48,765 nucleotides of DNA from Bacilli bacterium. Its GTDB lineage: Bacteria > Bacillota_I > Bacilli_A > RF39 > UBA660. This document shows, piece after piece, positions 1-48,765 of this stretch; position 1 is the stretch's first letter, and each line of letters starts with the position of its first letter. The notes under the pieces were generated by a model. It had not been told where the DNA came from. It ran no database searches and worked only from the letters and a program-made list of their open reading frames with translations. A program made the position numbers and the translations under genes. Location of the stretch: NCBI GenBank assembly GCA_017938725.1, contig JAGBAW010000013.1, positions 1 to 48,765 of the forward strand, read 5' to 3'.

Positions 1-4
1 TAAA

Positions 5-35
5 ACCTTTTAAGCTTAGAGCTTATATTAAAGGT
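5..35. other. Hairpin at window edge, possible terminator of an upstream gene
   Basis: ACCTTT (5-10) pairs with AAAGGT (30-35). TAAGCT (11-16) pairs with AGCTTA (20-25) around a TAG loop, leaving a 4-nt bulge on the 3' side. The following bases are T-rich but not a clean T-run. It could end a gene lying before the window. Nothing else is recognised between 36 and 126. Confidence 0.3.
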
Positions 36-127
36 CTGTTTATTTTGTGTTAAATTAATTATATAACAGTTTTAAATTTTTGAGTGTTTTCTCTTTTTTT
101 TATATAATTTTACATTTTCCCACATCT

Positions 128-148
128 AGTTTACTACATCAGTAAACT
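128..148. promoter_or_regulatory. Palindrome just upstream of the first promoter (operator-like)
   Basis: AGTTTAC (128-134) and GTAAACT (142-148) form a perfect 7-bp inverted repeat with a 7-bp centre. It lies 8 bp upstream of the -35 at 157. The size and position suit a dimeric helix-turn-helix regulator, but a small RNA hairpin or chance is possible. No regulator is assigned. Confidence 0.3.
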
Positions 149-156
149 GAAAAAAT

Positions 157-185
157 TTGACAAACTGAATCCTTTGTGATAACAT
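157..185 (+). promoter_or_regulatory. Sigma-A-type promoter of the first gene
   Basis: TTGACA (157-162), a 17-bp spacer and TAACAT (180-185). The -35 is consensus and the -10 matches 4 of 6. The predicted start is near 192, giving a leader of about 20 nt before the ATG at 213. Confidence 0.6.
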
Positions 186-212
186 ATGTAGCCAATCAGG
201 GGGGATTTGATT

Positions 213-650
213 ATGAAATATAAATTAGAAGAACAAGATGGAGTTTATTTTTTAGATGTTTATTTAACCGATACTCTTGAAAATAAAACTTATGAGTATG
301 GTACTGCAGTTTTTGATACTAAAAGAAATACTTATTATTTGTTACCAGCTGAATCCAAAAAAATAGAGTTGACAGAATCATTTATTAATGTAATGGAAAT
401 ATTATTTTTAAATGATTTAGTTCCACGTCTTGATTTAACTTCAATGGTAGGTTTTTCAGTTCCTTTTATAAAGAAAGGCTCAAGAACTGGTGAATTAGCA
501 CATGATTCAAAAGATAGACTTATTGCATTATTTGAACAAAATGATATACAATATTTAACAAAATCTGAGGCTGATGATCAAAAATATACTCATCTTTTAA
601 CTGAATATCATAAAGGATATTATCCAGAAGAAAAAATGTTTCATATATAA
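213..650 (+). CDS. Hypothetical protein, 145 aa, upstream of rpoB
   Basis: I do not recognise this family. The product is a soluble acidic protein with no signal peptide or membrane segment. It mixes beta-type stretches (residues 1-45) with amphipathic helix (about 48-70), and has charged Asp/Lys/Glu segments toward the C-terminus (about 90-120). The start is ATG 213: the strong Shine-Dalgarno AGGGGGGA (198-205) lies 7 nt before it, whereas the in-frame TTG at 207 would leave almost no spacing. The gene has its own promoter (157-185) and a terminator (654-677), so it is monocistronic and not part of the rpoB unit. In many Firmicutes ribosomal protein genes lie here instead. The upstream palindrome hints at dedicated regulation. 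Confidence 0.75.
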   Translation: MKYKLEEQDGVYFLDVYLTDTLENKTYEYGTAVFDTKRNTYYLLPAESKKIELTESFINVMEILFLNDLVPRLDLTSMVGFSVPFIKKGSRTGELAHDSKDRLIALFEQNDIQYLTKSEADDQKYTHLLTEYHKGYYPEEKMFHI

Positions 651-653
651 TAT

Positions 654-677
654 AGATAACTAATTGTTATCTTTTTT
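654..677 (+). terminator. Rho-independent terminator after the first gene
   Basis: AGATAAC (654-660), loop TAATT, GTTATCT (666-672), followed by a T-run. It separates the small gene from rpoB. Confidence 0.7.
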
Positions 678-697
678 AATTATTTACAAAAAAGTTA

Positions 698-726
698 TTG
701 ACTTTATTCTATTTTTCTGATAACAT
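698..726 (+). promoter_or_regulatory. rpoBC promoter
   Basis: TTGACT (698-703), a 17-bp spacer and TAACAT (721-726). It has the same -10 hexamer and spacer length as the promoter at 157-185. The leader to the GTG at 802 is about 70 nt. Confidence 0.6.
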
Positions 727-801
727 TTTAAATTGGTACTATGTTTCTTTTTTTAGCCTGGAAACATGTTCTTTGAATATTATTGTTAGGGGTGAAAACA
801 C

Positions 802-3800
802 GTGGCTTATAAAGTAAAAAAAGTATGTAAAGATCGTGAAAGAAGAGATTTCTCAAAGATTGAGAATTCATTGGAATTAAAAGATTTACTTGAAATCCAG
901 AAAGGATCATATCAAGAATTCATCCAACATGGGATTCGTGAAGTTTTAGACGAATTATTTCCTGTAGATAATATTTCTGGTTCAATGTCATTAGCAATTG
1001 AAGATTATTCATTTGACGAACCAAGGTTGAGTATTAAAGAATGCAAGGAAAGAAAATCAACGTATGCGTCTCCTTTAAAGGTACAAGCTCGTTTATTTAA
1101 TAATGAAACAGGAGAGGTAAAAGAACAGGAATTATTCTTTGGTGATATGCCTCTTATGACTGAGAGTGGAACATTTATTATTAATGGTGCAGAGAGAGTA
1201 ATTGTATCACAACTTGTTCGTTCACCTAGTGCATATTATGGTATGGAGATGGATAAAAATGGTAGAAATATTTTTACATCACAAATTATACCTAATAGAG
1301 GTACTTGGCTTGAATACAAATTAAATAGTAAAGATTGTATCGATGTAAGAATTGATAGAAACAGAAAAGTAACAGCTGCTACTTTCTTACGTGCATTTGG
1401 TCTGTCTAGTAATGAAGATATAATTAATTTATTTGGAGAAGACGAATATTTATTAAATACTTTAGAAAAAGATTCTACAACAAATACTGATGAAGCATTA
1501 ATAGAAATATATGAAAAATTAAAACCAGGTGAACCCGCAACTATAGATAGTGCAAAAAATCATATAATAACTAGATTCTTTGATCCATTTAGATATGATT
1601 TATCTAAAGTTGGTAGATATAAATTTAATAAAAAACTAGATGTATGTGATCGTCTATTTGGACAAACTTTAGCAGAGGATATAGTGGTTGATGGTAAAGT
1701 TAAATATCAAAAAGGTACAGTTGTTACAAGAGAGGTATTAAATGATTTAAAACCTTTATTTAAAAATGGCCTAAATACTAAAAAAGTTTTAATAAATGAG
1801 GACTTAGATACATATGATAAGGTTCAAGTTGTTAGGGTTTTTGCGCCTAATAACCAAGATAAAATAATTAATATCATAGGTGTTGATCCAAGTATTACTG
1901 AAAAGAGATTAACTATATCTGATATATATGCAACTATATCATATTATTTAAATTTACTTTCAGGTATAGGTAGTTTAGATGAAATAGATCATTTATCAAA
2001 TCGTCGTGTAAAACAGGTTGGTGAACTTATCCAAAACCAATTTAGAATTGGTGTAACTAGAATGGAGAAAGTTATTCGCGAGAGAATGACTACTCTTGAT
2101 GAAGCTGATGCAACCCCCAAAGCATTAATTAATATAAGACCAATAACCGCTGTTATTAAAGAATTTTTTGGTAGTAGCCAGTTATCTCAATTCATGGATC
2201 AAATTAATCCTATATCAGAGTTAACTAATAAAAGACGTTTATCGGCTTTAGGACCAGGTGGACTTTCTCGTGATAGAGCTGCTATGGAAGTTCGTGACGT
2301 TAATGAATCACACTATGGTAGAATTTGTCCTATTGAATCACCAGAAGGTGCAAATATAGGTCTTATAACATCTCTTGCAAGTTATGCAAAAGTAAATGAA
2401 TATGGTTTTATTATGACTCCATATAGAAGAGTAAAAAATGGAAAGTTAGAGGAAGAAATAGATTATTTGACTGCAGATGAGGAACTTGATTATGTTATAA
2501 GTCAGGCTAGTGTCAAAATGGATGGTGACAGAATCGCTGATGAAGAAGTAACTGCTAGATTCCGTGGTGAAAATATAATTGCTAAATCAACAGAAGTAAA
2601 TTATATTGACGTATCTCCACAACAGATTATTTCGGTAACTGCATCTTGTATCCCTTTCCTTGATCATGATATGGCACACCGTGCACTGATGGGATCTAAT
2701 ATGCAACGTCAAGCATTACCACTATTAAAAGCAGAAGCACCATATGTAGGAACTGGTGTTGAATATATAGCTGCTAGAGATAGTGGGGCAACAATAGTAT
2801 CAAAATCTGATGGTGTTGTTGAATATGCTGATGGCAAAAAGATAGTTGTAAAAACAAAAGGTGGTAAAGATGTTTATACATTAATGAACTTTGAAGGTTC
2901 AAATGGCGGAACATGTTATCATCAAAGACCAATAGTTAAAGCTGGAGATAAAGTTGAAAGAAATATGATTATAGCTGATGGACCAAGTACAGATAAGGGT
3001 GAACTTGCACTTGGTAAAAACTTAGTTGTAGCATTCATGACATTTAATGGATATAACTATGAGGATGCTGTAATATTAAATGAAAAATTAGTAAGAGATG
3101 ATGTTTATACATCTGTTCATATAGAAAGTTATTCTATTCAATGCAGAGATACTAAATTAGGTCCAGAAGAAATTACACGTGATATTCCTAATATATCTGA
3201 GGATGCAAGAAAAAATCTTGATGCAGATGGTATTGTTAGAATTGGTACAGAAGTAAGAGAAAATGATATATTAGTTGGAAAAGTTACTCCAAAAGGTATG
3301 GTAGAACTTACTGCTGAAGAAAAATTATTACATGCTATATTTGGTGAGAAAACAAGGGAAGTTCGTGACACGTCACTACGTGTTCCACATGGTGGAGATG
3401 GTATTGTTCACGATATTAAAGTTTATACCAAAAAAGATAATGATGAACTTGCTAGTGGTGTAAGTAAAGAAATAAGAGTTTATATTGCTCAAAAAAGAAA
3501 AATACAAGTTGGTGATAAAGTAGCAGGTCGTCATGGTAATAAGGGTGTTGTATCTCTTGTATTACCACAAGAAGATATGCCTTATTTACCAGATGGTACT
3601 CCAGTTGATATTGTTTTAAATCCACTTGGTGTTCCATCACGTATGAACTTAGGTCAAGTACTTGAACTTCACTTAGGTATGGCTGCTAAGAAACTAGGAG
3701 TATATTGTTCTACTCCGGTATTTGATGGTGCTAGTATGCAAGATATATCTGAAATGATGAAAGAGGCTGGACTTGATTCTGATGGTAAAACTGTTTTATA

Positions 3801-4392
3801 TGATGGTAGAACAGGAGAACCATTTGATAACAGGGTTTCTGTTGGTGTTATGTATATGATTAAACTAGATCACATGGTTGATGATAAGTTGCATGCACGT
3901 GCAACAGGACCATATTCACTTGTAACACAACAACCACTTGGTGGTAAAGCACAGCTTGGTGGTCAAAGATTTGGTGAGATGGAAGTTTGGGCATTAGAAG
4001 CATATGGTGCAGCAAATGTTCTACAGGAGATTGTTACATTTAAATCAGATGATGTTGTAGGAAGAGTAAAAGCTTATGAAGCTATTGTTAAAGGTAACAA
4101 AGTAGAAGCTTCAGGAGTTCCAGAAAGTTTCAGAGTCCTTGTTAAAGAACTTCAAGCACTTGGGCTTGATGTATCAATGATTGATGAAAAAGGAAAAGAA
4201 GTTGGAATAACTGAGCTTGAAAAGGAAGAAAATCAGGAAAGTACAGCATTATCAATTGATGAGATTGAAATAAAGGATATAAAGAAAAGCAATTTAGATA
4301 AAATATTATCAACGGATGATGAAGATGAAGAAGAGGAAACCTTTGAAAATATAGAAGCAATTGAATTTGTTGAAGGGGAGGATGAAGAATAA
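802..4392 (+). CDS. rpoB: DNA-directed RNA polymerase subunit beta
   Basis: This is the catalytic beta subunit of RNA polymerase, 1196 aa, a normal length for Firmicutes. Translation starts at GTG 802 with AGGGGTGA at 788-795. Recognisable blocks are the protrusion/lobe, the rifampicin pocket beginning [13 protein letters not shown] (about residues 456-468), [17 protein letters not shown], and the C-terminal clamp segment [20 protein letters not shown]. The C-terminal tail is very acidic (Asp/Glu-rich after about 1170). In the rifampicin pocket, Asn476 occupies the position of E. coli His526 and Ile468 that of Asn518. The stop codon overlaps the rpoC start by one base (TAATG), indicating translational coupling. 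Confidence 0.98.
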
Positions 4393-7300
4393 TGGATGTT
4401 AATAGATTTGAAGGATTAAAAATATCTATCGCTTCTCCTGAAAAGATTCGTGAATGGTCTCATGGTGAAGTAAAAAAACCAGAAACAATTAACTATCGTA
4501 CTTTAAAGCCAGAGAGAGATGGACTCTTTTGTGAGAAGATTTTTGGACCAACTAAGGATTATGAATGTTCTTGTGGGAAGTATAAGAGATTAAGGTATAA
4601 AGACATAGTATGTGATAGATGTGGTGTTGAAGTTACTAAGGCTAAGGTTCGTCGTGAGAGGATGGGTCATATAGAGCTTGCAACTCCAGTATCTCATATT
4701 TGGTTCTTTAAAGGTGTTCCATCACGTATGGGGCTTGTACTTGATATGTCTCCTAGAGATTTAGAAGAAGTATTGTATTTTGTTAGTTATGTTGTTATCA
4801 ACCCAGGTAGTGCACCACTTGAAAAGAAACAAACCCTATCAGATAAAGAATATAGAATATACTATGAAAAATATGGTGATAGTTTTGAAGCAGGGATGGG
4901 TGCTGAAGCAATTAAGAAATTATTAAAAGAAGTAAATATAGACGAAGAAATTGAAAAACTACAAAAGGAATTAGAAAATGCTCAAGAACAAAAAAGAACA
5001 AGAATCTTAAAGAGACTTGAAATACTTGATTCATTTTGGGAATCTGGTAATAAACCTGAGTGGATGATACTTGATTGTATACCAGTAATTCCACCAGAAC
5101 TTAGACCAATGATTCAACTTGATGGTGGTAGATTTGCTACAAGTGACTTAAATGATTTATATAGGCGTGTTATTAATCGTAACAATCGTTTAAAGAAATT
5201 ATTAGATTTAGGTGCACCATCTATAATCGTTCAAAATGAAAAACGTATGCTTCAAGAAGCAGTAGATGCTTTATTTGATAATGGTCGTCGTGGTAGAAAT
5301 GTTACTGGTCCATCTAATAGAGCATTAAAATCCCTTTCAAGCATGCTTAAAGGTAAACAAGGTAGATTTAGACAAAATTTACTTGGTAAACGTGTTGATT
5401 ATTCTGGTCGTTCAGTTATAGTAGTTGGGCCATCACTTAAAATGTATCAATGTGGTATACCAAAAGAAATGGCACTTGAATTATTTAAACCACATGTAAT
5501 ACGCGGACTTGTTGAAAAAGAAATAGTTCATAATATTAAATCTGCTAAGAAAATGATTGAAAATCAGGATGACAGAGTTTGGGATATAGTAGAAGAAGTT
5601 ATTAAAGAGCATCCAGTACTTTTAAATCGTGCTCCAACTCTTCATAGACTTGGTATTCAAGCATTTGAGCCAAAGTTAATAGATGGTAAAGCTATTAGAC
5701 TTCATCCACTAGTATGTCCAGCATTTAATGCGGACTTTGATGGTGACCAGATGGCTGTGCATGTACCACTTTCTGAAGAGGCTCAAGCGGAAGCTAGAAT
5801 TCTTATGCTAGGTGCTAATAATATTCTTAAACCATCAGATGGTAAACCAATTGTTACACCAGCACAAGATATGGTACTTGGTAACTATTATTTAACTATG
5901 GAAAAGGCAAATGAAGATGAAGGAAGAGTATTTAAAAATGCAAATGAAGCATTAATGGCTTATGAAAGAAGAGAAATTAATCTTCATACAAGACTTGCTA
6001 TTCCTGTAAAATCATTTAAACATAAAGTATTTATGGATAGTCAAAAAGATAAATATTTAATAACTACTGTTGGTAAATTAAAATTAAATGAAGTATTACC
6101 TGATGCATATCAATATATTAACGATGGTAGTAAAGAAAATATTGAAAAAATGACTCCAAATAAATTCTTTGCTGATAAAGGAACTGATATTAAAGCATTT
6201 ATAAAAGAATTACCACTATCTGAACCAATAGGTAAAAAGGGTCTTCAAAATATAATTGCTCAAGTATTTAAAAGATATAAAACAACTGAAACATCTATAA
6301 TGCTTGATAAATTAAAAGATTTAGGATTTAAGTATTCTACACTTTCAGGTATAACAATGTCAGCATTTGATATTGTTACAACAGATAATAAGGAAAAAAT
6401 TATTGCTGAAGGTAAGAAAAAGGTTGAACAAATTGGTAAACAATATAAGAGAGGTTTAATTACTGAACAAGAAAGATATGAAAGAGTTCTTGATGTTTGG
6501 AATAATGCAAATGAAGAAATTAAATCTGATCTTACTGAATTATCTAAGGAAAATAGTGATAATCCAATATTTATTATGATGAGTTCAGGTGCTCGTGGTA
6601 GTATGGAACAATTTAGACAGCTTGCGGGTATGTGTGGTCTTATGGCTAAACCAAATGGTATGACTGTTGAAATACCAATAACTTCAAACTTTACTGAAGG
6701 GTTAACTGTATCTGAATACTTCTTATCAACACATGGTTCAAGAAAAGGAAACGTAGATACAGCACTTAAAACAGCAAACTCTGGTTATTTGACAAGACGT
6801 CTAGTAGATGTTGTTCAAGATGTAATAGTTAAAGAACATGATTGCGGAACAATACAAGGTGTATTAGTTGAGGCGTTTATAAATGAAAAAGATGGTAGTG
6901 TAATTGAATCACTTTCAGAACGTATTACCGGTAGATATACTAATAAGAAAGTAATAAATCCACAAACTAAAGAAGTTATTATTGAAAAAGGTGAATTAAT
7001 TACAGAACAAATAGCTGACAAAATTGAGAAGGCAGGAATAACTGCTGTTGAAATAAGGACAACTTTAACTTGTAAGACAGAAAATGGTGTATGTCAGATG
7101 TGTTATGGTAGAAACCTTGCTACAAGTAATGTTGCTGAGATTGGGGAAGCAGTAGGTATTATGGCTGCACAATCAATTGGTGAACCAGGTACACAACTTA
7201 CAATGCGTACATTCCATACTGGTGGTGTTGCATCTGGTGAGGATATTACTCAAGGTCTTCCTCGTGTAGAAGAGTTATTTGAAGCAAGAACACCAAAAGT

Positions 7301-8015
7301 TAAGGCAACAGTCGCTGAAATAAGTGGTAAAATTACTAATATTGAAAACCAAAATGGTAAATTTAAAATTAGTATTACAAATGATAAAGAAACTAGAGAA
7401 CAAACTACAAATTATGGAGTTAAGCTTCGTGTAGAAGTAGGGGATACTGTTAAGCCAGGAGATAGACTTAATGAAGGATCAATTAGTCCTAAAGAGTTAC
7501 TTGCGGTTACAGATCCAATAACTGTACAAAATTATATTGTACAGGAGGTTCAACATGTATATCGTTCTCAAGGTGTTGATATTGCTGATAAACATATTGA
7601 AATTATTGTTCGTAAGATGATATCAAGAATGAGAATAGTTGATGGTGGAGATACTACATTACTTGTTGGTAAAGTTGTATCATTAAATAGATTTACTGAA
7701 GAAAATAAAAAGGTAATATTACAAGGTAAAAAACCAGCTACGGCAAGACCTCTAATGCTTGGTATTACAAAAGCATCACTTGAAACAGATTCATTCTTAT
7801 CAGCTGCATCATTCCAGGAAACAACTAGAATATTAACTGATGCTGCAATAAAGGGTAAAGTTGATAAATTAGAGGGACTAAAAGAAAATGTTATTATCGG
7901 TAAGTTAATCCCAGCTGGAACAGGTGTAAAAAAATATGCCAATACTAAATTTACTTTAGAAAAAGAATATTATGATGAAGAGCCACTTGATGTTTTAGAA
8001 GAAGAATTATTATAA
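4392..8015 (+). CDS. rpoC: DNA-directed RNA polymerase subunit beta'
   Basis: This is the beta' subunit, 1207 aa. The N-terminal zinc-binding cysteines are at CSCGKYKR...CDRCGVEV (about residues 57-78). The catalytic Mg2+ loop [12 protein letters not shown] lies near residue 450. The second zinc cluster is present ([13 protein letters not shown], near 895-907), as is the C-terminal block [23 protein letters not shown]. The start ATG 4392 overlaps the last base of rpoB, and the Shine-Dalgarno (GGGGAGGATGAAG, 4375-4387) lies inside rpoB. No Bacillus-type insertions or losses were noticed. Confidence 0.98.
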
Positions 8016-8029
8016 TTTTTCTTCTTTTT
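7999..8029 (+). terminator. Possible weak terminator overlapping the rpoC stop
   Basis: AAGAAGAA (7999-8006) can pair with TTCTTCTT (8019-8026), with an A/T-only interior and a short T-run. The stem is weak and partly coding, so efficiency is doubtful. Confidence 0.35.
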
Positions 8030-8044
8030 ATTTAAAAACATGTA

Positions 8045-8053
8045 TGCTATAAT
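8045..8053 (+). promoter_or_regulatory. Extended -10 promoter of the zinc-ribbon gene
   Basis: TGCTATAAT (8045-8053) has the TGn extension and a consensus -10. No good -35 is visible. AGGAGG (8065-8070) follows. Confidence 0.55.
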
Positions 8054-8077
8054 ATAATTAAAAAAGGAGGTATAAAT

Positions 8078-8410
8078 ATGTATTGTTCAAAGTGTGGAAA
8101 GAAATTAGATAATAAGGCTATTTTTTGTTCTGAATGCGGAAATGAAGTAAATAATCAAACTGTAGTATCAAATACTAATAATGTAAAAAATAGTGGTTCA
8201 TCATTTGGATGGGGAGTACTAGGATTTTTTATTCCACTTGCTGGTTTAATATTATTCCTAGTATGGAAAACTGATAGACCAAAAGATTCCAAGGCAGCTG
8301 GTATAGGTGCATTAATAGGTATGGTTGCTTTAGTATTATTATATATACTATTATTTGTATTAGCGTTCTCAATTGGTTATAGCAGTGTAAGCAATAGTAT
8401 TTATTATTAA
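8078..8410 (+). CDS. Zinc-ribbon double-spanning membrane protein
   Basis: 110 aa. The N-terminus is a zinc ribbon with two CxxC knuckles: CSKC at residues 3-6 and CSEC at 17-20. An Asn/Ser-rich linker follows, then two hydrophobic segments (about 44-62 and 76-98) separated by a short charged loop (KTDRPKDSK). The zinc ribbon is probably cytoplasmic. Such short zinc-ribbon membrane proteins are common in Firmicutes and mostly uncharacterised. The gene has its own extended -10 promoter and a strong terminator, so it is monocistronic. I assign no specific function. Confidence 0.85.
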   Translation: MYCSKCGKKLDNKAIFCSECGNEVNNQTVVSNTNNVKNSGSSFGWGVLGFFIPLAGLILFLVWKTDRPKDSKAAGIGALIGMVALVLLYILLFVLAFSIGYSSVSNSIYY

Positions 8411-8433
8411 AATCTTCTTTTGAAGATTTTTTT
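8410..8433 (+). terminator. Rho-independent terminator of the zinc-ribbon gene
   Basis: AAATCTTC (8410-8417), loop TTTT, GAAGATTT (8422-8429), followed by a T-run to 8433. Confidence 0.8.
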
Positions 8434-8442
8434 CTATCTTTA

Positions 8443-8451
8443 TGTTATAAT
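8443..8451 (+). promoter_or_regulatory. Extended -10 promoter of tilS-ftsH
   Basis: TGTTATAAT (8443-8451). The predicted start is near 8458, so an ATG at 8457 would be leaderless. This supports ATG 8469 as the tilS start. Confidence 0.55.
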
Positions 8452-8468
8452 ATTTCATGGTGATTTAT

Positions 8469-9797
8469 ATGAAAGAGGTAACTGAATTTTTAGATAAATA
8501 CTTAAATAATAATGATATAGTTGTATGTGCTACATCTGGTGGTGTGGATTCTATGTCCTTATTAAATATACTTATAAATTATAAAAAAAATATAAAGATA
8601 ATATGTGCACATGTAAATCACAATTTAAGAGATGAAAGCAATGAAGAATATGAATTCGTAAAAGAGTATTGTAAAGATAATAATATTATATTTGAGGGAA
8701 CTATATTAGGTAAAAATATAAAAGGAAATTTAGAAGCTGAGTTCAGAAAAAAAAGATATACTTTTTTTGAAGATATAATAAAAAAATATGGTGCAAAATA
8801 CTTATTTACTGCGCATCATGGGGATGATTTAGTAGAAACAATATTAATGAGGATTGTAAGGGGTTCATCAATTGAAGGATATTCTGGTTTTGATAAAGTA
8901 ACTGATAAAGGATTTTATAAAATACTAAGACCTATGATATTTTTGACCAAAGATGAAATATATAAATATGTTAAAGAAAATGGTATTGAATACAGGGAAG
9001 ATAAAACAAATGAAAGTGATAAATACACTAGAAATAGATATAGAAAATATATCTTGCCTAAGCTAAAGGAAGAAAATCATAATGTACATAAGAAATTTTT
9101 AAAGTATAGTGAAGAAATTAGTGAATCATATAAGTTTATACACAATTTTGTAAAAGATATAATTAGAACCAGTTTTTCAGACAATAACTTAAAATTAAAT
9201 GATATTAAGAAAATGGATGATTTTATAGTAAAAAAAGTATTATATGATATTACTAAAGACATTTATGCTGACAACTTGCATTTATTAACAGAAAAAAATA
9301 TAGATGGAATAGTAAAAATAATTAAATCTAATAGACCCAATTTAGAGATTGATTTACCTATGAATAAAAAAGCAATTAAAAAGTATGATACTCTTGTGAT
9401 TAAAGACAAAAATACATTTAATGACTATATATATGAAATAAAAAACGAAGACATTAAATTAGAACTAGGTACTATAAAGAAAGTTGATAGTACTACCTTA
9501 ACAAGTAATTATGTATGTCACTTAAATAGTAATGATATTAAATTACCTTTATACGTAAGAAATAGGAAATATGGAGATTATATTGAGGTTCTTGGTATGA
9601 ATGGTAAAAAAAAGATAAAAGATATTTTTATAGATGAAAAAATAAATAAAGAGATTAGGGATAAGTATCCAGTAGTAGTAGATAGTGATGATAATATAAT
9701 ATGGATTCCGGGTATAAAAAAATCTAAATATAATAGTTTAAATTCTAAAAAGTATGATATAATATTATGGTATACGAAGGAGGAAAAGGATGAATAA
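8469..9797 (+). CDS. tilS: tRNA(Ile)-lysidine synthase
   Basis: TilS ligates lysine to C34 of the CAU-anticodon tRNA-Ile using ATP, converting it to read AUA. The PP-loop SGGVDS is at residues 23-28. HVNHNLR and the FTAHHGDD segment that lines the active site follow, and the C-terminal TilS substrate domain (CHLNSNDIKLPLYVRNRKYGD onward) ends with PGIKKS. Length is 442 aa, usual for the family. ATG 8469 has GGTGAT at 8459-8464 as ribosome-binding site; ATG 8457 would sit at the predicted transcription start. The 3' end overlaps ftsH by 8 nt. The hpt gene that usually lies between tilS and ftsH in Bacilli is absent. Confidence 0.95.
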   Translation: MKEVTEFLDKYLNNNDIVVCATSGGVDSMSLLNILINYKKNIKIICAHVNHNLRDESNEEYEFVKEYCKDNNIIFEGTILGKNIKGNLEAEFRKKRYTFFEDIIKKYGAKYLFTAHHGDDLVETILMRIVRGSSIEGYSGFDKVTDKGFYKILRPMIFLTKDEIYKYVKENGIEYREDKTNESDKYTRNRYRKYILPKLKEENHNVHKKFLKYSEEISESYKFIHNFVKDIIRTSFSDNNLKLNDIKKMDDFIVKKVLYDITKDIYADNLHLLTEKNIDGIVKIIKSNRPNLEIDLPMNKKAIKKYDTLVIKDKNTFNDYIYEIKNEDIKLELGTIKKVDSTTLTSNYVCHLNSNDIKLPLYVRNRKYGDYIEVLGMNGKKKIKDIFIDEKINKEIRDKYPVVVDSDDNIIWIPGIKKSKYNSLNSKKYDIILWYTKEEKDE

Positions 9798-11751
9798 AAA
9801 TATAAAAAGAAACATTACGCCATATATTGCATTAATATTTATTATTATAGTTATATATATTATTAGTGGGGTAGGTAGTAAAGTAAATAAATTAACATAT
9901 TCAGAGTTTCAGAAAGAATTAAATAATAATAAAGTTGTAGAAATACATATGTCTCCAAATTCTGAGGGATCTACATATAATATTGAAGGTAAACTAAATG
10001 ACTATTCAAAAAAAGAAACTTTTTATGTAGTAGCGCCTTTAAGTGATGATACATTAAATTATATTAACACCATGCAGAAGAAAAATAAGTTTGAATTAGA
10101 TGTATCAGCGGACCCTGCTTCTAGCTCACTCATGAAATTTATAGTCAACATACTTCCATATATTATCATTGGTGGAGTTCTACTTTGGTTTTTTAATAAA
10201 CAATTGAGTACCAATAATAAATCAATGGATTTTGGAAAAAGTAGAGCAAAACTTCAAGAAGATAAAAATAAGGTAACTTTTAAAGATGTTGCAGGTTTAT
10301 CAGAGGAAAAAGAGGAACTAGAAGAATTAATAGAATTCTTAAAAGATCCAAAGAAATTTACAAAGATGGGAGCTAGAATACCAAAGGGTGTACTTTTAGT
10401 AGGTCAACCAGGTACAGGTAAAACATTACTTGCAAAAGCAGTCGCAGGAGAAGCAAATGCACCATTTTACTTTATAAGCGGTTCAGACTTTGTTGAATTG
10501 TTTGTTGGTATTGGTGCATCAAGGGTTCGTGACATGTTTAGACAAGCAAAGCAAACTGCACCATGTTTAATATTTATTGATGAAATAGATGCTGTTGGTA
10601 GACAAAGAGGTACAGGCCTTGGCGGTGGACATGATGAGAGAGAGCAAACATTAAACCAATTACTTACTGAAATGGATGGCTTTGGCAGAAATGAAGGTAT
10701 CATAATAATTGCTGCGACAAATAGACCAGATGTTCTTGACCCAGCACTTTTAAGACCAGGCAGATTTGATAGACAAATTACGGTATCACTTCCCGATGCA
10801 AAAGGAAGAGAGGAAATACTAGAGGTTCATGCTAAAGATAAAATATTAGCTAAAGATGTAAGGCTATCTTATATTGCTAAAAGAACAGTAGGATTTTCTG
10901 GAGCAGATTTAGAAAACTTACTTAATGAAGCTGCTTTGTTAGCAGTAAGAAGAAATAAAAATGAAATAACAATGGCTGAAATTGATGAGGCACAAGATAG
11001 AGTAATTGCTGGACCTGCTAAAAAATCTCGTAAATATACAGAACATGAAAAAAAGGTTGTTGCATACCATGAAGCTGGTCATGCCGTTGTAGGAATTAAG
11101 CTTGATGGAGCTAATGATGTTCAAAAAATTACAATAATACCTAGAGGTGTTGCTGGTGGATATAACTTAATGCTTCCAAAAGAAGAAACATATATGTCTA
11201 CAAAAAATGAGCTTCTTGAAAAAATAAGTGGATTTTTGGGTGGTAGAGTTGCTGAAGAAATAGTATTTAATGAGGTAACAACTGGGGCTCATAATGATTT
11301 TGAAAAGGCAACAAAAATAGCAAGGTCAATGGTAACAGAATATGGTATGAGTTCTCTTGGGCCTGTTCAACTTGAACATCAAGAATCAAGTGTATTCTTA
11401 GGTAGAGATTATAATAAGAGTAGAAATTTTTCAGATGCAGTAGCGCTTGAAATAGATCAAGAAGTAAGAAAAATAATATCAGAACAATATGAGATAACCA
11501 AAAAAATTATTAACGAGAATAAGGATTTACTTGATCTAATTGCTAATGCATTGCTTGAGTATGAAACAATTACTAAAGAACAAATAGATTATTTAGTTGA
11601 ACATGGCAAAATGCCCACTGAGGAAGAAGTAAAAAATGAGAGTACTTTAAAAGAGTTAAAGGAAAAAGCAAAAAGTTTAGGTATTAAGGGATACACAAAA
11701 ATGAACAAAGAGGAACTTGAAAAAGTAATAAATGAACAAAAGAAGGATTAA
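9790..11751 (+). CDS. ftsH: ATP-dependent zinc metalloprotease FtsH, with C-terminal Rho_N-like tail
   Basis: This is a membrane-anchored AAA+ protease that degrades misfolded membrane proteins and some regulators. 653 aa. Two membrane segments flank the small external domain (about residues 10-28 and 115-135). Walker A GQPGTGKT is at about 205-212, Walker B LIFIDEID and the second region of homology GIIIIAATNRPDVLDPALLRPGR follow in parts, and the zinc site HEAGH is at 427-431. Beyond the normal FtsH end there is a short domain (about 616-650: LKELKEKAKSLGIKGYTKM and a KEELEKVI helix) that resembles the Rho N-terminal/SAP-like fold. The gene overlaps tilS by 8 nt; GGAGGAAAAGG supplies the ribosome-binding site. 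Confidence 0.97.
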   Translation: MNKNIKRNITPYIALIFIIIVIYIISGVGSKVNKLTYSEFQKELNNNKVVEIHMSPNSEGSTYNIEGKLNDYSKKETFYVVAPLSDDTLNYINTMQKKNKFELDVSADPASSSLMKFIVNILPYIIIGGVLLWFFNKQLSTNNKSMDFGKSRAKLQEDKNKVTFKDVAGLSEEKEELEELIEFLKDPKKFTKMGARIPKGVLLVGQPGTGKTLLAKAVAGEANAPFYFISGSDFVELFVGIGASRVRDMFRQAKQTAPCLIFIDEIDAVGRQRGTGLGGGHDEREQTLNQLLTEMDGFGRNEGIIIIAATNRPDVLDPALLRPGRFDRQITVSLPDAKGREEILEVHAKDKILAKDVRLSYIAKRTVGFSGADLENLLNEAALLAVRRNKNEITMAEIDEAQDRVIAGPAKKSRKYTEHEKKVVAYHEAGHAVVGIKLDGANDVQKITIIPRGVAGGYNLMLPKEETYMSTKNELLEKISGFLGGRVAEEIVFNEVTTGAHNDFEKATKIARSMVTEYGMSSLGPVQLEHQESSVFLGRDYNKSRNFSDAVALEIDQEVRKIISEQYEITKKIINENKDLLDLIANALLEYETITKEQIDYLVEHGKMPTEEEVKNESTLKELKEKAKSLGIKGYTKMNKEELEKVINEQKKD

Positions 11752-11764
11752 TAATCCTTTTTTT
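11743..11764 (+). terminator. Terminator overlapping the ftsH stop codon
   Basis: AAGGAT (11743-11748), loop TAATA, ATCCTT (11754-11759), then T5. The stop codon lies inside the hairpin. Confidence 0.7.
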
Positions 11765-11795
11765 GAATATAATTAAAAGAAATCATATAAAAATA

Positions 11796-11825
11796 TTGAC
11801 TTTTTCTAGTTAAAAGTGTTATATT
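11796..11825 (+). promoter_or_regulatory. str operon promoter
   Basis: TTGACT (11796-11801), an 18-bp spacer and TATATT (11820-11825). A 17-bp alternative gives TTATAT. The leader to rpsL is about 90 nt. Confidence 0.6.
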
Positions 11826-11840
11826 AATAATGCTAATTAA

Positions 11841-11870
11841 TTAGAGTTTTGTATTTTTACAAAACTTTAA
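11841..11870 (+). promoter_or_regulatory. 13-bp hairpin in the rpsL 5' leader
   Basis: The arm 11841-11853 pairs with 11858-11870 around a TTTT loop. The core AGTTTTGTA/TACAAAACT is perfect, and the stem extends to 13 bp with one G-U pair. There is no T-run after it, so it is not a plain terminator. It lies in the untranslated leader of the S12-S7-EF-G operon, where a ribosomal-protein control element could be, but I cannot match it to a known leader family. Confidence 0.4.
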
Positions 11871-11922
11871 TTTATGAAAAAGATGATACACCAGGTTGTG
11901 TGTAAAAGAAAGGAGCAGTAAA

Positions 11923-12339
11923 ATGGCTACAATTAACCAATTAGTAAGAAAAAATCGTCAAAAGAAAACTAAAAAGAGTAAATCACCAGTTTTAGGAGTA
12001 AGATTAAATAGTTTAACTAAAAAAACTACAAATACATCATCTCCTCAAAAACGTGGAGTATGTACTCGTGTTGGAACTAAGACACCTAAAAAACCAAACT
12101 CAGCTTTACGTAAATATGCACGTGTAAGACTAAGTAATGGGAAAGAAATAGATGCTTACATTCCAGGAGAAGGACATAATTTACAAGAACATAGTGTTGT
12201 ATTAGTTCGTGGAGGACGTGTTAAGGACCTTATCGGTGTTCGTTATCATATCATTCGTGGAACTTTAGATACAGCAGGTGTTGCTGATAGAAAACAAGGT
12301 CGTTCTAAATATGGTGCAAAAAAACCAAAGAAAAAATAG
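11923..12339 (+). CDS. rpsL: 30S ribosomal protein S12
   Basis: S12 lines the decoding centre of the 30S subunit. 138 aa with the Firmicutes-type N-terminal insertion. The conserved blocks [23 protein letters not shown] and [19 protein letters not shown] are present. The start is ATG 11923, preceded by AAAGGAG (11909-11915); an in-frame TTG at 11896 would only add leader codons. In the near-invariant loop KDLPGVRYH this protein reads KDLIGVRYH: the codon at 12232-12234 is ATC, giving Ile104 at the position of E. coli Pro90. First gene of the str operon, 15 bp ahead of rpsG. Confidence 0.98.
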
Positions 12340-12351
12340 GAAAGGAGATAA

Positions 12352-12822
<471 letters not shown>

Positions 12823-12837
12823 GAAAGGATATAAATT

Positions 12838-14910
12838 ATGGCTCGTGAATATAGTTTAGAAAAAACACGTAATTTCGGTATCATGGCCCATATTGATGCC
12901 GGTAAAACAACCACTACTGAGAGAATTTTATTTCATACTCATAAAATCCATAAAATAGGCGAAACACATGATGGTGCTTCTCAAATGGACTGGATGGCAC
13001 AAGAACAAGAACGTGGTATAACTATTACATCTGCTGCAACGACTGCTTACTGGAAAGGTCATAGATTAAATATAATTGATACTCCAGGACACGTAGATTT
13101 TACTGTAGAAGTTTCTAGGTCACTTCGTGTACTTGATGGATCAGTAGCATTACTTGATGCACAGGCAGGTGTTGAACCACAAACAGAAACAGTTTGGAGA
13201 CAGGCTTCAGAATTTAAAGTACCTCGTATTATCTTTGCTAATAAGATGGATAAAGTAGGGGCAGATTTTGAATATACACTAAAAACAATTAAGGATCGTT
13301 TAGGAGTAAATGCAAAACCAATTGAATGGCCTATAGGTACTGCAGATGAATTTGAAGGTATAATTGATCTTGTTTCAATGAAGGCTTATCATTACGATGG
13401 TAAACCAGAAGAAGAACCAACAGAAATAGAAGTGCCAGAAGAATTAAAAGGAATAGTAGAAGAAAAGAGAAATGATTTAATAGAAGCAATTGCTGAATAT
13501 GATGAATCAGTAATGGAAAAATACCTAGAAGGCGAAGAATTAACAATTGAAGAGATTAAATCATGTATAAGAAAAGGAACACTTGCAGCAGAATTCTTCC
13601 CAGTAATGTGTGGAACTGCATATGGAAATAAAGGTGTTAAGTTATTACTTGATGCTGTTATTGATTACTTACCAGCACCAACAGATATTTCATCTATTAA
13701 GGGTGTGGATAAAGATGGTAATGAAATAGAAAGACATCCATCAGATTCAGAACCATTTAGTGCATTAGCATTTAAAGTTATGACTGATCCATATGTTGGT
13801 AGATTAACATTCTTTAGAGTATACTCTGGTCAATTATCAAGCGGTTCATATGTACTTAATGCTACTAAGAATACTAAAGAGAGAGTTGGTCGTATACTTC
13901 AAATGCATGCTAATAACAGAACTGAAATATCAGAGGTATATACAGGTGATATAGCAGCAGCAGTAGGATTTAAAAATACTACTACAGGTGATACACTTTG
14001 TGATGAAAAACATGCATGTATACTTGAGTCAATGGAATTCCCAGAACCAGTTATTGAACTAACTGTTGAACCAAAATCAAAAGGTGATCAAGATAAAATG
14101 GGAATCGCACTTCAAAAGCTTGCTGAAGAAGATCCAACATTTAGAGCATCTACAAATCCAGAAACAGGTCAAACAATTATCGCAGGTATGGGTGAACTTC
14201 ATCTTGATATAATTGTTGATAGAATGAAAAGAGAATTTGGTGTTGAAGCAAATATTGGTCAACCTCAAGTATCTTATCGTGAAACAATAACTCAAGCAGG
14301 AGATTGTGAAGGTAAATATATTAAACAATCTGGTGGACGTGGTCAATACGGACATGTCTGGGTTAAATTTGAACCAAATCCTGATAAAGGATATGAGTTC
14401 GTTGATGCAATTGTTGGTGGTGTAGTTCCAAGAGAATATATACCAGTAACTGATAAGGGACTTCAAGAAGCTATGGAAACAGGAATATTAGCTGGATTCC
14501 CAATGATAGATGTAAAAGCAACATTATTTGATGGATCATATCATGATGTTGACTCATCTGAAATGGCATTTAAGATCGCAGCATCTATGGCATTAAAAGA
14601 AGCTAAGAATAAATGTAAACCAGTACTTCTAGAACCAATAATGAAAGTTAATGTAATAGTTCCAGAAGAATATCTTGGTAATGTTATGGGAGATATTTCT
14701 TCAAGAAGAGGTAAACCGATGGGACAAGAAAGTAGAGGTAATGCTCTTGCAATTGATGCAATGGTACCACTTTCAGAAATGTTTGGTTATGTTACATCAC
14801 TTAGATCTAATACACAAGGTAGAGGGCAATTTACAATGGTATTTGATCACTATGAAGAAGTACCTAAGAATATAACAGAAGAAATTGTTAAAAAATCTGG
14901 TAAAAATTAG
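12838..14910 (+). CDS. fusA: Elongation factor G
   Basis: This GTPase drives ribosomal translocation and, with RRF, recycling. 690 aa. G1 is AHIDAGKT (residues 17-24), G3 is DTPGH (about 81-85), and G4 is NKMD (about 135-138). Domain IV/V carries [16 protein letters not shown] and [15 protein letters not shown]. The ribosome-binding site AAAGGAT precedes ATG 12838. Third gene of the str operon. No unusual insertion was seen; tuf downstream has its own promoter. Confidence 0.98.
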
Positions 14911-14930
14911 TATATAAATTAGAATAATAC

Positions 14931-14959
14931 TTGATATTTTTTCAAGAATTAGATAAAAT
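14931..14959 (+). promoter_or_regulatory. tuf promoter
   Basis: TTGATA (14931-14936), a 17-bp spacer and TAAAAT (14954-14959), each 5 of 6 to consensus. It lies in the fusA-tuf gap, so EF-Tu can be expressed independently of the str operon. Confidence 0.65.
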
Positions 14960-14991
14960 AGTTTTGTACATTAAAAAAGGAGGAAAATAAA

Positions 14992-16176
14992 ATGGCAAAA
15001 GAAAAATTTAACCGTGGAAAACCACATGTTAATATTGGTACAATTGGACACGTAGACCATGGTAAAACTACTTTAACTGCTGCTATTACTAAAAGACAAG
15101 CAGAAAAAGGTTATGCAAAATTCGAAGACTATGCAGATATCGATAAAGCTCCAGAAGAAAGAGAACGTGGTATAACTATCAATACTGCACACGTTGAATA
15201 TGAAACTGATAATCGTCACTATGCACACGTTGACTGTCCAGGACACGCTGACTATGTTAAAAACATGATTACTGGTGCAGCTCAAATGGATGGTGCTATA
15301 CTTGTTATAGCTGCAACTGATGGTGCTATGGCTCAAACTAGAGAACATATCTTACTTGCTGGTCAAGTTGGTGTACCTAGAATGGTAGTATTCATCAATA
15401 AATGTGATATGGTTGATGATCCTGAAATGCTTGAATTAGTTGAAATGGATGTTAGAGATCTATTAACTCAATATGGTTTTGATGGAGATAACACACCATT
15501 TGTATTTGGGTCAGCTTTAAAAGCTCTTGAAGGAGATGCACAGTATCAAGAAAAAATCGACGAATTAATGAATGCCGTTGATGAATGGATTCCAACTCCT
15601 GAAAGAGATACTGAAAAACCATTCTTAATGAGCATTGAAGATGTATTTACAATTACAGGACGTGGAACAGTTGTTACTGGACGTGTTGAAAGAGGTCAAT
15701 TAAAACTTAATGATGAAGTTGAAATTGTTGGGTTACATGATACTAAGAAAACTGTTGTAACAGGTATCGAAATGTTCAGAAAACAATTAGACTATGCAGA
15801 AGCTGGAGATAATGCAGGGGTATTACTTCGTGGTATTTCAAGAGAAGAAGTACAACGTGGTCAAGTACTTGCTAAACCAGGGTCAGTTACTCCACATACT
15901 ACATTCGAAAGTGAAGTATATGTATTAAGTAAAGAAGAAGGCGGAAGACATACTCCATTCTTTACAAATTATCGTCCACAATTCTATTTCAGAACTACTG
16001 ACGTTACAGGTGTTGTAACATTACCAGAAGGAACTGAAATGGTTATGCCAGGAGATAATGTTAAGTTACATGTTGAATTAATTGCTCCTATCGCTCTAGA
16101 AGAAGGAACTAAGTTCTCTATTCGTGAAGGTGGTAGAACAGTTGGTGCAGGTATTGTAACTAAAATTGATAAATAA
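14992..16176 (+). CDS. tuf: Elongation factor Tu
   Basis: EF-Tu delivers aminoacyl-tRNA to the ribosomal A site. 394 aa. GHVDHGKT (residues 19-26), DCPGH (about 81-85) and NKCD (about 136-139) are intact, as are domain [15 protein letters not shown] and domain [12 protein letters not shown] and [10 protein letters not shown]. The ribosome-binding site AAAGGAGG precedes ATG 14992. In the helix before NKCD the sequence reads [10 protein letters not shown], where most bacteria have LLxRQVGVPY; the Gln important for kirromycin action is kept. Ser in FSIREGG is usual for Bacilli. It is followed by a strong terminator. Confidence 0.98.
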
Positions 16177-16184
16177 TAATAAAA

Positions 16185-16211
16185 GAAAGTAGAAAATACT
16201 TTCTTTTTTTT
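16185..16211 (+). terminator. tuf terminator
   Basis: GAAAGTA (16185-16191), loop GAAAA, TACTTTC (16197-16203), then T8. Confidence 0.85.
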
Positions 16212-16238
16212 GATGTTTCAATTTGCCTAGTATATAAT
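16210..16238 (+). promoter_or_regulatory. Orphan plus-strand promoter facing the femAB gene
   Basis: TTGATG (16210-16215), a 17-bp spacer and TATAAT (16233-16238). AGAGGT (16249-16254) and ATG 16263 follow. The ATG opens a 63-codon frame (to 16454) whose second half is antisense to the femAB gene, and a hairpin plus T6 (16287-16308) interrupts it. It may drive a short antisense RNA or be a leftover gene start. I do not call the frame a gene. Confidence 0.4.
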
Positions 16239-16279
16239 ATACTCTAAAAGAGGTAATTATTTATGAATGAAAATGAATT

Positions 16280-16301
16280 AAAAAAATACATTTCAAATGT
16301 A
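16280..16301 (-). terminator. Terminator of the femAB-like gene (bidirectional hairpin)
   Basis: On the minus strand TACAT...ATGTA (16301-16287) forms a stem directly after the stop codon and is followed by T7 (16286-16280). On the plus strand the same hairpin is followed by C and T6 (16303-16308), so it could stop transcripts from either side. Confidence 0.65.
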
Positions 16302-16306
16302 CTTTT

Positions 16307-17569
16307 TTATGCTATTGGTTGTTTAAGCCAGTTTCTTATAGGGTTTAGTTTATTAAATGTATTATATTTTCTTTTATTAATAACAAGCGTAAATTCACCG
16401 ATATATTCTTCTATATCTGCACTAAATCCAAGTTTAAATCTAGTTAATCCATAATAAATATTTGTCTTATTATCAAAATCTCCAGAAATTCCATTTAAAT
16501 GCATTCTTGTGTATCCTTCATATCTATACTTATCGATAATTAAATATTTTATATAGTGATTAGGACAAAATTGTTTAAATTCTTGTTTATATCCATCTAT
16601 TAGAAAAAATATTTCATTATTATATTTAATAATAGCATTTGTTCCAATAATAATTCCCTCTGGGTATTGTTTATAAAGGTTAGTAGCATTTATAATATTT
16701 TGTTTATAGTTATTTAAAAGTGTATCAGATGCCATCTTTCTTTTTATAATATTTGCGCTATTATTACTATTTATATTATCTTCTAGTTCCTGATTTATTT
16801 CATTATTTCGTTTTTCTTCCTCATGAAATAGTTCTTGGCTTTTTTCTATATATTTCGCAGTATTTAATATTGCAAAATATATTTCTATCATATCTTTTTT
16901 ACCTAATATTTCCATCATATCCAAATAATAATTTAATTTTCGTGAATGCTTTTTATTTATTAAAGAATAAAATTGTTTAATTGAATCAGGTGTTCCTTTA
17001 ACTACCTCGACACCCATCTTATCGGCTTTTCTTATCTTATTTCTAATTTCCTTATTAAATCTCATAAATAAATCTTCATTATCACTAGTTGTTAATACTG
17101 CATTCCATCTAGGTTTCATATTCTCAAAATTAAGATTAAATCCATTATGTTCATATCCTAATTCAATTAATTTATTTATAATTTTAGAATTGTCAACAAT
17201 TCCGTTGGGTTTCCCATTTTTATCTCTTGATTTATTAATTATATATGGATCTATCTTTACAAATATAAAATTTCTTTTATTTAGAAACTCTCTTAATAGT
17301 TTAGTAAATGTTTCAAGTAAATTAAAGTCATTAAAGTCTATTAAAAATCCTCTTGGACAGTATCCCCATTTATAACCAAAAAGAACTTTATCAATTAAAA
17401 TTAATGTTGCAGCTTTAATAGTACCTTCATCTTTTAATGCAAGATAATAATCATCAAAAGAATGTCTATCCATAAGCATACCATAACTTGAAGTTTGATA
17501 GAAATTTTTACTTTTATGTTTTTCTGCATATGCGTCAAATTCCTCTTTAGTTATTTGAACTATTTCCAT
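16307..17569 (-). CDS. FemAB/MurM-family peptidoglycan bridge aminoacyltransferase
   Basis: Proteins of this family use aminoacyl-tRNA to add amino acids to the stem peptide of lipid II, building the interpeptide bridge. 420 aa, the usual FemA/FemX/MurM length. The N-terminal GNAT-like half has FYQTSSYG and GYKWGYCPRGFLIDF, then KNRNFIFVKIDPY-like text. A charged coiled-coil arm lies at about residues 225-290 (KYIEKSQELFHEEEKRNNEI and onward). The C-terminal GNAT half ends in GFSADIEEYIGEF. The start chosen is the ATG at 17569-17567, because AAAGGAG (17584-17578) is 8 nt away; the ATG at 17575 is only 2 nt away. The bridge amino acid cannot be read from sequence. It is the only long intact minus-strand gene here. 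Confidence 0.9.
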   Translation of the reverse strand: MEIVQITKEEFDAYAEKHKSKNFYQTSSYGMLMDRHSFDDYYLALKDEGTIKAATLILIDKVLFGYKWGYCPRGFLIDFNDFNLLETFTKLLREFLNKRNFIFVKIDPYIINKSRDKNGKPNGIVDNSKIINKLIELGYEHNGFNLNFENMKPRWNAVLTTSDNEDLFMRFNKEIRNKIRKADKMGVEVVKGTPDSIKQFYSLINKKHSRKLNYYLDMMEILGKKDMIEIYFAILNTAKYIEKSQELFHEEEKRNNEINQELEDNINSNNSANIIKRKMASDTLLNNYKQNIINATNLYKQYPEGIIIGTNAIIKYNNEIFFLIDGYKQEFKQFCPNHYIKYLIIDKYRYEGYTRMHLNGISGDFDNKTNIYYGLTRFKLGFSADIEEYIGEFTLVINKRKYNTFNKLNPIRNWLKQPIA

Positions 17570-17592
17570 AAGCATTACTCCTTTACCTAAAT

Positions 17593-17601
17593 ATTATAAC
17601 A
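17593..17601 (-). promoter_or_regulatory. Extended -10 promoter of the femAB-like gene
   Basis: On the minus strand TGTTATAAT reads from 17601 to 17593. It is the same extended -10 as in front of tilS. The -35 region is A/T-rich without a clear hexamer. Confidence 0.5.
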
Positions 17602-17674
17602 TATTTATTTTTGTTAATATACTTTTATTTTACAACAAATTATTTAAATATAATAAATTATAATAAAATAGGTG

Positions 17675-17680
17675 TATAAT
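17675..17680 (+). promoter_or_regulatory. Probable -10 of the eno promoter
   Basis: Consensus TATAAT (17675-17680) preceded by GGTG. No convincing -35 is visible. GGAGATGA (17689-17696) follows before ATG 17701, so the leader would be very short. Confidence 0.4.
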
Positions 17681-17700
17681 CATAATATGGAGATGATAAA

Positions 17701-18933
17701 ATGAGCAAGATTATAGAAGTAAAAGCAAGGGAAATATTAGATTCAAGAGGTAATCCAACAGTTGAGGTTGATATATTAACAGAAAGTGGTGCATTTGGTA
17801 GAGCAAGTGTACCAAGTGGTGCATCAACTGGTAGTAATGAAGCTTTAGAATTAAGGGATAATGATGATAGATTTTTGGGGAAAGGTGTATTAAAAGCAGT
17901 TAATAACGTTAAAGAAAAGATAACTCCAGAACTACTTGGAATAGACATTAAAAATCAGAAAAAAATAGACGATATGATGATAATGCTTGATGGTACTAAG
18001 AATAAATGTAATTTAGGTGCAAACGCTATGCTTGCGGTTTCACTAGCCTGCTTAAAAGCTGCAGCTAACGAAGAGAACATGGAATTATATGAGTATGTCG
18101 GGGAAGGAAAAGATTTACCTTATCCAATGATGAATATATTAAATGGTGGAGCACATGCAGATAATATGCTTGATTTCCAAGAATTCATGATCATTCCACA
18201 AAATAAAGATTTTAAAGAAAGAATAAGATGTGGAGCAGAAGTATTTCATAATCTAAAGAAAGTTCTAAAAGAAAAAGGATATAATACATCTGTTGGTGAT
18301 GAGGGAGGTTTTGCTCCAAACTTATCATCAAACGAGGAAGCATTAGACTATATAATCCTAGCAATAAAACAGGCAGGTTATACTCCATCTGTCGATGTAA
18401 AACTTGCTTTGGATGTTGCGGCATCTGAGTTTTATAATGCTGATACAAATATGTATGAATTTTCTAACGATAAGAAGATGAATACAAATGAATTAATAAG
18501 GTATTATGAAGAACTAATTAATGAATATCCAATAATATCAATAGAAGATCCATTTGATGAAAGTGATTTTGACGGATTTAGTAAATTAACAAAGAAAATA
18601 GGTGAAAAAGTTCAATTAGTTGGAGATGATTTCTTTGTTACAAATAAAGAATTACTAGAAAGAGGAATAAAGGAAAATGCAGGGAATGCCATTTTAATTA
18701 AATTTAACCAAATTGGAACAGTAACAGAGGCTTTCGAAACTATTAATCTTGCTAAAAAATCGGGATATAAAACAATTATTTCACATAGAAGTGGGGAAAC
18801 AGAGGATACATTTATTTGTGATTTGGCTGTAGGACTTTCCTTAGGTCAAATAAAAACTGGGTCATTATCTAGAACTGACAGGGTCTGCAAATATAATAGA
18901 CTTCTTAGAATATATGAACAAATAAATGATTAA
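17701..18933 (+). CDS. eno: Enolase (phosphopyruvate hydratase)
   Basis: Enolase interconverts 2-phosphoglycerate and phosphoenolpyruvate in glycolysis. 410 aa, slightly short for bacterial enolases (about 425-435). [14 protein letters not shown] (N-terminal loop), [16 protein letters not shown], the metal ligands in ALDVAAS, SIEDPF and VGDDF, and [10 protein letters not shown] with [13 protein letters not shown] are all present. The loop usually K-V-NQIGT reads KFNQIGT here. The catalytic residues appear intact. The other lower-glycolysis genes that usually precede eno in Bacilli are not here. Confidence 0.97.
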
Positions 18934-18982
18934 TATAATATTTTGTCCAACTTATTAATATACTTATGTAGAGGGTGATAAT

Positions 18983-19915
18983 TTGGACGGAATAGTATTT
19001 TTAATACTTGCTTTTTTTACAATATTTACGAGTATTAAATTATCTTATTATGGGGATGTACTTGCTAAAGAATCAAAGGTAGGTGCAGCATTTGTTGGTG
19101 GGCTTTTAATTGCATCAATTACAAGTCTTCCTGAATTTGTAACATCTATTTCTGCAGTTGTTATTAATAATCCAACATTATCCTTTGGGGATATAGTTGG
19201 AAGTAATATGTTTAACATATTTGTACTTGCAGTTTATAATATATATTTCTTTAAATCTAATTTTTTTAGAAATGCATCAAAAAAGTATATAATTGAATGC
19301 ATAATATTATTAACTGATTATTTATTTATAGTTCTAGGTTGCCATAATATATTAGTAAATATCATTTCAATAATATTATTTTTTGCATACATTATATATA
19401 TGTATTTTGTATTTAAATCAGATAATGAAGAAGATTCTAATATAGCAGGTAAAACAAAATATATAGTTTTAAAATTTATACTAACTGCGGTTATAATGGT
19501 ATTTTTAAGTGTATGTCTAACTTATCATGCTGATGAAATAGCGCATATGTATCCAAAATTTTCATCAAGTTCTATTGGCGCGATACTTCTTGGAATAACA
19601 ACTAGTTTACCTGAAGTTGTAACTACATTTGCGTTACTTAAATTAAATAATTATAATATGGCTATATCTAATATGCTCGGTAGTAATATATTTAACTTTT
19701 TAGTTCTTGCCATATCTGATTTATTTATTAAAGACAATTATATTTATAACTATGCAGATAAATATAGTATGTTTTATGTTTTTGGTGGAATATTAATAAT
19801 GATATTGTTTACACTTTCTATATTATTTAAATCTAATAAAAAATTTCTTTATACATTTATATCTATATTAATGATTAGTACATATTTATTAGTATGGTAT
19901 TTGCAATTTGTCTAA
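18983..19915 (+). CDS. Ca2+/cation antiporter family (CaCA, YrbG-like) membrane protein
   Basis: 310 aa with about ten hydrophobic segments. The two inverted alpha repeats that define the CaCA superfamily are clear: ASITSLPEFVTSISAV with GDIVGSNMFN (about residues 42-80), and GITTSLPEVVTTFALL with SNMLGSNIFN (about 209-237). These form the ion-translocation path of Na+/Ca2+ or H+/Ca2+ exchangers. Ion specificity cannot be read from sequence. It starts at TTG 18983, with GAGGGTGA at 18971-18978. The 40-bp gap to secG contains a possible promoter. Confidence 0.9.
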   Translation: MDGIVFLILAFFTIFTSIKLSYYGDVLAKESKVGAAFVGGLLIASITSLPEFVTSISAVVINNPTLSFGDIVGSNMFNIFVLAVYNIYFFKSNFFRNASKKYIIECIILLTDYLFIVLGCHNILVNIISIILFFAYIIYMYFVFKSDNEEDSNIAGKTKYIVLKFILTAVIMVFLSVCLTYHADEIAHMYPKFSSSSIGAILLGITTSLPEVVTTFALLKLNNYNMAISNMLGSNIFNFLVLAISDLFIKDNYIYNYADKYSMFYVFGGILIMILFTLSILFKSNKKFLYTFISILMISTYLLVWYLQFV

Positions 19916-19928
19916 ATTATGGTAAAAT
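19901..19928 (+). promoter_or_regulatory. Possible secG promoter
   Basis: TTGCAA (19901-19906), a 16-bp spacer and TAAAAT (19923-19928), overlapping the 3' end of the antiporter gene. Confidence 0.4.
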
Positions 19929-19955
19929 ATTATTACAGAAATGGAGGACTTAATC

Positions 19956-20171
19956 ATGGATGTAATATTATTAGTAATAAGTGTTTTATTAATAACAGTT
20001 GTACTTTTACAAAGTGGTAAGGCAGAAAGTGCGGGTAATATATTGATGGGTGGTAATGCTGAATTATTTGCTCAAAGAAAAGAACGTGGATCAGAATTAT
20101 TTCTAAGTAGATTAACACTAATTTTAGGATTATTATTTTTTGTAATTTGTTTAGTATTGTCATTAATTTAA
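19956..20171 (+). CDS. secG: Preprotein translocase subunit SecG
   Basis: SecG is the small auxiliary subunit of the SecYEG channel. 71 aa with two membrane segments (about residues 2-20 and 49-70) flanking the typical cytoplasmic loop LLQSGKAESAGNILMGG. The start is ATG 19956: GGAGGA (19943-19948) is 7 nt before it, whereas an in-frame ATG at 19941 would place the Shine-Dalgarno inside the gene. The order eno, secG, rnr, smpB, ssrA is typical of Bacilli. Confidence 0.95.
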   Translation: MDVILLVISVLLITVVLLQSGKAESAGNILMGGNAELFAQRKERGSELFLSRLTLILGLLFFVICLVLSLI

Positions 20172-20200
20172 AGGGACTAAAAATGGTCTTTTTATTTTAT
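20172..20200 (+). terminator. Weak terminator after secG
   Basis: AGGGACT (20172-20178) pairs with GGTCTTT (20185-20191) using G-U pairs, followed by a T-rich tail. It may only partly uncouple secG from rnr. Confidence 0.4.
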
Positions 20201-20216
20201 TAAAAGCGGAGGAAAT

Positions 20217-22364
20217 ATGAAAGAAGAAATAATTGAACTATTAAAACATGAAAAAAATGCATTATCTGCAATTGAAATAAGTGATAAATTAAATTTAAAA
20301 TCAGTAGAAGAGTTAACTAATATATTAAACACATTAAAAGACTTAGAAGATGATTTTGAAGTATATAAATCAAACAAAGATAAATATATGTTATTTGAAA
20401 ATAGCCATTTACTTAAAGGTAGACTTAACGTAAATAAAAAAGGTTTTGGATTTGTTATTATAGAAGGTCAAGATGATATTTATGTTGATCAGAAAAATAT
20501 GAATGGGGCTTTAAATAATGATATTGTAGTTGTTGAAACCCTTAGCGATTCAAAAGGCAGAAGGGAAGCAAGAGTAGTAAAAGTTTTAAAAAAGGAAAAT
20601 AATTTAATTATAGGTGAGTATAAAATAATTGACGGAAATCCACATTTTTATCCAGATGATAAAAAATTAAAAATGGAAATAATACTTGATAAGGAAAATT
20701 TAGATGATTTAGTAGATGGTCATAAAATTCAAGTAAGTATAATAAAAGAACTAGGTAAATATAAGTATTTAGGTAAAGTAGTAAAGATAATAGGTCATAA
20801 AAATGATCCTGGAGTAGATATATTATCAATTGTATATGATCATGGTATAAATGATGTATTTAAAGAAAGTGTTATGAAAGAAGTAGATGCTTTACCATCA
20901 GAGGTAAGTGATAATGATAAACAAGGAAGAGTTGATTTAACTAATGAAGTAATATTTACGATTGATGGCGATGACACTAAGGATATAGATGATGCGATAT
21001 CAATTAAGAAAAAAGATGATAATTATATATTAGGGGTACACATCGCAGATGTATCTTATTATGTTAGAGAAGGAACTGAGCTTTATAAAGAAGCTTATGA
21101 TAGAGCGACAAGTGTATATTTAGTAGATAGGGTAATTCCTATGCTTCCACATAAACTTTCAAATGGTATATGTTCATTAAACCCTAATGTAGAACGTTTA
21201 GCTATTTCATGTGTGATGAAAATTAATAAAGATGGTAAAGTAGTCTCACATGAGATATTTGAAAGTGTAATAAAATCAAGAATACAAATGACGTATAAAA
21301 AGGTTAATAAAATACTAAATAATGAAGAAGTACCAACTGGATATGAAGAATATGTAGATGACTTAAAATTAATGGAAGAACTTGCTAATATACTTAGAAA
21401 ATCAAAATTAAAAAAGGGATATCTTGATTTTGACACAGATGAAGCAAAGATACTTGTAGATGAAAAAGGTAAGCCTTATGATGTTGTATTAAGAGATAGG
21501 GGTAAAGGAGAAAATTTGATTGAGGATTTTATGATTGTAGCAAATGAAACAGTCGCAGAACATATATATTTTATGGAATTTCCTTTTGTGTATCGTATTC
21601 ATGAAGTACCTGATTCAGAAAAGGTAGAAGAATTTTTAAGTTCAATAAGTTTACTTGGATATCAAGTTAAAGGAGATAGAAATTTTAATTATCCTAAATC
21701 GATGAAAAATATTCTTGATCAATTAAGGGATAAAGATGAGTTTCCTATTCTTTCAACGCTTTTGCTTAGATGTATGAAAAAAGCTATATATAAGCCTGAA
21801 AATATTGGACATTATGGGCTAGCATCTAAATGTTATACACATTTTACTTCTCCAATTAGGAGATTTCCCGATACTACAGTTCATAACTTACTTAGAAAGT
21901 ATATATTCAATGAACCAAGTGATAAAGAACTTTCAAAACTAATATCTTATTATAATGAAATTTTACCAGAACTATGCAATCACTCATCAGAAAAGGAAAG
22001 AGAATCTATTGAGTGTGAAAGAGATGTAGAATCTATGAAAATGGCAGAGTACATGGAAAATCATATTGGTGAAGAATTTGATGGTATAATTTCATCAATA
22101 ATGAATTTTGGTATGTTTGTTGAGCTACCTAACTTAATAGAAGGATTAGTTCATATATCAGAATTAAAAGGTGATTATTATAATTTTGATGAAGTTACTA
22201 AGACATTAAGAGGTGAAAAAAAAGGTAAAATATATAAGCTTGGACAAAAGGTAAGGGTAGTAGTAACAAATGCATCAAAAGAAAATAGTATTATAGATTT
22301 TAATTTAGTAGAAAAATCAAAAGGTGATAAAAATGGAAATAATAAACAGAAAAGCAAGATTTGA
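20217..22364 (+). CDS. rnr: Ribonuclease R
   Basis: This 3'-5' processive exoribonuclease degrades structured RNA and works with SmpB/tmRNA to clear non-stop mRNAs. 715 aa. Order of domains: N-terminal winged-helix-like segment (1-60), OB/cold-shock domain (about 68-140, GRLNVNKKGFGFVIIEG), the RNB catalytic domain (about 240-570; GDDTKDIDDAISI carries the metal-binding aspartates), and a C-terminal S1 domain (about 620-700, DGIISSIMNFGMFVELPN) with a Lys-rich tail. GGAGGA precedes ATG 20217. The 3' end overlaps smpB by 32 nt. Confidence 0.97.
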   Translation: MKEEIIELLKHEKNALSAIEISDKLNLKSVEELTNILNTLKDLEDDFEVYKSNKDKYMLFENSHLLKGRLNVNKKGFGFVIIEGQDDIYVDQKNMNGALNNDIVVVETLSDSKGRREARVVKVLKKENNLIIGEYKIIDGNPHFYPDDKKLKMEIILDKENLDDLVDGHKIQVSIIKELGKYKYLGKVVKIIGHKNDPGVDILSIVYDHGINDVFKESVMKEVDALPSEVSDNDKQGRVDLTNEVIFTIDGDDTKDIDDAISIKKKDDNYILGVHIADVSYYVREGTELYKEAYDRATSVYLVDRVIPMLPHKLSNGICSLNPNVERLAISCVMKINKDGKVVSHEIFESVIKSRIQMTYKKVNKILNNEEVPTGYEEYVDDLKLMEELANILRKSKLKKGYLDFDTDEAKILVDEKGKPYDVVLRDRGKGENLIEDFMIVANETVAEHIYFMEFPFVYRIHEVPDSEKVEEFLSSISLLGYQVKGDRNFNYPKSMKNILDQLRDKDEFPILSTLLLRCMKKAIYKPENIGHYGLASKCYTHFTSPIRRFPDTTVHNLLRKYIFNEPSDKELSKLISYYNEILPELCNHSSEKERESIECERDVESMKMAEYMENHIGEEFDGIISSIMNFGMFVELPNLIEGLVHISELKGDYYNFDEVTKTLRGEKKGKIYKLGQKVRVVVTNASKENSIIDFNLVEKSKGDKNGNNKQKSKI

Positions 22365-22773
22365 TTATGAGTTATTGGATAAGTATGAAGCAGGAATTGT
22401 ACTAACAGGTACAGAAATAAAGTCTATTAGAAATGGTAATGTTAATTTAAAAGATAGTTATGCTGTTATCAAAAATGGTGAAATATATTTACTAAATATG
22501 CATATATCTGAATATAAAGAGGGAAATATATTTAATCATGATGAAAGTAGAACTAGAAAACTATTACTTCATAAAAATGAAATAAAAAAAATAAGTGATA
22601 AAGTATCGATTAAAGGATTAACAATTGTTCCATTAAAACTTTACTTTAGTAATGGAAAAGCTAAAATTGAACTTGCAGTAGCAAGAGGTAAACATACTTA
22701 TGATAAGAAAGAAACAATTAAACAAAGGGATTTAGATAGAGAAATGAAAAAGTCACTTTCTGGTAAATATTAA
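22333..22773 (+). CDS. smpB: SsrA-binding protein SmpB
   Basis: SmpB delivers tmRNA to stalled ribosomes. 146 aa with the SmpB fold: YELLDKYEAGIVLTGTEIKS near the N-terminus, LKDSYA, and the C-terminal tail ARGKHTYDKKETIKQRD that enters the mRNA channel. The start is ATG 22333 with AAGGTGAT at 22321-22328. The in-frame GTG at 22324 lies within that ribosome-binding site. It overlaps rnr by 32 nt and lies 42 bp upstream of its RNA partner. Confidence 0.97.
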   Translation: MEIINRKARFDYELLDKYEAGIVLTGTEIKSIRNGNVNLKDSYAVIKNGEIYLLNMHISEYKEGNIFNHDESRTRKLLLHKNEIKKISDKVSIKGLTIVPLKLYFSNGKAKIELAVARGKHTYDKKETIKQRDLDREMKKSLSGKY

Positions 22774-22775
22774 CT

Positions 22776-22803
22776 TTGACTTTTTCTTTTTTTATGCTAT
22801 AAT
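22776..22803 (+). promoter_or_regulatory. ssrA promoter
   Basis: TTGACT (22776-22781), a 16-bp spacer and TATAAT (22798-22803) with a TGC extension. It begins within a few bases of the smpB stop. This is one of the strongest promoters in the window, as expected for a stable RNA. Confidence 0.75.
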
Positions 22804-22815
22804 CTATAACTAGAT

Positions 22816-23196
22816 GGGGCTGTATATGGTTTCGACAGGAATACCTAGCTTTAAGCTGCAAGTCGAAGGCACTCGTTACGTGCAAAATAAAAATAACTGG
22901 AAACAAAATTAAAAATGCATTTGCTTCATTATTCAGAAGTAATAGTGTAGCCTTAGCTGCTTAATAGTCAGAAATGCAATTCTCTATTATCTTTTCTTGC
23001 GTAGATTATAGGGGATTCGATTTTAGCAAGATATATCATTATTTAGCTTAGAAATAGTGATGAAAAATTATAAGCTTACTAATTTATAGGTTGTTGGTTA
23101 CTTTTATACATTAGGAATTTTATTAACTAACTAAACTTGTAGATGCTTACTGTGTAGTATTTTTGGACAGGAGTTCGACTCTCCTCAGCTCCACCA
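22816..23196 (+). ncRNA. ssrA: Transfer-messenger RNA
   Basis: tmRNA rescues stalled ribosomes with SmpB. About 381 nt. The 5' end GGGGCTG pairs with 3' CAGCTCC in the tRNA-like acceptor, followed by A and an encoded CCA. The 5' D-loop-like GGTTTCGACAGG and the T-arm GGAGTTCGACTCTCC are present. The tag reading frame resumes at GGA 22899-22901 and ends at TAATAG (22962-22967). It encodes 21 residues beginning GNKIKNAFAS and ending SNSVALAA, so with the tRNA alanine the tag is 22 residues. The ALAA end is the classical ClpXP/FtsH degron. The length exceeds the usual 10-15 residues. Confidence 0.96.
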
Positions 23197-23234
23197 TTTG
23201 TAAAATCGTCGAAATAAGACTTTATATATAAATA

Positions 23235-23260
23235 AAAGAACTTGAAAAAAGTTCTTTTTT
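23235..23260 (+). terminator. ssrA terminator
   Basis: AAAGAACTT (23235-23243), loop GAAAA, AAGTTCTTT (23249-23257), then a T-run. Confidence 0.85.
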
Positions 23261-23293
23261 ATGTTATTATGTATTTAGCAAGCGAATCTTGCA

Positions 23294-23299
23294 TAAAAT
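23294..23299 (+). promoter_or_regulatory. Putative -10 of the antitoxin-like small RNA
   Basis: TAAAAT (23294-23299) lacks a good -35. It would start RNA at about 23306-23307, exactly where the sequence AGGAACATT begins. The opposing toxin-like transcript is predicted to begin with the same nine bases. Confidence 0.35.
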
Positions 23300-23340
23300 A
23301 AAAAAGAGGAACATTCAATTGCGTAAGTGAATGTCGCCTC
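23295..23340 (-). terminator. Terminator of the toxin-like transcript
   Basis: On the minus strand GAGG pairs with CCTC, and ACATTCA with TGAATGT, across a 10-nt loop. The stem spans 23340-23306 and is followed by T-rich sequence (T5-6, A, T4). It would end a transcript of about 230 nt started near 23527. Confidence 0.65.
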
Positions 23341-23385
23341 ACAAAAGTGTGTGACACTCTACATATGCAGAGTGTCTATTTTTTT
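23306..23385 (+). ncRNA. Candidate antisense RNA (type I antitoxin), about 80 nt
   Basis: The predicted RNA starts near 23306, forms three hairpins and ends at a strong terminator: GACACTCT (23353-23360), loop ACATATGC, AGAGTGTC (23369-23376), then TA and T7. It is fully complementary to the 3' untranslated region and last codons of the small hydrophobic ORF on the other strand. The terminator loop carries the palindrome CATATG, so sense and antisense hairpins could kiss through it. The role is inferred from architecture alone; transcription is not shown. Confidence 0.5.
23353..23385 (+). terminator. Terminator of the candidate antisense RNA
   Basis: An 8-bp perfect stem (23353-23360 with 23369-23376), an 8-nt loop and seven Ts at 23379-23385. 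On the minus strand the same hairpin is not followed by a T-run, so it belongs to the plus-strand RNA. Confidence 0.7.
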
Positions 23386-23468
23386 AGTGCTAGTACCAGT
23401 AAGGTAGATAGTAGTAAAATTATAGAAATGTATCTAAGAACTTTTAAAATAAAAGTTTTAGCTTTCAT
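23376..23468 (-). CDS. Small hydrophobic peptide, candidate type I toxin (30 aa)
   Basis: A 30-codon frame from ATG 23468-23466 to TAG 23378-23376. The peptide starts MKAKTFILKVLRY, has a hydrophobic Ile/Leu/Val run (residues 14-28, ISIILLLSTLLVLAL) and ends in two lysines. That is one short membrane helix with basic ends, the general form of type I toxins. A strong Shine-Dalgarno (GGGGG, 23480-23476) lies 7 nt upstream, behind a good promoter. The Shine-Dalgarno is buried in an 11-bp hairpin (23503-23476). A convergent antisense RNA covers the 3' part. I do not recognise the peptide family. Alternatives: a membrane-regulatory microprotein, or a non-coding RNA. Confidence 0.6.
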   Translation of the reverse strand: MKAKTFILKVLRYISIILLLSTLLVLALKK

Positions 23469-23475
23469 TATTCTA

Positions 23476-23503
23476 CCCCCTTTCTTAAATAAAGAATAGG
23501 AGG
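23476..23503 (-). promoter_or_regulatory. Hairpin sequestering the Shine-Dalgarno of the toxin-like ORF
   Basis: On the minus strand CCTCCTATTCTT (23503-23492), loop TATTT, AAGAAAGGGGG (23486-23476). It forms 11 bp with one bulged A and one G-U. All five Gs of the ribosome-binding site are paired with an anti-Shine-Dalgarno CCTCC. Confidence 0.65.
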
Positions 23504-23533
23504 ACGACACTCACATTAAATGTTCCTATAAAT

Positions 23534-23562
23534 ATTATAACAAACATATATTCGTATATCAA
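23534..23562 (-). promoter_or_regulatory. Promoter of the toxin-like transcript
   Basis: On the minus strand TTGATA (23562-23557), a 17-bp spacer and TATAAT (23539-23534) with a TG extension. It is close to consensus. The predicted start is near 23527 at AGGAACATT. Confidence 0.7.
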
Positions 23563-23691
23563 TGATAATTTTGTTATTTGTAATAATATTTTTTTTTGTT
23601 AAAATTTATTTATAAATTTAGTCTGAATCTTATATTTTTTCTCATACGAGTAGAACTTTCGCACCAATTTTGATTTATTTATTCGAAGTAG

Positions 23692-24249
23692 TCGAATTTT
23701 AAATATACTTTCAGTCTGAATTTTGTTATCATATTAGGAATAACTTATCTATTTAATAAAGTTGGTTCATACTGCACTAATTGGTGCTATGCTAGTTTTT
23801 TTAAAGATGCTTATGCAGAAGTACATTCGACATTAGTAAATAGTATATATAATTTTGATGAAGAATATTCTAAAAAAATACCAATTGGAAAAATTATAAA
23901 TTCTTCAAATACAGATATTATTAATACAATTTTGAAAGAAGATGCAACTAATATAAGCGGAGGTCAAAAGCAGCTCTTATCTTTAGCGAGAGCGCTGCTT
24001 ACGACTTCTGAAATAATACTTCTTGATGAAGTAACGTCATCATTAGATCCAAATACAACTAGTAAAATTATAAATCTATTAGATGATTTAAAAACAGATC
24101 ATACACTTATTGTTATTACTCATAATAAAGATTTAATGAAAGCTGCCGATAATCTTATTGTTTTAAATAATGGCAAAATTGAATGTATAGGGAAACACAT
24201 GGAATTATTAAAAAATAACGAGATTTATAGAAATTTATATGATGGTTAG
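23692..24249 (+). pseudogene. ABC exporter remnant, internally deleted
   Basis: The open frame has no proper start. Its first part (about 23725-23930) reads like a transmembrane-domain piece of an ABC exporter, including SIYNFDEEYSKKIPIGKI, the usual coupling-helix region. It then jumps directly to the end of a nucleotide-binding domain: ISGGQKQLLSLARALL (signature), IILLDEVTSSLD (Walker B and D-loop) and LIVITHN (H-loop). The rest of the membrane domain and Walker A, roughly 300 residues, are missing. It cannot be a working ATPase. It lies between the toxin-like locus and a serine recombinase remnant, suggesting a decayed insertion next to ssrA. Confidence 0.8.
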
Positions 24250-24282
24250 TACTATGATTCACTTTACAACAGCAATTATATT

Positions 24283-24624
24283 TTTAGCTGGTGTCATTAT
24301 GCCCGTGGCAGTCATATTCCATCAAGAGCACCTTTAGATTATAAACATGTAGATAGATTATTAGTGCTAGATCCATTTAGCAAAGATATTATTATAAGAA
24401 TTTTAATTTATATTTTGAGGGTTGTACTTATGTTAAAATAGCAAAAATTTATAATGAAGAAAAAGTACCAGGTAAAACTAATTGGAGAGATACAACTGTT
24501 TTAAAAATAATATCTAATGAGATTTATAATGGAGATTATGTATTTGGTAAAAGAAGTCGTAATAGTTTATTATGAAAATGTGGTTTAATCATTAGTAAGT
24601 AAAGAATTATGGAAAAAATTGCAG
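24283..24624 (+). pseudogene. Large serine recombinase remnant
   Basis: The central recombinase domain of a serine integrase/resolvase is readable only with frameshifts. RGSHIPSRAPLDYK is in one frame. YVKIAKIYNEEKVPGKTNWR and DTTVLKIISNEIYNGDYVFG follow in another frame. YYENVV, stop, SLVSKELWKKLQ come after a further frame change. The catalytic N-terminal domain with its serine is gone. Weak traces may continue to about 24830. The rest of 24625-24878 shows no gene. This is consistent with a decayed mobile element integrated downstream of ssrA. Confidence 0.75.
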
Positions 24625-24878
24625 ATGATCAAGTTAGTCTAATTGGTTCTTATAAAAAGACATTAAATCAAAGAAGATAAATTTATGGAATAAGTTAAGA
24701 AATTATGCTATACTATAGTTAATTAATGATTTATTACAATTGTGAAAAGACAATTTATTATATCATCATGTAATATATTTAAGTGATCCAAGATAATGTG
24801 ATGTAAGTAAATTAAAGACAGTAATAAGACATCCAATTAAAAAGATAAAATAAATTAAATTTGAAAGTGAGATGTATT

Positions 24879-26138
24879 ATGAAAGAATTAAAGTTTGATA
24901 GTGTTCCTTATATAATAAGAAATAAGAATTATAGTACTATTACATTTAAATTAATTTATAGTTGTAATTACGAGGAGAAAGATTTAGTTTATATAAATTT
25001 ATTGCAACCTCTTATATCTAATTATTCTAAGAAGTGTAAAATTGAGCAAGAATTTAAGTTAGAATTAGTAAAAAGGTTAATAATTAATATGACTTTTAAA
25101 AAAATGATACTTAATGATAATCTATTTTTAACGTTTACCCTTACAGTACCAGATCCTAAGAGAGTAAAAGACTTTAACATAGAAAATGCTTTTTCGTTTT
25201 TTTATGATATGATTTACAATCCTAATGTATCTAATGGAGAGTTTGATAAAAAACAACTAGAACGTGAAAGAGAATATATTAAGTCAAATTTAAATGAATC
25301 ATTGAAAAGAATATCAAACTTTTCCTATCAAAGATTTATTTCTTATTTTGATGATAAAAGTGAGTTAAAGAATAATATGTACAATAATATAGATCTATTA
25401 GATAAAGTCACTCCAAAAGATTTATATAAATATTATAAGAGTGTAATTATAGATAATACACCGATTTGTATTGTATATGGAGATGTTGATAAAGAAAAAG
25501 TAAATACACTTTATTATAAATATTTTAAGAAAAATGATAAACCTATAATTATAAATAAAAATTATAATTGCTATTTAATTCCAAAAAGTGACACAAGCTA
25601 TATAGAGGAAAAATCTGATTATAATCAATCTGCATTATATTTTGGTTACAAAATAGAAAAAATGAGTGAGAAAGATAGAATATATTTATCATTATTATGT
25701 AATATTTTATGTAGTAGAGAAACAAATTTGATTTTTAATGCCTTACGCGTAGATAATAATCTTATTTATTCATATAATTTTGGTTGTAAGTCTAAAAATG
25801 CTATGTTTTTTATTGAAGCATATATATCAAAAAACTCAAAAGATAAAACCATTACCATTATAGATGAAATGTTTAGAAATATTAAGAATAAAAATAAAAT
25901 AAAGGAATATATAGATAAGATATTAGTAGGAATAGAATATGAATTAATTGAATCAAAAGATTCCAAATATTTTAAATTGAATGAATTTATTGCTAAAAAA
26001 TCTGAATCAGGTTTTACATTAAAAGAAATATATAATGGTTATAAGAAAATAAACATTGACAAATTTTTAAAATTCTTAGAAAGAGTAAAACTTGATACTA
26101 TATATTTTTTAAGAGGTGAAGCTAATGAAAAGGAATAA
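24879..26138 (+). CDS. M16 peptidase-family protein lacking the catalytic motif (YmfF-like)
   Basis: 419 aa. The fold and length are those of an M16B peptidase half, but no HxxEH zinc motif is present, so it is a non-catalytic partner. The middle contains the M16-type KQLEREREYIKSNLNES segment and a C-terminal half with SALYFGYKIEKMSEKDR. It is paired with an active-looking homologue just downstream, overlapping by 14 nt, as in B. subtilis ymfF-ymfH. Those genes have been linked to EF-P modification and are otherwise poorly understood. ATG 24879 with GAAAGTGAG upstream was preferred over TTG 24861. Confidence 0.85.
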   Translation: MKELKFDSVPYIIRNKNYSTITFKLIYSCNYEEKDLVYINLLQPLISNYSKKCKIEQEFKLELVKRLIINMTFKKMILNDNLFLTFTLTVPDPKRVKDFNIENAFSFFYDMIYNPNVSNGEFDKKQLEREREYIKSNLNESLKRISNFSYQRFISYFDDKSELKNNMYNNIDLLDKVTPKDLYKYYKSVIIDNTPICIVYGDVDKEKVNTLYYKYFKKNDKPIIINKNYNCYLIPKSDTSYIEEKSDYNQSALYFGYKIEKMSEKDRIYLSLLCNILCSRETNLIFNALRVDNNLIYSYNFGCKSKNAMFFIEAYISKNSKDKTITIIDEMFRNIKNKNKIKEYIDKILVGIEYELIESKDSKYFKLNEFIAKKSESGFTLKEIYNGYKKINIDKFLKFLERVKLDTIYFLRGEANEKE

Positions 26139-27363
26139 AGTAATTACACTAGATAATGGCCTAAAGATAGTTATATATCAAGATAATACTAAACATTCTA
26201 TGTATGCAGAGCTTATAGTTAATTATGGTGCGATTAATAAAGACTTTAATATAAATGATAAGGAATATCATATCTGCGATGGTATGTCTCACTTCCTTGA
26301 ACATTTATTAATAGAACATAGTATTTATGGCAATTCTTTGCAGTATTTTAAAAAAAATTATATTGAATCTAATGGATTAACCTCATCTAGATTTACAAAG
26401 TTTTATATTCATACGGTAAAGGATTTTGAAGAAAATTTAGAGAGACTTATAAAGGTAGTAAATGTTCCTAACTTTAATAAAGAAGATATTGAAACTACTA
26501 AAAGTGCAATATTTGAAGAGATTAAAAGATCACAAGATAATAAATTCTCTGAGTTTAATATTTTAAAAAATAGTTGTTTATTTAGAAATATAAATTATAA
26601 AACAGTGTTAGGTAGCGAATCTGAATTATCAAGTATAGATTATAGTATGGCTAAATTATGTTATGATGTATTTTATCAGCCATTTAATCAAACACTCGCA
26701 ATCGCAGGGAATATAGATATAGATAAAGTAGTAGAATTAGTTAAATCTATATATTTTGATATTAAAACAGAAAAAATTGATTATAAATTAATCGATTTTA
26801 ATGAACCGGATGAAATTTCAAAATTAGAGGGTTCTATATATAAAGACATTACTAAGGAATATATATCAATAAACTATAAGATAAATATTTCTAATTTTTC
26901 ACCAAAAGATAAAGTTAATTTAACCTTTTATTTAAGCTATTTTTTAGCATATAATTTTGCTCAAACTTCTGATGCCTATAAGAAATTAATAGAGGAAAAT
27001 ATATCAGTTGATAGAATATTCTTTGATTATAATTTCATAGATAAATTTTTAATTATACAGATAGGAACATACACGAGTGAATTTGATAAGTTTATAATTT
27101 TGATAACGAATATAATAAAAAGCAAAAAATTTAATCTAGAAGACTTTGAAGTAAGAAGAAAAAGATCTATAATTTCATTAATTACTAGAGAAGATAATTT
27201 TATTAATATGATTAAACCATTTATATCAAATGTTTCAGATTTTGGTTATAATTATATTGATGAGATAAAAGATATTGAACAGTTTAATTTTACTGATTAT
27301 AAAAATATGATTAGTTCACTTGATTTTAGCAATTATTGCATAACGAAAATGCTAAAAAAATAG
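26125..27363 (+). CDS. M16 zinc metallopeptidase (YmfH-like)
   Basis: 412 aa. The inverted zinc motif HFLEH is at about residues 58-62 in GMSHFLEHLLIEH. The third ligand is expected in the SAIFEEIKRS segment about 75 residues later. A second M16 half follows. It probably forms a heterodimer with the upstream inactive subunit. ATG 26125 was chosen because AGAGGTGA (26112-26119) is 5 nt away; a GTG at 26116 lies within that site. The family also includes proteases that mature peptides (AlbE/AlbF-type), but no peptide precursor is visible beside it. Confidence 0.88.
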   Translation: MKRNKVITLDNGLKIVIYQDNTKHSMYAELIVNYGAINKDFNINDKEYHICDGMSHFLEHLLIEHSIYGNSLQYFKKNYIESNGLTSSRFTKFYIHTVKDFEENLERLIKVVNVPNFNKEDIETTKSAIFEEIKRSQDNKFSEFNILKNSCLFRNINYKTVLGSESELSSIDYSMAKLCYDVFYQPFNQTLAIAGNIDIDKVVELVKSIYFDIKTEKIDYKLIDFNEPDEISKLEGSIYKDITKEYISINYKINISNFSPKDKVNLTFYLSYFLAYNFAQTSDAYKKLIEENISVDRIFFDYNFIDKFLIIQIGTYTSEFDKFIILITNIIKSKKFNLEDFEVRRKRSIISLITREDNFINMIKPFISNVSDFGYNYIDEIKDIEQFNFTDYKNMISSLDFSNYCITKMLKK

Positions 27364-27426
27364 TTTATATATATATCATATACAAATTTACTCTACAAAA
27401 TATAGAAAATTTATTCTAATAATATG

Positions 27427-27435
27427 TGATATAAT
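27427..27435 (+). promoter_or_regulatory. Extended -10 promoter of the decayed XRE gene
   Basis: TGATATAAT (27427-27435). GGTGAAG follows before ATG 27452. The promoter seems intact although the gene is not. Confidence 0.45.
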
Positions 27436-27451
27436 CTAATTGGTGAAGAAA

Positions 27452-27752
27452 ATGAGTTTAGGAAAAAAATTTCAAAATTAAGGAAAGAAAAAATATTATT
27501 CAATAGGAATTAGCAAATAAACTTCATGTTACTAATAGAGCAATATCTAGTTATGAATCTGATAAAACAGAACCTAGTTTAGATATATTATCTAATATAA
27601 GTTAGGTGTTTGATTGTAGTATAGGTTATTTAATTAATGGGTACAATAATAAAAATGATATTTAAACAGAAATTAAGGTTAAATTAACGAAAGGTGAATT
27701 TCAGTATTTAAAATTATTAATGGATAAATATACTAATCAAGTTAATATTTAA
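27452..27752 (+). pseudogene. XRE-family helix-turn-helix regulator, decayed
   Basis: Starting at ATG 27452, an A-run frameshift near 27462-27472 and in-frame TAG and TAA codons interrupt a typical XRE domain. Readable parts are ISKLRKEK, then IIQ-stop-ELANKLHVTNRAISSYESDK with TEPSLDILSNI, then VFDCSIGYLING, and after a stop a C-terminal tail EIKVKLTKGEFQYLKLLMDK. A single-base change (GAG or CAG to TAG) explains the first stop. Other than this pseudogene, 27364-27893 holds two promoters and a terminator. Confidence 0.8.
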
Positions 27753-27779
27753 ATATAATTATATATTTTAAGTAAGTTT

Positions 27780-27802
27780 AACTATATTAGTATAGTTTTT
27801 TT
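27780..27802 (+). terminator. Terminator after the XRE pseudogene
   Basis: AACTATA (27780-27786), loop TTAG, TATAGTT (27791-27797), then T5. Confidence 0.7.
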
Positions 27803-27858
27803 CTGTGTAAATTTTGTTATAAAAATTGCTTTGTTCGCTACATTATTTTAACTAAATC

Positions 27859-27867
27859 TGATATAAT
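27859..27867 (+). promoter_or_regulatory. Extended -10 promoter of uvrA
   Basis: TGATATAAT (27859-27867), identical to the motif before the XRE pseudogene and the giant gene. No LexA-type box was recognised. Confidence 0.55.
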
Positions 27868-27893
27868 AACATAATTAGAAGAGGTGTTATGTT

Positions 27894-30704
27894 GTGGATA
27901 AGATAATAATAAGAGGAGCAAGAGAAAATAATTTAAAAAATATAGATATAGACTTACCAAAAAATAAACTTATAGTAATGACGGGAGTATCAGGAAGTGG
28001 TAAATCATCACTTGCATTTGACACAATATATGCAGAAGGTCAAAGAAGATATGTAGAAAGTTTAAGTAGTTATGCAAGACAATTTTTAGGTGGAAATGAA
28101 AAACCAGATGTTGATTTAATTGAAGGATTATCCCCAGCAATTAGTATAGATCAAAAAACTACTAATAGAAATCCTAGAAGTACCGTTGGAACAGTTACAG
28201 AAATATATGATTATTTAAGACTTTTATTTGCAAGAGTTGGTGTACCATATTGTCCTATTCATCGTATACCAATAAAGAGTCAATCTATAGAAGAGATGAC
28301 TAATAAAGTATTAAATCTTGAAACTGGCAGTAAAATAATGATATTAAGCCCAGTGGTTGAAGGTGAAAAAGGGACTCATACTGATATTTTAGATAATCTT
28401 AGAAAAGATGGCTATGCAAGGGTAAAAATAAATGGTGAAGTATTTGATTTAAGTGATGAGATAAAATTAGAAAAAAATAAAAAAGACACAATAGAAGTAG
28501 TTATAGATAGGCTTATTATTAAAGAGGATATTAGAAGTAGACTTTATGAATCACTTGAAACATCAGCTAAGTTATCTGGTGGAAAAGTAATAATAGATGT
28601 TATTGGTGGTGATGAAATAATTCTTAGTGAAACATTTGCTTGTCCACATTGTAATTATTCACTTAAAGAGTTAGAACCAAGAATATTTTCGTTTAATGCA
28701 CCATATGGAGCTTGTCCACACTGTAAAGGCCTTGGGTTTAAACAAAAAATAGATGAAGATTTATTAATACCTGATAAAACAAAGTCATTAAATGAAAATG
28801 CGATATTACCTTTAAAAAATATGGAAGATACAAATATATATATTCAAAAACTTGAAATAGTATGTAAGAAATATAAAATAGATATGGATAAACCTATTGA
28901 AAAGTTAAAAAGGAAAGAACTTGATATTATTTTATATGGGACGGATGAACCAATTAAATTTAAATTTGAATCAAAAAGTGGGAATATATATAACAAAACA
29001 GAAATATATGAAGGTATAATAGGCAATTTTGAAAGAAGATATAGAGAAACAAATAGTTCATTTATACGTTCTTGGCTTGAATCATATATGATTGAACAAG
29101 AATGTACCCATTGTCATGGAGCAAGATTAAATGAAAGTGTACTTAATATATTTATTAATGGAAAAAGTATTTATGATGTATGTAATATGAGTATAAAAAA
29201 TGTATTTGAATTCGTTAATAATCTGAAACTATCTGAAGAAGAAAAACAAATATCAGAAGTAGTACTTAAAGATATTAAGGATAGATTATCATTTTTAATA
29301 AATGTAGGTTTAGAGTATTTAACACTAAATAGAAGTGCTTCAACATTATCAGGTGGAGAAAGTCAAAGAATACGTTTAGCAACTCAAATAGGTTCAAGAT
29401 TAACTGGAATACTTTATGTTCTTGATGAACCATCTATTGGACTTCATCAAAGAGATAATCAAAAATTAATTAATTCAATGCTTGAAATGAGAGATTTAGG
29501 TAATACATTAATTGTAGTAGAACACGATACAGATACAATGCTTCAGGCAGATTATTTAGTGGACATTGGCCCAGAACAAGGAGTTAATGGTGGATATGTA
29601 GTTGCAAAAGGTACTCCTAAAGAGGTTATGGAAAATCCAAATAGCATTACAGGCAGATATTTATCAGGGAAAGAGAAAATTGAAACACCTTTAAAAAGAA
29701 GAAAAGGGAATGGACTATACTTAGAGGTAAAAGGTGCACAGGAAAATAATTTAAAAAATATAAATGTAAAATTTCCACTTGGCAAATTTATATGTGTAAC
29801 TGGGGTATCAGGAAGTGGTAAATCAACACTTGTAAATCAGATACTTTATAAAGTTATTAGAAATAGTTTATATAAAACAAAAGAAAAACCTGGTAAACAT
29901 AAAACTATAAAGGGTATAGAGTATTTAGACAAGGTAGTAAATATTTCCCAAGAACCTATAGGTAAAACACCAAGAAGTAATCCTGCGACTTATACAGGGG
30001 TATTTGATGATATAAGAGATGTATTTACAAATACAAAAGAAGCAAAAATTAGAGGATATGATAAAGGAAGATTTTCATTTAACGTAAAAGGTGGAAGATG
30101 TGAAGCATGTTTCGGGGATGGAGTAAAGAAAATAGAGATGCACTTTCTTCCTGATGTTTATGTTCCTTGTGAAGTATGCCATGGAACTAGATATAATAGT
30201 GAAACTCTTCAAATAAAATATAAAGGAAAAAATATCAATGATGTACTTAATATGACAGTAGATGAAGCTTTAATATTCTTTGAGAATATTCCTAAGGTTA
30301 AATCCAAATTACAGGTAATGGTAGATGTTGGGCTTGGATATATGAAACTTGGACAAAGTGCTCCTAGCCTATCAGGTGGGGAAGCATCAAGAGTAAAACT
30401 TGCTAAGGAACTACAAAAAAAACCAACAGGCAAAAGTTTATTTATACTTGATGAGCCAACTACTGGTCTTCATTCTTATGATATAAAAAAATTACTTAAA
30501 ATACTAGATAGAATAGTAGATAATGGTGATACTGTTATTGTTATTGAACATAATTTAGATGTAATAAAAAGAGCAGATCATATTATAGATTTAGGCCCAG
30601 AAGGAGGAGATGGCGGTGGAGAGGTAGTATTTACTGGTACACCAGAGGAAATTATAAAGGAGGATAAGAGTTATACAGGGAAATATTTAAAAGATATTTT
30701 GTAG
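27894..30704 (+). CDS. uvrA: Excinuclease ABC subunit A
   Basis: UvrA finds bulky DNA lesions and loads UvrB in nucleotide excision repair. 936 aa, two ABC modules. The first Walker A is GVSGSGKSS (residues 31-39). The first zinc module is CPHC...CPHC (about 249-279). Signature LSGGESQRIRLA, the second Walker A GVSGSGKSTL, the zinc finger CEAC...CEVC (about 738-764), and signature LSGGEASRVKLAKEL follow. It starts at GTG 27894 with GAGGTG 7 nt upstream. The usual partner uvrB is not adjacent in this window. Confidence 0.98.
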   Translation: MDKIIIRGARENNLKNIDIDLPKNKLIVMTGVSGSGKSSLAFDTIYAEGQRRYVESLSSYARQFLGGNEKPDVDLIEGLSPAISIDQKTTNRNPRSTVGTVTEIYDYLRLLFARVGVPYCPIHRIPIKSQSIEEMTNKVLNLETGSKIMILSPVVEGEKGTHTDILDNLRKDGYARVKINGEVFDLSDEIKLEKNKKDTIEVVIDRLIIKEDIRSRLYESLETSAKLSGGKVIIDVIGGDEIILSETFACPHCNYSLKELEPRIFSFNAPYGACPHCKGLGFKQKIDEDLLIPDKTKSLNENAILPLKNMEDTNIYIQKLEIVCKKYKIDMDKPIEKLKRKELDIILYGTDEPIKFKFESKSGNIYNKTEIYEGIIGNFERRYRETNSSFIRSWLESYMIEQECTHCHGARLNESVLNIFINGKSIYDVCNMSIKNVFEFVNNLKLSEEEKQISEVVLKDIKDRLSFLINVGLEYLTLNRSASTLSGGESQRIRLATQIGSRLTGILYVLDEPSIGLHQRDNQKLINSMLEMRDLGNTLIVVEHDTDTMLQADYLVDIGPEQGVNGGYVVAKGTPKEVMENPNSITGRYLSGKEKIETPLKRRKGNGLYLEVKGAQENNLKNINVKFPLGKFICVTGVSGSGKSTLVNQILYKVIRNSLYKTKEKPGKHKTIKGIEYLDKVVNISQEPIGKTPRSNPATYTGVFDDIRDVFTNTKEAKIRGYDKGRFSFNVKGGRCEACFGDGVKKIEMHFLPDVYVPCEVCHGTRYNSETLQIKYKGKNINDVLNMTVDEALIFFENIPKVKSKLQVMVDVGLGYMKLGQSAPSLSGGEASRVKLAKELQKKPTGKSLFILDEPTTGLHSYDIKKLLKILDRIVDNGDTVIVIEHNLDVIKRADHIIDLGPEGGDGGGEVVFTGTPEEIIKEDKSYTGKYLKDIL

Positions 30705-30801
30705 AGTATATTCATAAAAAATAAAACAAACTAATACATTATGCTATGTGAACACCTGAAAACATTGTACGGAGTGTTTAGAAAAATAACGAATAAAATT
30801 A

Positions 30802-30835
30802 AAAGATGTTTTTGAAAATATCTTTTTTTATTTTT
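30802..30835 (+). terminator. uvrA terminator
   Basis: AGATGTTT pairs with AAATATCT (stem 30804-30823, with one G-U and a small loop), followed by T-rich sequence. The gap 30705-30801 also holds AACACC and GGAGTGTT, which may pair, but no gene. Confidence 0.65.
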
Positions 30836-30842
30836 TAGTTAG

Positions 30843-30851
30843 TGGTATAAT
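30843..30851 (+). promoter_or_regulatory. Extended -10 promoter of the yvlD-lgt-trxB-whiA unit
   Basis: TGGTATAAT (30843-30851). AAAGGAT then precedes ATG 30876. The following genes overlap or are 4-5 bp apart, so this likely drives all of them. Confidence 0.55.
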
Positions 30852-30875
30852 TTTATAGGAAAAGGATATGATAAT

Positions 30876-31289
30876 ATGAAGTTAATTATAAAAGATAAAA
30901 ATGTATATCGTATAAATAAATTTATTGATTCTCTTTTATATATATTTGGATATACATTAGTATTATTTTTAGTGGACATGATATTTAATTCATTTGATAT
31001 AGATAATTATTGGTTTGGACTTTTAGCAGTTATTATAATATATATTTTAAATAAAACTATAAAACCAATAATAGTTAAATTAACTTTACCAATAACGGCA
31101 TTAACGCTTGGGTTATTTTATCCGTTTATTAATTTATTTATATTAAAAATTGTGGATTTTATACTTAATGACCATTTTCAAATATATGGAATTGTTAGTG
31201 GTATACTAATTGCTATCTTTATTAGTATAATGAACTTTTTTGTAGAAGAATTAGTTATAAAACCAATAATAAGAAGGTGTGATAAATGA
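30876..31289 (+). CDS. Phage-holin-4/YvlD-like small membrane protein
   Basis: 137 aa with four hydrophobic segments (about residues 18-38, 46-62, 72-96 and 104-128). The family pattern LNKTIKPIIVKLTLPITALT followed by LGLFYPFINLFILKIVDF matches the YvlD/phage holin family 4 domain (loop, TLP, TLG, then a helix with Asn). In Bacillus yvlD lies near uvrA and lgt, the same neighbourhood as here. The function is not firmly known; YvlD homologues are associated with envelope stress. It overlaps lgt by 4 nt (ATGA). Confidence 0.8.
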   Translation: MKLIIKDKNVYRINKFIDSLLYIFGYTLVLFLVDMIFNSFDIDNYWFGLLAVIIIYILNKTIKPIIVKLTLPITALTLGLFYPFINLFILKIVDFILNDHFQIYGIVSGILIAIFISIMNFFVEELVIKPIIRRCDK

Positions 31290-32071
31290 ACCGAGTAGCA
31301 TTTTCTATATTTAATATTAATATATATTGGTATTCATTATGTATATTAGTTGGAGTTATAGCTGCATATTTTTTAATAACTAATGAATCAAAAAAGCATA
31401 ATATAAATAAAGATACTATAAATGATTTAATATTTTATACATTAATTATGGGTATAATTGGTGCGAGAATTTATTATGTTTTATTTAATTTAGATTACTA
31501 TACTCAAAATCCATCTGAAATATTAAAAGTATATAATGGTGGGCTTGCAATTCATGGTGGAATAATATTTGGTATTATATTTGTATATTTCTATTGTAAA
31601 AAAAAGGGTTTAGGTTATCTTAAAATATTAGATATATGTGCTCCCGCAGTAATGCTAGCGCAGAGTTTTGGTCGCTGGGGTAACTTTTTCAACGGGGAAG
31701 CACATGGATTTGTAACTACACTTGAAACACTTAAAAATATTCATGTACCACAGTTTATAATAGATGGTATGTTTATAGATGGTAATTATTATTATCCAAC
31801 TTTTTTGTTTGAAAGTATCTGGTGTATAATTGGGTTTATCATATTAATGATTCTTAGAAAAAGAAAAAATATTAAATTAGGGATTCAAATTGGATTATAT
31901 TTTGTATGGTATTCTGTAGGAAGATTCTTTATTGAATCACTTAGAACTGATAGTCTAATGTTATTTAACTTAAAAATGGCCCAAATAGTATCGGTAATTG
32001 GTATGGTTTTAGGAATTATATTAATTATATCATCTAAAAAAAGAGAAAAATATAATGATATAGGAAGGTGA
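31286..32071 (+). CDS. lgt: Prolipoprotein diacylglyceryl transferase
   Basis: Lgt transfers diacylglycerol from phosphatidylglycerol to the lipobox cysteine of prolipoproteins, the first step of lipoprotein maturation. 261 aa with seven membrane segments. The conserved HGG segment is in NGGLAIHGGIIFG, and the Lgt signature is GRWGNFFNGEAHG with its essential arginine. A late GRFFIESLRTDS segment is typical. The start overlaps the upstream gene (ATGA); its stop TGA is inside the ribosome-binding site of the next gene. Confidence 0.96.
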   Translation: MNRVAFSIFNINIYWYSLCILVGVIAAYFLITNESKKHNINKDTINDLIFYTLIMGIIGARIYYVLFNLDYYTQNPSEILKVYNGGLAIHGGIIFGIIFVYFYCKKKGLGYLKILDICAPAVMLAQSFGRWGNFFNGEAHGFVTTLETLKNIHVPQFIIDGMFIDGNYYYPTFLFESIWCIIGFIILMILRKRKNIKLGIQIGLYFVWYSVGRFFIESLRTDSLMLFNLKMAQIVSVIGMVLGIILIISSKKREKYNDIGR

Positions 32072-32075
32072 TAGT

Positions 32076-32939
32076 ATGTTTGATACTATTATTATAGGAT
32101 GTGGTCCCGCTGCAATGAGTGCTTCTATTTATTTAAAAAATGCAAATAAGAAAGTATTAATAATTGAAAAAAATGCACCTGGTGGGAAAATATTAAAAAC
32201 TGAAAAAATAAATAATTATTTAGGGTTTAATGAGGAAGATGCAAGTACCCTTGCTTATAAAATGTATGATCAAACTAATAAACTTGGGATACCTATTAAA
32301 ATAGAAAAAGTAATTGATGTAAAAGATTCTATTGATAAAAAAATAGTAACTACAGATAAGAATAAATATGAAGCTAAAACAATATTAATCGCATGCGGAA
32401 GAGTAGAAAAACCACTCGGAATAGAAAATGAGGATAAATTAAATGGACATGGTGTAAGTTATTGCGTTAAATGTGATGCATCTTTATATAAAGATAAGAT
32501 AATAGCTATTGTATCAAATACCATTGATGATGTTTTATACTTAAGCGATATTGCATCAAAAGTAATATTTATTAATAATTCAAATGAGATTTTTAGCATT
32601 AAAAGGGATAATATAGAAGTTATTAATAATGAAAAAATAATAAAAATAAATCAGAAGGATAATGTGATTAGTAGTATAACCTTGTCAAATAATAATGAAT
32701 ATAATATATCATGTTTATTTATTGAAACGGGATATACGCCTAACATTGATTTTATAAAATCATTAAATATTGAAACAAAAAATAATTATATTATAACGGA
32801 TGATGAGATGAGAACAAATATAAATGGTATTTATGCATCAGGCGATATAGTTTATAAGAAAGTTTATCAGATAATTAATGCTGCATCAGAGGGGGCTCTT
32901 GCGGCATTATCAATAATTAAATATTTGAATAAGGAGTAA
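32076..32939 (+). CDS. Thioredoxin reductase-like flavoprotein with degenerate NADPH site
   Basis: 287 aa, short for TrxB (about 310-320). The FAD-binding GCGPAA motif is at residues 8-13. The redox-active pair is Cys130-Val-Lys-Cys133, where most TrxB have CATC. The second FAD motif TNINGIYASGDI is present. At the NADPH site, usually GGGDSA, the sequence is KIIAIVSNTIDDVLYL (141-156) with no glycine motif, and the HRR that binds the 2'-phosphate is replaced by NNSN. FAD binding and the disulfide are expected to work, but the electron donor may not be NADPH. Ferredoxin-dependent clostridial enzymes with similar losses are a precedent. It occupies the trxB locus, 5 bp before whiA. Confidence 0.88.
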   Translation: MFDTIIIGCGPAAMSASIYLKNANKKVLIIEKNAPGGKILKTEKINNYLGFNEEDASTLAYKMYDQTNKLGIPIKIEKVIDVKDSIDKKIVTTDKNKYEAKTILIACGRVEKPLGIENEDKLNGHGVSYCVKCDASLYKDKIIAIVSNTIDDVLYLSDIASKVIFINNSNEIFSIKRDNIEVINNEKIIKINQKDNVISSITLSNNNEYNISCLFIETGYTPNIDFIKSLNIETKNNYIITDDEMRTNINGIYASGDIVYKKVYQIINAASEGALAALSIIKYLNKE

Positions 32940-32944
32940 TAATT

Positions 32945-33883
32945 ATGACATTTTCCGGAAAAATAAAACAAGAAATATCAAATTTGGAACTATCAAAATT
33001 AGAATATATTTCAGAGTTATCAGGTATATTTAGAACAAGTGCAGATATAAAATTATATAATATAAGGGTTCAAACTGAAAATATAAATGTTGCTAATAGG
33101 ATATTTAAAATAGTTAAAAATATTTATGGTGTAACATCAAATATAACCATAAAGAAAAATTATAACTTTAAGAAAAATGAATTATATATAATAGAAATAA
33201 AAAAAGATGTTTTAAAGATTATTAAGGATTTAGGTCTTTTAAATGAACAAGGCTTTGAACTTTTAAAAATTCCTAATGAATTTATTGTTTCCGATGATGA
33301 ATTAAAAAGGGCATTTATTAGAGGATGCTTTCTTATAAGTGGAAGTGTTAATGATCCTAAAACATCAAGATACCATTTAGAGTTCTTAATAGACGATATT
33401 GATTTTGCTAATTTTTTATGTACACTATTGAATGAATATGATTTAAATTCAAAAGTACATAGAAGAAAAAAAGGTTATATGGTATATATAAAAGAATCAG
33501 AAAAGATAAGTCAACTTCTTGCAATAATAAAAGCATATGAACAAGTATTATATTTTGAAGATATACGAATATATAGGGAAAAAGTAAATATGTCTAACAG
33601 AATTAATAATTGTGAACAGGCTAATATAGAAAAAAGTATGAAATCTGCACTAAAACAAATAGAAGATATTAATTATTTAAAGCAAATAGATTCTTATGAT
33701 CTACTTGATGAAAGGGTAAAAGAGGTTGCGGATTATAGAATTAAGTATCCAGAGAGCTCATTAATAGAATTAAGTGAAATAATTAGTATAGAGACTAATT
33801 CAAAAATGACAAAGTCATGTATAAATCATAGACTTAGAAAAATAAGAGAACTAGCTGAAAAATCTAGAAATAATGGGGAATAA
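32945..33883 (+). CDS. whiA: DNA-binding protein WhiA
   Basis: WhiA is a conserved Gram-positive regulator/nucleoid-associated protein linked to cell division. 312 aa. The homing-endonuclease-like (LAGLIDADG-type) N-terminal domain includes AFIRGCFLISGSVNDPKTS. The C-terminal helix-turn-helix includes LIELSEIISIETNSKMTKSC and NHRLRKIRELAE. AAGGAG at the end of the preceding gene is its ribosome-binding site. In Bacillus rapZ and mgfK (yvcK) lie between trxB and whiA; here the two genes are 5 bp apart. Confidence 0.96.
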   Translation: MTFSGKIKQEISNLELSKLEYISELSGIFRTSADIKLYNIRVQTENINVANRIFKIVKNIYGVTSNITIKKNYNFKKNELYIIEIKKDVLKIIKDLGLLNEQGFELLKIPNEFIVSDDELKRAFIRGCFLISGSVNDPKTSRYHLEFLIDDIDFANFLCTLLNEYDLNSKVHRRKKGYMVYIKESEKISQLLAIIKAYEQVLYFEDIRIYREKVNMSNRINNCEQANIEKSMKSALKQIEDINYLKQIDSYDLLDERVKEVADYRIKYPESSLIELSEIISIETNSKMTKSCINHRLRKIRELAEKSRNNGE

Positions 33884-33896
33884 AGAGGTAAATCAT

Positions 33897-35699
33897 ATGA
33901 AAAAGAATTTGAGAAAAAAATCATGGTCAGTGCTAATTGGCATTATTATAATATTAATTTTATTAATAATTTTATTTATATACTTTATTTTGACGAAAAA
34001 GGATACTATTTATGGAATAAGAAGAGTCTTAAAAAATAGATATGATTCTATTGAGTGTGTAGATTCAGCTTGCAATGGTTTTATAGTTAAGGATAAAAAT
34101 AAAATTACTTTGCTAAATAAATATGGAAAAAAAGTAAGTGATATAAATAATACTGATTCTATTAATGTATATAGAATAAATAAAAATAACTATTTAGTAA
34201 AAAAAGATAAATATTATCTATATGATGATAAAAATAAGGAAATCTATTCCAATGATAATTATATTGATATTATAAATGATGATTATTATATTTTTGAATA
34301 TGATAATAAATATAGTATAGTATATAAAGATGGAACCATAAAATATGATAATATATCTAAGTTTGGTTCTTATTTGGATAATTCATTATATTCCTTATTA
34401 ATAAATAATCAATATACATTATTTGATGATAAATTCGATGTTATATTATCTGATTATAGTATTTCTCAAGAGGTTAATAATAAATATATAATTGTAAAAA
34501 ATGAAAAAAATAATACCTTTAATTATTTTGATATTAATAAGTTAAAAATAATTGGAGATTCATTTGAAAAATATAATATTAATTCAAATAATGAATGCAT
34601 AATTACCAAAAGTGAAAATAATTCGTTAAACCAATATAAATTAGATTCAAAGGGGCACCAGATTAGTTTGGGATCAAATTTTAACCAATTATCTGAAATA
34701 AATAGTATTAAAGATAAACTTGATCATAATAGTTATCATTTATATTCTGAAAGTATATTTGAAAGTAATCAAAAAAATATATTAGTAGATAATTTAAAAA
34801 ATAAGAGTATAGGTATTTATAATATTGATACAAAAAAATATGAATTACTTTACTCATATAAAAAAGATGTAGAAAATATATATTCAAGTATAAATATTTT
34901 AAATAATGAAGGTGAATTATATTTACAGATAACATGCAGTTCATTATGTGAAAAACAAATGAATATTGTTTATAATATGACTAAAAATAAAAAAGAGTTT
35001 GATTTATCAACTATTGATGCTATAGCACAAAAATATATACAATATGAAAATGGATATAAATTAATAAAATATTCTCAAACTTCTAATGATGAGAGCTATA
35101 GAAATAAATATGTTCTATATGATGATAACAATAAGAAATTGGCTATAAGTGATAATTATATATATGTACTTGGATCTAATATATTATTTGGTGATATTGA
35201 ATATGAGAATATTAGCTTTTATATGGTAAAGGAAAACAAAATTCTTAATCAAGAAGGTTCAGGAATTATTATTAATAAAAATGATAAAAAATATTATAAG
35301 TATAATGATGAAAATAATGTTATTGTTTTGGATTCGGATTTAAAAGAAGTATTAAATACAGATTTAAATAGTTATCTAGATTATAGCGATAATTTAATTA
35401 CCTATGCTAAATCTAATTATGTTTATTTTTATAATACAAAAAGTTCTATGAATAATTCGTATAAATTAGTAGGTAATGAAAAAATAAAATATTCTAATAA
35501 TGAAAATATTCCATCATATAATGGTGCTATATTTATAAATAACTATGATGAAAATTATTTTAAAATTGTTAATTTTCAGGGTAAAGTCATAGAAAAGAGA
35601 AAAAATATGATAATAAGTTCTGTAGTAAAAAATAATGAAAAAGTATTTATTATTACTAAGGATGATAAAAATAATTATGGAATGTATGTTACTAAATAA
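33897..35699 (+). CDS. Membrane-anchored extracytoplasmic protein of unknown function (600 aa)
   Basis: I do not recognise a named family. A Lys-rich N-terminus precedes one membrane segment (about residues 10-32, IGIIIILILLIILFIYFIL), so the remaining 565 residues lie outside the cell. They form repeated short beta units of the type K-Y-x-L-Y-D-D-K-x-K-E-I, such as YYLYDDKNKEIYSND, KYSIVYKDGTIKYDN and YTLFDDKFDVILSD. This suggests a beta-propeller or WG-like repeat fold. It is rich in Asn, Asp, Tyr and Lys. ATG 33897 has AGAGGT upstream; an ATG at 33873 lies inside whiA. It is likely transcribed with whiA and ends at a strong terminator. It precedes the giant surface protein gene. Confidence 0.8.
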   Translation: MKKNLRKKSWSVLIGIIIILILLIILFIYFILTKKDTIYGIRRVLKNRYDSIECVDSACNGFIVKDKNKITLLNKYGKKVSDINNTDSINVYRINKNNYLVKKDKYYLYDDKNKEIYSNDNYIDIINDDYYIFEYDNKYSIVYKDGTIKYDNISKFGSYLDNSLYSLLINNQYTLFDDKFDVILSDYSISQEVNNKYIIVKNEKNNTFNYFDINKLKIIGDSFEKYNINSNNECIITKSENNSLNQYKLDSKGHQISLGSNFNQLSEINSIKDKLDHNSYHLYSESIFESNQKNILVDNLKNKSIGIYNIDTKKYELLYSYKKDVENIYSSINILNNEGELYLQITCSSLCEKQMNIVYNMTKNKKEFDLSTIDAIAQKYIQYENGYKLIKYSQTSNDESYRNKYVLYDDNNKKLAISDNYIYVLGSNILFGDIEYENISFYMVKENKILNQEGSGIIINKNDKKYYKYNDENNVIVLDSDLKEVLNTDLNSYLDYSDNLITYAKSNYVYFYNTKSSMNNSYKLVGNEKIKYSNNENIPSYNGAIFINNYDENYFKIVNFQGKVIEKRKNMIISSVVKNNEKVFIITKDDKNNYGMYVTK

Positions 35700-35709
35700 T
35701 GGCATGTAA

Positions 35710-35735
35710 AGAGTCAGTTTTCAAGCTGACTTTTT
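35710..35735 (+). terminator. Terminator after the 600-aa membrane protein gene
   Basis: AGTCAG (35712-35717) pairs with CTGACT (35726-35731), extended by T/A and G-U pairs, then T5. Confidence 0.75.
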
Positions 35736-36013
35736 AAAATATTAATTTCATGAACTATTAAACCAGTAACTTTTGATATAAAGTTGATATCGGTATTTTC
35801 TTTTAACATATTTTTAGCAATTGTAATAGAAGTTTCTTTAATAACTCTATCTCCCTTTGATACCTCTTCTAATTTTTCTTTATTTTATATTGTTAATAAT
35901 AACAATTCTTTTTCTAATTTGCTTAATTTTTCTCTATTATAATATTCTTTCTCGATTAACACAAGATTAACTTTATATTTTATTATACTATCTTCACCTT
36001 CCCCTATGCCCAA
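35714..36013 (-). pseudogene. PD-(D/E)XK nuclease-family (Rpn/transposase-like) C-terminal remnant
   Basis: On the minus strand a frame reads LVLIEKEYYNREKLSKLEKE followed by LLLLTI, a TAA stop, NKEKLEEVSKGDRV, then KETSITIAKNMLKENTDINF and ISKVTGLIVHEINILKS, ending at TGA 35716-35714. The order (Glu/Lys-rich helix, then ETSxxIAKxMLKENxDIxFI, then SKVTGL) is the C-terminus of Rpn-like nucleases. The nuclease core and start are absent, there is an in-frame stop, and the usual EGxEEG repeat linker appears deleted. It overlaps the upstream terminator. The rest of 35700-36034 holds nothing else. Confidence 0.7.
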
Positions 36014-36054
36014 TAAAAAAATTCATTATTTAATATGAAAAAGTGCTATAAATG

Positions 36055-36063
36055 TGATATAAT
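36055..36063 (+). promoter_or_regulatory. Extended -10 promoter of the giant surface protein gene
   Basis: TGATATAAT (36055-36063), identical to the uvrA motif. The predicted start is about 36070, downstream of the in-frame ATG at 36035. AGGAG (36076-36080) follows, giving ATG 36089. Confidence 0.55.
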
Positions 36064-36088
36064 TTTATATATAATAGGAGAGTCGTAT

Positions 36089-39000
36089 ATGGGAAAATTA
36101 AAAGAGAGAAAATATAAAATATTATTAGCGCTTATAGCGGTCTTAATATCAGCAATTATAATAAATAGAATTGGTTTTTTAGACATGCATAAAAATGAAG
36201 CAAGTATAGGCAAGGTATTAGTTAATAGAATAAATTCACTTAGTGCAAATATTAATGACAACATAGTCAACGCCTATGATGAAATAAACTATAAAATAAA
36301 ATTTAATTTAGATAGCAAGGAAGACTTAGAAAGAACTGTAAAAATAAATGTAACATTATCAGATGAAGAATCTAAATATATAAAATTTAAGGAAATAAAT
36401 GGTAATAATATTTCATCAAAAATAAGTGAAAATCAGAAAAACCTAGAAATAACAATGATGAAAGTTAGGACTAATGAAGAAACTAAAGTAAATATAACAC
36501 TACTAGTATCTGGTGCTCCAAATAATTTAAAAATAAATCCTATAGTTAGTATAAAGGAGGAAACGCAAGAAAATCAAACAAAAATATCAACTGATGCATT
36601 GATTGTAAAAACAAATAGTGTTCAAGGAAAAGTATTAGATAGTGATGGTGCAAAAGTAAGTAACATAGAGCTTTCATTAAAAAAAGAAAATGAAGAGATA
36701 AAAAGAACATATACAGACGAAAATGGTAATTATATATTTAGCGGACTAGAAGAAGGATTATATAATATTGGATTAGAAGAGAAAGATTATATATTAGAAA
36801 GCGAAAATAAAATAGAAATAAAAGAAGGGACATCACTAAATTTAGTAGTAAGAAAAGTAAACCCATATAATATAGAAACATCAAAGACAATAAGTAGATT
36901 AATAATAAAAAATAATGGGAAAGAAGAAACATATACATATAATGATTTAGAAAAAGTAGTACAATCAATAAAAGAGTTAAAAGAAATAGAAGGTGAAATA
37001 ACATATAAAATAACAGTAACAAATACTGGAGAAAAAGAGGGTATAGTAGAGGTAGTAAAAGATATAATCCCATCTGGACTTAATTTTAACAAAGAAAAAA
37101 ATGAAGGATGGGAAGAAAATAAAGGCATCGTATACAATAGAGAACTAGAGGGTATAAAATTAAGAAAAAATGAGAGTAAAACAGTAACATTAAAATTAGA
37201 CATAGCAAAGACAAAGGAAGCAAAAAATTATATAAACAATGTAACAGCATATGGAGAAGTATACAATAATATATCTTATGTGATAGATAATAAGGCATAT
37301 AAAGAAGAAAGAGTATTAGAAGGAGATAAACTAATAAAACCGATAATAGAAATAGAGGGTTTTGATGGATGGTATACGGATAAGAACTATACAAATAAAT
37401 ATAATTTCAATAATATTGTAACAAAAGATATTATACTTTATGGGAAAATTAATAGGGAAAAGGAAAAATTTAACGTAACATTTATAGATGATGGGAAAAT
37501 AATAGAAACAAAAAAGGTAGAAAGTGGAGATAAGATAGGACAAATATCTAATCCTTCAAAAGATGGTTATACATTTATAGGATGGTATGAAGAAGATTCT
37601 GAAAATTCATTTGACTTTGATAAAAGTATAGAAAGAGATGTAACATTATACAGTAAATATGAAATAAATAAATATAATGTAACATTTATAAATGAAGGAA
37701 AAGAATATGATAAGCAAGAAGTAGAATACAAATCTAATATTAATGAAATTACAACACCAACAAAGGAGTATTATACATTTAAATATTGGAGTTTAGAAAA
37801 AAATGGTCAAAAGTACGATTTAACTTTACCAGTAACAGACAATATTACATTATATGCAGTATATGAGATAAATAAGTATGATGTTGTATTTATTGATGAT
37901 AATAATGAAATAAGTAAAGATAACGTAGAAGCAGGTACTATATTAATTGCTCCAAAGGTAGGTAAACAAGGATACACATTTAAACACTGGAGTACAAGTA
38001 TAAATGGAGAAGGTTATGATTTAACCATGCCAGTAACAAGTAATATAACACTATACTCAGTATATGAAATAAATAAATATAATATAGAGTTTTATGATTA
38101 TGAAAATAATATAATAAAAACATTAGAAAAAGAATATAATAAGACATTAGTATTAGATGAAGCACCAAGTGTGGAAGAAGAAGGCTACACATTTACAGGT
38201 TGGTATGAATTACTTTCAAGTACGCCATATGATTTTAATTCTAAAATAACAAGAGATATAAAATTATATCCAAAACATGAAATTATAAAAAATGCAGTAA
38301 CATTTAATGATGAAAATAAAATAACAAAACAAGAAGTAAATTATGGAAGTAATGCAAATGAGATAGAATCCTTGGGTAAGGAAGGCTATACATTTAAATA
38401 TTGGAGTATAAGTATAAATGGAGAAGCATTTGATTTTAGTACACCAATAACAAATGTAACAACATTATATGCAGTATATGAAATAAATAAATATAGAGTA
38501 ACATTTATAAATGAAGGTGTAGAATATAATAGTCAAGAAATAAATTATAACAATCAAATAAATACTATAGAAAATCCAAGTAAAGAAGGCTATACATTTA
38601 AATACTGGAGTACAAGTGTATATGGAGATGCTTATGATTTAACTACACCAGTAACAAATGATATAACATTATACTCAGTATATGAAATAAATAAATATAA
38701 GATAACATTTAAAAATTATGATGGAAGCATACTTCAAGAAGAAACATTAGAATATGGAAGTACTCCAGCATATAAAGGAGAAACACCTGTAAGAGAAAAA
38801 ACACAAGAGTACACATATACATTTAGCGAATTTACACCTAATTTACAGGTTGTTAGAGAAAATAAGGAATATGTGGCACAATTTACTTCAACTAAAAATA
38901 AATATAAAATAACATTTGCAAATTATGATGGAAGCATACTTCAAGAAGAGGACTTAGAATATGGAAGTACTCCAACATATAAAGGAGAAGCACCTATAAG

Positions 39001-42000
39001 AGAAAAAACACAAGAGTACACATATACATTTAACGGATTTACACCACAAATAACCAATGTAACAGGAGTGTTTACATATATTGCAAGTTATACATCTACA
39101 AAAAATAAATATATAGTAACATTCATGGATGGTGATAATATATATGCAAGTATTGAAACAGAATATGGTGAAAGCGTAAATAGAGTTACCGATCCAAGTA
39201 AAGAACATAATATATTTAGAGAATGGAAATTAAATAATGAGGTATACGATTTTAATAGCTTAGTAACTGATAACATAACATTATATAGTAGTTATGAACT
39301 AGTAGAAAAACCAGTTGTTACACGTACACCTGATGGATGGGTAAAAGACAAAGTAGTTGTTAATATTGCAAGCAATCATGCTGATTATTCATATAAATAT
39401 AAAATAGATGATGGAACATATATTGATTATACTAATGAATTTGAAATATATGAAAATTGTACTATTACTGCTAAATCAATAAAAGAGAATGTAGAAAGTC
39501 AAATAACTACATATGAAATAGATAATATTGATAAAATAAAACCAGCATTAAATATGTTTGAATCTGATAATATTACAACAAGTGGATTTGATGTTAACAT
39601 TAAAGCTATAGATAACGAATCGGGATTATATCAAATAAAAGTATACTTAAATGATGAACTTAAAGAAACATACTCATATATAACAGGTTTAAATGATGAA
39701 AAAAGTGAAACTTATACATTTGAAAATTTACAAGAGGATACAACTTATAAAATAAAAATTGAATTAGTTGATAAAGTAGGTAATGTTATTTTATCAGAAG
39801 AAAAAGAAGTCACTACCTTAAGAAGAATAATAGTAGCAAGAATAATTGGCAGAAATAATTCTTTATATGAAAGTGTTGATAATTATGAACTGTTTGAAAG
39901 TTTATCTGAAGCTATAAATGCATGTTCTAATAATCAGTGTACTATTCAAATGACACTTAATGTAAATGAAAGTGTTGAAATATTGAATGAACAAAATATT
40001 ACCTTTGATTTAAATGGAAAAATGGTCGAAGGCACTAGAAATTATACAATTTCAAATTATGGTAAGTTAATAATTATTGATAGTAATGAAAATCCGGGCA
40101 AAATAGTTAATAAAAATGAAAATGCAATCATAAATCAAAGTAGTGGATTATTAGGATTAGGGATTAATGATGGGATTGTTTCTAAAGAAGTGCCAAATAT
40201 TACCGGAACAACATATGGAATATATAATACAGGAACATTTAATTTCTATGATGGTAAAATAGAGGGATTAAGTGCAATATATGGTGATATTAATGATACA
40301 CCATATTCATATAATGCATCTATAACAAACACAACGCATGAAATAGCAACATTAAATCAAATTGCTGATCCAGAGGCAAGAATAATTGGAGGGGCATATT
40401 ATTCTCAATTGAAATCTGCTGTTTCACAGACAGAAAATGGAAACTATGAAGAAGTGGATAATAATACATCACTTATGCAAAGTGCTGTTCCAACTAGTGG
40501 TATTGGGGCAATATATGATGAAGAAACTGGTAAACTAGTTATGAAAGCTATGAGTTCTACAAATTTACAATCATCTTATATAAAGATAGATTTATCAAAT
40601 TATAAAGATAATCAAAGATTAACTATTAATATTGATAAAACTGGCTTTAATAATGCATATTTAACAATTAAAGATACAAAGTCTGTACCAAGTTACAATG
40701 ATGCAAGTGGAAGATTTATGTACTTGGAATATAGTAAAAATGCATATCAAAGTGACTATAGCACTCATCTTCAGGCTGGTAAAATATACTATTTACATAT
40801 TGGATATTATGGGCAAAGTACAAGTAATAGTGATACGTTTGTTATAAATAACATAACTCTTACTAATTACACAAGTGAAAGTGTTAATATAAAGGATACT
40901 CTTAAAAAAGAAGGCGATTATGGATTTATATATGATGAAAGTACGGATAGTTATATTTCAACGAATTCAGGTGTTTCAAATTCTACATCAATATCATACT
41001 TTAAGGTTGATCTACTAGATAAGTCTGAAAATATTAATATAGTTATGAATGCACAAATATCTAGTGAATCTCATGATTATGGATATATAGTTTTAAAAAA
41101 ATGTGATATAAATAATAACTGTAGTGAATCACAAAGGTATAGAAACTCTGGAAAATCATCAAATGAAGTTACTATCCAATTAGAAGCCGGCAAGATTAAT
41201 TACATTTATTTAAAATATCAAAAAGATAGTGGGACTGATTCTAATGATGATAAATTTACCATTAGTTTTGTAACTGATGTGAAAGATTTGTTAATAAATC
41301 AAAATCAATTTCATGAGACAACAAATAAAACTGATAAAAATAAAGTTGTTGTTTTAAATAGTAAGGTAGATACTTTACAGCTACTTAAGAATGTAACTGT
41401 AACTGAGCCAATAGATGTTGTAGAAACAAGAGAAATGATTTTAGACTTAAATGGTAATACGTTGGATTCAAATACATCTGATTATGTTATAAAAAATAGT
41501 GGAACCCTTACTATAGTTGATAATAAATACAATTCTGATATAGAAAGTGCGGAGGAAAACTATAAAACTACTCAAGCAAAATATGACGATGAGTACGCTA
41601 AAGCTTTAGAAAAGTATAACAAAAATAAAGAGGAATACGAAAAAAAGCTAGAGGAGTATTATGCAAAAAATAAGGTAATAGAATATGGATATACGGGAGA
41701 TTATCAAGAGTATATAGTTCCTGAATCCGGTAGGTATAAAATTGAACTTTGGGGAGCATCTGGTGGTAATTCTATGGCCAATGGTTCTATTGGCGCACAA
41801 GGTGGACTTGGAGGATATACGAAGGGTGAAATTAATTTAGAAAAGGGTCAAAAATTATATATCTTTGTAGGTCAAAAAGGAACGGATGCCCTTGTAGGTA
41901 AAGATTCTGAAGCATCGTATAATGGTGGTGGACTTGGTACATGGGATAACCATGATGATGAAGCTGCAGGAGCTGGTGGTGGTGCAACAGATATAAGATT

Positions 42001-45000
42001 ATTTCAAGAAAATGGTATGTGGAGTAATTTTGACTCATTAAAAAGCCGTATTATGGTTGCTGGTGGTGGTGGAGGAGCCTCATGGACAACAAATGGAGGG
42101 AATGCTGGAGGACTTAATAGTTATAGCAGTAATCCGTCCGCTTCAGAAGCAACTCAAACAAGCGGTTATAAATTTGGAATTGGACAAAATGGATCTGGGA
42201 CAGGAGATGGTGATGGTGTAGCTGGTGCTGGATCAGGATACTATGGTGGAACTACAAGTGGGAATAGTTCTGGAAAAGAAACTGGTACTGGGGGTTCATC
42301 ATTTATATCAGGGTATGATGGATGTAATGCTATTGGTGAAGAGTCTACAGAAGATAGTATAGTCCATACTGGGCAATCAATTCATTACTCTGGATTAGCA
42401 TTTACTAATTTTGTTATGAAATCAGGAAATGATGAAATGCCAACTACAGATGGGGCTAGTTCTATGATAGGTAATTTAGGTAACGGATATGCAAAAATTA
42501 CAAGACTTGAAGTACTAGAGACAGGAGAAGAAATAGAAAAGCCGGTTAATCCAAATATAGATGAAACACCAGAAATGGCAATCTCTAATTTTACATATCA
42601 AGGTAATGGTAAAATGACCGTCAATAATAATTTATTAAATTCATATGTAAATAATCAAAATAATAAGTCAGTAACATATTATAATAAAAAAATAACTGTA
42701 AAAGATGAGGATCAAATATCTGTAAAAGGTAATATATATTTATATCAAAATTACTCAAGTAGTAATTATTCACTTGGAACGGCTTATATAGGATTTTCAA
42801 AAACAAATGAAGCAAATATTGATGATTTTGACTCATTTGTAGAAAAAGATATAAATTCGTATATTTCAAATGCACAGATGGATGATTTTTCAATAACAAT
42901 AGATGAACCTGGAGAATATTATTTTAAAATTGTATTATTTCATAATACAAATATAAGTCGTTATACTGTATATTCTGATTTATGCAATTTAAATATTACA
43001 AATAAACCTGAGTTAAAACATGCTATAAAGCAGGATGTTACTTTAACAGGAAACATTACAAGTACAACAAGCTCATTAATATATAATGACAATAATGCTA
43101 ATTTGAATATATCTTCTGGTATTTTAAAAACAAATAAATCAGGTGATTATTCGGCTATTATAAATTATGGAAATGTTTCAACAGGGATAGATAGTTATAT
43201 TGATGTTAATCAATCAGGAAATTATGGTATTAAAAATTATGGTAATGGAAGTTTAAATGATATAAAAGGTTTAATTAGTTTAAGTAATTCATCTACTGGT
43301 ATATATAATATGTCATCAATTAAAAAGTTAAGTAATATAACTATTGATACTAAGGATAATACAGGATTAGGACTATATAATGAGTCACATAGTGATATAG
43401 AACTTGAAAATTTAGATATTAAAGCGACTAATTTAATTTATAACAAATATGCGAATATGACTATAACAAGTGGGGCTTATAGTAGTACTGGTAACTATAA
43501 TAATGAAGCTATAAGAAATGAACATGGAATTATAAATATAAATGGTGGTGTATTATCCGGTAATATAAAAAATAACGATGAATCCATTATTATAATAAAT
43601 TCAGGTGAAATATCGGGAGACAACCTTGTAACTAACTATAATAGCACAACAACTATAAATGGTGGGATTATAAATAATCGAATATCAAATACAGGTTTAA
43701 CAACTATAAATGGTGGAACTATAAATAATCAGATAGTTAATGACAGAGAAGATAGCGCTGTTGTTAATATAAATGAATCTGCAGTAATAAACGTTTCTAA
43801 TAATGAGGCGATAAGAAATGTATCTGGAACTATAAATATAAATGGTGGCATTATAAATCATAATAGTTCAAATCATGCTGTTATTTATGTTTTTTCTGGA
43901 TCAGTAAATATTGGTAATAAAGATTCTCTAGTAGAAAGTGGCCCAAAAATAACGTCAAATGGTAACGGAATATCATTCTATGATAATAATAGAGTTAAGA
44001 TTGTAAATTTCTATAGTGGAGAAATAACAGCAAAAAAAGGCATGATATTATCTAATGCTATTATAAATGAGGTAAGAGAAGGATATGATATTAATATTGA
44101 AAGTTATAATAGTGATGAAGAATTAGAAATCCTAACGTTAAAAGCACCAACAGATTATGTAGCGCAGGTAGGAGAAACTAAATATGCTAGTTTACAAAGT
44201 GCAATTGATAGTATTAATGATGCTAATGATTCAACAATAACAATATTAAAAGATATAACTACAGTATTACCTATAAATAATACTAAGAGTGTAGAAATAG
44301 ATCTAAATGGTCATAATATAAGAAATTATGGTAATAATACATACTTAACAAATGAAGGAATACTAACAATAAGAAATAGTTCAGAAACAGATTCATCAAT
44401 AAAAACTCAGAAAAGAACTATATTAAATGATAGCTCAATTAAATTAAATAATATTACAATTGGTTCGTTATTAGAAGGACCGATATTAAATCATAACTCA
44501 TTTACTTTAGATAGTGGCTATTTAACTTATTATGGATCTTTAGATTCCATTAAAGTTATAGAAAGTATAAAAAATAATGATGAAGTTAATCCAAAGATAA
44601 CTATAAATGGTGGTACTATAGATACAACAAGTCAATCTGGTGATGGCATATATGCACAGGATACAATAGTAAACATGAATAATGGATTAATAACAGAAAG
44701 TAGGAAATATTATCAAAGAGGAATATACATATCATCAAATTCAAAATTATATATGAATTCAGGAGAAATATCAGGTAGATTTTATCCAGGTGCTATTGTA
44801 AATGATGGATATGCTGAAATATTAAACAATTCTCATGTATATAGAAATTATGATCAGAGCCAACCTGCTATAGATAACAGAGGTAATTTAGTTATAAATG
44901 GTAAAGACGTTATTATAGAATCAAAAACTGCTGGTGTTGCAATCAAAAATAATTCCGAAGCAATATCTAATATATATAGTGGAAGTATATTGACTCAACG

Positions 45001-48000
45001 AGATTCTGCTATAGAAAATTATGGGACTTTAAATGTCGGAACGAAAGGTGATTTAGATAGCGATGGGAATATGATTGTATCAAAATCTGATCCAGAAATT
45101 AAAGGTAATACTTATGGTGTTAATAATCAGTCTGGTGGATTTAATTTCTATGATGGAATAATAAAGGGTAAAACAAACGCTATATATGGTAGTGTAGTTG
45201 AAATAGAACGAGGATATGATATTGTTACTGATATGTTTGATGGTTATGAGGCAAAATATTTAGATAAGTTCCCTATGGTAGCTATAAAATCTACAAATAA
45301 GGAATATTATGATTTACAAGATGCGATAAATGAGGTATCAATAACTGGTGATACAATTACTATGCTTAGAGATGCTAGTAATATTCAAAGCAATGAATCA
45401 ATTATTATTCCAAATGATAAAGATATAATACTAGATTTAAATGGGAAGACAATAACTGTTTCAAATGAGTTATATTTAGTTAATAATGGTAAATTAACGA
45501 TTACTGATTCAAATGGAAATAATACTGGTATTATAACGAGTAAATTATCAAAATTAATAGAGAATAATGGTGAGTTAACAATAGAAAATACAAAATTAAA
45601 CTCTGATTCAAATATTATAATAGATAATAAAAATATATTGAATCTTAATGATTCAATATTAACAAGTGGTTCAAATATTGTGTATAACTATACAGATTCT
45701 AATTTATATATTAATGGTAGTACACTTACAAGTACTTCAACATCATTATATAATGAGGAAGGAGCTTATGTAAAAATAGATGGTTCATCCACTAATGTAC
45801 AAGGTCGTGATTCTGTTGCGATAGATAACAATGGGGATCTTGTCATAGATGATGGTACAGTTGATGGAAAAACTGGTAATTTAGCAGTAAAAGTAGGTCA
45901 GACAGGTACTTTTACATTAAATGGTGGAACAATTATATCTTCTTCTAAATATGAATATGCATCAGTAACAAACTATGGTATATCTATAATTAATAATGGT
46001 AATATAGCATCAGGTAAAATTTATAATTATAATGATCTTACAATAAATGGTGGAACTGTTTCGGGTGTTACTAATGAGAAAAACTTTGTAATGAATGGTG
46101 GAACATTAAGCAATTATTCACCATATGCGAAACCACTAACAAATAGTAATGCAGGTACTTCAACTATTATAGGAGGAGAAATAACTGGTGATACTTATGA
46201 CGGATATACAGTAAAAAATGATGGTATATTAACTCTTGGAATTAAGGGCGATATTGCTGAAGATAATAGTTTAAATGTATCAACAATTAGCCCAAGTATA
46301 ACAAATACAAATATAACAAATAATAGCTCTATAGGTATAAACAATAAAGGTACATTTAATTTCTATGATGGAAGAATAACTGCTCATGTAGCAATAAGTG
46401 GTAACATAACTGAAATAGAATCAGGGTATGAGGTAATAACTGAAACTGATGAAAATAATCGTGAAGTAAAATACTTATCTTTATTACCTCTTGTAATAAA
46501 TGCTAGAACAAATAAAGAATATTATAGTTTGCAAACTGCAATAGATGAATCAAATAATGGCGATACACTTAAAATAACAAGAAATATTACTAATATATCA
46601 ACTGATAGTATAGTAAATATACAACGAGGTAAAAACATTACTATTGATCTTAATGGAAAAACAATAACATCATCAATAGAATATTATTTAATGAATAATG
46701 GTGAATTAACTTTAACTGATAACACGAATTTAGGAATGATTTATAGTAGTAATCAAAAGATAATATTAAATAATAATATATTAAATATAAATGGTGGAGT
46801 ATATAAATCAGACTATAATATTGTACTTGAAAATAGTGAAAGTGCAAAGATGATACTTACTGGCGGAACAATAACGGGGACTAATAATAATGATTCAACA
46901 AAAATTAGTAATTTAGGATATATTAAGATTAATGGTGAAAATGTATTAATAACATCTAGACGTAGCCCTGCTATTTCAAATAATGGAACAATGGATATTT
47001 ATTCTGGCACAATAAGTCAATTAGATGAAAAAAATGATATTATAAATAATTCTGGTACATTAACTTTATATGGTGGAAATATTACTGGTACTTCAGGTTA
47101 TTCAGTTGTTAATTCCGGCACATTTGAAATGAAAGAAAATGCATCAATTGGAAATATTAAAAATAATAACATAGCAATAATGGACTCATCTAAAATAAAT
47201 TATATATATAATATGAAGAGTTTAACAATTAATTCTTCAAATATTAGTAATATTAACAATTCTAATGGTGAGGCTGTTATATCTAATAGTGAAATATATA
47301 AATTATCAAATAGTAGTGGAAATGTGCAAGTAAATAATTCTACAATAACAGGTGAAGTGTCTAATTATAACTTTTCATCTTCATTATTATTAAATAATTG
47401 TATAACTTCTAATTTAAGTAATACTGGTAACACAATTGTTATAGGAGGATCTATAACAAGTAATACAAAAGAGGCAATAAATAATTCTGGTATATTAATA
47501 CTTGGTGAAAAGGATGGCAATATAATTTCTGATTCTCCAAATGTTACAGGTACAACTTATGGTATAGTTAACACAGGAACATTTAATTTCTATGATGGAA
47601 TTATAAATGGTAATATTGATAATGGTGCAATAAATGGACTTATAACTGAAATAGAAGATGGTTATAAATTAGTTACAAATACAGATAATAATATTATCAG
47701 TGCTACACTTTTACCAAAGGGTGAGGATGCAAGTGTAGCAAGAATAGGAAGTGTAAATTATAAAACCCTACAAGATGCAATAAATTATGCAATAAATCAG
47801 AGTGGGACTACAGATATAATATTAACAGCAGATATAGTTCTTGATTCTGATATAGTGATTGATAATAATGTAAAAATAAATATATATTTAGAAAATCATA
47901 CAATAACTGGCGGTACAGTAATTGGTGATGGAGTAAATATATTAGATAGTTCAAGTAGTGAAGGTTTATTATCGAGTATAATAAATGCTATAATGGGAGA

Positions 48001-48475
48001 AAAAACTATTATACAAAAGAATATAGTTATCTATCAAATGGATGATGGAGGTAACATATATGCAAATAATACATATAAGTTATATAAAAATATAGGTGAA
48101 GAATATAAACTAATAAGCTTTGAAAAAACTGATAGTTTAGGCATTTATAATAATGGAAATGAAATAAGTGAATTATATACAGCAAATAATAAATTAATAT
48201 TAAATAATTTATCTAATGGAAGCTATAAACTAAAGGATGATTCAGGTAGAAACTTAATATTTACTATTACAGATGAAGGAAAAATAATAGGAAATGTTAG
48301 GGAATATAAATCTTCCGAAGAGTTTAAGATAATATCAACTGCATTTGCTGAATTAATATTTACTGTACAGACAGGATCCAGCATTTCATTATATCCAGTA
48401 CTTATAATATTAATAATATTATTATTAATACTTGCATTTATTGCTCAAAAGCAAAGAAAAAAACTTAAATTATAG
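36089..48475 (+). CDS. Giant multidomain surface protein (4128 aa)
   Basis: Probably a cell-surface adhesin or matrix protein. Order of parts (residues from ATG 36089): signal/anchor helix 9-28; Ig-like region; carboxypeptidase-regulatory-like fold (about 186-255, GKVLDSDGAKV and YTDENGNYIFSGLEEGLYN); DUF11-like domain (about 290-400); InlB-type repeats (about 426-1073); Ig/FN3-like (about 1075-1247); a beta-helix module; two jelly-roll-like domains (about 1460-1735); a second module start; coiled coil (about 1816-1862); ALK-type glycine-rich domain (1865-2140); another beta-sandwich (about 2160-2310); four more Asn/Gly-rich beta-helix modules to about 3955; a SpaA-like domain; and a C-terminal helix with a basic tail. 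A TVQTGSS stretch precedes that helix in place of LPxTG. ATG 36089 was preferred over 36035 because of the promoter and AGGAG. No frameshift was seen over 12.4 kb. Ligand unknown. Confidence 0.93.
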   Translation: MGKLKERKYKILLALIAVLISAIIINRIGFLDMHKNEASIGKVLVNRINSLSANINDNIVNAYDEINYKIKFNLDSKEDLERTVKINVTLSDEESKYIKFKEINGNNISSKISENQKNLEITMMKVRTNEETKVNITLLVSGAPNNLKINPIVSIKEETQENQTKISTDALIVKTNSVQGKVLDSDGAKVSNIELSLKKENEEIKRTYTDENGNYIFSGLEEGLYNIGLEEKDYILESENKIEIKEGTSLNLVVRKVNPYNIETSKTISRLIIKNNGKEETYTYNDLEKVVQSIKELKEIEGEITYKITVTNTGEKEGIVEVVKDIIPSGLNFNKEKNEGWEENKGIVYNRELEGIKLRKNESKTVTLKLDIAKTKEAKNYINNVTAYGEVYNNISYVIDNKAYKEERVLEGDKLIKPIIEIEGFDGWYTDKNYTNKYNFNNIVTKDIILYGKINREKEKFNVTFIDDGKIIETKKVESGDKIGQISNPSKDGYTFIGWYEEDSENSFDFDKSIERDVTLYSKYEINKYNVTFINEGKEYDKQEVEYKSNINEITTPTKEYYTFKYWSLEKNGQKYDLTLPVTDNITLYAVYEINKYDVVFIDDNNEISKDNVEAGTILIAPKVGKQGYTFKHWSTSINGEGYDLTMPVTSNITLYSVYEINKYNIEFYDYENNIIKTLEKEYNKTLVLDEAPSVEEEGYTFTGWYELLSSTPYDFNSKITRDIKLYPKHEIIKNAVTFNDENKITKQEVNYGSNANEIESLGKEGYTFKYWSISINGEAFDFSTPITNVTTLYAVYEINKYRVTFINEGVEYNSQEINYNNQINTIENPSKEGYTFKYWSTSVYGDAYDLTTPVTNDITLYSVYEINKYKITFKNYDGSILQEETLEYGSTPAYKGETPVREKTQEYTYTFSEFTPNLQVVRENKEYVAQFTSTKNKYKITFANYDGSILQEEDLEYGSTPTYKGEAPIREKTQEYTYTFNGFTPQITNVTGVFTYIASYTSTKNKYIVTFMDGDNIYASIETEYGESVNRVTDPSKEHNIFREWKLNNEVYDFNSLVTDNITLYSSYELVEKPVVTRTPDGWVKDKVVVNIASNHADYSYKYKIDDGTYIDYTNEFEIYENCTITAKSIKENVESQITTYEIDNIDKIKPALNMFESDNITTSGFDVNIKAIDNESGLYQIKVYLNDELKETYSYITGLNDEKSETYTFENLQEDTTYKIKIELVDKVGNVILSEEKEVTTLRRIIVARIIGRNNSLYESVDNYELFESLSEAINACSNNQCTIQMTLNVNESVEILNEQNITFDLNGKMVEGTRNYTISNYGKLIIIDSNENPGKIVNKNENAIINQSSGLLGLGINDGIVSKEVPNITGTTYGIYNTGTFNFYDGKIEGLSAIYGDINDTPYSYNASITNTTHEIATLNQIADPEARIIGGAYYSQLKSAVSQTENGNYEEVDNNTSLMQSAVPTSGIGAIYDEETGKLVMKAMSSTNLQSSYIKIDLSNYKDNQRLTINIDKTGFNNAYLTIKDTKSVPSYNDASGRFMYLEYSKNAYQSDYSTHLQAGKIYYLHIGYYGQSTSNSDTFVINNITLTNYTSESVNIKDTLKKEGDYGFIYDESTDSYISTNSGVSNSTSISYFKVDLLDKSENINIVMNAQISSESHDYGYIVLKKCDINNNCSESQRYRNSGKSSNEVTIQLEAGKINYIYLKYQKDSGTDSNDDKFTISFVTDVKDLLINQNQFHETTNKTDKNKVVVLNSKVDTLQLLKNVTVTEPIDVVETREMILDLNGNTLDSNTSDYVIKNSGTLTIVDNKYNSDIESAEENYKTTQAKYDDEYAKALEKYNKNKEEYEKKLEEYYAKNKVIEYGYTGDYQEYIVPESGRYKIELWGASGGNSMANGSIGAQGGLGGYTKGEINLEKGQKLYIFVGQKGTDALVGKDSEASYNGGGLGTWDNHDDEAAGAGGGATDIRLFQENGMWSNFDSLKSRIMVAGGGGGASWTTNGGNAGGLNSYSSNPSASEATQTSGYKFGIGQNGSGTGDGDGVAGAGSGYYGGTTSGNSSGKETGTGGSSFISGYDGCNAIGEESTEDSIVHTGQSIHYSGLAFTNFVMKSGNDEMPTTDGASSMIGNLGNGYAKITRLEVLETGEEIEKPVNPNIDETPEMAISNFTYQGNGKMTVNNNLLNSYVNNQNNKSVTYYNKKITVKDEDQISVKGNIYLYQNYSSSNYSLGTAYIGFSKTNEANIDDFDSFVEKDINSYISNAQMDDFSITIDEPGEYYFKIVLFHNTNISRYTVYSDLCNLNITNKPELKHAIKQDVTLTGNITSTTSSLIYNDNNANLNISSGILKTNKSGDYSAIINYGNVSTGIDSYIDVNQSGNYGIKNYGNGSLNDIKGLISLSNSSTGIYNMSSIKKLSNITIDTKDNTGLGLYNESHSDIELENLDIKATNLIYNKYANMTITSGAYSSTGNYNNEAIRNEHGIININGGVLSGNIKNNDESIIIINSGEISGDNLVTNYNSTTTINGGIINNRISNTGLTTINGGTINNQIVNDREDSAVVNINESAVINVSNNEAIRNVSGTININGGIINHNSSNHAVIYVFSGSVNIGNKDSLVESGPKITSNGNGISFYDNNRVKIVNFYSGEITAKKGMILSNAIINEVREGYDINIESYNSDEELEILTLKAPTDYVAQVGETKYASLQSAIDSINDANDSTITILKDITTVLPINNTKSVEIDLNGHNIRNYGNNTYLTNEGILTIRNSSETDSSIKTQKRTILNDSSIKLNNITIGSLLEGPILNHNSFTLDSGYLTYYGSLDSIKVIESIKNNDEVNPKITINGGTIDTTSQSGDGIYAQDTIVNMNNGLITESRKYYQRGIYISSNSKLYMNSGEISGRFYPGAIVNDGYAEILNNSHVYRNYDQSQPAIDNRGNLVINGKDVIIESKTAGVAIKNNSEAISNIYSGSILTQRDSAIENYGTLNVGTKGDLDSDGNMIVSKSDPEIKGNTYGVNNQSGGFNFYDGIIKGKTNAIYGSVVEIERGYDIVTDMFDGYEAKYLDKFPMVAIKSTNKEYYDLQDAINEVSITGDTITMLRDASNIQSNESIIIPNDKDIILDLNGKTITVSNELYLVNNGKLTITDSNGNNTGIITSKLSKLIENNGELTIENTKLNSDSNIIIDNKNILNLNDSILTSGSNIVYNYTDSNLYINGSTLTSTSTSLYNEEGAYVKIDGSSTNVQGRDSVAIDNNGDLVIDDGTVDGKTGNLAVKVGQTGTFTLNGGTIISSSKYEYASVTNYGISIINNGNIASGKIYNYNDLTINGGTVSGVTNEKNFVMNGGTLSNYSPYAKPLTNSNAGTSTIIGGEITGDTYDGYTVKNDGILTLGIKGDIAEDNSLNVSTISPSITNTNITNNSSIGINNKGTFNFYDGRITAHVAISGNITEIESGYEVITETDENNREVKYLSLLPLVINARTNKEYYSLQTAIDESNNGDTLKITRNITNISTDSIVNIQRGKNITIDLNGKTITSSIEYYLMNNGELTLTDNTNLGMIYSSNQKIILNNNILNINGGVYKSDYNIVLENSESAKMILTGGTITGTNNNDSTKISNLGYIKINGENVLITSRRSPAISNNGTMDIYSGTISQLDEKNDIINNSGTLTLYGGNITGTSGYSVVNSGTFEMKENASIGNIKNNNIAIMDSSKINYIYNMKSLTINSSNISNINNSNGEAVISNSEIYKLSNSSGNVQVNNSTITGEVSNYNFSSSLLLNNCITSNLSNTGNTIVIGGSITSNTKEAINNSGILILGEKDGNIISDSPNVTGTTYGIVNTGTFNFYDGIINGNIDNGAINGLITEIEDGYKLVTNTDNNIISATLLPKGEDASVARIGSVNYKTLQDAINYAINQSGTTDIILTADIVLDSDIVIDNNVKINIYLENHTITGGTVIGDGVNILDSSSSEGLLSSIINAIMGEKTIIQKNIVIYQMDDGGNIYANNTYKLYKNIGEEYKLISFEKTDSLGIYNNGNEISELYTANNKLILNNLSNGSYKLKDDSGRNLIFTITDEGKIIGNVREYKSSEEFKIISTAFAELIFTVQTGSSISLYPVLIILIILLLILAFIAQKQRKKLKL
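37366..39305 (+). repeat. InlB B-type (Listeria-Bacteroides) repeat array
   Basis: Nine full units of about 65-70 residues follow a partial first unit. Each starts with K-Y-x-V-T-F, has a middle GYTFxxW and ends ITLYxxYEINKY. Starts read KFNVTF, KYNVTF, KYDVVF, KYNIEF, NAVTF, KYRVTF, KYKITF (twice) and KYIVTF. Several share long DNA stretches (for example GGCTATACATTTAAATA), indicating recent duplication or recombination. Confidence 0.85.
38693..39106 (+). repeat. Two tandem 207-bp units inside the giant gene
   Basis: Units 38693-38899 and 38900-39106 are each exactly 207 bp (69 codons) and nearly identical over their first 150 bp. Shared text includes ATTATGATGGAAGCATACTT and AGAGAAAAAACACAAGAGTA. 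They encode a variant repeat (NYDGSILQEE, YGSTP, REKTQEYTYTF) different from the neighbouring InlB units. Confidence 0.85.
39830..47950 (+). repeat. Reiterated beta-helix modules in the giant protein
   Basis: Six module starts are visible: near 39890 (LSEAINACSNNQ), 41360, 44160 (YASLQSAID), 45290 (YYDLQDAIN), 46500 (YYSLQTAID) and 47755 (YKTLQDAIN). Most modules have a D-L-N-G-K/N/H cap, then xNxGxLTIxDS, then rungs with NINGG or SG. Four copies end in GxFNFYDG (near 40237, 45140, 46351 and 47580) and share the 17-mer TTTAATTTCTATGATGG in DNA. A related variant is near 44000. Confidence 0.8.
41681..42508 (+). other. ALK/LTK-type glycine-rich domain within the giant protein
   Basis: Residues about 1865-2140. 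It begins EYGYTGDYQEYIVPESGRYK and continues IELWGASGG, GGLGGYTKGEINL, KLYIFVGQKG, AGAGGGATDIRL, RIMVAGGGGGA and GGSSFISG. This is the pattern of the glycine-rich domain of ALK/LTK receptors and bacterial homologues (Pfam Gly_rich type). It is preceded by a charged coiled coil. Base composition is locally richer in G than the rest of the gene. Confidence 0.75.
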
Positions 48476-48543
48476 TTTTTTTCTTTTTAATAAGATTTTA
48501 TAATTTTATATAAAATAAATATTGTAAAAAACTAAATTTAATT

Positions 48544-48572
48544 AATTGAAACAAAATTGTTTCAATTTTTTT
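48544..48572 (+). terminator. Terminator of the giant gene
   Basis: AATTGAAACA (48544-48553), loop AAAT, TGTTTCAATT (48558-48567), then T5. A 10-bp perfect stem. 48573-48684 is A/T-rich; AGGAGG before the next gene is the only element seen there. Confidence 0.85.
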
Positions 48573-48684
48573 GTATTATACATATGTTATTGAAATATTT
48601 AAATTAAAACTAAAATAAAAATACAAAAATACGAGTTTGAAAAGAAAAAATAAATATGATAACCTGAAAAAAAGGAGGAATAAA

Positions 48685-48765
48685 ATGAAAGAAAAGTTCT
48701 ATACATGTAGATATGATAGACCATTTAAAGAAATAATGTTAAATGAAAAAAATAAAGATATATTA
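48685..48765 (+). CDS. PD-(D/E)XK nuclease-family protein (Rpn/transposase-like), 5' part only
   Basis: The 27 visible codons begin MKEKFYTCRYDRPFKEIML and continue to the window edge. The YDRPFKEIMLNEKNKDIL pattern is the typical start of Rpn-like PD-(D/E)XK nuclease-family transposases (YDxxFKxxx followed by ENxxIL). AAAGGAGG lies 7 nt before ATG 48685. The nuclease motifs lie outside the window, so integrity cannot be judged. A C-terminal remnant of the same type of gene lies on the other side of the giant gene in opposite orientation. Confidence 0.65.
   Translation, partial: MKEKFYTCRYDRPFKEIMLNEKNKDIL

Follow-up and report, generated by a model that had tools for sequence, protein, structure and literature searches.

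An lgt-linked thioredoxin reductase of RF39 Bacilli that lacks both NAD(P)H motifs: a candidate ferredoxin-dependent enzyme

The window analyzed here is a stretch of 48,765 nucleotides (contig JAGBAW010000013.1 of assembly GCA_017938725.1) from a member of the RF39 Bacilli whose genome comprises 1.07 Mb and is about 90% complete. It contains a structural gene for a trxB-like flavin disulfide reductase, which is preceded by the ribosome-binding-like sequence AGGAAGG and is the middle gene of a tight lgt-trxB-whiA string (Table 1). Promoter and terminator scans gave yields no higher than those in shuffled sequences. Further downstream, positions 36035-48475 are occupied by a single ORF of 4146 aa with a C-terminal membrane segment and, judging by eye, many InlB/Listeria-Bacteroides-like repeats; its product is a giant surface protein. 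The metagenome-assembled genomes of this genus are labelled uncultured Bacilli and several of them apparently come from rabbit gut, as their 'Lapin' names indicate.

Table 1. Genes of the lgt-trxB-whiA string and motif sites of the trxB-like product (positions in the window).
Feature	Position	Strand	Basis or remark
lgt, upstream neighbor	31286..32071	+	TIGR00544, 221.6 bits; 4 bases from trxB
trxB-like flavin disulfide reductase, NAD(P)H-site-less	32076..32939	+	ORF, 287 aa
First FAD motif GCGPAA (GxGxxG, third Gly replaced by Ala)	32097..32114	+	Alignments
NYLG (canonical NYPG)	32214..32225	+	Same Leu in clostridial FFTRs
Redox-active CxxC, CVKC, residues 130-133	32463..32474	+	Cys130 codon TGC 32463-32465
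Lost dinucleotide-binding loop site, SNTIDD vs GGG[DN]SA	32514..32531	+	Alignments
Lost 2'-phosphate clamp site, NNSNEIF vs HRRxxxR	32574..32594	+	Alignments
Second FAD motif ASGDI	32835..32849	+	Intact
YQ (Arg-Gln in canonical TrxB)	32865..32870	+	Marks lgt-linked lineage; also in clostridial FFTRs
whiA, downstream neighbor	32945..33883	+	TIGR00647, 259 bits; 5 bases from trxB

By sequence and fold, the window protein is a low-molecular-weight thioredoxin reductase (TrxR), matched by Pyr_redox_2 with 121 bits. With canonical TrxB/NTR proteins it shares the fold (an AlphaFold model with a mean pLDDT of 90.5 matched TrxR structures at Z of about 36), the CxxC, the second FAD motif and the lgt-linked locus of motif-intact relatives, whereas it differs from them in having lost both NADPH motifs and in obtaining only 236.4 bits with the NCBIfam TrxB equivalog model TIGR01292, which is below the curated cut-off of 343.45. 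The original prediction of a redox-active Cys130-Val-Lys-Cys133 was confirmed, and both cysteines are invariant in all 134 relatives. Both FAD motifs had also been described as intact, which holds for the second, ASGD (residues 254-257, with G256 and D257 invariant in a 24-sequence alignment), but not for the first, in which the third glycine is an alanine. This glycine is replaced, by Ala or Ser, in just 3 of the 134 relatives, all of them from the subclade of the window protein, and this three-member subclade is exactly the one with the deepest loss of the NADPH site. The proposed replacement of the GGGDSA loop and the HRR clamp was borne out by alignment. Residues 147-152 read SNTIDD, the loop being three residues shorter than the GGG[DN]SA loop of relatives, and no glycine loop was restored when the sequences were aligned; residues 167-173 read NNSNEIF and are followed by a deletion of about 8-9 residues relative to relatives with HRRxxxR. 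The expected shortfall of about 25 residues was found in comparison with TrxB from S. aureus (PDB 4gcm chain, 312 aa as deposited), and relatives within the family exceed the protein by 11-15 aa. The protein has lost both NAD(P)H motifs while retaining the CxxC and, for the most part, the FAD motifs. The pattern of a TrxR-like ferredoxin-NADP reductase (FNR), in which CxxC is absent and NADP motifs are present, is reversed on both points in the window protein.

A search with Pyr_redox_2 (PF07992) detected one TrxB in the genome of origin and one in each of 7 other genomes of the genus. The other PF07992 matches in the genome of origin resemble MnmG, GpsA, HI0933 and DAO by sequence, and neither a second TrxR nor an FNR was found among the matches in this about 90% complete genome. 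The window enzyme is therefore the only thioredoxin reductase found in this cell, and the canonical TrxB elsewhere that would have spoken against the original prediction did not appear. The double loss of loop and clamp is common to 6 genomes of the genus, that of the window and 5 relatives, with one TrxB match each. Relaxed selection had been considered as well, and dN/dS values of 0.18-0.23 were obtained overall, about equal for the FAD and disulfide domains (L007, L008, and L009 compared). Values near 0.2 in both domains argue against decay of the gene, and the presence of the double loss in 6 genomes, together with purifying selection in the 3 comparable ones, indicates that this loss is not due to chance.

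Among thioredoxin reductases, the closest biochemically known match in terms of shared features is the clostridial ferredoxin-flavin thioredoxin reductase (FFTR; Clostridium acetobutylicum 6gna, 6gnb, 6gnc, and 6gnd; C. difficile TrxB1). Clostridial and DTR enzymes had been named separately in the original prediction; they form one group, as DTR has been renamed FFTR (PMC9025218). Like the window protein, clostridial FFTRs have about 287 aa, lack GxGxxA and HRRxxxR and keep the CxxC, and in 6gnc and 6gna the sequence INNYLG, LYK after the CxxC (PLYK/SLYK), the clamp deletion, and YQ in the FAD helix are found as well. They differ in that the PGG preceding the NYLG loop, kept in the window protein, is absent from 6gnc, and in that clostridial FFTRs usually occur beside an NADPH-type TrxB (PMC10880999), whereas here the enzyme is the sole TrxB found and lies at the lgt-whiA locus. 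A profile built from 5 members of the genus detected 6gnc at 184 bits, fifth of 174 PDB sequences, and 6gnc showed the highest identity (36%, 287-residue chain) among the Foldseek matches listed, with a high rmsd that is consistent with the open conformation seen in crystals of FFTR. The likeness of the working parts to FFTR, as read from these comparisons, is clear. Common descent is neither supported nor rejected: without the motif columns, identity to 6gnc is 36% as against 35% to several canonical relatives, and in the free tree FFTR joins two other proteins (L170/L171), although forcing it together with the window clade costs only 0.22 lnL units (p-AU 0.483). A match in an Acetoanaerobium plasmid record was rejected, as it is not an FFTR. 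The FFTR/DTR from Gloeobacter violaceus (5j60, 6xtf) is likewise free of NAD(P)H and a sole thioredoxin reductase, and it is driven by ferredoxin (PMC12796991, PMC9025218); its FAD potential of -448 mV suits ferredoxin and not NADPH (PMC12796991). Its identity to the window protein is 25%, its C-terminal Trp tail is missing in the window protein, and the Gloeobacter ferredoxin is of the [2Fe-2S] type, in contrast to the single [4Fe-4S] type encoded in the genome of the window.

Two types of TrxB are distinguished in the relatives by residues 264-265, which are YQ in one type and RQ (or another residue before Gln) in the other. The YQ type adjoins lgt in 53 of 54 loci, whereas lgt is not adjacent in any of 20 loci of the RQ/other type. 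Two members of the genus, G001 and G002, possess the RQ type alone, with intact NADPH motifs. When the 134 relatives were compared, the double loss of loop and clamp was confined to the YQ side, where 15 of 86 rows show it, as against none of the 48 other rows. On a tree built with the motif columns removed, the double-loss state changed at least 8 times, with supported branches alone forcing 3 changes, and the 6 genomes of the window clade formed one group (support 99/99). A single origin of all double losses is ruled out, one clade of all double-loss rows plus FFTR being rejected with a lnL difference of 113 and p-AU 5e-6. The linkage of the locus and the tree results together point to repeated loss of the NADPH site, in place, at an inherited locus. 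The best explanation for the window gene is that it was inherited, at its original site, from the ancestral copy in the lgt-trxB-whiA string of its lineage and is not a separate arrival; horizontal gain of a clostridial FFTR is unlikely, because the gene holds the same lgt-linked position as its intact relatives. The change from NYPG to NYLG, that is the loss of Pro49, tracks the double loss (Fisher p = 1e-7, from raw counts with few independent supported pairs on the tree). Partial states such as NRS, HRS, and GNS occur in many relatives, and a clade comprising L066, L067, L069, L071, and L084 at the lgt-trxB-whiA locus is half-lost, as it keeps GAGDSA and has NKYxKFK in place of HRRxxxR.

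The search for ferredoxin-reducing enzymes suggested along with the original prediction yielded a PFOR of 1137 aa in the genome of origin (L188:145-3555, TIGR02176 1424 bits). The same genome (G000) encodes a strongly acidic, single-cluster [4Fe-4S] ferredoxin (C19:710-880, PF13370 search) that matches [4Fe-4S] ferredoxins of known structure from bacteria and archaea, as well as a TrxA with WCGPC on C28 that scores over the cut-off (TIGR01068, 121 bits). The FAD domain of the window protein carries a net charge of +4, as against the acidic ferredoxin. A strong TrxA is encoded in all 6 genomes of the window clade, and a single-cluster ferredoxin in all 15 genomes searched (G000 and 14 others); as all of these carry the double loss, the presence of ferredoxin indicates compatibility and not association. 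The trxB-like gene is not genetically linked to those for ferredoxin, PFOR, and TrxA. A 2[4Fe-4S] ferredoxin (PF12838, outside PFOR), flavodoxin, and FeFe-hydrogenase (PF02906) were rejected as donors in the genome of origin, since none was found there, and flavodoxin (PF00258) gave no match above the cut-off in the whole genus. Loose cysteine patterns in the genome of origin gave PFOR as the only credible match; of the others, those read were antisense frames, and the remainder were judged by their codons. Of the 145 genomes of the family, 132 gave a PFOR match, and 3 double-loss genomes, G022 (L129), G066 (L017), and G122 (L117), gave none; because of this distribution PFOR was rejected as a predictor of motif loss, and because of the three genomes it is not a general partner. 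FeFe-hydrogenase was detected in only 2 of 8 genus genomes, G003 and G007 (L185, L186), and in G001, which has a canonical TrxB, a ferredoxin domain is fused to an apparent nitroreductase (L197:5656-6546).

The sole TrxR of this bacterium probably no longer uses NAD(P)H and works like an FFTR, with electrons that would pass from PFOR via ferredoxin to the enzyme and on to TrxA; donor, path of the electrons, and thioredoxin as substrate are predicted here by analogy. PFOR would oxidize pyruvate and reduce the small acidic [4Fe-4S] ferredoxin, reduced ferredoxin would hand single electrons to the FAD of the window enzyme, a domain rotation would let FADH- reduce the disulfide Cys130-Cys133, and the dithiol so formed would then reduce the WCGPC thioredoxin. 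The original prediction had left the choice between ferredoxin and another donor. Ferredoxin is plausible in view of the FFTR likeness and of the encoded PFOR, [4Fe-4S] ferredoxin, and TrxA, whereas the three double-loss genomes without a PFOR hit do not fit this chain as a whole.

Those three genomes would be accommodated if thioredoxin were reduced with electrons from another non-pyridine donor, be it a flavodoxin-like protein, PFOR itself, or a carrier not yet known. There is a precedent for this in the atypical TrxR TRi from Desulfovibrio (5nii), a NAD(P)H-free enzyme of an anaerobe that has also lost the NAD(P)H motifs and whose electron donor is unknown (PMC5627308). However, the signature TQ/NGK, which replaces HRRD in TRi, is absent from the window protein, which has NNSN instead, TRi reached only 95 bits with the genus profile, the genus lacks flavodoxin matches above the cut-off and a suitable ferredoxin is encoded, so that this alternative appears considerably less probable. 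Use of NAD(P)H through an altered binding mode is improbable. The protein retains its Rossmann-like domain, whose fold is predicted with confidence by AlphaFold, and the partial states of relatives could mark a changed specificity, but the glycine loop is shortened, the NNSN after the second strand offers neither a basic clamp nor an acidic residue for NADH, and in six species loop and clamp have been either deleted or replaced. Still a little less credible is the idea that the protein is no longer a TrxR and acts as a flavin/CxxC oxidoreductase on another substrate, like cyanobacterial DDOR. The motifs for contact with thioredoxin, stated as G[RK]G and FF for cyanobacterial FFTR (PMC9025218), are changed to GHG and LY in the window protein; however, LY is also present in clostridial FFTRs (6gnc has GKG and LY), GKG or GNG occurs in other members of the genus, and the clade encodes a strong TrxA throughout with no other TrxR match. 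Decay of the gene, through relaxed selection in a reduced genome, would agree with the small genome size and with sequence drift, but this reading is largely refuted already by the dN/dS values, the intact frame, the conserved operon position, and the invariant CxxC, and is very unlikely.

NAD(P)H-free TrxRs are already known from clostridia and cyanobacteria (FFTR) and from Desulfovibrio (TRi). In a survey of bacterial thioredoxin systems, Bacilli were assigned one TrxB of the NADPH type, and non-NADPH types were placed in Clostridia and Negativicutes (PMC10880999). None of the papers listed by a literature search that combined RF39 with thioredoxin or ferredoxin mentions RF39. New in Bacilli are an NAD(P)H-free enzyme as the sole TrxR and the recurrence of such losses at a single locus. 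If the FFTR-like working favored here applies, the whole thiol redox control of these anaerobic gut Bacilli would run on fermentation-linked ferredoxin, as their sole reductase is unable to bind NADPH in the usual way. The annotation of a gene as trxB by similarity does not imply that its product depends on NADPH. At this locus the site is intact in some close relatives, half-lost in others, and fully lost in still others, so that these relatives offer replicated natural intermediates for a change of donor in a flavoenzyme. A bolder and tentative suggestion is that in one anaerobic family of Bacilli a single ancestral lgt-linked TrxB might have exchanged NADPH for ferredoxin on many occasions without leaving its locus, converging on the residues of clostridial FFTR, and that the whole YQ lineage might already be ferredoxin-competent with a decaying NADPH site, thus forming a series of donor-switch intermediates. 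In two members of the family, the TrxB-like proteins L170 (G113) and L171 (G040) group with clostridial FFTR (support 89/94) and are possibly true FFTRs in Bacilli; G113 carries a canonical RQ-type TrxB besides L170.
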